From Ulota crispa (taxonomy: Eukaryota; Streptophyta; Bryopsida; Orthotrichales; Orthotrichaceae), in contig OY987252.1 of NCBI GenBank assembly GCA_963920765.1, positions 3,085,966-3,149,965 on the forward strand: a stretch of DNA of 64,000 bases, read 5' to 3'. The notes under the pieces were generated by a model. The model searched no databases and was not told where the DNA came from. It saw only the letters and a program-made list of their open reading frames with translations. Shown here piece after piece: positions 1-64,000 of this stretch (position 1 is its first letter; the number at the start of each line of letters is the position of its first letter). Made by a program: the position numbers and the translations under genes.

Positions 1-645
1 AGAGTATTATCTCACCCAGGGTATCCAACACCAATTCACGGTGGCTCACACATCACACCAGAATGGTGTGGCCAAATGAAAAAATCAGACCCTACTGGAG
101 GGTATCTGTAGCGCCGTTACTAGTACTCGAATCCCAAAGTCCCTTTGGGATGAGCTAGCCAAAATACTTAACTACGTGCAAAATCGCCTCCCCACAAAAG
201 CCTTTAAAACATCCACTCCAGAACAGGCCTTTAGCAGCACAAAATCGATCCTCTTCCATTTTTGCATCATTGGCTGTCTAGCATATTGCCACATTCCTGA
301 TCACAAACGCCAAAAAGTTGTTCCTAAGGCCATACCAACACTACTATTAGGCTATAACAAACAATCCAAAGCATATTGATGCTATAACTCACAGATACAA
401 AATATCATTGTCTCCCGCAACATTTGTTTTGATAAGACAAACATCTGACCCTCTGTCCAAAACAACTGAGCCTCTCTTTGACCCTCTTTCATTTCAACGT
501 CTGCTCTCCCCATTATGACCCGCCTCCATCACCCTAACCACACCCACCACTAAAGACACACACCCTGTCCCACCCCAGCCACACCCACCATCTCCTCCAC
601 CCGCCCCTGCCAATTCCCCACCAAGCTCTCCGCAAAGGAAAGTCA
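1..645 (+). pseudogene. Ty1-copia integrase 3' part and linker, decayed and cut by the window edge
   Basis: Remnant of a Ty1-copia retrotransposon polyprotein. Near position 40 the frame reads like the end of the integrase core (TVAHTSHQNGVA, compare the usual T-P-Q-Q-N-G-V-A), followed at once by a stop where E-R-K-N-R is expected. Positions 176-379 give a 67-residue stretch with the typical order: T-P-E-Q-A-F, then G-C-L-A-Y-C-H-I-P, then LLLGYN and K-A-Y. That is the region where copia integrase passes towards the linker. A proline-rich linker follows to about 640, as is usual between integrase and reverse transcriptase, but no reverse transcriptase follows. There are several stops and frame changes. 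The 5' part lies outside the window. It is clearly a dead copy. LTRs are not visible. Confidence 0.85.
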
Positions 646-3600
646 CTGCATAATCCAAAATTCATAACCACGTGAATGCAAGTGAAATGCGTACCTGCAA
701 TTCAATCAACTTCAAGGCATACATTTAGTGACCTTGTTCCTCCAATAACAAGTTTGGTGTGTCAATGTCCACAATCTGTTCAAAAAAGATAGTTCAAATT
801 TGCATCTTCTTAAGTTGGCCATGTACTATCCCCCATGGAATTTGGACCTCATCTTTAGGCCAAAAATTGAACATGCTATCTTCTCAGCCAACAACGCTGA
901 TAGAGAAATTGTCAAGTTGTTGAAACCTTTGCAAGCTCACTGGTTATAGCATACTGCATTGCTTACTTCTTTATTTTGTCAATCTGCTCGGCATGTTTCT
1001 TCAACAATGTTTCCTTAACCCCTAAGCAGGTCAACGTCTAGTTTTTGGACAACGCACAGACAAGGATTGCCCAATCTTGCTGGCACTGACTTCTTTTCAT
1101 CCGTTGTTTTTTGTGGGAAGAAGTAGAATAGTTTTGCACTAGAAATGGAAAAAACCTCCTCCAAATACAAAGTGAGTATTTTTGGAGAAATGGAAAAGCT
1201 CAGATGTGCCAAGAATTGTTAAAATTTCCATTTGCCCGGTTGTGAGGGCATTCAAGTCCAACAAAATTTCCACTCCTTTTTTTGGTTGCTGGCCACTTGG
1301 GCAGAGGTTGACTGTGGCCCACTTGTACGTAACTATGCTTCCATCAGCACTATTGAAACATTATGATAGTCCTTATTATAGTATTCAAAAATTACAGCGC
1401 TATAGGCGGAGATGGTATATGTCAAGACAAAGTTTACGCAGCAAGGCGGAAAGGATCACACTTGTCACGCAGGTGTAAAAATGCGTCAATTTGAAAATCT
1501 TAATGCACCATATGGAATTCACAATTGACAAAATTGCTGGCTTCCTCTTGCATACAACAACAAATTGAAGAATTGCATACTATGTACAAGGCGTCTTAGC
1601 AATAGTGGTAGTCACAACTTCTGAGAGAATGAAAAGAGAATGGAGATTTAGAAGGTTGTGGAGAGAAAAGAGGAGCCAATAGGAGCTTGTTCTTCATGAA
1701 GGTGCTGTGACACACCCCCATTTGTGTGTTTTGGAGAATGACAATGGAGAATGGAGAATGGTTTACTTAGAGAAAGGTAGCATGGTGAACAATTGAACGA
1801 GCAAAAAAAACTAGGGTGGAAAGTAATTCACGAGTGGGGAAAACAAGTAGACCATGGTAAGAAGTTCACATGCTAACTCATTCTCCACTACATTCTTCAC
1901 CTCCGGAGGAGAAAAATGGAACATTGAGAAGTTTCATATGCGAAGAAAAGCTAACAACTCGACAGCGTTCTCAAAAGCTAGCAACTCGACAACTCAGCGT
2001 TCTCATTCTCCACGAGCGTGCATGAAACGTGACTACCTCTAATATGTGACGCCTCAGTCTACAGACCACTTGGCTAAAAACTAAGAAATTTTCTGTACCT
2101 TGAGATAGTGAATGCTGCTGCATCCCTCAAGAGATGCAAGTTCTAAAAACGAATAATTATGTGGAAAGCCTATGAGACGTTGGAACTTCGTGTGCCAATG
2201 CACATTGTCCAGCTTCGAAGGTCGGCATTGATACCAATAATTTTTGTAATCTAGCAGCACAACAGAGGCCGTCAAAGGCACTCATGAACATTCAATTGCT
2301 CTCCATGCGTAGCACTTTGACATGGAGAATAAGGACTCAAAGCAACTGGTAGAATCCACCTAAGTGAAGGTGCAGTGTCTTATTGTCACACTTGCAATGT
2401 GTCAAAGTTCAGTCATACGTATTTCTTCTTCCCACTGATGAGCGCAATGTTACTTCCTTAGAGTTTTTGAGTACGCTTTGGTGCCTCTGTAGAGAATGTA
2501 CAGTACTGTACAGTACAATATAGAAGACATGAAATGTATTGCTTCATTTTGCTGTAAAATCGACTTGTGCATTGGGTATGCGTTTTACCGTCGTCACTTA
2601 TGTGTGTAAGTCGTGGGACTGACTCAGATGTGTGCAGCAATGCGCGTGGTGGCCTGAAAATGAAAACGCCATAGTGGCAACATTCCTTTGCTGTTGTAGT
2701 GGAGTACAAAATTGTTTTCGGCACATTCTTTATCGCCACGTTCCTTATCGGCATACCGAGTATTATAAGCCCCTGCTCACGTAATTCACAACAAAGTAAA
2801 CATGCACTTTTTTCTCTCATTGACACGGGGCAGCGCTGAAGTTGGAACGCGGTCTGTCGGGTAGCTCATTCCTAAAAATTGCTTCCCCTGTCGGTCAGCA
2901 CCCTGAAGAAGGCTTCATTTCCTTGTCTGACGAAGTGACCATCATTGCAAGGTGTGCATTCGGCATGTGAATCACTAATTCCACGAGTAATCACTTCCGT
3001 GCTGTAGTGGACATGAAGGTCTACACTGCCCCAAATTCTCTGCATTTTTGGGTCCTCCCATGTGTACTGAAAATCAAATTTTATGATGAACGAACATCCT
3101 GCCTGTGCTAGTCAACGGCCCTCCCTTCTTGGTCAAACCTCATAATCTGTGCATCCAGAAACCAATTCAGCGTACTGGTTTTCTTGTTGCAATCCGAAGT
3201 CGCTGGAGGTCAAAATCAAACGGTGGATTTGTGTTCTGCATGATTTCTGTAGTCAAGTGACAGCCTGCAACTTCTGCATGTTTCGGCAGTCCTTCCGCGC
3301 TTCTCCACGAGTAGCTCCACTAAAGGGTTAATCTACATGGGTATTTTTAAAACACGCAACCGCATAAATTTGAATAGGCTTTTAAACAAAACAAACGTTA
3401 AACCATACATGACATTTAATCAAACAAATTTTTTATAGAAAGCAAACCTCATCAGCGATCGCGCAAGTCTTTACTAGCTATCGTGCTAGCTCGTCATTGA
3501 GCTCTAAGAATTCTTGAATAAAATTCCTTGCCTTCAACCTACAAAACATGACATGGCGCCACGTAACTTGTGAACATGAATGCTGGCTTAGCCTCATAAA

Positions 3601-5242
3601 GTTCTCCAAAAGCAAATATCCACCAATTGACATATCACATTACATAGCTCAACGTTGGAAGTGCTTCACATGTTGTTGCACAAGAAAACCAGGTCTTTCT
3701 AAGGAAAGATGGCGATAAAGTTTTCATATTAATTATATAACAAGCCTGCATTCCACAAAGGATTCTTGCTAGCGCGTCTAAGGAAATGTGAGGTCAAAAT
3801 TGCTGGTCCTGTTGTTCTGAATAATCAAAGCTTCTACAAACCCTGGCAAAAGGCTACTTCCTTGTCTATATCAAGCTCAGTCCCCAGCCACACCGCTCAA
3901 TCAAACATTCTTGGAACAACCTTAAATGGAAGGCAATGAATAAAAGAACAATAACTCTTTCCTCTTAAACCATCGCCATAAGAGTGCAACAATGATCCAG
4001 CAATAGTCATCAGGAAGCACAAAAACAGGTAGTTTTCACAAACGACATTGTTCTAACTTGTAACTCTATATTTTCTAAGAGTACTGGAAGCTTACCTTTA
4101 TGCTTTCACGACAAAACCTCAGTCCAAGGCACAGTTACTCGGGATCACCAAAACACAAAATTCAGGTGCCCTCTCCTCGGTACTACGCATCAAGCCAACC
4201 TCACACTGCAATTTTGATCAAATGGCCACCCAATCATGCACCTCTAGCACCTGCACAAGTGCACAAGTGCCGCCAAGGCACTATCCAATGCTGACAAAAA
4301 AGTGCCATGTCGGCAGAACAATGTCAGCCAACAAAAAACACCTACACAGACCAGACAAGTCTGCACGCTCCCGCCAGATCAGCGATATCAACAAAGCCTA
4401 GCCGCAAAGGCATGCCCAGCACAGCCATGCAATTTTAGACACTGCCATAACCTAATGCAATGCCAAAACCTAATGCAATTCCTCGTTGCTGACAATCATC
4501 TAGGTCACGTATGCGCCTCACCAATAATAAAATTTTCCTCTCACGTAAAATGAAAGCGTAACACGTCCCCAAGCCTCCCCAGACATAACAGAATAAAAAG
4601 AAATAGTGCCAAGAGCTCGGAATGGCCACACGAATCGCTCCCGCGATGTGAATTGCAATCTTAAGCCAGCGCATGCTACGCAGGAGGAGAATGGCAAGCA
4701 AAGGGCAAACCTGATGGTGCCGGGATGCAGTGGAGAACGACTTCGAAGTCATCGCGGCCACCCTATAGGAAACAGGATTTGACAAAGGATGATTATGCTT
4801 AATTTAGCAGCAACAACTGAGATCGCTCCAGAGAGCTGCGGCAAGCGAGGGAGGATAATCCGCGAGGCAGCGGAAGGTTAGTCGTTGCACAAGACAAGAT
4901 AAGGGAAACGATGCACCAATGCAATGCAGGAGAAGACTCCACCTCAGCCATAGAACTGCATCATGAAATACAGTCAGCATGGTCTTGCAACTTTATTGTA
5001 CACCAATAGTGCATTTAGGTTGCCCCACACTAATTTCTCCTGCTGGAGGAAATTTCAGCAATAATTATTGCAATAAACAACATTTAAAGGCCTTGGCAAC
5101 AACAACATAGTTGCAAGATGACAAATTAACACAGTCCACGTGGTAAACCATGTGAATTCTTAATATCTTAATAACTTCATACATCTTCAAGTGGACAAGC
5201 CATGAGTCATGAGGTAACTTTCCTTGTAAGGCAATCTAATTG
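646..5242. other. 4.6 kb without recognisable gene
   Basis: Only short chance-like open frames occur here. The longest, 2458-2826 on the minus strand, has no recognisable motif. A perfect 16-bp palindrome (TGTACAGTACTGTACA) lies at 2497-2512. Around 2840-3300 several frames are open over short stretches and base composition is less AT-rich, so an old coding remnant is possible, but I cannot identify one. Confidence 0.5.
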
Positions 5243-5246
5243 CTAA

Positions 5247-6167
5247 CCCCTTAAGGACAGCGGCCTTTATTTTGTCAAAAGACACTCAAAATTGCCATTT
5301 TTATGGCAAAGAGTAGAAAAGTTTGAAAATTGGTCTTCGTGCATATCTAACCATAGGATCTTGTACTAAACTAGTGTAAGAACGTGTAAAAAAAACTCAA
5401 AAACGTCATTCAGGCATATTGCAAGATATTTGAGTTCAAAGTCTAAAAAACAAACATTTTTGCACCTTGCATGACTAGACTATTGAATTTTGGACTTTTT
5501 TAACTTCAATTTTCTGCACCACAAAGTTTTAGGGTTTGTTCTCTTATGGTGGAAAATTGAGTTGAGAATCTTTGGAAAATAATTAAAACAAAAAATACTT
5601 AATTTTCATTCTTAAGAAAAATATTAGATAGAAGAAGGTATTTGATTGAACAAAAACTTACGTTGTTAATAACCTTGCCATGGAATTGAAACACAATATT
5701 CCCAATGATAAGATTGTTCCAAAAAGTAAACCCTTCACCCTTTCCAATGTTTTTTTTGGAAAATTTTAAACTTGCATTCAAAAATGAACTTTATAAGATA
5801 TTTTTTCAAGAAGATGCTTGAATTGCTTAAAAAACAAGATTGTCCATAACTTTTTCATAACTAGTCCAAATGGAATGAATCAAAGCTTTAGATGTAGAAA
5901 AAAGTATAGCCTATGAGAAAAGTATAGATTTAAATAAAAAATCAAGTTTTTGTAAAAAAATTTGCTACCCAATCACCCCAAATTTGTGCTTATTTAGGCA
6001 TAACTTTTGCTTCTAGGCATAGATTAGAATAAAAACTACATTCCCCAAAAGCTAATGTGTTTTTCTATCTTCAAAAAAAGTTTCAAAAAATCACAACTAG
6101 AATTAAGGATGTAGATACCTGTCTAAAATCCCATTTGTCCCCCAAAGGGAAAATGATCCTTTAGGAG
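5247..6167. mobile_element. TTAA-ended element, copy A1 (subfamily 2)
   Basis: The left end reads CTAA|CCCCTTAAGGAC and the right end ATCCTTTAGGAG|TTAA, so the ends are inverted repeats of the type CCCCTWAAGGAC flanked by TTAA (one base changed on the left). It has no coding capacity. Its interior matches copy B at 15415 (around 5300-5400 and 15440-15560), and its right third matches, in inverse orientation, the left part of copy G at 46901. It is non-autonomous. See the TTAA-family finding for superfamily arguments. Confidence 0.7.
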
Positions 6168-6171
6168 TTAA

Positions 6172-6965
6172 AGCAACCTAAATTCACTATTTGGTATAGT
6201 TGTAGTTGCCACCTTAGCATCATGATGGACGTAATAGTGAAGAATAAGTCAAATGCACAATAATTGATAGCAGAACAATTTGAAACATTGCTTTGTCATC
6301 TTGGACATTTTTTTGCCAATTTTTTGTTAATTTGACCACAATTTCCCCTACTTATATGTAAGGTACTTGTCAAAAAAGTTTCAAATCATTTGGAACTGTA
6401 CAACACATGAGAAGGAGTAAGTAAATAGAAGTAGAGAATGATTTAAAACACTGAATTGTTAAGAATTTAATTATGGATATGAAAAATGTCAATCCCAACG
6501 ATTGTGAAGTTGTGATAAAAAAAATTCATCCTTTAGTTTTGTTTTGATTTCTAAAATGAAGAAAATTGAGTAAAATAAAGGACTTTGACGTTTCTTTAAA
6601 GTAGAGAATCCATAACTGCCATCCAACAAAAATTCCTCATAACTTTCATCTCATTGATCACAATGGAATGATTCAAAGCTTTCCACATACATATATATCT
6701 CTGAAACCAATTCTAAATATATTTATTTTTGAAAAAAATAATTTTGAAAATTTGCCTAGATTGCTTGCCAAGTGAAAAAATAACATGTTAGGTCATATCT
6801 TTTTATTCATACTTCCAAATGTCATGAAATTTAGTACATATGAAAGATAAACCTGGTTCTCACATGTTGTTGAATTTTCAGCCTAAAATGTGAAACTCTC
6901 CAATCAAAAGTACCTGCCCAAAATTACTATGTTGCTAAAAGAAAGGGGGTTTGGTCCTTTAAAGA
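6172..6965. mobile_element. TTAA-ended element, copy A2 (tandem with A1, partial)
   Basis: This copy directly follows A1, sharing the TTAA at 6168-6171, and ends in GGTCCTTTAAAGA before TTAA at 6966. Positions 6270-6720 are clearly similar to 15690-16070 of copy B; both contain GTACAACACATG, AACACTRAATTGTTAAGAAT and AAAATTGAGTAAAATAAAGG. A1 and A2 also resemble each other, so this is a tandem pair within one family. There is no open frame of note. Confidence 0.6.
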
Positions 6966-7023
6966 TTAAAGATACGTTTAGATCATGAAGTGTCTTGCTT
7001 TAGTAGAGGACAATATAAAATTA

Positions 7024-7418
7024 GGGAATTGATATGTGCACACCTTCAAGGGTAAATAATAGATATTTACCATCAACAAATTGAATTTACAAAATTTGAA
7101 TTCAGTTTTGGATTTGGAGACTTTGATTTAAACTAGAACCATAGAGGAGGTTATAATTTAGCAATGCCTAGTGTAAAGCTTAGCTAGAGAGCAAATTGTT
7201 ACTTTTACCCTTGTTTATAAAAGAAGCTAAGCTTTTCCACTAGGTATTTAGGTGTTGTTTAATTGTAACATCCTTTGTAGTTCTAGATTAATTGAAGGTC
7301 TCTAAGTCCAAATCTAAATTCAAATTTTCTAGATTCAACTTGTTGATTGTAAATATCTAAAGTTTACCTCCCATGGGTATGTATGTATTGAATCCCAAAT
7401 GTGCACATATCAATTCCC
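7024..7418. mobile_element. Hairpin miniature element M1, 395 bp, with 8-bp target duplication
   Basis: Nearly the whole element is one inverted repeat. The ends are GGGAATTGATATGTGCACA and its complement TGTGCACATATCAATTCCC, perfect over 19 bp, and the arms stay alignable inward to CTTAGCT/AGCTAAG near the centre. The flanks 7016-7023 and 7419-7426 are both TAAAATTA, an 8-bp direct repeat of the length used by hAT elements. AT-rich flanks make this suggestive only. It has no coding capacity and is related to M2. Confidence 0.75.
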
Positions 7419-7484
7419 TAAAATTATTGTGCAATTTGTTTTCTACAATCCTAATGAACAAAAATGTATGCCATGATTTTTTAA

Positions 7485-8020
7485 GGGGATTAATATGGGC
7501 ACACCTTGGATTTGATATATGCACACTTCCTAGGGTAAATTTTAGATTTTTACCATCAAAAAGTCAAATTTGAAAATTTTCAATTCAAATTTGGACTAAA
7601 AGACCTTGATTTAGTCTAAAACCACAATAGAGGTTACAATTGAACAACACCCAATGAAAAAGTTTAATTTTCAAACAAAAAATAGGGTAATAATTTGCCC
7701 CCTAGCTAAGTTTTTTCATTGGGTGTTGTTCAGTTGTAATCTCCATTCTGGTTTTAGACAAAATCAAGGTCTCTAAGTCCAAATCTAAATTCAAATTTTT
7801 CAAATTCAAATTTTTGATGGTAAAAATCTAAAATTTATTTTGGGAGAGTGTGCACATATCAAATCTTGAGTGTGCATGTATCAAACCCCAAGTGTGCATA
7901 TATCAAACCCCCAGTGTGCATATATCAAACCCCCAGTGTGCATATATCAAACCCCCAGTGTGCATATATCAAACCCCTAGTGTGCATATATCAAACCCCC
8001 AGTGTGCCCATATCAATTCT
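7485..8020. mobile_element. Hairpin miniature element M2 with internal 22-bp array
   Basis: Second member of the M1 family in the same orientation. The left end is GGGGATTAATATGGGCACACC-like, the right end GTGTGCCCATATCAATTC. Internal arms match M1 (for example AAGGTCTCTAAGTCCAAATC occurs in both). Flanks TTTTTTAAG and TTTTTCTAAG may be a degraded target duplication. It is longer than M1 because the right terminus is expanded into a tandem array at 7847-8022. Confidence 0.7.
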
Positions 8021-8022
8021 TT
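7847..8022. repeat. 22-bp tandem array, eight units, derived from an element terminus
   Basis: Eight consecutive 22-bp units start at 7847, 7869, 7891, 7913, 7935, 7957, 7979 and 8001. The five central units are almost identical (AGTGTGCATATATCAAACCC followed by CC or CT). The first and last units (AGTGTGCACATATCAAATC, AGTGTGCCCATATCAATTC) match the terminal sequence of M1 and M2, so the array appears to have grown from the element's terminal repeat. Because 22 is not divisible by three, more than one frame is open across it; those frames are not genes. Confidence 0.9.
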
Positions 8023-8132
8023 TTCTAAGGGAGTGACTAGGCAGACACTCTCCAAATTGCTATGTGGACTCCCTCCATAGCCTAGCCTATTAAATTTGAG
8101 ATTATTATTACCTTGAGATATGAAATAAGATC

Positions 8133-8327
8133 AAAGTAATAATTTTGCATACATCTGGGTTTACAGGTATTGCAAACATACAACAAATCTGCCTCATTTG
8201 TGACACGATTAGGAGTTAAACCAATAAATTTAGGGAGAAATTTGTTTAACGCTTGACTGTGTCACAAACAAGGTAGATCTATTGTATGTTTGCAATTCTT
8301 GTAGACGCAAATTGTAGTAATAATTAG
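8133..8327. repeat. Hairpin miniature element, about 195 bp
   Basis: Long inverted repeat. The left arm (8135-8225) contains GTATTGCAAACATACAA and TTTGTGACAC. The right arm (8245-8327) contains their complements GTGTCACAAA and TTGTATGTTTGCAAT. The outer ends are AGTAATAATTTTGCAT and its imperfect complement, and the central loop is only about 20 bp. No convincing target duplication was seen. It is likely a miniature element. Confidence 0.6.
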
Positions 8328-9060
8328 ATGACTAGCTTTGCAAAACACAAAGACAAGCTTACACCAAATTTGTTTAGGGAAAGTCTAAAATAGCTAAAGT
8401 TATAGGATCTAAGGTCAAATATAAGGTAAATAACATTTAATTAAGGAAATATAATGAAAAAGTTATGACAAAGGTACATCCTTTTAGGAATTGAGTAAAT
8501 AGACTTGGATTTTCCCTTCCCATTATTCTGTAAGTTTCAATAGCTACATATCAGTCCATTAAACATGAATGCAATCCCATGCAAATGCTATAATATTGTC
8601 AAAAAATTAAAAATGGGATTATGGGAAATTAACATTCATCAAACGACACAGGCAATAGTCTTTGGCAATAATCACAATCAATAGCCAAATAGTTTGAGGC
8701 TATAGTCTGGCAATGAATGTCTGTCAATAACCATGCGTCAATCTTTTGTAATCGATAACCATTCATAGCAAATTCAATTAATTTCCATCTTTAACCTTTT
8801 TTGCTTTCAGCTGGCCTAGTTCAGAAAGGATTCAGAAAAGAATTAATCAAACGCATGGTTAATAGATCCACAGTATTCCTATAATTGTATACAACATTGT
8901 TCTATCATTCAATCGATAAGTATTCCATTCAGTCAATAGCCCATTTTGTTTCTATTATAGAATACTAAATCTATAAGCTAATGCTTTAGTTTCTATCACA
9001 AAAACTATCATGTAATCACTATATAAATAAACAACATTGTATGTCAATTGCCATCTGCTT
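8328..9060. other. No gene seen
   Basis: AT-rich sequence with frequent AATAGCC and TATAGCC words; no other structure recognised. Confidence 0.5.
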
Positions 9061-9070
9061 TCTTTTTGCA

Positions 9071-9173
9071 GTATCTCGCAATGTTCAGGAACTTGTACTT
9101 AGCTGTAATCTTTTGCTTCACGCTCTTGGCTATAGCCTTTCTTCTCGTTCCAATTGTAAAAGGCACAAGCAAG
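9071..9173 (+). pseudogene. Possible exon encoding a secretory signal peptide
   Basis: A pyrimidine-rich tract ending TTTTTGCAG lies just before 9072, and a donor AAG|GTAACC begins at 9174, so both splice signals are good. Between them is an open frame. From ATG at 9081 it gives 31 residues: a short basic start (MFRN), a long hydrophobic core rich in L, A, I, F and V, then V-K-G-T-S-K. That is the layout of a signal peptide on the first coding exon of a small secreted protein. I see no convincing following exon in the next kilobase. It may be a fragment carried by a repeat, or a chance hydrophobic frame. Confidence 0.3.
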
Positions 9174-9174
9174 G

Positions 9175-10620
9175 TAACCTCCTCAAATCATGGCCATCAT
9201 CTACATTTACTCATGCATCACATTAATTCATCTCCATCATCTCAATCAGATCATAGCCTCTCAAGTTGAACCACTTGACTATATCCTCTTAATCCTCAAT
9301 TGTAGTTCAGAACCATTCTAATTCCATTCATTCTAATTATTCAGAAGCATCTCACTTCTTTAAATGAATTTGTGCATGGAGTTTTGCAATTACAATTTTA
9401 ATCAATTGCCTTGAGTATTCACTCTCAAAAATACTCACATGATCTCTATTGATTATCTGGCAATGATCTAGAGTAATACTATCACAATTTACTCACTTTG
9501 CCTATTGCCTTGGCTATAATCAATTAAAAATTGCATCTTGCTACAGCAAGGTATACACTTACAAGTATGGTTTGACTATAGCTTTGCGCTCTCAATCACT
9601 GATACATTATTAATGGCATTAATCTCAATCCTACAACATGTACACACATAGATCATAGCCTTCTCTCTTACAGATAAAATTTCCATAACAACTCTGGCTA
9701 TATTTTGCTAATTTCTACTCATTCATTGAGTATGCAATTGGCTATTACCCTAAGCTCTCAATCATTGAGTTGCTCTTATTGGATATAGCCTTTCTTGCTA
9801 ATTAAAAATATTTACTTCAATCTACTACCTTACCTCTCTCAGGTTGCAATTAAACAATTACATTAGGCTATAGACTGGTATACTCATTCACTAAGTCCCA
9901 ATAGGCCATCGCCTTCAAACATACATATCAAATCTAATCACATCAATTGAATCACAACATGTAAATCAAATCACTCACACAACATCGGTTTTACAATCTG
10001 CAAGCTAGAATATACAAATACAAAGAGAATATTGCCTTCTACAATCAAAACAGATTGGGCGCATACATATTATAAAACATAAAACTAGATACAAAGACAC
10101 AAAAGAAATTCACAAGGGTAGTCAGATTACAATCACTGCTCCATCTGCTCCAAATAAGAAATGAAAAGTCAATAGCCATATATGCTTTCCAAAAAGCTGA
10201 ATTCCTATATCAACTTTCCAACTACTCAACCGATTATAGCCTAGTGTCTTTTCATAAGACAATTGACTATACATTCACACTATACTTCACAACTGGTTTG
10301 CACTTTACTTCTATTTGCACTTCAAAACTCAAATGCAAAACCAAAAATGAAAAATCCCGATCACACATATGTATGCTACAAAATTACATTAATTTTATTT
10401 CATATGCACCTTGATAATAATCTCAAATTTAAAAGGTTTGGCTATGGGGATATTCGTGTAGCAATTGGGTGGTGTCCACCTAGCTGCTTCCTTTTTTAAT
10501 TGCATATGAAAATAAGTTGTCCATGAAAATTTGTAATAGAATGGATGAGTTAAATAATAGAAATTTTATGTGTCAAACCGCCAAGGGAACATTGTTCTCC
10601 ATTCTTGAGTCAAACTGCCT
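9175..10620. other. No recognisable gene
   Basis: AT-rich, with many CTATAGCC, AATTGCC and CATTCAT words. A frame at 10263-10499 begins with a hydrophobic segment and ends in G-W-C-P-P-S-C, but has no recognisable family and no supporting splice context. Confidence 0.45.
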
Positions 10621-10629
10621 TTAATAATA
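10621..10629. repeat. 9-bp target site duplication, left
   Basis: TTAATAATA, repeated directly at 13032-13040, flanking the foldback element. Confidence 0.85.
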
Positions 10630-13031
10630 GGAAAAATTTCATTGATACTCGTGAAGTTTGCAATAATACTACAGACACCCATGCTTTTTCAATAATATCA
10701 AAAATACCCTTTAACTAGGAGACTTCTCTCCTGATGGTTTCTTTTGGGCTGCTTCTTTCTTGTGAATAGCAATTTCTGGTTGCAATGAAGCATCCAAGCT
10801 ATGGCGCGGAGGATGCAAAGGGCTTTTGCAATTCCAAGACAATTTCACCTTTGCCTCTTCACGGCGTTCAGCTCTTCACAACAACACCGAAAAAATTTAG
10901 CTCTTGCACTGAAATTTTTTAGCTCCTTTTTCAGGGTTCTAGGGCAAGTTTGTGCAAGATCATGTATTGCTTGGAGTTCTTGAGCATGGAATTTGGATAT
11001 TTGGAAATCCAAAATCAAGCGCTTTGCGTTTGTTGAAATTTTACGCTTAATTATGTTTTCATTGGTTGTAGTCTCAACTATTTCTTGCTTGAGCAAGTAT
11101 AGGCAACAGAGAAATTGAGAGCAGAGATTCTGAGATAGTTTGAGGCTAAGAACAATGCAAAAGCAAGTTGAGATGCCAAAACAAATTTTTGCTCAAACAT
11201 GAGGTCGGTGATTCAATCATACGTTCATGACCTAGGTATGCATTTGATGCATAGATTGTTAATCCTTTATAATACTGAACATGGTGCTTTTGTTGAGTCT
11301 ATTATGATATTTTAATGTACGGACTTTTGTTGTACAATTCTTCCCTTTTCCATCTAATTTGTGGTTGTGTTTGAGTGATTTACTAAAACTCATGGTCTAG
11401 TTTGAAATTTTGGATTGCGGTGTTCTCCTACATTATCTTTAGAGCCATTGTCAAACCTATGGAAGAGCATGGAGGCTAGCGTGGAGGTCTTCTTCTACAC
11501 CCTACTTGTTGCTTTTTTGACCCGACCTCTAGACGTAAATTTGAGGCTATTTCCTACGAGGTTTGTAAAGATTTGCATAACTTAAGTTGAATTGCCAACC
11601 ACTGTTTGTGGTACATCATCTAAGCATTCAACCATGAAATTGGCAAAGTTAGGATATGCATACTCATGTAAAAGACTAAAGATGATCATGAAATACAACA
11701 ATTGTAGATGCTTATAAATTATGTAACAATTTGAAAGAGAACTACCTGCCAAATCAAGAGATATCAAGACATTCTTGTTGTCACACTACACAGACAAAAC
11801 ATCGATAAGCACAAGAAGCTCTGCTTCTAAATTGAATTGTCCTCTCTTCAAAACAAGCTTTCCATACTCAACCTGCATAAAATCCAAAATTCATTCTCTT
11901 CAAATACTTCAAAAGAGCATCAACAGCTCAAAATATTACTTATTTCAATACACAAAGAGCAAGTGATTTTATAGCTCCAACAATTGTCTCCACAAATCCA
12001 TAATCCAATTCTTAAACCTTGGTATAATGCAATCAAAAGGCAAAAGAATAAACCAAGGGGAAGGTCAAACCTTGGCAATATCAAGAGTGGAATGGAGCAA
12101 AGAAACTAGGGATGTGGAACAACAGTGAATTTGTTGAATACTCCCATTGTGCTCTACACTGAGGTTCTCCATGAGCAGCGTGTCTAAGAGACCAATGATA
12201 CATGCCATTGGCATTCTCAGCTCATGGCTGTCCAAAAACACCACAATTCAAAATTTCAAACTAGGCCATGAGTTTCAGCAAATCACTCAAACACAACCAC
12301 AAATTAGATGGAAAAGGGAAGAATTGTACAACAAAAGTCCGTACATTAAAATATCATAATAGACTCAACAAAAGCACCATGTTCAGTATTATAAAGGATT
12401 AACAATCTATGCATCAAATGCATACCTAGGTCATGAACGTATGATTGAATCACCGACCTCATGCTTGAGCAAAAATTTGTTTTGGCATCTCAACTTGCTT
12501 TTGCATTGTTCTTAGCCTCAAACTATCTCAGAATCTCTGCTCTCAATTTCTCTATTGCCTGTACTTGCTCAAGCAAGAAATAGTTGAGACTACAACCAAT
12601 GAAAACATAATTAAGCGTAAAATTTCAACAAACGCAAAGCGCTTGATTTTGGATTTCCAAATATCCAAATTCCATGCTCAAGAACTCCAAGCAATACATG
12701 ATCTTGCACAAACTTGCCCTAGAACCCTGAAAAAGGAGCTAAAAAATTTCAGTGCAAGAGCTAAATTTTTTCGGTGTTGTTGTGAAGAGCTGAACGCCGT
12801 GAAGAGGCAAAGGTGAAATTGTCTTGGAATTGCAAAAGCCCTTTGCATCCTCCGCGCCATAGCTTGGATGCTTCATTGCAACCAGAAATTGCTATTCACA
12901 AGAAAGAAGCAGCCCAAAAGAAACCATCAGGAGAGAAGTCTCCTAGTTAAAGGGTATTTTTGATATTACTAAAAAAGCATGGGTGTCTATGATATTATTA
13001 CAAACTTTAGGGGTATTGACAAAATTTTCCC
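10630..13031. mobile_element. Foldback Mutator-like element, 2.4 kb, with 800-bp terminal inverted repeats
   Basis: The two arms, about 10630-11429 and 12232-13031, are inverted copies of each other. The outer ends are GGAAAAATTTCATTGATACT and GGGAAAATTTTGTCAATACC. Directly outside both ends lies TTAATAATA (10621-10629 and 13032-13040), a perfect 9-bp target duplication, the classical Mutator length. The GGGAAAATTT start also fits Mutator-like elements. The 800-bp loop contains no transposase, so it is non-autonomous. The arms include an identical 83-codon open frame. Confidence 0.88.
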
Positions 13032-13040
13032 TTAATAATA
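13032..13040. repeat. 9-bp target site duplication, right
   Basis: TTAATAATA, matching 10621-10629. Confidence 0.85.
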
Positions 13041-14156
13041 TTGATATGTAACTTCACAATATTTATAAGGTTGCAGTGAAAAGTGTGTATGCAAATATAC
13101 AAAGTTAGTAAGTTGTACTTAGCGCAATCCCTTTGTTGGAAAGAAATCCCAAGTGCTGCTGACTCAGTACAAAATTAACAAACTTAAGAATAAATTATAA
13201 TTCAATCCTAGGTTAGCAGTGTAAATTACTTATACAACCATATAATCTTAAATAGAAGTTATAAGTTAAATTGAGTGTGCTCTCGCTATTAGAAAAGGCC
13301 ACAATGTATGCTAGCTCATCACAAAACAAGCAGAATTAGAAAAACATAAGTTAGTTGCGGTGAAAAGTGAAAACTACTTGTGCGTTAGAAAAAATGTGTA
13401 CGTAAGTATTTGCCGAGCAAGTGAAAGCAAGTAAAGTAGCTGATGACTAAACCCGAGATAAGGGCAATTGGAATAAGATCATAAATCTATAGCAAATGAC
13501 AAAGTAAACAATAGAAAAGGCTATTCTTGTCAAATTGGACAATGGGCTCTCAACTTTTAGTCAATTTGACATTCATTTCCTTGTGGGGGCTCTACAATAG
13601 TGTATCAAATGCTTACCCATTATAATATTGATTTTAAAAGTTGCAATATTTAACAATGCATGCTCACTTCATGAAAATTGCAAATAGGGCAAAATGGGAC
13701 CTAACACCATGACTCTAAATCTTCTCACATCTTGGTTTATGTAAAAAATTGAGTGCGTATGGTGAAGTTTTTTTTTGCCTTCCACGATGGACCATATATC
13801 TATGATTACTTCCAAAAATACTTCAAATGAAAAATGGTTTTTCTCTATCCTATAGTGTGATTTTTTATAACTAGAGGATAATAAATGTTTGCCTTGTTGT
13901 TTAGGGATAAAATGTGACAATGTAGAGAATAAGTTATTTTGGAAAGAATAGTTAGTTAAACAAGGCTATAGCCATATTATAATTGTAATACAAAAGTTGT
14001 AGTATGCGGTGTGATGCATTTGTAATCAAAGCACTACCAAAATACAAACAATGAGATGATTCATATTTTTGCCTTGATAGCACAAAAAGTCTCATACTTT
14101 GCCATACAAAAAAAAATTACAACATTTAGGTATATATTCGTTAAGCTCATGGTTGT
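13041..14156. other. No gene seen
   Basis: AT-rich sequence. A minus-strand 83-codon frame at 13669-13920 has no recognisable motif. Confidence 0.5.
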
Positions 14157-14159
14157 CAC

Positions 14160-14279
14160 CACTACAACAAAATGGGCTCTTTATGATGCTAAGTTATGAT
14201 TGTTGTGAGTCATTTATAATTCTAAATGACTCACAACAGTCATAAGTCAAATTCATAAAATGCCCATATTGTTGTAGTG
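14160..14279. mobile_element. Miniature CACTA element, 120 bp, with perfect 3-bp target duplication
   Basis: It starts CACTACAACAAAATGGGC and ends GCCCATATTGTTGTAGTG, its inverted complement with one mismatch. Both 3-bp flanks are CAC (14157-14159 and 14280-14282). CACTA ends plus a 3-bp duplication are diagnostic of the En/Spm superfamily. The interior folds back on itself (TGTTGTGAGTCATTT / AAATGACTCACAACA). The ends resemble the terminus of the large CACTA element at 50978 (CACTACAAGGAAATGGCC) and the hairpin at 60640, so these probably belong to one family. Confidence 0.9.
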
Positions 14280-14739
14280 CACATTACGCAAGATTTGGTT
14301 GCTAAACAAATTAGTTGGAATTACAAAACAAATGGCACAAACGGATGTGTTTGTTCACTCTTGCATTTTAGGGTTTTTTGAGGGTCTTTGATCTAAAAAG
14401 GGAAAAAACAAACTACTATTTTTCATTTTTTCAATGTGATACGGCTTTAGATCTACATTTTGACTTCAAGTTGGCAATAACAAGCGTAGTATGTAGAAAG
14501 TAAGCTTTTTTCATCATTTTTTGAAATCAACTACAAATTGATTACATTAAACAAATATAAGCTCAATGAAACACTTTGGGTGGACAATCAAACAAGCGGA
14601 TAGGTAAACCAATAGACATGTAGTCTAATGTAACAACCATGACTAAGATTAAAGGTTGAATATTTTGATGAACCAACAAACTTTTGGAAAATTGATTTGC
14701 AATTGTATGAAAATGTTAGCACTAGAAGAAAAATAAAAA

Positions 14740-14914
14740 TAAACGACTGCCACAAATTGCCATGACTAGGTCACAATAACTGCCTTACAACTACACAACA
14801 TTTGCATAACTACAATCTAGTCGTGCAATTGTTGTGCAGTTGTTGTGCATTTGTTTAAGTAGTTGTAAGGTAGTTATTGTGACCTAGTCGTGGCAATTTG
14901 TGGCAATTGTTTAT
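14740..14914. mobile_element. Hairpin miniature element, about 175 bp
   Basis: The arms are about 48 bp. The left contains GCCACAAATTGCC, then GACTAGGTCACAATAACT and CCTTACAACTAC. The right is the complement with four or so changes. The ends are TAAACGACTGCC and GGCAATTGTTTA, so the target duplication could be TA, but this is uncertain. The loop carries TTGTTGTGCA repeats like the words that fill 19.6-24.5 kb. Confidence 0.7.
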
Positions 14915-15410
14915 GGTATGTTTTTTTGATATTATAACATCAAAAAAAGACAAAGAAATTCTAAATGCTAGAAGGAAAGAGTACATTTTTGAATATTGTT
15001 GAAAGTCAAAATTCAAAAGAACTTCATCACAAAACTTTATTTGAAAATAACTATTTTCAAGTAGCACTTAGAGAATTTTGAGGAGCAATTTTTGACTTCA
15101 GTATTACTAAATACCAATAATTTTTATAAATCATAGGTTTATAACAAGATCATTTTGCATTTAATGCCTAAAAATCACTGGTTATATGAGACATAAAATT
15201 TCATAAAACAATTAATTTTATATAAAAATAAAAATATTTTATTTTTTTAAATGCAAATAGAAATCAATATCTTTAGACTAAGGCAATAAAATACAATTGT
15301 AAAGAGCAATACATCCATTATATATACATTAAAAGTTACAAAATGAAAAACATCTAAAGAAAGAAATTGCCTCTTGAACTTAGATAAAGTGCTAACCAAA
15401 TACTGTGTAG
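14915..15410. other. No gene seen
   Basis: Very AT-rich; no structure recognised. Confidence 0.5.
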
Positions 15411-15414
15411 TTAA

Positions 15415-16719
15415 CCCCTAAAGCACCAAGCCATTTTTCTGTGTAAAGCACAAAAAATTGCCACTTTTGGGGAAGCAAGTACAATGGTAAGAAAAAAAAT
15501 TTTTTACAAGAATTCAACCATAAGATCTTACAATAAACTACAAGAGGTACATGTGGTAAAAAATTAGCTCAATCTACACAAAAATGAGTGAGATATTTAT
15601 ATTTGAATTGCGGGAAAAAGTTTTTCTTGTTGCTGCCCAAAAATTTCAGAAGGCTTTGACCACTCTTAGAGCAAAAAAATTTATTGTACACAAAGTTGCG
15701 GTTTATTTTTCCCATGTAAGAGACCAAGTTAGGTATGTGTAGAAGAATTTTCAAATTAGTTGGAACTATACAACACATGGGAAAAAATAGTAAGTGAAAA
15801 GAAGTAGAGAATGAGTCAAAACACTAAATTGTTAAGAATTTCATTATCAAAATGAAAAATGCTAATCCCAACAATTACAATGTTGTGATAAACAATCTAC
15901 ATCCTTTGGTTTTGATTTTAATTTCAAAATAATGAAAATTGAGTAAAATAAAGGACTTTAAAGTTTATTTTAGAGTAGAGAATCTACAACTGCCCGCAAA
16001 CAGAAGCTCCTCATAGCTTTCATCTCATCTATCAAAGTTGAAGGATTCAAAATTTCCCACGTCTATATAAGGTAGGCGCACCCATAAGCGTGAAAATTAG
16101 GGTTTTGGAGGAGGTAAAATAATTGACTAACTTTGAAAAAAATAATGTATATTAGGAAATGGAAACCAAAAATATTGGCATCAATTTCAAGGTTCCAAGA
16201 ACAAGCATTTGTTCATAAAGATTTTTCAAAATCCAAAATCAATGAAATTGTAGGAACCATGTGTAAGAGATGCTAATCACAAGGCTTGTTGGTTCTTAAA
16301 TAGTGAGATGGGTACTCAAAACCTCATGCTAGTCACCCACAACCATCACTTCATCATCCATAACCATCACTCAATCACCCAAAACCATTTATTTTTTATT
16401 GGTTGGCACTGCCAGTATCAAGTGATGGGCATGGGGACGCAATGCTTATGGATGCTGCTACTTTAAGTCCAAAAAACCTATTTCAGATTTTTATCTGAAA
16501 AAAATGAAAATTTTAAAGAAGTTTTTGGCTGCTAGGGGAGCTGCTTTTTCAAAATTTTCATGCATAACTTCTTCAATAAATGACAAAATGAAGAAAAAAC
16601 TACATTCCCGCATAGATCTTTGAATTCCTCACCTTGAATAAAAGTTTGAGAAAATCATGCAAAGCAGTACATGCCCAAAATCCCAGTTGTCCCCCAAAGG
16701 AACAATGGTCCTTTAGGGG
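15415..16719. mobile_element. TTAA-ended element, copy B (subfamily 2), with a nested element
   Basis: The left end is TTAA|CCCCTAAAGCACC and the right end GGTCCTTTAGGGG|TTAA; both TTAA sites are intact (15411-15414, 16720-16723). Interior sequence matches copies A1 and A2. About 390 bp of its 1305 bp is a separate inserted element (16071-16461). Subtracting it leaves about 915 bp, close to the 921 bp of A1. It has no coding capacity. Confidence 0.78.
16071..16461. mobile_element. Family-C element, copy C1, nested in copy B
   Basis: The left end is GGTAGGCGCACCCATAAGCG. The right end is CTTATGGATGCTGCTAC, whose complement GTAGCAGCATCCATAAG aligns with it. A second copy of the same length lies at 45527-45919, and the interiors match in order (GGCATCAATTTCAAGGTTCC, TAAGAGATGC, TCACCCACAACCAT). 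No clear target duplication, superfamily unknown, no open frame. Confidence 0.72.
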
Positions 16720-16723
16720 TTAA

Positions 16724-17450
16724 ATACAAAATTTTGTTTTTAAGAGGCTAACACATCACATATTCCATGATTTTTTCAAAGAATTTTGAATTTTGCATAC
16801 ACAATTAAAAAACCAAGACAAAAACAACAAAAAATCAACAATTTCTTTTTAACTTGAACACTTCTGAACTCAATTTGACTAATTCAATAGAATTTTATAA
16901 AGAAGATCCAACACTGTTGTTTTTGATACTACAATTTTTTTATTGACCAAACCAATAAATATTTTGAAATCGTCAAAAATCTTTTTAGGATCTTAAAAAA
17001 AAATTATAAATCTTCAAAATATGATAGAATTATTTAGAATCTTTTGGTTTTGTTGGATCTCAGTTATATAATTGCAAGGTTTTTTTTCCATAACTTTTCA
17101 CAATTTGGTGTCTTCTAAAGCTAGCAAACTATAAAGGCTATTATAATTTATAAACAAAAAAAACAAAGAAAATTAGAATTAAAGAAAATTTAGAAGTAAT
17201 GCAAATTTTCAATTCTAATAGTCTACTCAAAAAAAAAGTATTCTAATCAAAAGTTATAAACAAAAATAAAACATGTGGAAATAAATATATTTTTTAAAAC
17301 TTATGAACACCCCATCTTGTTTTTGTTTGTAGCTTTTGATTAAAGAATTGAAATCTAAAAAAATGATTGGTATTTAAAGTTGGTTTCATTACATATCTTT
17401 TTTTAATTTGAAAAAATTTGAAAAATTTTCATTTACTAGGCCAAAATTGC
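16724..17450. other. No gene seen
   Basis: Extremely AT-rich stretch with A- and T-runs; no repeats recognised. Confidence 0.5.
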
Positions 17451-17451
17451 T

Positions 17452-17520
17452 TATGTGGTGTAATGGTAAGAACCCTCTAAGTTCATCCATGAAGTGTAAA
17501 GTTCAAACTTTGGTAGTAGC
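17452..17520 (+). ncRNA. tRNA-like internal promoter, possible SINE head or tRNA pseudogene
   Basis: TGGTGTAATGG at 17456-17466 fits the A box of tRNA genes and GTTCAAACTT at 17501-17510 is a fair B box. The spacing of about 35 bp is normal for a tRNA. I cannot fold a complete cloverleaf and no A-rich or T-rich SINE tail with target duplication was found. Chance is possible. Confidence 0.3.
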
Positions 17521-18242
17521 GCTTCAAGTATATCTTGCCTACATGGCACTTTTCACGTGAAGGGAATAGTAACATGTGGCAAGTGCCACATGAAATTTGA
17601 CATGCTCATATAATTTTTTGTCACGTGGCAAATTTTAAGTGGTTGAAAAAGCTTCTTGATCAATGCAATTAAATCAACATAATAAAACATTTATTTTTAG
17701 TTAAATTTCTATTGTTTTCATCTCAAAATTTTCAATTAGTGATATTTATTAAATTTTTGTATTGACCAAGATTTTGCTACAAAAAAAACTAGGTGTAATT
17801 GACAAACACTTGACAAAAATTTATCCAACATGACAATAAAGCCATTCTCATCCAATGGCATTGCTATTATGTTTTTGCATTTTTATTTTGGTCAAATTTT
17901 ATAGTTATTATAAATTATAAAGGAAAGTGGACCATTTTGTTTTGGCAAAAGTATTAAGATGCAACAAATGTTTACGTAGGTGTTCTTTCTCTTCTTTGTG
18001 GCATTGCAAAACATGTAAAGGATGTTCCATAATGTGTTTGAGAATGGTCAAATGATAGTTTCATATAATGATATATTTGACATGGACTATACATGTCAAC
18101 AAATCAAAGAATATATGTAATAACTATCTCTTGTATGTAAAGATGTTTAGCTAAACATTCTATTAGATATTTGTCATGTCTATGAAGGTGTTGTCTCATT
18201 TCTTCTAGTTAACTATCCACTTGATTAGAAATTAGAAATCTT
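17521..18242. other. No gene seen
   Basis: AT-rich. One 18-bp palindrome-like stem, ATGTGGCA-AG-TGCCACAT, occurs near 17574, with CACGTG-type words nearby. Confidence 0.5.
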
Positions 18243-18549
<307 letters not shown>

Positions 18550-19619
18550 TCACTTGAATCTAAGCATCAAAGCCCATGAGTTAACTACTTGATATAACAA
18601 TTGATGAAGTTCTTGAACAAGGTGAGTGCATGGTTGACTGGCTCAAAAATGTGACAAATCATAAAACGCTGCACACATTCAACTTTCAAATGCCTAAAAG
18701 GTACATTGGAAATTTTCAGAAAAGAAAACAAATGTCCATTGCAGAGACTTAAACTTTATTGCAACTACAATAATATTGTTCAGTTTCTTTTTTGGCATTT
18801 TGTGGAGGCGTGGAATTTTGAAAAAACATGAGTGTGACATATTTGTTGTCTGGGGAAGGGTTTGGTAGGGGTATCACTTTTTGAACTCACTAATTAGATT
18901 ATTTTTGTTTAAAATCTCCAAAATTTGTCTAATTTGTTCATTTTGATCAAATAAAAAAACCCTAAAATGAGAAAAAATAAATCATGCACCTCAATGGAAT
19001 CAAGATTTATATGTTTGAAGAACTTTTATTAAATTTATTAATTTTCTTGGATCCATTCATAAGTGTCAAAAAAATCTTGAATTTTGGGATTTGTGGCATT
19101 TTAGTGCACAATTTATTAAATTTTTATTGGTAAAATAAATGATTTTGTACTCTACACAATTATTTGTAGGTCATGTTCAAAAATAATATTAAAATAAATT
19201 TGTTTGATATTCCAAATGCTTGATTTTGGGGATTCTAGGTAAGAGTGACAAAACTTATTTTTTCAACTAAAAAATCAAATAAAATTACTTAAAAAACTTT
19301 GGCTGTAATCAAGCTTTTTTTCTTGATATGTTATAAGTGTAGAAAACTAAAACCACATTTGGTGAAGTCTTACTTTATTCTAATTAAAAACTGGATGTAT
19401 TTGACACACCAACACATAGAGAAATTGTTAGTTGGACAGCTTTTTTGGATACTCCAACTAGACACTTCCCCGTCTGCAAGTTTTTTAAGGACTTTTATAG
19501 AATGATTTAGTTACTTAAGAGCACACAAAGGACTATCTTATAGTGGGTATATGGGTAAAGTTTTAAGAAATTATAATCTTATTTTATAGATGTGTATTGA
19601 ATGTTTGCAAAGGAATTTT
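18550..19619. other. No gene seen
   Basis: AT-rich; short chance frames only. Confidence 0.5.
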
Positions 19620-22600
19620 ACTAGTAAAAAAATGGGAAATAATGATTGCAATTAACAACTACATTTTAGTGGTTTATGGCATGAAACTACTCAAATACAA
19701 CTAGATGGATTGCAGTTGTACTTTAGTCAACCACAGTTACATGCTAGTGATAGTGTCTTGTCACGTTTGCCATCTACTCAAAAACAACTGCAACCTTTTC
19801 ATCCATTGCCCCTCCTAAATTTTGGTAATAACTTGCCCCCTCTGCCCTTCTTTCTTCTTTGTTAGAAGACATCTTTCCCTTTAATCCCAATGTCTTCATT
19901 AATGCACATCTGACACACAAATGACCAGGTGCCACATGTCATATTTATAGAGGTTCTGGTCATATTTAGGCAATTTCATGAAATGTGAAATTGATAATCC
20001 GCAATGACATGTGTCCCTTGCAGCCGTAAAGCAATTGTAATATAGTTATAAAGTAGTTGCTTTGCAGTTGATTATATTGTTTTAGTAGAAAAATGGTTCA
20101 CTTATAAATTCATTTGTACATTAGTTGTTTTTCAATTGTCACACAGTCAATTTATAGTCAAGTTCAGAACATAAGTAACTCTTCACTCTCTTTTGGTACT
20201 ATAGTACAACTGCAATGTACAGTCGATTGACAGTGATAGTTGCAATTTAGTTGTAACTAAGTTGACCTCACAACTTACATGCTAAGTTGCCAACTATGCA
20301 ATTGCAAGATAGCTGTATCTCAGTGGCTTTAGTGACCTTGTGATCACTGATCAGTTGCACCGCAGTTCTCACATAGTAGGGACAAAGTTGTATTTTAGTC
20401 GCATTCTTGTTGTAACTTTGTTGTATTCTAGTTGAAATAGAGTTGGAAGCTAGTCATAAACACAACTCATTCTAGTCATCATTGGGTTATAATGCACTTG
20501 CCACTAAGTTGTAATCTAATTGCACAATAGTGGCCAAGAAGTTGTACATTAGTCGCACATTAGTGATTGAATAGTATAATGCAATAGGGATTTAGTTATA
20601 CATGAATAGGGCAAAATACCTAATACAAGGGCTAGTTGCAATGTAGTTGCACACTAGGATTCTCTACTGCTACATGATTACGTTATAGTATAGTTTAGGG
20701 AAATACACAATATGGAGCCAATCTCCATGTGCTTCACCTTCTAATAAGTGTTGGTCTTCAATCTTTTTAAACCGCTACAGAAATCATATCTAAACATCAA
20801 AGATTAATGACAAGCAACCTAACTTCAATGATACATATAAGCCCTTCTAAACTCCTCCAAACACCATAAATAGAACACCAAAACTCAATGTTAAACAACC
20901 TAATTTCAACTATAGAAATGAGCCCTTCTAAAACCCTCGAAACACCCTAATATCAACATCAAAGCTCAATGGCAAGCAACTTACCTTCAATGAGGCTAAA
21001 TTGGCTCTTTTGAACTCCTCTAAACATTCTAAAAGCAACAACAAAGCTCAATGCAAAACAACCTAACTTCTACTAAAAAAATCACCCCTTTGAAACACCT
21101 CTAAAAATCCTAATATCAACATCAAAGCTCAATGGCAAGCAATTTACCTTCAATGAAGCAAATTGGCCCTTCTAAACACCTTAAAACACCATAAAAGCAA
21201 TCACAAATCTCAATGTTAAACAACTTAACTTCTACTAAAAAAATCAGCCCTTCTTAACACCTCTAAACACCCTAAAAGAAACAACAAAGCTTACTGCAAA
21301 ACAACCTAACTTCTATTGTGAAGATGAGCCCTTCTAAAACCTCAAAAAACCATAATATCAACATCAAATCTCAATGGCAAGCAACTTACCTTCAACAAAG
21401 CAAATTGGCTCTTTGGAACTCCTCTAAACACCCTAAATGCAACAACAAAGCTCAATGCAAAACAACCTAACTTCTAGTATAAAAATCAGCTCTTCTACAC
21501 TCTTCTAAAAATCCTAATATCAACATCAAATCTCAATGACAAGCAACTTGCCTTCAATGAAGCAAATTGGCCCTTCTAAACACCTCTAAACACCCTAAAT
21601 ACAACAACAAAGCTCATTGCAAAACAACCTAACTTCTACTAAAAAAACCACCCCTTCTAAACACCTCTAAACATCCTGATATCACCATCAAAACTCAATG
21701 GCAAGCAACTTACCTTCAATGAAGCAAATTGCCTCTTCTAAATACCTTAAACACCATAAAAGCAACCACAAATCTCAATGTTAAACGACCTAACATCTAC
21801 TAAAAAATCAGCCCTTCTTAACGCCTCGAAACGCCCTAAAGCAACAACAAAGCTTAATGCAAAACAACCTAACTTGTACTATAAAAACCAGCCCTTCTAA
21901 ATACCTTTAAAAACCCCTAATATCAACATCAAAGCTCAATGGCAAGCAACTTACCTCCAATAAAAAAATTAGCCCTTCTTAACACCTCTAAACACCATAA
22001 AAGCAACCACAAAGCTCAATGTTAAACAAACTAACTTCATTGATGCAAATCAGCCTCCTCTAAGCCTTCTTACACACCACAAGTTAAAACCAAAGCTCAA
22101 TACCAAGTAACCTAAGTTCATTGATGCAAATCAATCCCTTCTAAGCACTCATACACACCACAAATGAACACCAAAGCTCACTACCAAACAACCTAACCTC
22201 AATGATGCAATTCAACCTCTCTCTAAGGATTTCCAAATACCATAGCTCTTGTAGACTAGGTGCAAAATGAGATATGGACTACACCGCCTTGAAGAAGTCA
22301 AGGTTTGTGCATTGACTAATACAACTGTAATACAACTACAAGCTAACTAAAAAACAACTAAATCACCACTCAAGAACAACTAAAAAATGACTACCCTACT
22401 AAGATACAATTGAAGCTGTGTAGCAATGCTATAGCATTTATTGCTTAGGTATTGCATGGAGGCAACAAAAAACGATTGAAACATTATGAAAAACATCTAA
22501 TAAACAACTACATGACTCAAATACAGCTGAAGTCATCTGGCACTTTAGTATTAATTTCTTAGTTAGTGCATGGCAGCGAGGACTGTGACATGAACTACAT

Positions 22601-24482
22601 TAAAAAAAAACAAAATTGGTTACAATTCCCCACATACAACCTGAAATGACACAAATTTAAAAGCAAGCTCAACAAGTCTTGCATCCTTGAGTAATTTGTA
22701 AGTATGTTTTCTCCTTCTCTATTGTGCTTGTAATTTGCAATTGCTAGATTGATTGCAAGTGTAGAGACTGAATCTAGATCCTTCATTTGACACAAACAAG
22801 AATGAGCATGCAGATTCCACCAAAAAAAGAGTACAAACAGTGGAGGAACCATAGAAGAGAGAGACACCTATTCAAAATTATGTTGCTATTGTTCACGCAA
22901 ATTTGCTTAGTAGTAGAGGAAAAATAATAAAAACAAGTACAATGTTTCAGATATCTAGAGTTCAAGAACAACTGACTTCTTGAGTTGTATAACAATCATT
23001 TTTACTCTTGCCATACATTTGTCAATTGTATAGTAGTTTTATGTCAAATATTATGCAATTAGTTATATTTGACAGGTCATATTGTAGTGATGTATGAGTT
23101 CTTTTATAGTCACAGTATAGTTGTATTCTACATATCAAAGCTGATGACACTCCAAGTCTAAATTGAATACAAATTCAACAATTGTTTGTCTATTTCTATG
23201 TGAAAGTACAACATACAAGTCTATGAGTTGCCTATTCTTAATGCGCATGGTATACGCTTAAGAGACAAAATTATTGCAGTGGACTAGAGAAATCAAAAGA
23301 GCATTGCTCTTTCACACAATGCACTTCCACTAACCTTGTTGTGTATGCAAAGGGAGGAAGAAGTGCCTATTGAGAACTATGAAGAAGCAACCAAGTGATC
23401 ACGGTAAAGAACTTAAATTTAAGGTTTGGAGGGGATTGGGTGAATGAGATGCCTCCAACAATGATTAGGAAGAATTGCTACAAAAACCTATTGTATTGAT
23501 GGAGGTCAAAGTAGAATGTACAAGATTCTTTTGGTATCATTGTGTATCAATGCAGCAGAATGATATTTTGAGATTTATTTTTGTTTTGCATAAATCACAA
23601 ACCGCAATCATTTTTTGAACTTTGAACCATCAACTTGCCGTGCACAAATAAAGTTAAACTCTTAGTTGTTGTCATAAATAAATTGATTGCAATTGTCAAG
23701 TAGTTGTATCCTAAAAAAAACAACTGTACATTGAAAATGCAACTGCAGGGATATGCAGTAGCTAATTAGTTGTTTATTCAATAGAAGTAACTAGCATGCG
23801 ACTATAAAACAATCTGAACATTAAACCCACTAATGGCGCAAGGCTGACTACAATCAACTACTACTCAACCACTTCTCAACAACATTACAATTGCAATAGC
23901 TAAATGAGTTGATAGCAAGACTATGAGGGATAGTAGCAACAAATCAAGTGAAATGAGAGTATAAAAGAAGGGAACCATATGTTAGGTCTTAAAGAAACAA
24001 AATTGTATGGAAAGAAAAGAAGGTGTGAGTTATTTTTTAGTCAATATATAATTGTACAGCAATTGTTCCTAACCCAGAAACAATTGTAATGCAACTTTGT
24101 TTCAACTATAAAAAAGTGGCCATATTCACACAATGAACTTTGAAAATAATTTCTAAACCTAATAGTCCCTAAGGTTCAATAGGGGACCTCAAGGAACATG
24201 CGCAATGATGGAAATTCAAGAACAAATTTAAAAAAAATATGTAGCAAGTGCAGCTGTTTTTCTCTTGATTTGTAGAAACACCTAATTCCAGAAACAACTA
24301 CACTAAAACTCCCATACAATAGCAACTACAATGTGCATTCACATTAAAACCCAACCAAAAGTATTTAAACAAAATTAGCTGCCCAAAGCAAAAGAAGGGC
24401 AGCCTCAAATATTAATGGAGCGGATTAAAAACGCAGTTGTAAGAACAACTACATTAGTTGCAATGTAGTTGTTTTTTAGTAG
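19620..24482. repeat. Region dense in TAGTTGTA/TACAACTA words, possibly a decayed CACTA-type element
   Basis: From about 19640 to 20650 and again from 22310 to 24480 the words TAGTTGTA, GCAGTTG, CAACTACA and relatives recur every few tens of bases on both strands. A tandem array separates the two zones. Dense short subterminal words on both sides resemble the subterminal repeats of large CACTA elements. The outer sequences ACTAGTAAAAAAA (19620) and TTTTTTAGTAG (24473) resemble degraded CACTA ends of the CACTAGTAGAAAA type. No transposase is present. Speculative as one unit; the word density itself is seen. Confidence 0.4.
20805..22235. repeat. Tandem array of about 80-bp units with several monomer types
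   Basis: About 18 units of some 75-82 bp share a frame of the type CCCTTCTAAACACCTCTAAA, then AACACCCTAA, CAAAGCTCAATG and CAACYTAMCTTC. At least three monomer types alternate: GGCAAGCAACTTACC, GCAAAACAACCTAAC and GTTAAACAACCTAAC. Types recur at intervals of two or three units, which suggests a higher-order arrangement. No long frame is open. Confidence 0.85.
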
Positions 24483-25870
24483 AACAACAATTGCTTAAAC
24501 CACTCAAAAACAAATTTGGTGGTACTTAAATGGTTATTGGAGTCCATATGAACAGAAAGCAAACATGACTAAATTGTAAATTGATGATGACAAGATGATC
24601 CTGTCCTCAATAGTTGTATAGATGTTTTTTGTAGTTGTGTGTATAACTACATTACAACTGTGTTGTTGTTAGGGTTTCCCCTTTGTTACTCAACTGCTTT
24701 AGTGAGTTGCCATGTGATTTTGTAGTTGTTTTGCAATGGTTTCACGCTTAGTTGTACTGTAGTTGGCAAAATGCAGTTGAAATATCCCATTTTTCTTCAA
24801 GTGAATTACATATAGAGTTCCTCTACAAAGTTACTGAGCTATTAAAAGCATACAAGAAAGCATATTATGTACACTTCATCTCCTTTATTCATGTTGTCTT
24901 AGTACATATTTCTTACTTCCAAAATGTTAATTATTTTGATTCTAAAATATTCTTGGAAGTTGACTTAACTTCAAATTGTTTGCAGTAACCCATTGCAAAT
25001 AACATTCATATTCCTCCAACAACGTAAGCTTTTTAGTTATTGTTTTGTTGTCGTCTTACAATAATACAAGACAGCAATTGAAAAAAAAAGTTTTTCATTT
25101 ATAATGTTGTTGCCCTTGTTACTAAAATTAAAGTATGTTCTGACTAGGCTGCACAGTATGTACTAACTAGTTTGCACAGTATATACTAACTAGGTTGCAC
25201 AGTGACACCCTTTATTGGTAATCATCATCTTATTTTATTGATTGTTTTGTTAAGATTCCAACTAAATTTGTTTGTGATTATGTACAAGCAAGGTTAGATT
25301 TGTCTTTCACATACTGTATGTATAGCCCACTCTTGTGGTTAGAAGTTAATTAAAATTAAATAAATACTCAAATATATTTGGATTCATGTTCATTATACTG
25401 TCCAAAAACAGTGCATACACCAAATCAACCATTTTAACATGGTTATAGGAGCTACTAAAATCAAACGGTCTTAGGTTAGATTAATTACTAAAAGCAGCCT
25501 ATTATTGTATATTTACTATTAATCTAAGAATAAAATAACTTTTTCATTGTATTTACAAAAAAACTCTCAAAAAAACCTACACACTCAAGAAATTCCCTCT
25601 CAAGGCCCATAAGCTCACCGCTCAAGGCACACAAGCTCACCGCTCAAGGCTTGCATGCTAGCGCGGTTGCAACCTGAAAAATCAACTTTAGGATTTTAGA
25701 CAATAAAAATATGTAAAATCTTCTAATTCAAATAAATTTTTTGTTTATACAAAGTAAAAAGGAGAAGTTTATCAAAATTATTAATTAAGGAATTTTGCAA
25801 TTCCTTAAGTAGTTAAAACAATTAACATGAGATTAACAACTTCTTGCCAAATCAGAAATAGTTTCTTGTT
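24483..25870. other. No gene; short 23-bp tandem repeat at 25143-25206
   Basis: At 25143-25206 a 23-bp unit (ACTAGGTTGCACAGTATATA plus three bases) is present 2.7 times. CAAGCTCACCGCTCAAGGC is repeated near 25610-25650. The rest is AT-rich and unremarkable. Confidence 0.55.
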
Positions 25871-26220
25871 CAACCGGAAACGTTTGCCCGGAATTATAAA
25901 CTGGGTTATAAAGAGCGCCGGTGGGACAAATTTCGGAAACGGTAAACACACCGCTTGGTGATTAACGGTCACTAACAGAAGAATTAGGAAGAATGGTAAT
26001 GGTTTATCCCGTAATTATTATTACAAGAGCGGTTGCAATGGTTTAGTGGGGGAATCCTGATCATGAGCTTGTGAAGAAGAATGCAAGTTCATTTCCCAAG
26101 TCTCATTTATCTTGCTTCCTGATCCTTGCTTTTTGCGAATTTGTTTTGTGAGAAGAGTGTAGAAGCGCTGTGAGCGGTAGGCTATATTGTGGAGTGAGTT
26201 GTTGGTTGCAGGTTTTCTTC
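25871..26220 (+). promoter_or_regulatory. Possible leader or 5' LTR part of the gag-like element
   Basis: Composition shifts here to less AT-rich. TATAAACTGGGTTATAAAGA near 25900 could be a TATA region. Just before the ATG at 26236 the sequence CTTCCAGAGCCATGG resembles a decayed initiator-tRNA primer-binding site (TGGTATCAGAGCC is typical). No matching second LTR was found. Confidence 0.3.
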
Positions 26221-26235
26221 ACCCACTTCCAGAGC

Positions 26236-28067
26236 CATGGGTAGGACGGATAAGGGATAGGAAGCGCACATTGTGCTTAGGTTGATAGTTCCGAGAGTTC
26301 CAGCAAATCCTGATGCAAGAAAGATGTTTGAGGAGGATCTAAGCTAAATGGGTTGTGAAGGACTCTTTAAGGTTCCGTGGGGTTTAAAAGACAAAGAAGA
26401 TGATCAGGGAATTGTTAGGGGATCCGGCAAGTTAGTAGGACAACTCTAAACAAGCCCATCTGGATACTTGGTCAGAGGAAGTCTGGATTGGAGTATACTC
26501 CTTTGCGAGTGAGGGAGGGGGGCTCTGCTTTTGGGGATAGGAGTAGAGCGAGGGGAAGTTTGCAATAGCAGCCAACTCTAAGAACGGGTACACTATTGCC
26601 GATTGTAAGAAAAATCAAGAGAGGCGAGTTCTAGAATTCTTGGTTCCTATTCTGCTTTTGGATAGACCTACCACCCTCACCCGTACCTATACTAACACCA
26701 TCTTTGATGCACTATCCTTGGAGAGAGCGGAGAATTGGGGGATAGTTGTCAGGGATGTAGTGTTGAAATTAGGGAACTTGATAGGGAACACTAAATCGTC
26801 AAGGTTCACTCCTTTCTTGTTCCATTTGTATAAGCATTTGGAATTTCTGAAGAACAAGGAGAATAGAGCCTATGAAGCTGTCGAGGTGATGATGAGATTT
26901 GACATCACTCCGGAACCTAAACCGGACCAAGAAGAAGAACCAAAAGCAGAGGCAAAAGAGCCCCTCAAACCAAAGAGATAGGAGCAAATCAAACAAGAGG
27001 GCAAGGAACCAGCTAGGGCTTTTGGATCTCTAGCAAAGCCAGTCAAGAAAAACCCCAAGGACTACTGGGATAAGAAACTTTTTTCTGACATTATTAGTTA
27101 GATTTAGGGGATCCATAAGGTAATCATGACTGATAGAGATGTTCTTTACAAACTGCTCGTATTGTTGGACGCTATCCGTAAAAACAAGCATTATGATACG
27201 GTGAAGGATTTCTATTGGACCAAGAAGCAGAGCCGGATAGAGGTGCAAAACCTATTGGGACAGGTGACAACCCTCACCTCACAACTACGACAGCAATCAA
27301 AGGGTGACAAGTTAGCCCAACCCGCCTACCAGGATATGACTCAAATCCAGAGTATGGTCTCCATTCCAAGGGACATGGTGGCAAAGGCTAAATTGTTCAA
27401 TTACAAATTGCTGAAGATGGGATTAGCAATGAGTGCCAAGCTTGTGGAGGTGTTGGTGGAATATGCAGGCAAGATGGAGGAAACATTGCAGGAGATGCGC
27501 GCAATCCTGCATTGTCAAAGCAAGATGCCAGAAGAAAGAAAAGGATCTAGGAGAAAGGGAGCCACACCTGCCTGGAAAACTCCACCTCTGCCGTCTCCTT
27601 GTTCTACTGTTAAAGAGGGACCAAAGGAAGTGAGAACACCTCCTTCCGTGCGGTTGCCCAAAATGGTCAACTTTGGACCTAGAGAAGGGTCTACGTCCCG
27701 ATCACGTACTTAGAGCCAGACCCAAGTAACTCCTGACAGTGGAGGTGTCGCTTGGGTACCAAGTCCTATCAAGAGGAAGATTACTCCAAAATGCTCCAGA
27801 GCGTCAACGTCCTCTGTTCCTACGATTGACTTGGATGACAAACCCTTTGCCTCCAACACGAATTATGGTGAGGAAAACGAAACTTTGACGGAAGCCTCTG
27901 GTGACACCGACCCGGAAGTTGTGAGGCTATCAAAAGCGAAGAGCGCAAAGAAGAAAGGGAAAATGACAAGAAGTTACCGAGCTCCAGTGCAAAGATCCTG
28001 GACACGTAAGAGTGCCGCCACACCGGTAGCACCTGCAGCAAAGAAGACGAAGAAGAAGAATAATTAG
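26236..28067 (+). pseudogene. Decayed gag-like retroelement ORF
   Basis: A long reading frame with stops. The first part (from ATG 26236) has stops and at least one frameshift near 26530. From about 26560 to 28067 one frame is continuous apart from stops at 26979, 27102, 27108 and 27711, all TAG. A helical N-terminal domain of about 110 codons (LLLDRPTTLTRTYTNTIFDA region, then FTPFLFHLYKHLEF) is followed by an acidic linker (26920-26980), a second helical domain (27126-27540) and a basic K/R/P/S-rich tail ending K-K-T-K-K-K-N-N. That is a gag-like layout. No zinc knuckle, protease or reverse transcriptase is present. The first domain may relate to the plant putative-transposon/gag-like families, but I cannot name it. 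Confidence 0.5.
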
Positions 28068-29218
28068 CTATCACCTAGTATAGAGTGGTAGTCTTGTAAT
28101 TTGAAATAAAGGGGAGGCGGTTACAAGAAGTTAGGGATAGCCTCTTGTCTAGCTAGTTTTGGGGATCACAGATCCCTGATTTAAGGATCTGAGATCCACT
28201 CTTAGAGGCAGCTTGTGGTGCAAATTTAGACACTCTTTTTGTAGATTAAAGAACAAAAAGTGTCATTCTTTGATTAGTAACTTTACCATCAGGAAGCTTT
28301 TTTATAATTTGTAGGAATTAGTTATTAGGGGCAATTGTACCATTGTTGCCTTGGGCAATTTTATATTTTTGATTTTCTTTGTGTACAACAAGTTCTGAAT
28401 TTTCACTTCAGAGTTATGAGTTGATGATTTAGCGCGATTTTGATATGCCGGCAGTGCTAGAACCATTGCTTTGTGCAGGTAGCCGGACGTTGAGTGTGAA
28501 GGAAACAAAGATAGTCCTCGGATCCTATTTGATCACGTTTTAGTAGCATTATTGAGGTGGTTGGAAAACTATGTGTCTAAGGGGCAGTTCTTGTTTGGGT
28601 TTACGATCTGGATACTCTTGTGAGGGATAGCCAGTCTTAGATTAGATGCGATCCGGATAGCAATCCCGATGCATGCTAGTTGACGGTTGAGAGGTTCCAC
28701 TACTACCAAGCGTGATTGTGAGCATAGTAAGAAGGATCCTTTAAGTATCCGGTTACCATCTTATCACATGAGTTGGGTCAAAAAGGATTTGTTGTTGTAG
28801 TAATTTGGAGTTGTAAGGGATTCTTGAGCGACTTGTCCGTTTGGAATCACTTTTGGATTGCCTGTGAGGAAGTAATTGCATCTTATTGTTGTTGTGTTCT
28901 TTTCAGTTGCTTTGTTTAGTGATACATTCACTATAAACTGTCAAAAGATAGGAACTCACGCTGCCTTCCTTAAATCAAATAGTGGAATCCTTAACTATAG
29001 AGGTTAAATTTCTCTTGTCATAGTTAAGTGTCCTATCGGAGCCGGATTTTAGCAAAGATCCAAATATTCTGGTTATTTTGTGTGTGTGTGTTTGTCTTGG
29101 TGTGTTATTGCAAATTCTAAACAGGGTTTGCCTATCCTGTTATGGTCATCTTAAGGGTCTAGAAACTAACTCTCTATGAAAACAATAAACAAGTCACTTT
29201 ATTGACATTTTAACACTT
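28068..29218. other. Non-coding tail of the gag-like element
   Basis: AAAGGGGAGGCGG at 28109-28121 could be a polypurine tract. The 1-kb stretch that follows has the even composition of LTR sequence and ends near a short TG microsatellite (about 29080-29090). No 5' partner was recognised, so LTR status is unproven. Confidence 0.35.
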
Positions 29219-30276
29219 TTGAATGCTAATAAGAGGATAAGTATTTTCTTGTGCTACAACAACTACAAGAATAAGGACAAATCCCAATTACCACCGAAGA
29301 CATTGGCAACACGCTATAACGCACTCATCATGAAGTTGCAAAAAACAAAAGAAGAGAATCTGCGGAAGGCAAAGAGTATGGAACCTGTGTTGCTTACATG
29401 TAATTACAACGGTCAAGCAGGAGGCAACCGTAGATCACTAGTTATGGCGACGTTGGGTCCTTGCCAAAGCAGAACAAGAAAAAAAACAACCCTTGTTGAT
29501 AGCAAGGGAACACCATTTGAGGATTTGCGACTGCTGCAAAGGCACGTAACAAAGCAGTGCCAAAATCCACAAAGAAGGAGCCTCCAGCAAACAGTAGTAT
29601 TGCTTTTGAGGTACTGAACTTCCCCAAGAACGTTGGTCCCAACAGCCACAATATTAACTTTGACCACTGTTGCAAAGTATACAAGGACTTCTGGAGGGAT
29701 TGCACAGACTCGTACATTCCATGGATCAATTCCAAGTACTCCATCAGCATTGACCAGCTAGAGACCCTGCCAGCGCACTTGAATATCCAAGGCTTAGAGG
29801 AAAAAGGAATCTTGAAGGCCTAGAATTTCCTCCTCCACATGTCGGACCCCTAATAGAGAATGACCCTTTGTGTAATGCTACAAGGTGTAATAAAGAACCC
29901 TGCGTCATTTGATGAAGTGAAGAACAAGAAGTTTTGGATGATAAATGAATAGCATACTATTGAGGCTTTGAAGCAAATGCAGCAAGTAAAGCAGATGGAA
30001 GAGTGAGCATAGATATTCAGGATGTGGAATTGTTATGTTGTATGGAACAAGGATGAGCGGATTATACGCAAAATCTTGGCATTCTACAATAGGACAAACC
30101 ACTTTCAAAATTTCATGCCATCATGGGCCACAAATATCATTTGTGCATGGCAGGTGTGGAAAAATATGAAGAGTCTAGCACCCCCAAAAGAGGCAAACAC
30201 GCTAGTGAGGCTTGCATTCAACCAAAGGAAGTCCACAGAGAGGGACATGACCTTGTTCAAAAATTTCAAGGTACAA

Positions 30277-30447
30277 TTTAACTTGACTCAAGTTAAACTT
30301 TGCTTTTGGTATCTTAGTCTGCGCAAATACAATTTATATCTCTATACCAAAATTCAACTCAAGTTGAGTTGAACTCTGCTTTCAGTATCTTAGTCTGTGC
30401 AAATATAATTTATATCTTTGTACCAAAATTAACTTGAGTTGAGTTAA
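30277..30447. repeat. Palindrome cluster 1 (three copies, 76-bp spacing) in intron 1
   Basis: Palindrome copies start at 30277, 30353 and about 30429. The first has arms TTTAACTTGA / TCAAGTTAAA around one base. The second has TTCAACTCAA / TTGAGTTGAA. The third is imperfect (TTAACT...AGTTAA). The spacer ATCTTAGTCTGYGCAAATAY is duplicated along with them, so a unit of about 76 bp was tandemly copied. Confidence 0.85.
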
Positions 30448-31843
30448 AACTAAAGTCTTTACTTCGTCAAATGTCAACTGTCAACACCACAAGACTTTGA
30501 GAGGGAAATCATTACATGGTTTGCAAACATTGACGTGAAGAAGAGCCAAAATGCATTGATGAAGAAGAAGGACGTTGACATCTACAACGAACTGAAGATT
30601 ATAACTGTACGTCAACCAATACACAAGTTATGGAAAGACATCATCTTCAGCACCACACTGGAGGAGCTCATCAACCGTGATACCTACTTAAAGTTCAATG
30701 CTGCAAAAAATTGGAATGTGGACAAGGATGGTGTGATATCTTGGGAATTTTTTAAGGGAATGGGCAATGTCTCGTTGGATGATCTGCGGAGACTTGCAAC
30801 ACACTTGTTGAATTGAACTTTGGGATGCAAGTATCTCCATCTGAAGGTGGTAATGAAAAAACCATCAAGTTGTATAGTGGATTGCTATACGGCCAAAGAC
30901 TGGCTAGAGAGGTGTAAGAGGAAACTGGCGGTGCAATGGCAGCTCCACAATCTCAACATTGACCTGCTCTTGTTCATGCTGGACGTTGTATTGAAGAAGG
31001 ATGCGTAGAAAGCATTCAAGAAGAACTACAATATCACGCCGGCAACAATGAACACCCTTGTGACAGGACCAAGGGAGTTGTTTTTTGTCAAAGTCAAAAA
31101 AACCTGCAACCAGAACAAGTCAATCCATGACTTGTCCCCATACGCTCAGGAGTTCTTCAAGGTTTTCTTCAAGAGCAAAGGCTTGTTTAAGAAGCCAGAG
31201 GCAAAAGCCTTCCTAAGAACCTACCACATGGAAAGTGGCAAACTTGGGAATTGGTCTACTTCAGCAAGCAATGAGCTAGAGGATTCAGAGCTGAGTTTTG
31301 GGCTCCTTGACTTTTGCAATATCCTGGGGGTGATCAGCAAGGGGGTATCCACTTCACCGTACTTCATCGCATTCCTGGATGAGTTGAGCAACCAGGAGGT
31401 TCCTAAGCTGACAAACCCGAGAGTGTGGCTCTGGATTTCTAAAGACTAGGAGATGGTGTTGCTCCTACGTTCTTACTTTTGAACTAAATCCCTCAGAGAA
31501 GTGTACGCTTTACACTGTGCAAGCTATCATCCTTCTTCCAACAAGCAACTAGAGGATCTCTTTGAAAGAAAAGGAAAGACAAAGGCTCATTTGCAATTGC
31601 TATTCTTTATCAAGAGGAACTCCAGATTGAAACCAAGGCAAATACCTCAAGAGTTCCATGCTCCAAAGACTAACTTGTACAATAAATCAGGGCAATACAA
31701 GAAGCTCCTCTATTGCATATATAATACAAAATTGAGAATGGAGTTATATTTGAAAGTTTTGGGCTTGCTGTGCAATCTAAGGGATTCAATCGTCTCCATG
31801 TTTGGCAAAGGCTAAATCATATCGGCAGCGTGGGTGAGTAGCT

Positions 31844-32108
31844 TTTAACTCAACTTGAGTTAAATTTTGAGTTGTCACTATCTGCTATATTGTGTATCCT
31901 TGTGAAATGTATGCTGATAAATTTGCTGTTGTAAACAACGGACTACACTTGAGAAGTTTGTTTAACTCGACTCGAGTTCAATTTTGGCTCCTAGCTTTTG
32001 AGATGTAGAATGCGTACTTGTTATACACTTATATTGTTCCATGTTCATATTATTGCTGTACTTATAATTCTAGACTTGAAACGGTGGTTTAACTCAACTC
32101 AAGTTAAA
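31844..32108. repeat. Palindrome cluster 2 (three copies) in intron 2
   Basis: Copies start at 31844 (TTTAACTCAA / TTGAGTTAAA, perfect), 31961 (TTTAACTCGA / TCGAGTTCAA, one mismatch) and 32088 (TTTAACTCAA / TCAAGTTAAA, two mismatches), each with a one-base centre. The intervening sequence does not look duplicated. All lie in the intron between 31834 and 32148. Confidence 0.85.
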
Positions 32109-33209
32109 ACAAGATAAGCTTACAAACTACTTGACATCTTCCTTGCAGATGCATTCACTACAAAATTTTGTTGTTGAGGACAGCGGTTATCACAATAGGT
32201 GCCAGGACATCGCGGTCATGTCAGAGAACATGGACAAGGACAATTTCCTTGAATCAAGGTATGTTTTGGACTGTAGCAAGTTCACAAAGATCAAGGAGGG
32301 ACGTGCGTCGTCGTCATCTCCACTTGCAAGCAGTAACAAGGGGAAAAAGAAAATTGCAAACAACGGCAATGAAGGGACAAGAGGAGACAACCCTATCAGT
32401 CTGGCCTCCAATGACCACAATGACTAGGAAGATCTACCTCAAGATCAACCTGACCAACCTCCGTCAACACCTTCGGCCTCCGCTAGGGCATCACATTCTA
32501 ATGACTCCTCAAATTCGTCGGATGAGCAGCAAGGACCCCCTGTTCCACCGCCTCAACAAATCAAGCGGAAGCAGGCTCATTTGCTCGTGGTATTGGAAGA
32601 GCGGAAGTTGATTATGGCAGCTGTGCAGGACGTCTTGGCTCTAAACAAGGAGGAAACCAAGAAGGAGAACAAGAGGATTTGCAAGGAAAACCAGAACTTC
32701 TTCAAGGACATGGCAAAGACCTTCTTGGACAGTATTCTAGCTATTGTTGGGAAAACCGTCATGAGTATCATGACTGATCAGCCCCTTCAAATCTCACTAC
32801 CTCTAGGTGACCCAAAGCCTCTTCAACTTGCCAACACGCCCCATGGATTAGCCAACAATGCCCGCAGGGACCTCTTTGATTCACGAATGCGTACATAATC
32901 GCAGAATACTCCTCTGCAGCAGTTATCTCCATTGACCTCAACCCCGCTGCCAGAGCCAACTCCGCCATCCTCAACAACGCAACATGGGAGACTGTCCAAG
33001 AGGCTGCGGATATAGCAATGACTGTCTCTTCAACCATCCAGAGTCCTGCTCTATTGCTTGACACACTGCGGGAGGACCCATATTCAATGGTCGCCGCGGT
33101 TACCTCTGTTGACAAGCCTGAGAAAGAAATGGACAAACACGCAAAGCAGTAATTGGGCCTTGTGACTGCTACTCTTCCAAGTTGACCCCAGTGACTCTCT
33201 GCCTATTGT

Positions 33210-33230
33210 TTTAACTCAACTTGAGTAAAA
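33210..33230. repeat. Palindrome copy 7, downstream of the last exon
   Basis: Arms TTTAACTCAA / TTGAGTAAAA around a single C, about 310 bp after the final stop of the decayed gene. Confidence 0.8.
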
Positions 33231-33358
33231 ACTTCTCTTGTTTAGTACTGCTAGTTAGCATTTCAGCTTTATGATATTATTTAGGCAGCTCGTCTAAATG
33301 TCATTGCTTTTGTTTATTCTTTTTCTTCTCAAGGCTATGTAATAAATAAAATTTTCTC

Positions 33359-33737
33359 ATGAGTATCTTGTCTGTTGATATGTTCATACTCATAGGGCTG
33401 TTTGATATTTCATTAGAAACTTCAAATAATTTCTTGGATGAGGTTCTCTCCTTCCCCGCATCTTTGTCCTCAATGGATAGCTCTTGGTATTTCTCCGCTC
33501 TAGCACTTCCATTGCTTGAATTAATTGTCATCCACTCTAAAATCTTTGAACATAATGAAGATGATGATGGTTATAGTTCTATTAGAGGTCCGACACATGG
33601 CATTAGTGCAGAGGACTCAAAGCTTCACTTGGCTAAGGCAATTCCAGATGCCAAGGTGCAAAGGAAATCAACAACACATGTGGCAACATTGAGCACTCAA
33701 CAATCCCCTCATCCCAATGAAGGACCTTCAAATTGGG
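33359..33737 (+). pseudogene. Exon-like open frame upstream of the FCP1-like domain
   Basis: A 126-codon open frame with an acidic, serine-rich second half (E-H-N-E-D-D-D-G-Y around 33545-33575) ends at a plausible donor TGG|GTATAA at 33738. Its position, 220 bp before the FCP1-like domain, and its composition suggest it is an upstream exon of the same gene. No domain recognised. Confidence 0.35.
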
Positions 33738-33959
33738 TATAAATACTACACTTCAATCCATTGTTTTCTTTGTTTCAAGCTCTTTGATTTTCATGGATTC
33801 TACCTTCTCTTTCCTTGGTGAGTGTACAATACTTCTTTATCATGGTGGACAGTTATTTTGCGTTCACTCCTTTAATTTGTCTGCGCATTATGCTCAACGT
33901 GTGAGCAACATTTTGAATGGAATGCATAAGTTCCATTAGCTGCTCTAGTACCTAAAATA

Positions 33960-34700
33960 GACCAAGTATTTAGCGTTAGACCAAGATGGCTTAATGTGAT
34001 ACTTGATCTCAATGGGGTCCTCTATATCGTTGAAAATAGGAGACACCTCTACATGGAGGGAAGGCACAGTGAGACCTACTGTTGTGCTTGCAAACTAGAG
34101 GAATATAGTGTTACTTATAGGGAAGTATTTTTTCATCCACACTACCGCAAATTCCTAAGGGAGCTCATCGCCATATTGTACGTGTCCATCTGGTCCACAA
34201 TGCTTGTCAACACAACTATCTTAATTTCTGAACGCCTATTCAAAGGCCTACCTCCTCCCTATCATATCTTTGGTTAGGCACACTGCGACTTGTTACCAAA
34301 TTCTTCCTTGCCGCATTATCAAGATATGTCTAGGTTTCCAAAAGAAAGGCTATGCATGTAGAGTAAGGATCTAGCTAAGTGCTTTGGGCATAAAAAGTTG
34401 AAATTCTCTAAAGAGAACACAATTATTATGGATGACTCTCCGTTACAGCATTTATTTAATCTACAAGAGAATGTGGTCCTGCTAGAGAGGTGGTCCTCCA
34501 TAGAGGAAGGCAAACTTGATACGTTCCTTCTTAACAATCTCTTGCCATGGATTTGTTGCCTTGAATGGGCTGGAAGAGATAGTCTGCTGGCATTTAGGAG
34601 TTTGGATGATATAGGTTATCCGTTGTCTAATTGCAATGGCTACTCTTCCAATTACAATGACAACCTAGATTTCACAGTAGGCATGGATAATACCTTCTAA
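33960..34700 (+). pseudogene. FCP1/NIF-like HAD phosphatase remnant
   Basis: One frame runs from about 33975 to 34700 with two in-frame TAG stops (about 34275 and 34356). It shows the order of an FCP1-homology (NLI-interacting factor-like) phosphatase domain: RPRWLNVILDLNGVLY at the start (HAD motif I as D-L-N-G, as in plant members lacking the second aspartate), then H-P-H-Y-R-K-F-L-R-E-L, then V-S-I-W-S-T-M (motif II position), K-D-L-A-K near 34368, and IIMDDSPLQH (motif III/IV with D-D-S-P) at 34425-34450, closing with an L-L-P-W-I helix. The family dephosphorylates serine residues, classically of the RNA polymerase II tail. Replacement of catalytic D by N would argue against normal catalysis even if the stops were read through. 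Non-functional copy. Confidence 0.8.
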
Positions 34701-34949
34701 GAGTGCAAGGAACTGAGTAAAAAAAGAGCGTGATAATTTTTCATTATGGTTTTGTACCTTCCTTTGCAATATAAGTGTCCTATACGTTTATCTATTTAGT
34801 AAAAAAAATTTACATGTACTACTATCCCTTTGTTGCATTTCATGTTTAACCCTATGCTTAGTCTATGTCTTCATATCATTGAATCCATTATGATTATTTG
34901 TATGTTGCATATCTAAGTTTAGTGTTGGACTATGATCATTTTGTTATTT

Positions 34950-35646
34950 TGCAACAAGGTCTTTGCATTATCATGTTTAGCGCAGCCACTGAGCAGTCAA
35001 CAATGGATTTCCTCATGATGGATGTCAATGAAGGTGTTGTTGACAGTCCACCAAATGGTGGGAAACGTTGTCTTCTTGTGTGCTCACCATCACCACTCAA
35101 GGCACAAGTTTGATTGCGTTCACCTCAAAGTTTGGTTGGGAGGAGTTCTATGCCTCATCGGATAGATTATGACAAAGAGAATCCTATAGTTGTTGCCTCT
35201 GCTCAGGTTTGGGTGGTTTCAGATTTTTACTTTCAAATATCATATCTTTTTGTTTGTTGAATATGCTGGATTGCACAATTGTAATTATGTTTGTTTGTAT
35301 AGTGCACAAAGATTTTGCTAGAGGTTGTCGATGTCAATCAAGGACAACCAACATTGTCAAAGGATAAATCGCCACCTTTACCACAATCTTGATTAAAAGC
35401 TGCTAGAAAATAGCAATGCGTAACTCATAACACTTATCATCCTCATATTAGCAAACGATCTTGGAACGTTTGGGAAGAGAAGTCCTTGAAGATGCAAATC
35501 CTACAACAACATCAGCTTTCTAGAGGGAATATTTCTGGATATAGTCGTGGACCTGAAATTTTTAGGGTGTTAGAGAAGTTGAAGAGTAGGTCACATTTGT
35601 AGGTGTAGGATCAAGAGATCAATTTATCTCTCTATCAAAATGCATA
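34950..35646 (+). pseudogene. Exon-like fragments downstream of the FCP1-like domain
   Basis: Two coding-looking pieces: about 34981-35204, ending at donor CTCAG|GTTTGG, and 35302-35646 after an acceptor TTGTATAG. The first contains an acidic start and a conserved-looking HRIDYDKENPIVV stretch. The second contains stops. There is no recognisable domain; they are probably 3' exons of the FCP1-like gene. Confidence 0.3.
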
Positions 35647-35840
35647 GTTCTGTAAAGTTTGTAGTAATTTTTAAAGCTAAATCTTTCATGACATGTACTT
35701 TAGTACCCATTTTGCAATAAAAAATTTCTCTTGCAAATGAAATGTTCTATAGTATGCAATGAATTAATAACTATTTCCATATGTTTGCAATGATTCTTTT
35801 AAGTTACACCTCATTATTATTATGAAATTATGATTTACAG

Positions 35841-35961
35841 TGCTTCAAAAACCTCTCATTTCATTTGAAAACTCCCATATTAGTGAATATGGTGTTATCG
35901 ACCCTCTCATGGATTCAAATTCACAAGACTCAAGAGTAAAGCATCACAAGAGGATTGTTAC
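35841..35961 (+). pseudogene. 5' half of an exon split by a transposon
   Basis: After an acceptor ATTTACAG the frame is open for 40 codons and stops abruptly at the left end of the inserted element, in the middle of an R-I-V-T codon run. The reading continues in the same frame at 38455 on the other side of the insertion. Confidence 0.55.
35952..35961. repeat. 10-bp target site duplication, left
   Basis: GGATTGTTAC, matching GGATTGTCAC at 38455-38464 with one change. Confidence 0.75.
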
Positions 35962-36384
35962 CAGGGGTGCTAAAGTGTGAGCAAGGAGCATTGAGCAGTG
36001 AGCATTAAGCGGTGAGCAAAAATTCTTGAGAATTTGGAAGTTGAAAATGATAATTTAATGAACTTCATACAATTGTAAATATGCAAAAATGGTCAATACA
36101 TGAATTATTTTTTGATGTTGTATGAAAATCACCCATTAAAAAGAACAAATGAAAAATCTTATTAAACAAATGAAAAATTATATGGTGGAATGACAAATTA
36201 TATATGGATGAATGGAACATGAAATGGATGAATGTAGATGAAAGGAAGACAACAAATGTGATGCTAATACATTTATAATGATACATTATAATAAATAATC
36301 AAGGCAAAGTACTTAAAAACAAGAGGATACAAAATTTCATAGATTTCCACTTTATCAAAGAAAGAAGATCAAATACAAGAATGT

Positions 36385-37000
36385 TCCACCTCCTCATGTT
36401 CTAAATAGAGCAGCACAATCCACATTGCAATTTATAATATTTCAAAAGATTGCATCAAATGCTTTAATATTGAATTTGAATATTTTTACATGTACATCTT
36501 TAACATTCCCAGCTTCTAAATAAAACAACTGAAGCCCACATTGCAATTTGTAGTATTACAAAGGGCATTGTCAAATGCTTTAAAATAGAATTCACATTTC
36601 TTCTATAGTGCATGTTCTACCTTTCCAAGTTCCAAAATAAGACAACTCAAGCTCACATTGCAACTTGTAATATTGCGAAGGGCATTGTCAAATGCTTTAA
36701 AATAAAATTTACATTCCTTTAATTGTGCATGTTCTATCTTCCCAAGTTCCAAATAGAGTAACTAAAATCCACATCTTAATTTGTGGTGTCTTGAAGAACA
36801 TTGTCAAATGATTTAAAATAAAATTTACATTTCTTCAATTGTGAATGTTCTACCATCCAAAGTCCCAAATAGAGTAGCTCAAGCTCACATTGCAACTTGT
36901 AATATTGCAAATAACTGTCAAGTGTTTTCAAATAAGATTTACATATTTCCACATGTGCAAGGTCTACCTTTTCAATTTCCAAATAAAATAACATAAACAC
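36385..37000. repeat. About 117-bp tandem repeat, five units
   Basis: Units begin near 36393, 36510, 36628, 36745 and 36862. Shared words are TTCCAAATA, CACATTGCAACTTGTAATAT, CATTGTCAAATGCTTTAAAA and GTGCATGTTCTACC. They are diverged from each other. The array lies inside the 35962-38454 element. Confidence 0.8.
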
Positions 37001-37239
37001 AACAAATCATTTAAGGCAAATTTGTGTTCATTAGATTTGAATTGCTTAACTCAACATTATTCTCAAATCAACTTAGTAGCAAAATGGTAATTTTGGAAAT
37101 TTTCTCTATTATAGGTCATTTGAATTGATTTTTAGCAAAAATCAACTAAATTTTTAATTTCAAACCTTAAATGTTGTTGAAATTTCTTATATAACAATTT
37201 TAACAAATTTTGTGTCTCTTTTACAAGACACACTAAGAG

Positions 37240-37945
37240 TACAATAGTGCCTCCTAGGTTCTGAGGAAGGTCCTAAGACAAAAAGAGGTAACTTGCAAAA
37301 AAAAAAAAAAATTTTTAAAAGATTTTGAATTTTATTTTATTTTATTTATTTTATTCTTGTAGGAGGGCACCTTGAATTCCGAGGAGGGTTTTGAAAAAAA
37401 AAATTGTATGAAGGCACCTCAAATTCCAAGGAGGGTTTTGAATTTATTTTTTTATTTTTTTATTTTTTCTTGTAGGAGGGCCCCTCGGATTCCGAGGAGG
37501 GTTTTCAAAAAAAACAAAACAAAATATTTTTTGTAGGGGGCCACCTCAAATTTCGAAGAGGGTTTTGAAAAAAAAAATAATAATTGTAGGAGGGCTCCTC
37601 AAAATCCAAAGAGCACTTTGCAAAACCCACAATGTATCCAAGATGACCTCCTTAGTTCTAAGGAGGGCTGTGAGATAAGAACGGGTAACTTATAGAAACT
37701 TTAAAAAAAAACAATTGAAATTCTTTTTTTTGTAGGAGAGCACTTCAAGTTCTGAGGAGCAAAAAGGGGCCCCTTGCAAAACCAAAAAATTAAAAAAATT
37801 TGAGAAAAAAATAAATGTGAAAAAATTAATAATAATAATAATTTGTGGAAGGATTCCTCGGATTCTGAGGAGCACTTTGCAAAACCCACAATGGGCCCAA
37901 AATGACCTCCTTGGTTCCAAGGAGGATCCTAAACCCCCTCTATTT
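37240..37945. repeat. Repeat array with dyad-symmetric CCTCGGATTCCGAGG core
   Basis: About eight units of roughly 70-110 bp, each with TTGTAGGAGGGC, then a CCTCRRATTCYGAGG core, then AGGGTTTT and an A-run. The core is a dyad in the best-preserved units (CCTCGG-A-TTCCGAGG type) and is retained with paired changes in some others (CCTCCTTGGTTCCAAGGAGG near 37905). The last units end in CTTTGCAAAACCCACAATG, present twice. The array lies inside the 35962-38454 element. Confidence 0.75.
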
Positions 37946-38454
37946 GGTCCAAAGAGGGGGTTTGTAGTGTGCAAGTGAACTTGTAAATGTTAGTTTAACA
38001 TAGCTTGAAGCTTCTTTGAAATGTGAGAATTTTTTTAATGTCCTATTTATGCACGTCTATTCATTAAATATTCCAAACTCACATCATAATTTCATTCATT
38101 GGATGATAATTTGATGGATGATGGATGAATGATTGGATGAATGTTTTTTATCATGGATGAATGATTTTCATTCTTCATCTGTTTCAAATTTCTTTTCATG
38201 TGCATAAACTAGAATTTCTACCATTTTTGTTTTTACTACCTTTATTTGGACAAGGCATGAATTTAAAAGAGCTATCTTCTTCCAAGTTATTTGATGATCT
38301 TTTCATTTTTAAGAGTTGTTCTAATACTATTTTATGGGCTAACTTCATTTTTTATTATTCAAAAATGAATATTTTTTAGTACAATGTAAACACTCAGTGT
38401 TAAAATCTCACTACTCACTGCTCACCGCTCCATGCTCACACTTTAGCTGCGCTG

Positions 38455-38729
38455 GGATTGTCACTAATAGACGAAAAATAGAACAGCTTGAATTTTGCAA
38501 TTTGAACTCAGATGTGGATGCCTATGAGACATCTAGAGAGGACAATGAAGATGATTCAATGGGTTGCCAAGATAAAGACAACTCTAGTTGTAATGAAGCA
38601 CCTATTGATGATGAAGTATGCATTCCAGATGTTGATCGTGGAGGTCCTTCTCATTCCGGGGTTCAAAGATCTAGTCATTTTAGTCCCTCAAGCCACACAA
38701 CATTAGAGTTTGAAGACAATGAAGCTTGA
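38455..38729 (+). pseudogene. 3' half of the split exon, to a stop codon
   Basis: Continues the frame of 35841-35961 from the duplicated target (R-I-V-T-N-R-R-K) for about 90 codons to TGA at 38727. Acidic and serine-rich (E-D-N-E-D-D-S, later S-S-H-F-S-P-S-S). Composition is like the frames at 33359 and 34981, so it may be the last exon of the same FCP1-like gene. Function not recognised. Confidence 0.5.
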
Positions 38730-39388
38730 AAAATGATTGAGGAAGGGATGTTTTTAGACGATGGCTACTATAGGATGTAGATGAATTTGGTATGCCAATG
38801 TGGTGTAACTCTAAACCGCTTGGTAGTTTGTACTAGGAACATTCAAACCTTGAAATCATAAATGTTATTTGTAAGTGTTCTCATGTATCAAGAGTTCTTA
38901 AGCTCGCAAGAGTATTGAATAGAAACCCTGAACAACCCTATGATTGGCATTGTTGTGAACAACATGGACTTAAAGTTTTAACATCTCTCATTTACCTTGC
39001 CAAATTTGATTTTTGCTAATGAAATGAACCCATTAATAGAGAACAAAGTGGACATGTTCTTGCATGGCAACATAGTGAACAATATAAGTTTTGTAACATA
39101 TGTTGATAAACCTTTTGCACTATACAACATGAAAATGAATGTACACATGCTTATATATAGCCATGTCTTGATAAATACAAAGGATATATGGGAATTCACT
39201 CTTTGTTTATGTATGTGTATGGGCATTCCATTTTTTACATACATTCTGACATTGTGTCATTGTGCATTGAATAGAATCTAGTTTCTTGTATGTAAAACAT
39301 GGAACTGTCCAAACTTCTCTTAGTAAAACTTTTGGCAACAAGTGCAGCTTCAAATGTTCAAGGATTAAACTTTAAAAGCAATGTACCA
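38730..39388. other. No gene seen
   Basis: Short overlapping frames on both strands at about 38980-39280 have no recognisable motif. Confidence 0.5.
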
Positions 39389-39392
39389 TTAA

Positions 39393-40035
39393 CCCCTAAA
39401 TGCCCAGGGCACCCAATTTGGGTGTTTGGAAAACTTTGAAGACTAATAACACCTTATCAAATCACTATTTTTGGTATTTTCTTTTTAACACAAGTACGTT
39501 TTGAAGTCTATTTTCAACATCAAAAATATAATTTAAAAAATGAATACTTGTAATTTTTCTACTTAAGATTTTGTACAAGGTTGTCCATTGCAATCTTGAG
39601 TTTTCTATTGTTGGAAGATCTTGAAAATGAGCCTCAAATACACTAGAGCTTGGAGAAAAATCTGCATTAGCAATCCATTTAAAAAAAATACATGAGTAGA
39701 TTTTGGAAGCTGTAAATTGACCAAAGTTAAACATGTAATGACCTTAAACCTCATTTTTTTAATGACCAACTTTTTAGATTTGACATGTGAATTGAAGATT
39801 AGAAAACTGCAAGTCAATTTTGCAGTTTTAACACCCTTATGTTCAAACGTTATAATCTTTCAAACTGTAAGTGATATTGTTGTGTTTTCTTTTTCCATGT
39901 AATCTCTAATATGTCAAGTTCATATTTGTACAATTATAATTTAGAAAAACTTAATGAGATTTATAAAAAGGTTGGCTGCTTGTTCACTTTCTTGAAAATG
40001 CCAAGAAGTTTAGAAAGGCCTTGGGCATTTAGGGG
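39393..40035. mobile_element. TTAA-ended element, copy D (subfamily 1), 643 bp
   Basis: The left end is TTAA|CCCCTAAATGCCCAGGGC and the right end GCCTTGGGCATTTAGGGG|TTAA, so the first 13 bases (CCCCTAAATGCCC) are perfect inverted repeats and both TTAA sites are intact. The interior is homologous, in inverse orientation, to copy E and to the array at 59-61 kb (shared TGAGGCTCATTTTCAAGATC / CTTGTACAAAATCTTA region). Non-coding. Confidence 0.85.
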
Positions 40036-40039
40036 TTAA

Positions 40040-42627
40040 GCTTAACAATTATAGTATCCAAAACTTAGCGCCTTTGCCTCACACAAAGTGTGTCCACGCC
40101 ACAAAGTCAACACTCAAACGTCAGATCAAATTTTTTCGTAGCCGCTCGTCAGTGTCAAGTATTAAATGATGCACCCCAAGTTTGCGCCCATGCATTCGAG
40201 CCTAGCACCACAGTCCGTCAGCGCACTTGAGTCTCTGCTTTGCCCGTGTCCACACCCTGCTATTTGCGCCTAACCCCCTTGTCCACACATGATCGTAAGC
40301 GCCTTGCATAATGTCTGTGCCCAATAGTGACCAGTCCACGCTTCAACCACGTCCATGCCCTAGCGTTCACGCCAAACCCCTTCAATTGCACCATGACAAA
40401 AACACCCAAAACACCCAATTGCGACCACGCTTTGACTCCCAGCCCCCACGTCAGAGCTTGACATGATCGCTCCAGGTCGCGCATCTGCGCCCCACTAGAA
40501 GTGCCCTTCTCATATGACTGCACCCATTCCAAGCGTCACTGCCCAGACATTTGCGCCTTGCTACCAGCAAGGACTATGTCGTTGCCAGATCACCAACAAT
40601 GTCAAAAAATGGTGGTAAAATAGGATAAAATAAACCTTAATTTTTAGAGTCCAAACCCTAAAATACGTGAGCGAACGGACGTGTCCGTCCATGCTGTTCG
40701 ACAACCTAAACTCGCTTGAAGTAACAACCCTGATGACCATTGTGGCTTGAAGTAATTTTTTTTTTATGGTACTTTATCCAAATTGACACATAATTTGGTG
40801 TCAGATGCTATATTGTTGTGAACTTATTGTGCTATTCAAATGCTATGATAAAAAAGTGATTCTTATCATGTGATGCATTGAATATTATTGGGCAATGAAA
40901 CAATTGACCATTTTATAAATTGAGGATTTTAGAAACCTATTACGATATTATCTCAAAGAGATTAGTAGCTCATGCTTTAAAAAACAAGTTAAAAAAAAAT
41001 TTATATTTTTTTAATTATACTTACTATAAAACTAAGGCTAAAGAGACTCAAATGACCAGGGTTAGCAAGTTCTAATACATTATGTTTAATTGTAGGCATA
41101 GGATCAATTTATAAATTATCAATAAGATCATCAATAAGTTTATGAACATTATCTTCAACTCCAAAAAAAAGATCTTCCTCTAAACCATTAAAAAAACCAT
41201 CCACATCTTGGAAAACATGTTCCATGACTATCCTATAATCTATACAACACTTGATACTATTAAAAAGAAAATACACATTTTTTTTTATAAATTGTATTTT
41301 TTTTAAATGACATGTTCTTAGACTTGAGTTTCAATACTTGTTGCCATGTTTGATACTTTAGACAAATCTGGAAAATGGTGGATTGATTAAGAGAGAAATT
41401 TCAACAGGAAAGCCATCAAGAAGTCTTTTGATCTCAAAAAGTGCAGCAATAATGTAATAGAAGTGCCCAACAATTTCTAGTTGAGTTAGCAATGACTCTA
41501 TCATAGTCTGAATGAAGGAAGTTTAAGGGAGGGAGAGCGTGTCAGTTTTGAATGTCAATATTCTTATATTTAAAACTTGTCAAATTGAAGCAAAGGACGT
41601 GGTAAGATATGGAACATGTTTCCAAAAGGCAGGGATTATAGCAATGATAGGTTCTTTTGACAATATCCCTGAAGGTAAAGAGTGACCATTCTCTAAGCCA
41701 CTAATTTTTTGAAACCACATTTAATGTTGGAGCAAATTTACAAAGTAACGCAATGTATTTCCATGCAACTTCTAATTGATATATTGGACATTTTTGCACG
41801 CATTTGATTTTAGTAATAGTTTTTTGTGTTCTCAGAGTGATTTGCCTCAATCGTTTGTAACTTGATGTCTAAACATATTTCCAACAAAATTAGACAAACA
41901 GGAGAGGTGAAGGAAATTGCGCATTGTCAGGAGAAGATCAAATCTCATAGGGGTCAACTTTTGCTTGGATTTTGGACTATTGATGATCTCTAAGATATTT
42001 GGTCCATTATCATTTGTCCATGGCAATGCCAGTGCTTTGGGAGGCGCATTTATCATTGTAATGGCAATATTATGCTTAAAAAACGCAAGATTACATATTT
42101 ACAACGGAGTGCAATAGCATATACAAGCCTCCTTTCCATGAATAAAATATAATGCTATTAAACAAAAAATTGCTCAATATAATTAATGTTTCAAAAACTT
42201 TTATTTATTGCTGTAAATTGAAATGATTGCAACCATAATGCATGTCTTGCAATAAAACAACATTCAAGCAATACAAACTATGCTTGCAATAATAAAACAA
42301 CAATAAAAGAACACTTTTAAATGTAAACATCACTAAAGATTAAAAAAAATAGACTAAACAAGTTTTTGACATGGTTGAGGTCACCCAATATTCTATTTTC
42401 TTAATCCAACTTATAGCCAAGATATTATGAAATTTCTAGAAAAGGGGATTTAATCAATGATAGAAATTCTCCCACTTAATACTATAGATTTATTATTTAT
42501 TTAGTGTCCCACTGTTTGGATGATGAAGGTAGCTTGTGATTGGTAGGTGATGGCTTTGAGACATCTTGCCCATATGGATATATTTGGGAGTATTTGAGTT
42601 TTGCAGAAGGTATGGAGGATTTTGGCC
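40040..42627. other. No gene seen; a less AT-rich patch at 40040-40740
   Basis: 40040-40740 is rich in GCGCC, CCACGCC and CCCATGC words and stands out in composition, with no clear frame. Its minus-strand 90-codon frame (40260-40532) lacks motifs. From 40740 the sequence is AT-rich without recognisable features. Confidence 0.45.
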
Positions 42628-42631
42628 TTAA

Positions 42632-43275
42632 CCCCTCAACGCCTCTAGAATTTTGGAGTATCTCAAAATTTGCTTGAAAGTGAACAAAATGCTAGCATTT
42701 TGATCAATCTTATCAATTTTCTTTGAAATGTAATTGTAAAAATTCAAAGTAGACATGTTATAGATTGCATACAAAAAGAAATCACAACTATTTCACTTAG
42801 GGATTGAAAGATTATAATGTTTAATCATGAGGGTGTTAAAACTGCTAATGTGATTTGAAGTCTTTCAATCTTCTTTTTGCATCTCAAACATGAAATTGAG
42901 GGTACCAAAAAATATGAGTATGTAAAGTACAACATGCATAACCCCAATCAATTTATGGCTTCTCAAAATCTATTCTACAATTTTTTTAAATGAATTTTTA
43001 ATGCAATTTTTTCTCCAAGTTCTAGTATACTTGAGGCTCATTACCGAGAGCCTTCAACACTAGAAAGTGAAGATTTGCAATGGAAACCCTTGCACAAAAT
43101 CTTGTAAAGACAAATCATGTTAATTCATTTTCAAGATCAGACTCTTGATGTTGAAACTAGACTTCAACAACAATTTGGATGTAATAATAACCACACAAAA
43201 AATCTTCAATAAACTTTCAGTATCGTTGAACAAAATTAAAAGGGGTGAAATAAATGCCCCTTGGGCGTTGAGGGG
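42632..43275. mobile_element. TTAA-ended element, copy E (subfamily 1), 644 bp
   Basis: The left end is TTAA|CCCCTCAACGCC and the right end GGGCGTTGAGGGG|TTAA. The length matches copy D to within one base and the interior is alignable in inverse orientation. Compared with D, the same two positions of both terminal repeats have changed together (CTCAACG instead of CTAAATG). Non-coding. Confidence 0.85.
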
Positions 43276-43279
43276 TTAA

Positions 43280-44546
43280 GGAGCAAGCAAGAGATTAAAA
43301 CATGGCTCCGTGTTAGTAAATGCAATGCAAACCAAATTTAAAGTTTTAACACTTGAATTTAGATATTGTTGTGATACATTATTATTATATTTGGCATGGG
43401 GCATTTTTCCCATGGGTATACAAAACTTTGTTGCAACATATCTTCTTCATGTGATTGTGTAAAAGTACTATTTTTGTATGTTAAAAACAAATTCTAGAAG
43501 CAAACTGACCAGATCACGAGTGATTAAATTCATTGTAGATTAAACTTGAAATTTGGAGGAAATTTGACAAAGGCAATGGTAGAAAAAAGGAGTTTATGGC
43601 TTGTTAAAATTTGAAGCAACCCATTACAATTGGCTAGGGCTGAGTCATAATTGGTTAAAGTTGTGAAGGAAAATTCAAGCAAATGGTGCAATTTTTTTTT
43701 CATATTTTAGAATAAGCCAGATTTTTGATATTTTCCTAGAGTAATTGAAGGTAATTCTCTTCAACCATTTGGATTTCAAAATGCCACCTTCTCAACAGTT
43801 TGAGTGCTTAAATTTCTTGGTCAATTTACTTTAACTAATAGCCTTAAATGTGGAATGTTCTACTGGCAATCAACTTTACAATTTACAAACTTGAAAATTT
43901 CAAAAAATAGGTTAACAAAAGTTAATAGAACCCTAAACAACATCCTCATGTCAATAGCTTGATCATTGATGGAGGTAGTTTCATAAAAAATTGTCTAATG
44001 AAGATATCAACTTTTGCTAATTAGAATTTAAAATTTCCCCAATGATATCATAAATGCCATGATCTATCCAAACAAGGTTAATTTTAGACCAAAATTCTAT
44101 CTAAATCCTTGATTTTCACTCATAAGAAAAGAGTAAAAATTGATGGTTATAATTTCAACATTAGTACTTTCAATGCATATTATAATGTTTCAATTAGTTT
44201 GTTTAACATCACTAAAGTACTCTATAGTCATAAAAACAATGGTACATAAAGTTTTTCATGCTTTCAAACAATTTTGATTATTTGGATGAAAAGTCTTTGG
44301 AATTTTTTTGTCAGGAATAGCAAGCAATACTCTTTGACCATCTCTTACCAAAGTAACTTTATTCAATAGCATAGTAATCAAACAAGGGAGAGTGGCTCTA
44401 TTGTTGTAGCATTTGTTTTCCTTTTAAGTCAATTGTTTACTTGAACTACCTTAGCAAAACGACTCTTTATGCAAAGCTTCCTCTCTTATGATTAGAAGCC
44501 AACCAAAAAACTACATGAGCAATGCCTATCAAAATTTCAAGGCATT
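43280..44546. other. No gene seen
   Basis: AT-rich sequence without recognised repeats. Confidence 0.5.
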
Positions 44547-44550
44547 TTAA

Positions 44551-44780
44551 CCCTTGTGCGCCCAGATTTATTTTAAGGTTTAGGAGAAAATGGAAGGGTT
44601 AATAAACACCATAGCTTGGAAAATCACATCCAGAAAAAGTGACTGTAGGATGTGAAAAAAGACTACATTCTTTGTTGATGGGGACCAGCCATGACTGTTT
44701 TCACCATACAAATTAAGAGAAAAAGTGAGATAAAGGTGTGGGCCCCAATGACAGGATCTTGTTGCTGGGGTGCTCAAGGG
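44551..44780. mobile_element. TTAA-ended element, copy F, 230 bp
   Basis: The left end is TTAA|CCCTTGTGCGCCCAG and the right end GGGTGCTCAAGGG|TTAA, both TTAA sites intact (44547-44550, 44781-44784). The interior is different from the other copies and has its own partial inverted symmetry (GATGGGGACCAGCCATGAC / GGGCCCCAATGACAGG). A miniature form. Confidence 0.7.
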
Positions 44781-44784
44781 TTAA

Positions 44785-45526
44785 TGAGAATCCCAATTTT
44801 TTTATTTTCAACATATTTTTTTAGTGTGTGCAAAGAATACTGCTTATACATTTATGTTATAATTAGTACACATGCGCACGCTTTGCGTGAGTTGGACATG
44901 CATGGATAGTGGAATAATCAACTTACAAAATAACAACATCTCACAATCCAATTGGTCTAGAGTCCAATCCTAATGTATTTTACAAAAGGTCAATCTCTTA
45001 ATAAATTTAGAATTTAATCTTAATGCACCATCAGGTTCTTTTTAGAAACCAAAAATAGTAACTGCCCTCATCACAATGCTACTCTTTTATACTTTGCTAG
45101 GAGACATTTGGCGTTTTGTTGGTTTTCTAACACATGGTTGGAGGGTGTTTGGTGATCTGCATTTGAGGCATTCTTTACTATTTGATATTCCACCATGAGG
45201 TTCTAGAACATTTTAGAAAAGAACATGGTTGGAGGGTGCTTGGAATTTTGTACCTAGGGCATTTTTTATTACTTCAACTTCAACCAAAAAATTATAGGAG
45301 GTTCTAGAAAAGGGCACGGAGTCAGCAAGGGTCAAGCTACCATTTAGTAGTATAGGTTAAAATTATCTCAAAAATATAGCTTGGCTTTTATTCATATAAA
45401 TCAACCTTTAAAAATTTCTAACATTCCATATGACTAACATTATATTATTTTGTTGGATATTCCTGCTCATTGTTACCTCCTCACATTAGACTATGAAAAA
45501 ATCTCTAGGGATACAACATCCTCTAA
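44785..45526. other. No gene; 91-bp direct duplication at 45132-45313
   Basis: ACATGGTTGGAGGGTG to GGTTCTAGAAAA occurs twice, 91 bp apart, moderately diverged. Confidence 0.6.
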
Positions 45527-45919
45527 GGTAAGCGCACCCATGAGCGTGGAATAAGGGTTTTGGAGTAGGTAAAACAATTGACTAACTTTGAAAAAAGTAT
45601 TGTAAGTTAGGAAGTAGAAACCAAAAATATTGGCATCAATTTCAAGGTTCCAACTACAAGCATTCATTTGCAAAGATTTTTCAAAGTCCAAAATCACTGA
45701 TATTGTAGGAACTGTGTGTAAGAGATGCAAAAAACAAGGCTTGTTGGTTCTTAAATAGTGAGATGGTTACTCAAAACTGTCATGCCAGTCACCCACAACC
45801 ATTACTTTGTCACCCATAACTATCACTTAAGTACCCAAATTCATTTGCTTTTTTATTTATCACTACTTGACTTTGTCATTGACGCCCATGGCAACATGAT
45901 GCCCATGGGTGCTCCTACC
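45527..45919. mobile_element. Family-C element, copy C2, 393 bp
   Basis: The left end is GGTAAGCGCACCCATGAGCG and the right end GCCCATGGGTGCTCCTACC. The interior follows C1 (16071-16461) throughout, at nearly the same length. In C2 the right terminal repeat is closer to the left (CACCCATGGGC) than in C1. Non-coding. Confidence 0.75.
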
Positions 45920-46896
45920 GTATGTCTTTGAATTTATCAAATGAAACTTTCTATGGCTTTTCAGGCAAATCACATAAAGCACTTCTTTGAATTTTTGGGC
46001 AACTTGAAAAATCCAAGAAATGACACCAAAATCCATGTCAAGTTTATGCCATATTGTCTTGGATTGCTCTATTTAAAAATTCTCCGTACGTAATCCCTAT
46101 TCTGATTGGAAATTTATGCATTTCAATACAAGATCCAAACATACTTAATTATCAGTAAATTTACTTGAGCTGACTTTTCAAGTGCCTAGTCAAGCTTGGA
46201 CTTTCTTCAAAATGAAGGTGGAGTTGAACCTCAAAATTCAAAAGTAGGCCCATTAGCACTTGTCTATTTTGCAAAAAAAATCTTCTTACTTTAAACCCTA
46301 GAAAAATTTAAAGAAAAAGGCAAAGCAAAATCATATACAAAAAACTCAAAATTGAAATGAAATATTTTCCCTCTCAAAACAGTGTTTGCTAAATCTTATC
46401 ATTTGAACTTCTATGCTAAAAATCATGGAATCTTGGTCTTCCAATCTTGATTTTTAAGGCAATACTTATGGCCCTTGAGAGACCAGCTATAGCATGTTTT
46501 CACTAAACTTTGCTTTGGGTCTTTTCTTCCTTTTTTTTGTTTATTCCACCTTTTCCTTCTTTACTTCCATATTTGCCTTATTAAGTTTTTTTCCTCATTC
46601 CGTTTTGTCTTCACATTTCCATCTTTGTTTTTTGTACCCCGTTTCTATGTTCCTAATATAGTCATTTAGTGACCATTTATGATCCAAGTAATGACTAACA
46701 AGATTAGCTAAAGTGACTAAATATCATTGCTAAGTACTCCAAATTTCCCAGTTTTAACAAAAATGAGATACTTACATGGTTGTTTTTCAAACCAAACACC
46801 AAAAAAATGTATGAATGTTGTTGCTGACCTTAGACAAAAGTTTTGCCCTTTTTATAATCATTTCCAAATTTAAATCCTAATTCAATGGAGTGACTT
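45920..46896. other. No gene seen
   Basis: AT-rich, with pyrimidine-rich stretches around 46520-46640; nothing recognised. Confidence 0.5.
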
Positions 46897-46900
46897 AACC

Positions 46901-47866
46901 CCTAAGGGCCCAAGTGGTTCCTTTTGGGCCACGTGGGGTTTTGAGCATGTACTTACAACTAAAATACTTGGTGTGATTTTTTGAAACTTTCATGGAAGAC
47001 AAGGAATTGTAATGTCTAGGTGGACATCTAATTTTTCTTTGTTCTGACATTTAAAGTAGAAATTATGCATGAATAACTAAAAAACATGGGAGACTTGGGT
47101 TGCTCGAAACAAACAAAGAAAATTGCTTGTTTTTAAAATAAAAATTCAAAATTGGTTCTTTGGATTTATTTGTATATGGGAAGCTTTGAATCATTCAATT
47201 TTGATTAATGAGATGAAATTTATGAGAAGTTTTAGTTTACGGGTAGGATTGGGACTCCCATACCTCCATTCTTTTTGCCCCTTGCTAAATTTGGTGCTTT
47301 ACATTTTTGAGCTATTTGTGTATTTTTGTTCTGACTTTTTTTTCCAAAATATAGTAGAACAAGATTCATTGGTTTTCACTATTTGGATCAAAATATTTCA
47401 AATTTCTGAATTTTACATATATCCTCCAATTTTGCCAAGTATACATGCAAACTTACTGACCTTGTGGCATTGCAAGATTTTACAAAGTATGATTCACAAC
47501 TCCAATTCATTCCAAAAATGCTTCCACACTTACCTATCTTGCTCTTAAACTTGGGGAAAGTAAGCCTACACATTGTATTGAGCCATGTTTTCTATTTATG
47601 AGCTGTTGAATGCTTTTGAAATTATTAGGGGAGCAGGGAAAAAGCCCTTTTCTATAAATCCTTTTTATTTCACTTTAGATGTCAGTATCTCACTCCTCTA
47701 CATCTAGATCAAGTCGGTTTTTTTTTCCAAAAGTACCTTTCATGGTCTAGGGCATGATTCTACAATTGAATTTACAAGAAAAACATTTTTTCTTCCTTTG
47801 TACTCTTTCCTCCAAAAAAGGCAGTGAGTGACTTTTGCAAGAAAAAGGGCTTAGGCCTAGAGGGGT
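46901..47866. mobile_element. TTAA-ended element, copy G (subfamily 2), 966 bp
   Basis: The left end is TTAA|CCCCTAAGGGCCC and the right end GCCTAGAGGGG(T)|TTAA. Its first 150 bp match the inverted right ends of A1 and B (GTGATTTTTTGAAACTTT region). The 141-codon frame inside (47123-47548) shows no transposase motif and is probably a chance frame in AT-rich DNA. Confidence 0.72.
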
Positions 47867-47870
47867 TTAA

Positions 47871-49990
47871 TCACTCGGCCCCTTCCCCAAGAATAAACTC
47901 CCACTTAATTTGCTGAGTAACAAACTGTTTTATTTCTTAATTTAAGCATATACCTTGGTTTTCACAAAACACCCTTCTTTAAACAAAATCACAACCATCT
48001 TGGCCATTTGCATTGGAGACAAACCAAAGGAGAATCTTCTACTTCACAAAGTGGCAAACATTGAAATGTGGTTCATTTGGGAATTACGGGACTTAGTTAA
48101 TGACTTAAATACATGTTAACCTAACTATCAAAGAGGGATTAAGAAATATATATAGTGATTACCTGCTTTAGGAGTTCTAAATCCTAAATTGGGTGGATAG
48201 GTAGCCATCATTACAGCCGCCAATTGCTAATTTGCTCTATTGTGCACATAGCGGTGGGTAATCATGTTTGCACTCGACCATGCTAGCAGGCCATAAAGGC
48301 AAAGGTTGGTTAGAAGGAAGTTTGTTTGCACACAATCATTGCGCGATTGAAGAAACACCTTCCCGGCTTAATTGCAAGCGGTGCAACTAAGAGTGGTGCG
48401 TATGCAAATTATTGTGCATTGTCGTTGTGATTCCATTGAGCGTTGATCCGGTTGTTGTTTAATGCGCAAAGAGAGATTTGAAATTTTCAAGCCTTTCGAA
48501 GACTCACTTGGAAGCAAATGTAGAGTAGGTTGCTCGAGATTAGAACTTGGAAAACATTGCAAATAAACATAATTGCAAGAAATGAGGCGCTTGTCAATTG
48601 CAAATGGGAGTTTAGTTGCAGAGAAGTTGGGGGTGCAGTAGCAATATTTCTTGCAGAATTGTGGGCATGCTTTTTTCCATGGCACAATAGACGTTGTCAA
48701 AGTAGTTGGTGAGGGACGTCGCAGCGCTTGTAGGCTAGCAAGGAATGTATCCCCTTATGGCTGAGTGGGCGAGCAGCAAGTTGCAAGATGTAGGAGTTCA
48801 TTTTGTCAAGTTTACTGATCACATGATGCATTGAGCGAGTAGTTCATGAAAAAATTGTCTTTGGATTTGGCGGTGAGCACAACTTAATCAGTTCCAAGTT
48901 TTAGTTGCTGCTGGTGTACAATTACAAGGTTTATGTGAAAGATTGCGCCCCGAGAGGAGGTTCACTTGTGTCCCCATTATCTATTCCCCCCTTTGAAATT
49001 GAAACCCACTTGAGGTATGTCAGCTCCATTTCAATTATAGTTCCTTGTTGAGTAAATTTGTTGCAGTAGTTGACATCACAGTACCTTCAAAAAATTTGTT
49101 CTTTTCAAAATCTCAAACAAACCCGTAGTTTTCAAAGGACTAGATTTTGTTACCACGAACATTGTGCCTAGTTTATTGTGATTGCTCAAACCTCCCCCTC
49201 GAGAAGTAAGCGCAAGCACAACCAAGTTCTAATAAAATATGGGAAAAAGAGCTAAAGGTGAAAAAATAGCAAGAGGGTGGGTTTGGTTGTAGATTTCTAA
49301 CTAAAAGATGCCTTCCAAGCAATGGATCTTTTCTTAATGGTTTCCAACATATAATGATGAACAAAAATTAGAAAAATTATCTAAGGTGTCAAATGTGGAA
49401 GTTACGTGGCTAATTGAAATGGAGGGCAGAGATAATCATACTTTGTCATGGAACTCAACATTCTCTGTGGCTTAGTTGTAAATGGCCTCCATTTGCCCTT
49501 AACGTGGATGCGACAGGGTTTGGACAAAGGTATAACGACTCTACTCTAGGGGCGAATAATCACAACACTCTAGCGGGTTATTGGGTTAACCCTTCCTAAT
49601 GGGCTGGTTTAGGAACAGCCGTGTAACAAATAATCACAACATAAACTAGCTTCCAGAGTGGGCGCTAAGGACGTACTTAGCCACTCTTTTAAATGATCCA
49701 ATAGTATTGAAGATGACGCTAAGGCCTTCGTCTCTAGTCAATGGGTCAAATATGACGAGTATGCATTTCTAAATGGATTTATGACGCAAGGGAGGACCTT
49801 CAGGCGTTTCTTGATGGTATAGTATAACTTAGAACAAAATACAATTCTAGCAAGTGGCAAGGGCAAGACACCTCTCCTAGATGACAATAAAGTGGTTGGG
49901 ACCTTAATACCTAACCCTTCCGTACTTATCTTTTCTAATTCTCAAGAAGAGACTTGCCTCGTGGGACGAGCCCAAGGCAAGCGGGGCCCT
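47871..49990. other. 2.1 kb without recognisable gene
   Basis: From about 48180 to 49000 and 49400 to 49990 the composition is less AT-rich, as in LTR or transcribed non-coding sequence (AGAGGAGGTTCACTTGTGTC and CCCCCCTTTGAAATTGAAAC near 48950-49000). No domain is readable on either strand. Confidence 0.45.
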
Positions 49991-49991
49991 G

Positions 49992-50168
49992 GGAACTGCT
50001 AGATGAAAACTGCTGGATGATAACTGCCGGATGAGAACTATCAGATGAGAAATGTTGGATGAGAATTGCTGGATGAGAACTATTGGATGAGAATTGCCGG
50101 ATGAGAATTCTTGGATGAAATTGGAGGAGGAGAACTGTTGGATGAGACTGCTAGATGAGACTGCCACA
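49992..50168. repeat. 14-bp tandem repeat, about twelve units
   Basis: Unit GGATGAGAACTGCT with variants (ACTATT, ATTGCC, ATTCTT in the last six bases). Minor indels near 50120. Its minus-strand serine-rich frame is a product of the repeat. Confidence 0.85.
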
Positions 50169-50199
50169 TGAAGACCGCTTTGAGGGGGCAATTAGCAAC

Positions 50200-50974
50200 A
50201 ACTAGAGTGTGGACTTAGAAGCGGAATTGGCAAGGTAGTAACTATTGCTTGAGAGAGGGCAGAGCATGCACATGAAGGAATCAGACGAGAATGTGACTTT
50301 GAGAGGGAGATCATCAATAGCTAGGCTGTGAGCAACCTTGAGAGGGAGATCGGCAATTGGGCTGTGAGTGAATTTGAGAAGGAGAGTAGCAGCAAGCTAA
50401 GCTATGGTGAAATTGAAAGTGAATCAGCTGTAGTTAGGGGATAGACTTGAGAAAGAATTGGCAGTAGGCTACGTAGTTAGGGGGTAGACTTTGGAGAAAA
50501 TTGGCAGCAAGCTAAGCTATGGGTAACTTGAGAGCGAGCTCAAGCAGCAAGCTAGGCTGTGAGTATCTCAAAGGGGAGCTCAACAGCAAGCTAGGCTGTG
50601 GGTGGATTTGAGAGAAAGATCAGTAGCAGCTAGACTGTAAGAGAGGATCAGCAGCAAGCTGGGGGTAGACTCAAGGGGATCAATAGTTGGGCTAGAGATA
50701 GCTCAAGAGAAAATTGGCAGCAAGCTAAGCTGTGAGTGAACTTGAAGGGGGAGCTCAAGTAGCTAAGCTGTGGGTGAATTTGAGAGAGGATTAGCTGCAA
50801 GCTAGGGTAGGCTCAAGAGAGAATCAGCAGCAAGCTAGGGGTAGATTCAAGGAGATCAGCAGCTAGGCTAGGGGTAGGCTTGAGAGAGTTGGCAACAAGC
50901 TAAGCTGTGGGTGACTTGAGAGGAAGCTCAAGTAGCAGGCTAGGCTGTGAGTGTCTTGAAGGGGAGCTCAATCA
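50200..50974. repeat. Degenerate repeats of GCAAGCTAGGCTGTG type
   Basis: Words CAGCAAGCTARGCTGTGGGT, CTTGAGAGRGAGCTCA and GGATCAGCAGC recur at irregular 40-70-bp spacing, perhaps a dozen times. The CACTA element at 50978 is inserted at its right end. Confidence 0.75.
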
Positions 50975-50977
50975 GCA

Positions 50978-51240
50978 CACTACAAGGAAATGGCCTTTTT
51001 ATGACTAGGGCACTATGACTGTGTAGTCGTATTTGGCTGAAATGGGCAACCCACTAGTCAAGTGGTTTTGGGCTCCTAGTCATAGTCATGCTCTAATCAT
51101 AATGGTGTCAATGTGACTAAGATTTTTTGTGAACCTCAAGGAGAACATCATTGGGAACAAGTTCTTAGGATTTAGTGAATGGTTATGACTAGGTTTCTTG
51201 ACTACATGACTGCCTCTAGTCATATAACTTTTTGGGTAAG
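50978..51240. repeat. CACTA terminal and subterminal repeats
   Basis: After the terminal CACTACAAGG, words TATGACTA, CACTAGTCAA, TAGTCATAGTCATG, TGACTAAG, TATGACTAGG, TTGACTACATGACTG and CTAGTCATA occur on both strands. Such words are the usual binding sites of the second CACTA protein (TnpA type); that role is inferred here. Confidence 0.75.
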
Positions 51241-51980
51241 GGAGGGCCTAAGCCACATTGGGTTTAGGAACCTTGTAATTTAGGGCTTTTCATTTAATTA
51301 TTGGGTTTGGAGTGGGCGGTTTAGGAGGTGGGGGTGGGGGTGGGGGTTTAGAGACAACATTATGTGCATGTTTGGTTTATGCGTTATGGTATTGTATACA
51401 TCAAAAATCTGTGAGGTTTTAGGGTGTTCAGGGTTTAGGGGTTTGGTGTCTTTAGATTTCATCAAGTTCAGGGTTCAAGGGTCTTATCTTCTCAAGGTTT
51501 AGGATTTTAGGGTTTGAAGGAATATTTTGTATGGTTATTCACATGAGTTTATGGGTATTGCTTGCTTGTCATCTATGAGTTGCACCCTATGAAATATTGA
51601 CATTTGATTGATTTCCATTCACAACATTTTACTTTCTGCCTCTACTTGTCATAAATTTAATTCTTGCTACTCACAATGCTGGTTTGCTATGTAATATCTG
51701 TAAATTCCAAGCCCCATTACATACATCTTGTGGAGCTCATCTCAGCACTATGTTTTTGTTGCAAAAGAGGATTTGGGTTTAGCAAACCAAGTGCAACCAA
51801 AGTTGTTGGATTTAGTACTAGAATGTGATACAACGTACACATGTGTAAAAAGACCCCTTCTTGGGGGAAAATCTGGAAACCCAATGGGAGAAGAAAACCA
51901 GATGCACTTAACAGGAACTAAGTACGTGTACATTTCTAATTTGATATGAAGTGTTACTTGGGGTTGTGATTGTGTTCTTG

Positions 51981-52989
51981 CTATGGCAATATGGTTGCAA
52001 GCCCATGTGAATCATCTTGATGTGCCATGTCATTGGTGAATGGCTCATTCATAGGTGTTGTCAACATCCTCCTCTTGTGCTTTGTTGCATCCTTTGTCAA
52101 AATTGCTTGCGTCCCCCCTCCTTCTTTGGCTCCCATTTCTTCATCCTCTTCTTTAGTATCTATTGCAGCTGGCATCTCTGCTCTCACTTCATTGCTTGTC
52201 AAGATCCTGCCTTTCGCCAAAGGGTCTGCAGTAGTGCATGGAGGATGCATCTGTTCCTCCTGCATTGTCCTTCCGAGGGCAATGCCATCACCAATGCTCA
52301 AGTGTCAAACTTCTTGGCTGTCATTCTTTGCCGCCTCTGTTCTCACGCCTCTAGGCTTTATGCAAAACCACCTTCCACCCCGCATTGCCCAAGTTGTCAA
52401 AAAAAACCTGACGTGCATGCAAGGGAAATGCTAATGAATTTGCAAAGTGGGGAATGAGACGCTCAAACCTCACTATGGTAAATCCATATGCGTCCTTCTT
52501 AATTGTTGCGTTAGGGCCTTGCGTGTTTGATTTCACCTACAAGCAGTCCAACACATTGATTTGAAAATGACCGTAATCAACACCTAAAATCTGGTCTACC
52601 CACTTGAAATACTCCAAATCTGCAGTTCTCATATTCTGGTCCATGCGGCTAGATTGGCACAACTGAGAAAAATTGGCTGGTATGCCGCTGTCATATGTAC
52701 TCAGGTCCGCCTCTACAAATCACATTTGGATGTGGTTCCCATACGCATACATGGCGCAATATAACTTTGCATACATGGACAGTGGCTTTGTTAGCTCCCG
52801 AACGTCCACATGCACTTCTTCTTGTGCTTGTATCTTCAACTCCACCTCTTGAGCTAGCCATGATCTTAATGTGACTTTCTCCATGCCTATAGGATGTGGA
52901 GTGGCCCTCCGCCGCTTCTCTTGCCAATGTTGTGCTCTTGCTATTCCTCGTGCTGCCATGTCTTGCACGTACTCACTAACATTCCACAA
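51981..52989 (-). pseudogene. CACTA transposase C-terminal part (DUF4216 region)
   Basis: Reading from 52989 downwards the frame contains Y-A-M-Y-A-Y-G-N-H-I-Q then, past a stop, T-Y-D-S-G, D-Q-N, V-D-Y-G-H-F-Q-I-N-V, DAYGFTIVRFERLIP and FPLHARQVFFDN, ending G-W-K-V-V-L. This is the order of the DUF4216 domain found after the catalytic part of plant CACTA transposases. A charged tail runs to 51981. Stops near 52690 and 52540 and frame changes make it non-functional. Confidence 0.85.
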
Positions 52990-53449
52990 AATAATTTCTA
53001 TTACTATGTCTCTTTTGCATTGACATTTTGAAAAGGGTTGCTCTTAGTACTAACAATGACAATTACATTCAAACTTGACTTCAAAGGAGCTATTTTCATT
53101 GAAGCAAAAAACAAATGAAGGGGGGGTCATAGGGCACATGACTGCGTGCAGTCATAAAGGGGTAGTCATGAGTACAAAAATTGGACTCTCTGACTAGGAT
53201 AATGACTACAAGCAGTTGTATGACTATGATTAGTCATAATCTGGCTTTATCCTTCACTACATGTAGTGAATGCCTTACTACAAGTCTTCAAATACAAAAA
53301 TTCATGGTTTAGGTATATAAGGGCTTCATCATTTTACAAAACTTTGAAGGTGCAATATAGACTTGGATATAATTGTAGGTGTTTGTAAACACATGGAGGC
53401 ATGAAATCACTTACTCTCTAAACGGTTGGAGAGGCTCTGCATTCTCCGG

Positions 53450-54315
53450 CACAAACTTGTGGATCTAGTCCTGCATTGATGGGCTCAGGATTATACGTCG
53501 CCCGTCTCCTTCCGGCCTCTTGCTACTCATTGCAAGTTTTTCTTTGTCATCCCAAACTCTTTGTTCCGTGGCATTGCAATTCTGCATATACTTTGTGCAA
53601 AACCCCAATGCCTCTTCCATAGTATACCCACTCGCCATGGAACTTTTGGATTAGGCTTGTTGTTTCACGTAGCCCTTCAGTATTTTCAAATACCACTCCA
53701 TAGGGTACATCCACCTCATGTGAACTGATCCGCATATATCCAATTGCTGTACCAAGTGGATCGATAAGTGCGTCATGACGTCAAAGAGCGCCGGTGGAAA
53801 TATTTTCTCCAGCATGCACACCACTTCACCGGTCTCCTCCAACAGTGCTGGCATCAACAAAGAGTCTACAGATTTTGCACGTAGCTACACAAATATGCGG
53901 CTCACTTTCATAATGGCCAATCTGACGTCTCCATTCAGCAACGTCCTCATGCATAGTGGCAAGATTTTCTGCAATAGAACGTGATGGTCATGAGACTTTA
54001 GGCCCCTTAACTCCCCATCCATGGTAACTCTCTTTGCCAATTGCTCATTGGCATCTTCAAGGTTTGCAAGATATCAAGGAATGTATTCTTCATTGCTCTA
54101 GTCAATACGTACGGTGCAATTGGTAACACCATCAATCCAGGTGCCCTCCCCGGCACTGGGTGAAGATGAGGCCTAATCCTAGCCTCCTGCATGTCCAAAT
54201 GAACCTTCAAAGCATCCTTGGATCTCCAAACGGTCTTTAATATATTCTCACACAAGTTCTTCTCGCAGTGCATGGGGTCTAGCACGTGTCTAATTAGAAG
54301 ACCTTGTTGAGGCAA
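53450..54315 (-). pseudogene. CACTA transposase middle-to-C part (end of Transposase_21, and DUF4218)
   Basis: It starts with L-L-I-R-H-V-L-D-P-M-H-C-E-K-N-L-C-E-N-I, the hallmark L-D-x-M-H-x-E-K-N block of Tnp2 transposases, continuing to the K-x-x-L-x-L-D-M-Q-E-A-R-I-R segment. After frame changes around 54030, the DUF4218 block follows: CMLEKIFPPALFDVMTHLSI, then G-S-V-H-M-R-W-M-Y-P-M-E-W-Y-L-K-I-L-K. The segment down to 53450 (R-P-E-G-D-G-R-R) matches the usual stretch between DUF4218 and DUF4216. At least two disabling changes. Confidence 0.9.
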
Positions 54316-55828
54316 CTATGTCTCATTAGTACCACCGCGTGGTATAATCGCAAAGACATTATGCAGTAAGGTTCAGGCAACATATCCAACGTGACGCTAT
54401 TTTAAATTCAAACCTTAGACAACTGTCCTGTACATAAATATTCTTCAGTCATCCACGTAATTTACAATTCTAAAGTAAATTATCTTTTAGAATGAGCACT
54501 ATCATTGCTTATGGATTTAGGGTTTAGGGTCATTTGGATGGGAGCACATGTATTTAGGTAGTCATATCATCCATACAATTGACTCTTTGTAGTCATGGTA
54601 CCCAAAACTACGTCTCTTGGTAGTCACTATCTTTAGGAATATAACTACGGCAAGTCACTGAGTGATCCCTCGGTCATTTCCACCAACAATGCTACTAGTT
54701 CTAGTCACTTGCATATATTGTTGGCACTTGTGGTGATCATAATCTATAATTTTATGATTGTCACTAGTTAGCCAAGTTCTCTACTTCTTCATTGATGGTA
54801 ACACTCTTGTGGATGCATAATAGTTACTATTCCTCTCCATGTGCCACAAGTGAACTATTAACCGATGATGACATGTACAAGTGAAAGGTGTATTGTGCAC
54901 TTATTATACATTGTCATCTTCAACAATGTGGTCAAGAATTACCTCCCAATATGGAAGGCAATGGAAGGCAATAGAAGGCTGTCAACCGTTTCATAGTAGT
55001 GGTATGAACCGGGTCACATGGTGAATTTGGTTTTTTTAGGGTTAATGCCCTAAACCAATCACTCCTCTGCAGTGCCTACTTCTTGATGTCAACGCTTGTC
55101 ATGGACTTTGGGGGTAACTCTGCCTCCACGGTTCCATCAAAATCCAATCTCATATCTCGGTACAAATGCCCTCTTCTAAGGTACCTGCTTAGAGAGATCA
55201 ATCATTATAAGTTCAAAGTTTATAGCTTAGTGAATAAAGAATTTCATCTGTGGCTGCAGATTTGACATACTACATTTGATGTCATTGTATTCTAATACAA
55301 GCAACTATGCAAAGCATATTTTCATTACCATATGCTTTTTTGTGACTTCACTCTTTTTGTTTCTAAACAAAGTTACATCATAAATGAGATACATTCTGCC
55401 AATGTATTCCTATTTAGTTCATTCTTTGAAAACAAATCCTCATTCTATGGTTTATGGATGTATATGCTAAGATCCATGACACGCATTAATAAGCATACAA
55501 AATACATGACCATTGTCCTAAATGTCCTAGTAGCAATCATTATGGACCAATTTCAAATACCTCCCCATTATAGGTCATGTATTTAAATCAATTTAAATAA
55601 AAGAGCAACAAGCAAGACTTTGAATCTCCCCAACTCTTATTTCTCTAGGCTATTTAATTAGGGTAAATTAACTCATACTAACCAATGCTTTTAGATGCTC
55701 TAAGTTGAATATAAGATAACATATGTTATTCTATAAATCTTACAATAATGGTACATATTACATAAACAATTTCCTCCTTCACTTCAATGGTCTTTAGTTC
55801 CTAAACATTGTATTCCATAAAACTTGGG

Positions 55829-57130
55829 CTAGTAATCTCTCCACTGGTACCTGCAATGCCCTAGATAGACATTTTTTGCAAGGACAATAGATCTTTGACT
55901 CCTCATGCTAGGTTTGCACTTTGGGCAACCTTTGTACCCCTTTGTGACTTGCACTGACGCTAGCCCGTAAGCCAGGAAATTGTGGATGCACCACATGAGT
56001 ACAGCTTGAATTGAGAAGTTATTATTTGTACCAATAACAGACGTGTCTTTTGCCTCAACACCCTTCCATAGATCTGCTAGTTCTTGTAGCAGCGGCGCCA
56101 AATAGACATCAATGTTACTAGATATAACACTTTCCTTCCTCGGGATTATGAGCAACAACATCAAGAAGAACCTCTTTGTCACTAACCATGGGGGCAAGTT
56201 ATAGTTCAATAATATGACCGGCCAGGTCAAGTGACTAAGCAATATGTTTGAGAACGGATTCACATTGTCCAATATCAATCCAAGCCTAATGTTTCTTGGC
56301 TTCGCTGCAAACTCTAGATACATGGTGTCTATGTGCCTCCAAGCTTTTGAATTTGGCACGCACTCCACATTGCTCCCCTCCTTTGTACAAGTTGCATGCC
56401 ATGTACACAACTCAGCCAATTTCTTGCATCAATACATGCGTTGCAATTAAGAGATGAGTGGAAAATGACAAAGAACCTTCTTAGGATGTCCGGGCTTGCT
56501 TAGGACATATCTAGGTTCTCCACATGTCAGGCACTCCAGTGCATCCTTCAACCCCAATCGAAACAAACAACAACCATTTTTGCAAGAATGGATGGAGACA
56601 CAAGAGAGTCCTAGTTTGGACAAATACCGCATTGCTTCATAATGCAATTTAAGTAAGGTCTTATTCTCAAGAAGTAGCTCTTTCAATAGTTTCAGCAGTT
56701 TGTTTGCACATGCATTGGAAACACCAAAGATTAAGAAACAATTTAAGAGCAAGAGTGTGGACACCAGACAATTTGACTTTGAACCCGCATATAAGGGAAT
56801 CCTAGATTGTTCAAATAGATCCTTTGCGTCTTTGGCCTCCTCACTTGTACCCATGCTCTCTTGCACTGCCTCATCTTCTAGCTCCACTACACATTCTGGA
56901 TCATTGCCATCAATATCATCCTCGCGATGTGGAAGATTTTCAAAGCGTTGAAAACACTCTGCAATCACTCGTATTGCGTCCACCTCATCTACGCCATTTG
57001 CATCCAAATTGCCATGCAACTCAGTTCCCTCATTGGTGACACCATTGACAGTGTCATCCCCAGTGTCTAGATTGGCTTGTTCATCCAAAATTACGTTGGT
57101 GAGGATTGTTCCACATATCAAAATAATGAA
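55829..57130 (-). pseudogene. CACTA transposase core (Transposase_21/Tnp2 N-terminal half)
   Basis: One continuous frame with two stops near 56449 and 56432. In order: an acidic linker (57100-56800); R-I-P-L-Y-A-G-S-K; L-L-K-L-L-K-E-L-L-L-E; the zinc-binding-like segment I-H-S-C-K-N-G-C-C-L-F then C-L-T-C-G-E-P-R-Y; C-H-F-P-L-I-S; L-A-E-L-C-T-W-H-A; S-K-A-W-R-H-I-D; F-A-A-K-P-R-N-I-R-L-G-L-I-L-D-N-V-N-P-F; W-P-V-I-L-L-N-Y-N-L-P-P-W; I-D-V-Y-L-A-P-L-L-Q-E-L; and K-G-Y-K-G-C-P-K-C. That matches the Tnp2 family block by block. The frame ends at 55829 where the family would continue (Y-L-G-H-R-R-x-L-P), so an intron or deletion lies before 54315. Confidence 0.93.
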
Positions 57131-57379
57131 AACACTGACAATATGGTGCACTTGCATATTTGTATAATACATACACATTTATGTAGTACGCACAAGTCAA
57201 AGGCATTTTCCTAACCAATAGGACTATGCAAGTTTGCAATGAAACCACAAACATTGAGAAATTTTGGATCTATCATTGCTTAATCCAATAGTCAATGCAA
57301 GTCTAACGAACTACATAGAGAACAAAAAAAATCATTCTCTCTCCTCAACTCTCCCACAATGTTTCCATTTTAAAGAATT

Positions 57380-57560
57380 TTGTGAAAATATGCTCATAGT
57401 TATGACTAAAGTTAGTCATGTCATTTGGCAAATATGACTAGTACATGAGTCTATTATCCATTTAATATGACTAAGTGTAGTCACATACATTTCAAAATGT
57501 GACTACGGTGAGTTGCTTCTTAGTTGAAGCAATGACTGTTTGCACTCATGTTCTATAAAG
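57380..57560. repeat. TGACTA/TAGTCA word cluster between coding parts
   Basis: Words TATGACTAAAGTTAGTCATG, ATATGACTAGTA, TATGACTAAGTGTAGTCACA and TGTGACTACGG. Similar clusters lie at 53120-53250, 54545-54780 and 58670-58750. Confidence 0.75.
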
Positions 57561-57632
57561 GCTTTTGCAAATTATCATGCAAAGTAGGAAGAACTCCAAA
57601 CACAAATACTTTCCTAAATCCTCTACATCAAA

Positions 57633-58235
57633 TCAGTTTATAGGGTAGTGCGCAAATAGCTCCTCTCCGCTAGCAATGTCCCAGGATGCTACGGTCATTA
57701 TGTATCCCCATTTGGACAAATTCCAAGGCCTTGGCAATCCTGTATACTCCCAAATGACATTGCTAATGTCTTCACATCCCACAAAACTATTGATGAATCC
57801 AGCTACATTGCCATGTTCTACATCCTCGTCTTGGTACACACTAGCTGTAGGTTGCATGGCATAGTGTACAAATCGTGAATCCAAGGCTTTCATGATGCTA
57901 AACTGGGACTAGGTCAACAATTGCCCCACAAACAATAACAACTCCTTCCTTGCCTTTGCAGCACCCTTGGTATAGAGACCCCACCCCATGAATGGAAATG
58001 TAGATACTTTTACTATCTACTCACGGTTCCAATACGTGCAAGGTGCTAGTCTTGGAATACAAGAGGGGCCCCATTTTCCATCAAGATAGCTAGGTTTCCA
58101 ATTCACCAATTGTAACTCTTGACTTGTTAAGTTGATGTGGTTGATAAAACATTGTCCAACAATACAATCTTTAAGCACATCATCCAATGCTGCCTCAGTT
58201 GCTACCAGTACACGAATGACTTTAAGAATGTACAA
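57633..58235 (-). pseudogene. SET-domain methyltransferase fragment inside the CACTA element
   Basis: On the minus strand, after a stretch ending C-T-Y-W-N-R-E, the frame at about 57990 reads FPFMGWGLYTKGAAKARKEL, then L-L-F-V-G-Q-L-L, then H-G-N-V-A-G-F-I-N-S, N-V-I-W-E-Y, and finally TVASWDIASGEELFAHYPIN. These are the SET landmarks in order: G-W-G (cofactor loop), G-x-L after E/F-V-G, G-N-x-x-R-F-I-N-H-S-C, and D-I-x-x-G-E-E-L-x-x-x-Y. The N-H-S-C core is degraded to N-S-F-V. At least two stops and a frame change. SET proteins methylate lysines in histones or other proteins; this copy cannot. It sits in the element's orientation, between the first exon and the transposase core. Confidence 0.8.
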
Positions 58236-58329
58236 AATCTAGACTATGATACTCAAAGTTGATATAAAGACTTAGGTAACAAATGCTAATGGAGAAGCAA
58301 TGCATGCAATGCATGGAAGTGGCACGTAC

Positions 58330-58526
58330 CAAACAGATTTTTGAAGTAGTGGGTCGCATTGATAGTCATGAAGGTGCTTGCATACGGTACTTTGCCCTTG
58401 GATTATTCCACCCATGCACCCCTTACAAGGACAAGGGTATCTTGGGAGGTTTCTACGGTCCGCTTGTTCCTCTTCAATTCTCCATAACTCCAAGTCCTCC
58501 TCTAGTACATTGGAGGGATGATCCAT
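58330..58526 (-). pseudogene. CACTA transposase first exon (transposase-associated domain)
   Basis: From M-D-H-P-S the frame contains R-Y-P-C-P-C-K-G-C, then V-C-K-H-L, then Y-Q-C-D-P. This resembles the transposase-associated domain at the N-terminus of plant CACTA transposases (C-P-C-x-x-C ... H-L). It ends at a good donor TTTG|GTACGT at 58329. The open frame has no stop, but the gene as a whole is broken. Confidence 0.75.
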
Positions 58527-58770
58527 TGATGATGCCTAGACCTTCTCATACAATTATAAAAAAAAGAACTATTAGTAAGGCACGAACTATAGCAAGTAAA
58601 TTTCAATATGAAGGGGCTGTATGTCACTTTGTAGTGTGTACGACAAGACACAATGGACAGTGGCAATAATAGTTTGTGACCACACGTAGTCAATCTTCAC
58701 CATGTGCAGTCATCTATTGTTCTGTTTTCACCCATTTGACTATACATAGTCACAAATTAACTATTTACAA

Positions 58771-59063
58771 TTTTGCGTTACTAGCTAAAGTCATTATACA
58801 ATATCTTCACACTCTTTGGGGTTATCACAAACATGGGTCTCAATACATATTCAAGGCATATTGTTGGGCTCATTTCTTTGTTATTTGTATTGAAAGCTCT
58901 AGCATTTCCTTAAAATTTATCCTAAACTCTTACAAATAATACATAAATATTGGTTTGATACCCCCCTTTGTGAGACAGTTTCAATTCATTACGTTGTTGT
59001 AGGAGAACAGTCACTCCATGCTAATAAGGTTCATTAGGTTGGACCCCTCTCCTACAACTTTGG
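58771..59063. other. Gap with a small hairpin
   Basis: GTTGTAGGAG near 58994 and CTCCTACAAC near 59050 form a perfect 10-bp stem around a loop of about 45 bp. Otherwise nothing seen. Confidence 0.5.
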
Positions 59064-59067
59064 TTAA

Positions 59068-60324
59068 ATCCTTAAATGCCCAAAGCCTTCCTTAGAGGTT
59101 TTAGGGACTTACATGAAACTAATCATACAATCAAGTGTTTCATAAAAAATATCATATTCTCTCAAATTTTGTTCATGTAATTAAATTTAAGTTTAACATG
59201 TTATACGTTCCATGGAAAAGAAAAGCACACCAATATGACTTGCTGTTTCAAACATGATACTCCCTTCACACAAAGTTCTTAGAATTGCTAAGGTGACTTC
59301 GCCCGTTCCAATCCATAGTTCACATATCAAATCTAGGAAGTTTGTCAATTGCAAAAACATAGGTTCTAGCTCATGACATGTCTAACTTTAATCAATTCTT
59401 GGTTTTCAGGAGGCACTATTATAATTTTTTTCCCAATTTCTAACATAGATTTCTCTCCAAGCTCTTGTGCATTTAAGTCTCAATTTCAATTTCATTTAGA
59501 CTCAGGAAACATAAAGTTGCCGTGCAAATTATGGTCTAAAATTTTCAATAAAAGAATATTTAAGGTTCATTTTCAAACTTAGATTCTAGGCTTTCAAGAT
59601 ACCCTTCAATGCAAACTTTTATTTGAAAATTGAGATTGAGAATTATGCTTTTGTAAGGTTCACTAAACTGCAATTTTTGGGAAACATCCACTTTGGGTGA
59701 CTTTCAGCAGCTACATGTTCAAACTTGTAATTCAAAGGGTTTAGGTCACATCTTTATAGGTGTCACTGAAGCACTTAGAATGTTAGGCATGGAATATATG
59801 GCATACAATACAATCAGTCTAAATTTAGGTTGTACCTAGGGAGGGCACAAATGCACAAGAAGATAGAGGCAAGGAACATCACTTGCTCCAACTAAGCTCT
59901 CCAACGTGCCTCTATACAGCCTGTAGCAGCCAAATCTCAAAACTTTGTTACTATTGATAGTACGAGTCTGCAGTCATGGCAAACCTCACTTTAAGGATTC
60001 TAGGGCTTCTAGAAGCCAATATTATATATATTTTAAGTATGTTACAAAGTTGGTTTCTATCCAAGGTCTATTGCATTTAAGGCTCAATTTCATAATCTTC
60101 CAACATCAAGAAATTGAAACTTCTAGTGGAGATTGTTCTACAAAATTTTGAATAGGCAATTGCAATCCATATTTGCTTTTAACCTAAAATTTTTTATTCT
60201 CAAAATAACCTTCAATGCTAACTTATATTAGAAAATAAAAGCTAGACATTATAATTTGATGAGGTTTAATTCAACTTTGAAATTTTGTACACATGCACCT
60301 TTGGTACCTTTGGGCATTTGGAGG
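59068..60324. mobile_element. TTAA-ended element, copy H (subfamily 1), internally duplicated
   Basis: The left end is TTAA|ATCCTTAAATGCCCAAAG and the right end CTTTGGGCATTTGGAGG|TTAA. The shared interior (TGCATTTAAGGCTCAATTTC, ACAAAATTTTGAATAGGCAA) is alignable with E. Two tandem units are contained here, with a third at 60530-61054. Non-coding. Confidence 0.7.
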
Positions 60325-61270
60325 TTAATAAGGCTTGTAATTCAGAGACTTTGGGGTTGGCTTTTTTTGTGTGGACAAGATGCCTTCAAACTAGATGAAG
60401 GCATTGAATGACAAGGAATGCAACCAACGGGAAAAGAGGGGGCACCTAGAAGGGCGGGCCACGCAAGCAAGTAGCAACTGAGTCCCTAGAACGCCACTCA
60501 CAATATTGAGCTCCCAAGTGTGTTTGATGCCACCTAATCCAATCAAATCTCAGAAGTTTGTCATTAGCAACAATATATGACTAGAGTCATGACATGTCTA
60601 ACTTTAATGAATCTAGGACTTCTAATTGATTAGAATAGCATGGCCATTTTATGACTGCAAGTTATGACTATTGAGAATCATGTATACCTCAAAATGACTC
60701 ATGCTAGTCATAATCCAAAGTCATAAAATGCCCATTTTGTTGTTTTTATAAGAACTTTTAAAATGTATTACTTTGAGTAATTTCCAATGTAGATTTCTAT
60801 GAAAGATGTAGTGCTGTTAGGGCTCAATTTCAATATCATCCATCATTTGGAACTTCAAGGTTGAAGTGGAGACCATTCTACAAAATGTTGAACAGACAAT
60901 AATCCATATTCATTTTGAACTCAAATTAGTAAATCTCTAATAAACCTTCATTGCAAAATTGTATTAAACCTAAGAACTAATTAACGTTATGATTTGATGA
61001 TATTTAATCAACTTCAAAATTTTGTACAAATTCACCTTTTGCACCTTAGGGCATTTGTGGGTTAATGAGGCCCGTAATAGAAAGACTTTGGGGTTAGTTT
61101 TTCCCATATGTACAAGATGCACTCATACTAGATGAAGGCATGGAATGACATGGAATGCAACCAATGGGAAAAGAGGAGACACCTGTGGGGTGGGCCATGC
61201 AGGCATGGAGCAACTGAGTCTCTGGAACGCCACCCTTTGAGAGCCAAGCTCCTGATCTCAATCGTGTAGC
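59300..61270. repeat. Three-unit tandem array, 600-720 bp per unit
   Basis: Unit 1 about 59300-59920, unit 2 about 59930-60530, unit 3 about 60530-61260. Anchors: CATGACATGTCTAACTTTAA at 59375 and 60591; GGGCATTTGGAGGTTAAT at 60313 against GGGCATTTGTGGGTTAAT at 61049; AGATGAAGGCATTGAATGAC at 60393 against AGATGAAGGCATGGAATGAC. Each unit includes a terminal-repeat-like end and an adjacent GC-richer segment. Confidence 0.8.
60640..60745. mobile_element. Miniature CACTA-type hairpin nested in unit 3
   Basis: The left arm GGCCATTTTATGACTGCAAG and the right arm, read inward, GGGCATTTTATGACTTTGGA are inverted. The right outer part ACAACAAAATGGGC matches the miniature element at 14160. The left outer CACTACAAC is lost. 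Unit 2 lacks this sequence at the matching position, which supports insertion. Confidence 0.7.
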
Positions 61271-61906
61271 ACCGTGTTGCGCCGTCGCACGCTACACAAA
61301 CTTGCGCACTCAAGGGAAGCTGGACTTTTGCAACCAAGCACGGGGAGGGTTGTAAAAGAGGTGAGGCAATTGAGAGTCACTGCAGAGATTTCAAGGTTTA
61401 GGGATGATTTCACCCTAATTTTTGCTACCCATTGGGGTTGGCCTTGATTTCTTCCTTGATTTGGATGGCATTTTGCATTGGGCTCAGTGCCGGGATTTTG
61501 TGTTCAAGTGTAGGGTGGATTGTGATTAGATGCACATGGACTTTGAGGCTGAGGGACGCAAGGCTGCCAAGCAGCTGAGCCAGGGAGCCGAGACGCTGGA
61601 TTGTGGTCTTGTAGCTAGTACTAGTACAAGATCAAGTTGGAATCTAGCTCGAGCAGATTAGTGGAGCGGGGCATAGTCTTGAAGCTTGGCGTAGCAGCGC
61701 ACAATCTTCAAGCTAGCTAATCTTGTTGAGTTTGGGGAGACCTCCATCTATGAACAACTTTGCAACACCAACATTCAATGTAACCAGGAGAAGTAGAGGG
61801 AATTAGGGTTGCCCAAATTAGGGGAGCATCTGGGGAGCATTGGACGTTAACGCCCAAAGTGTCTTGGCTCTCAATCACACATTATAGATCCAATCTCTCT
61901 CAATCA
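61271..61906. other. No gene seen; less AT-rich
   Basis: 61340-61740 contains CAGCTGAGCCAGGGAGCCGA and similar less AT-rich words without a readable domain. Confidence 0.4.
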
Positions 61907-62161
61907 ATGACTTCCCCATTAGAATCATTGTTTACAGCTATAGCAAATATAGAGGACAATGATATAGTATAAATCTTCCAAAGAATTGCTCTCCTTCCAT
62001 CTATCACTACATTCATATTGCACAAGACTGGAGTGACTTTAGCTAACGACGTAATTGAAGCTTCCAGGATCAAAGGAGGACCACCACCACAAAGGAGTTC
62101 CAAGATCCAGCTCCAAATACAACACAATGCCCTCGAAAAGCCTCTTGCACCAAGAAGCGAG
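61907..62161 (+). pseudogene. Exon-like open frame with one stop
   Basis: From ATG 61907 one frame runs to a good donor CGAG|GTATGC at 62162, with a single TAA at 61970. It encodes a leucine/isoleucine-rich helical segment (L-E-S-L-F-T-A-I-A-N-I) followed by a more basic part with G-G-P-P-P-Q. No family recognised. The satellite begins about 100 bp later. Confidence 0.35.
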
Positions 62162-62269
62162 GTATGCCTACGTCTATCACTTGAATCCATTGGATTTCTT
62201 TGTGAAGCCTTGAAATGCAATCCTCACTACCAAAAGTCCTCTTGAAAAGCTCATAGAGGGAGAATCTTT

Positions 62270-64000
62270 TTTTTTTTTCAAAAATTGGAAGCTCTTGTGA
62301 GGGCAGGCCCATTGAGGCCCTAATTTTCTGTGTTTTTGGATTGCTAGTCGATCAAAATGCTCATGGGGGGCACATGCTTGTTTTTATTTGTCATGCTTTG
62401 GAATCTAATTTGAATGCAAGGCCTATTGGGGCCCTCTTTTCTGTGTTTTCTAATTGCTAGTCAATCAAGGGCTCGTGGAGGCTGATGTTTGTTTTTTTTT
62501 CATGTTTTGGAAGCCGATGTGAGGGCAAACCCATTGAGGCCCTAATTTTCTGTGTTTACTGAATACTAGTCCATGAAGGGGCTCATGGGGGCAAATGTTT
62601 GTGTTTTTTTTCAAGATTTGGAATCTGATGTGAAGGTAAGGCAATTGAGCCCTAATTTTTTGTGTTCTCTGATTGCTAGTTCCTCAAGTAGCTCACAAGG
62701 GGCAGATGTTTGTTTCTTTTTCATGTTTTTGAATTTGATGTGAAGGCAGGGCAATGGAGGCCCTAATTTTCTGTATTTTTTGATTGCTAGTCCTTCAATT
62801 GGCTAATTGGAGTAGATGCATGTTTTTTTTTTCATGTTTTGAAAGCCAAAGTGAGTGCAAGGCCCAACGAGGCCCACTTTTTTGTGTTTTTTGATTGCTA
62901 GTTCCTCAAGTAGCTCACAAAGGGCAGATGCTTGATTTTTTTTTCATGTTTTGGAATATGATGTGAAGGGTTTGCATTTGAGGCCCTAATTTTCTGTGTT
63001 TCATGAATACTAGTCCATGAAGGGGCTCATGGGGGAACATGCTTGTTTTTATTTTCATGTTCTGGAATTTGATGTAAAAGCAAGGCAATGGAGGCTCTAA
63101 TTTTTTGTATTTTTGGATTGCTAGTCCCTCAATTGGCTCATGGAAGCTGATGCTTGTTTTTTTTTTCATGTTTTGGAATCTAATGTGAAGGCAAGGCAAT
63201 CAAGCCCTAATTTTCTGTGTTTTCTGATTGCTAGTCCCTCAAGTAGCTCACAAGGGGCGGATGCTTGTTTTATTTTCCTAGTTTTGGAATCTGATGTGAA
63301 GGGTTTGCAATTAAGACCCTCATTTTGTATGTTTTTTGACTTTTAGTCCATGAAGGGGCTCATGAGGGCAGATGCTTGTTTTTTTTTTCATGTTTTGGAA
63401 TCTGATGTTAAAGCAAGGCAATTGAGCTCTAATTTTCTTTGTATTTGGATTGTCAGTCCTTCAAACAACTCACAAGGGGCAAATACTTGTTTTTCTTTAT
63501 TTGTTTTGGAATCTGATGTGAAAGGTTTCCAATTCAGGCCCTAATTTTTTGTAATTTTTGATCACTTGTTCATGAAGGGGCTCATGGAGGCACATGCTTG
63601 TTTCATTTTTCATGTTTTCGAATCTAATGTAAAGGCAGGGCAATGGAGGCCCTAATTTTCTATATTTTTGGATCGCTAGTCCCTCAATTGGCTGACGGGA
63701 GCTGATGTTTGTTTCATTTTTCATGTTTTGGAATTTGATGTGAAGGCAAGGGAATTGAGCCCTAAATTTTTGTATTTTCTAATTGCTAGTTCCTCAAGTA
63801 GCTCACAAGGGGCAGATGCTTGAATTTTTTTTCATGTTTTGGAATCTAAAGTGAAGGCAAGGCAATGGAGGCCCTAAATTTTTGTGTTTTTTGATTGCTA
63901 GTCCCTCAATTGGCTCATGGGAGCAGGTGTTAGTTATTTTTTCATGTTTTGGAAGCCAATGTGAAGGCAAGGCCCATTGAGGCCCTCTTTTTGTGTTTCC
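62270..64000. repeat. 111-bp satellite, about 15 units, continuing beyond the window
   Basis: Units recur at 62500, 62612, 62723, 62835, 62947, 63058, 63170, 63282, 63393, 63505, 63614, 63725, 63837 and 63948 (position of the ATGTTTTGGAAT word), with one more before. Each has TTTTTTTTCATGTTTTGGAA, GATGTGAAGGCAAGGCAAT, GAGGCCCTAATTTTCTGTGT and TTGCTAGTCC followed by a variable tail. Three tail types occur: CATGAAGGGGCTCATGG, TCAAGTAGCTCACAAGG and TCAATTGGCTCATGG. The array is cut by the window end. Frames are open in repeats of 37 codons on both strands because 111 is a multiple of three. Confidence 0.92.

Follow-up and report, generated by a model that had tools for sequence, protein, structure and literature searches.

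The window, by which we mean the whole stretch of 64,000 nucleotides analysed here, comes from the 275-Mb genome of the moss Ulota crispa (GCA_963920765.1, contig OY987252.1, positions 3,085,966-3,149,965 of the forward strand). It holds a broken, truncated copy of a mobile element with the remains of one gene, here called gene A, two pieces of another open reading frame, one terminal inverted repeat and seven 21-bp dyads. The features are as follows, with dyads given without strand:

29262..30270, plus strand: first exon of gene A, as far as alignable with the copy on contig C4, limits set by eye
30277..30297: dyad 1, TTTAACTTGACTCAAGTTAAA, 10 of 10 pairs, intron a
30353..30373: dyad 2, TTCAACTCAAGTTGAGTTGAA, 10 of 10 pairs, intron a
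30428..30448: dyad 3, ATTAACTTGAGTTGAGTTAAA, 7 of 10 pairs, intron a
30494..31833, plus strand: second exon of gene A, degenerate, with in-frame stops, limits set by eye, 5' edge approximate
31844..31864: dyad 4, TTTAACTCAACTTGAGTTAAA, 10 of 10 pairs, intron b
31961..31981: dyad 5, TTTAACTCGACTCGAGTTCAA, 9 of 10 pairs, CpG in both arms, intron b
32088..32108: dyad 6, TTTAACTCAACTCAAGTTAAA, 8 of 10 pairs, intron b
32149..32898, plus strand: third exon of gene A, in-frame TAG at 32425-32427, limits set by eye
33210..33230: dyad 7, TTTAACTCAACTTGAGTAAAA, 9 of 10 pairs, 3' flank of gene A
33930..34697, plus strand: two pieces of a NIF/CTD-phosphatase-like open reading frame (PF03031, 16.3 and 14.1 bits, below the curated cut-off)
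35872..35896, minus strand: terminal inverted repeat closing the element on the right, CTCCCATATTAGTGAATATGGTGTT, at which the homology of the copies ends

Intron a (30271 to about 30493) and intron b (31834-32148) were delimited by splice signals read from the sequence; each contains three dyads, and those of intron a share a tandem unit of about 76 bp. All seven dyads picked out in an earlier note on this DNA are present and six of the starts given there are right, but the third dyad begins at 30428 and not at 30429, from where only 2 of the 10 pairs form. The three described as perfect (30277, 30353 and 31844) do have 10 of 10 pairs, and they are the only palindromes in the window with a one-base centre and arms of at least 10 bp. 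The remark that the window contains no further copies was likewise correct, in that the seven are its only sites within two mismatches of TTTAACTYRANTYRAGTTAAA. When three mismatches are allowed, 8 sites are found against 0.19 expected, a number reached in none of 100 shuffles; the eighth, at 55582 with three mismatches, is probably a chance match. The assignment to introns and the 3' flank stands, but the restriction to a single gene was too narrow, as outside the window the dyad is also present at another gene and in the element's short relatives.

The earlier note had left the gene A protein without a family, and hmmscan of 10 pieces from the window gave no Pfam family above cut-off. A DNA-binding domain was recognised neither in these pieces nor in 41 second-exon segments and the further pieces scanned, and no known fold was found, the single-sequence model (pLDDT 32) being useless. 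With the window exon as query, 50 matches were obtained in the genome, which represent 44 loci after removal of six secondary pieces of the same loci. Contig C11 (6.3 Mb), possibly a repeat-rich or sex-linked chromosome, carries 14 of these 44. The loci with at least 40% identity (clade 1) have the dyad in 27 of 27 cases, and in 22 of them it flanks the query exon on both sides within the fetched stretch; the dyad thus accompanies gene A copies and looks functional, as had been argued from the window alone. Most clade-1 dyads form tandem arrays with a period that depends on the copy (e.g., 61, 75-78, 105-106 or 117-125 bp), and in the C4 copy an array also lies 5' of the first matched exon. 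The dyad spacings (n = 152) gave no clear signal of helical phasing, with a resultant of 0.12 at 10.5 bp and 0.18 at 11 bp. In the lower-identity class (clade 2, 27-38%), the exact clade-1 dyad (motif 1) is absent from all nine loci read out of 17, and the same introns carry other 21-bp dyads, of the type TTYAGGTYRANTYRACCTRAA or of AGC, AGA and AAG types.

In the C4 copy a gene with the domain DUF7869 (PF25273, best E-value 1.4e-43) lies 21 kb from gene A in divergent orientation, with a second dyad cluster in its 5' region. This gene is probably the transposase, although the Pfam family name carries no function; its structure model (pLDDT 53), compared with known structures in view of a possible RNase H-like DDE/D catalytic domain, had a best PDB match of E 0.12, no PDB profile matched, a known fold was not found, and the term DUF7869 did not turn up in a literature search. 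When the 44 gene A loci were compared with 46 of the 118 DUF7869 matches, the two genes lay within 40 kb of each other at 27 loci, and all 27 pairs are divergent; the other 17 loci, including the window copy, have none of these 46 matches within that distance. The 5' regions of 13 of the 118 DUF7869 matches were read. Those of clade 1 contain the clade-1 dyad in 7 of 7 cases and those of clade 2 contain clade-2 types in 5 of 6, the exception being locus L062, which has no dyad. More distant DUF7869 genes have another companion gene, D1 (L035:4182-4826), and among 39 D1 loci (from 44 D1 matches, compared with 51 DUF7869 matches) there are 15 with a DUF7869 gene no further than 40 kb away, which is divergent in 12 cases and shares the strand of D1 in 3. 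The D1 gene beside the C4 copy was considered as a homologue of gene A, for which hhalign gives no support.

The dyads belong, as cis sites, to a family of large DNA transposons. One large copy was found with both ends (C11:753032-781229, 28.2 kb); it is bounded by inverted repeats of 25 bp that have the form AACACCATATTCATTAAAATGGGAG, shows no target duplication, and contains gene A, a DUF7869 gene transcribed away from it and a NIF-like open reading frame beyond gene A. The same type of end lies beyond the DUF7869 gene in the C4 copy and, in the window, on the far side of gene A. The NIF-like pieces at 33930-34697 have a protein match in the C11 element with 58-72% amino acid identity, and this reading frame is therefore probably a third gene of the element. 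Upstream of 29262 there is no DNA match to the 5' part of the C4 copy or to its 5' dyad cluster, which, together with the absence of any of the 46 DUF7869 matches within 40 kb, indicates that the window copy is the gene A half of an element. The open reading frames at 26547-28064 match no Pfam family above cut-off; they were considered as a further part of the element and rejected, because the first of them belongs to another repeat family, of which the genome holds 150 matches or more.

Terminal inverted repeats are common to the large copies and to MITEs, and within three mismatches AACACCATATTCATTAAAATGGGAG has 1599 + 1598 matches in the genome against 0 for the control. Eight of eight dispersed sites that were fetched for the AGG form of the dyad (motif 2; L044-L051) lie in one MITE family. 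Eight short copies with both ends visible, that of L034 included, are 253-295 bp long, and by eye five of them are flanked by 4-bp target duplications. They consist of little more than the ends and two dyads, each of which centres a palindrome of about 47 bp (also by eye).

A genome-wide search showed that the distribution of the dyad is not random and that the association with gene A copies for which the earlier note suggested a test exists. The exact oriented dyad has 130 sites (57 + 73) against 0 for the reversed control, whereas with three mismatches the counts are 2118 against 1557 per strand, a background so high that only close matches are informative. Among 100 listed sites of the 130, 47 have a clade-1 gene A copy no more than 6 kb away, for which 0.12% would be expected, 29 have a DUF7869 gene within 6 kb, 12 have either gene within 25 kb and 12 are more than 25 kb from both; none is classed under a clade-2 gene A. 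Two of the 12 remote sites were read (L001 and L002), and both are single sites in relatives of the MITE family mentioned above. For motif 2 the genome has 146 exact matches, and none for the control. Among the 100 listed, 46 are on C1 and C2, and 23 of these have an exact end sequence no more than 300 bp away, with 0.04 expected. The generic dyad with at most one mismatch was found at 248 sites in 49 loci, against 4 sites in the reversed control. One locus, L011, duplicates L010; it was kept among the 248 sites and the 27 loci and dropped from the tests of symmetry, trees and flanks described below.

None of the 248 sites overlaps a coding match, though 54% of the DNA concerned is coding. In blastn comparisons with the other clade-1 loci the coverage of dyads is 0.88, that of coding sequence 0.82 and that of the 100-bp flanks of the dyads 0.64, and dyads exceed flanks in 26 of 26 clade-1 loci; since the sites were picked by pattern, this contrast between dyads and flanks is partly built in.

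The compensating changes that had been proposed for single sites did not hold up. The two arms have the same YR state in 33 of 100 listed exact sites, with 39.3 expected by permutation, and a covariation test on 245 sites found no excess over within-locus permutation at bases 5-6, at base 3 or at YR. Symmetry is instead a property of loci and clades. At bases 5-6, 165 of 245 sites are symmetric against 102.3 ± 5.1 in across-locus permutation and 162.7 ± 3.6 in within-locus permutation, and across loci an excess is also seen within clade 2 (32 of 81 against 19.4 ± 3.6) and, for clade 1, at base 3 (130 against 115.6 ± 3.6). The across-locus values are weak or not significant for base 3 in clade 2 (44 against 39.5) and for YR in either clade (70 against 59.6 and 34 against 30.0 for clades 1 and 2, respectively). 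The YR positions are occupied by CA, TG, CG and rarely TA, and CpG in the window is at 0.36 of expectation, which makes methylation decay the simplest cause of the YR variation; the CA/TG/CG states would fit once-methylated sites that lost CpG through deamination.

The change that does keep the symmetry is the one between clades, AAC against AGG or AGC on both arms. Distant homologues have TTYAGGT/TTYAGCT-type 21-bp dyads in the same introns with both arms altered, and bases 5-6 are AC in clade 1 and mostly GG, GC, GA or AG in clade 2. Trees of gene A (35 sequences) and of DUF7869 (13 sequences) both split by motif type with support of 100/100. The motif thus changed at a single deep split that two linked genes share, from which it cannot be told which of the two proteins reads the site. 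Within clade 2 the code is mixed, the half-sites being mostly GG at nine gene A loci (41 of 98) and mostly GC at five DUF7869 loci (34 of 64), and on C2 and C3 AGG-type sites near gene A coexist with AGC-type arrays at the DUF7869 partners (L063 and L061); the reader, if it is one protein, must therefore tolerate both types there. Copying of whole sites by repeat homogenisation alone would not equalise the arms, whereas a shared reader of both half-sites would. The symmetry at the level of the family is more easily reconciled with a site that two identical protein subunits read than with an RNA hairpin. Of the two functions suggested in the earlier note, sites for a dimeric DNA-binding protein thus appear to be the best reading of the dyad, and hairpins are poorly supported because outer pairs are often missing.

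On balance we lean slightly towards reading the arrays as sites for a homodimer encoded by the element itself, which by analogy would act against silencing in the manner of VANC, in a transposon unrelated to VANDAL. In such a system, the homodimer would bind the dyad as two half-sites of the type TTYARNTYRA and would thereby recognise the non-coding regions of its own family. Binding may keep these regions unsilenced or activate them, as with VANC, so that the genes of the element would be expressed and its relatives, including MITEs, could be mobilised. The binder would most likely be the gene A product, for which such a role is plausible; judged by sequence, the DUF7869 protein is an equal suspect.

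To our knowledge, the VANDAL/VANC system is the best worked-out case of a transposon that evades silencing through its own family-specific motif. In Arabidopsis, VANC21 and VANC6 are reported to target family-specific motifs in tandem arrays that lie within accessory-gene introns and 5' of the transposase gene (PMC5735166; PMC10398659), the arrays of VANC21 being situated in the introns of VANC and VANB and upstream of VANA (PMC5735166). The layout described here resembles this in its short family-specific motif and in the position of its arrays, and also in having motifs that change as tandem repeats and are not the same in related families. That a protein of the element recognises its own family has been demonstrated for VANC (PMC5735166; PMC10398659) and is proposed here. 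Differences are found in the proteins, the motif and the carrier. VANC carries DUF1985/DUF287, and hmmscan found neither in the 10 window pieces, the 41 second-exon segments or the further pieces of gene A, exons 1 and 3 being represented by the window and C4 copies only. The VANC motif has nine bases and is one-way, unlike the 21-bp dyad. VANDALs are MULEs, which have a MURA transposase and a 9-bp target duplication, whereas the partner gene here belongs to PF25273 and the target duplications are of 4 bp in those short copies that have them. The system may hence resemble VANC in its action without being one, as the domains tested and the type of carrier do not agree. Target duplications of 4 bp are a feature of Sola elements. 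A second parallel is offered by En/Spm, where the sites of TnpA in Spm are repeated, short and subterminal. There too, as is proposed here, a protein of the element acts on such sites to activate the element's methylated DNA, but the sites described here occupy introns and 5' regions, and their partner gene does not encode a CACTA transposase. TnpA has been linked to demethylation (PMC10398659). A literature search on anti-silencing transposon proteins, palindromes bound by transposases, Sola and moss or novel transposons did not find a description of the element, which does not establish its absence from print.

The main rival is a role in transposition, because the MITEs are little more than ends and dyads. 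The DUF7869 protein, as the probable transposase, or else a transposition complex would then bind the dyads, which would be needed in cis for excision in the way that the subterminal TnpA sites are in Spm. We regard this as unlikely, though worth serious consideration: the closeness of motif-2 sites to exact ends on C1 and C2 and the dyads at the DUF7869 gene itself speak for it, along with the composition of the MITEs, but in large copies the dyads observed are away from the ends, the nearest in the window being 2.6 kb from the terminus, and arrays occupy the introns of gene A, the other gene. A host transcription factor driving both genes, with the introns and 5' regions as enhancers, is an improbable alternative. 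It would explain why the sites surround both genes in non-coding DNA, and a tolerant reader would suit the mixed versions of clade 2. A single factor would, however, be expected to keep a single specificity, and the two clades differ at bases 5-6 within one genome, with the two arms alike by locus and AC or non-AC at both genes according to clade; moreover, no more than the 12 remote sites among the 100 listed lie away from both genes. It is also quite improbable that the dyads are a by-product of MITE insertion or tandem duplication with no function of their own. The arrays are indeed tandem repeats and the same dyads are present in MITEs, but the dyads are retained in the same introns across proteins that are 40-70% identical while periods differ and spacers are less conserved, and among the gene A loci fetched for the end search MITE-type ends (at most six mismatches) occur only in L034. 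RNA hairpins in introns are scarcely credible, for although single sites fold locally, with -4 to -9.7 kcal/mol and z from -0.5 to -3.6 in the five window dyads that were examined, individual sites show no covariation at bases 3, 5-6 or 8-9, at least one of seven outer pairs is missing in 59 of 167 clade-1 and 45 of 81 clade-2 sites even with G-U allowed, the arms differ at bases 5-6 in 49 of 81 clade-2 sites, and sites also occur in 5' regions and MITEs.

The reading as self-recognition by a protein of the element leads to a wider and more tentative suggestion, which we consider possible but rather doubtful, namely that this is a second, independently evolved, sequence-specific anti-silencing system of plant transposons. 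It would be carried by an undescribed DUF7869 group of about 28 kb with an accessory protein that reads a symmetric 21-bp code in introns and promoters of the element itself; protein and code would have co-diverged between clades in one genome, with MITEs using the same code. If true, the same layout in an unrelated element, with a dyad code that changes on both arms from clade to clade, would suggest that private recognition codes arise repeatedly, and a single genome would offer dozens of natural variants on which to test the co-evolution of protein and DNA.

Some further features of the window and of the C4 locus may be recorded. Two palindromes of the form GGATC(N3)GATCC are found at 28163-28197, and in the 1-kb stretch around them GGATC/GATCC occurs 10 times, with a window mean of 1.0 per kb. 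Non-coding DNA at the other companion gene on C4 (L035) has a similar excess, with 12 in 1.08 kb, and this is possibly the motif of another group. A remnant of a CACTA-type tnp2 transposase (PF02992, 1e-50) lies on the minus strand at 55829-56428. Long tandem arrays with units of 81 and 111 bp occupy 20793-22202 and 62269-63998, and an inverted repeat at 10629-13032 has arms of 796 bp that are 97% complementary and separated by 812 bp.
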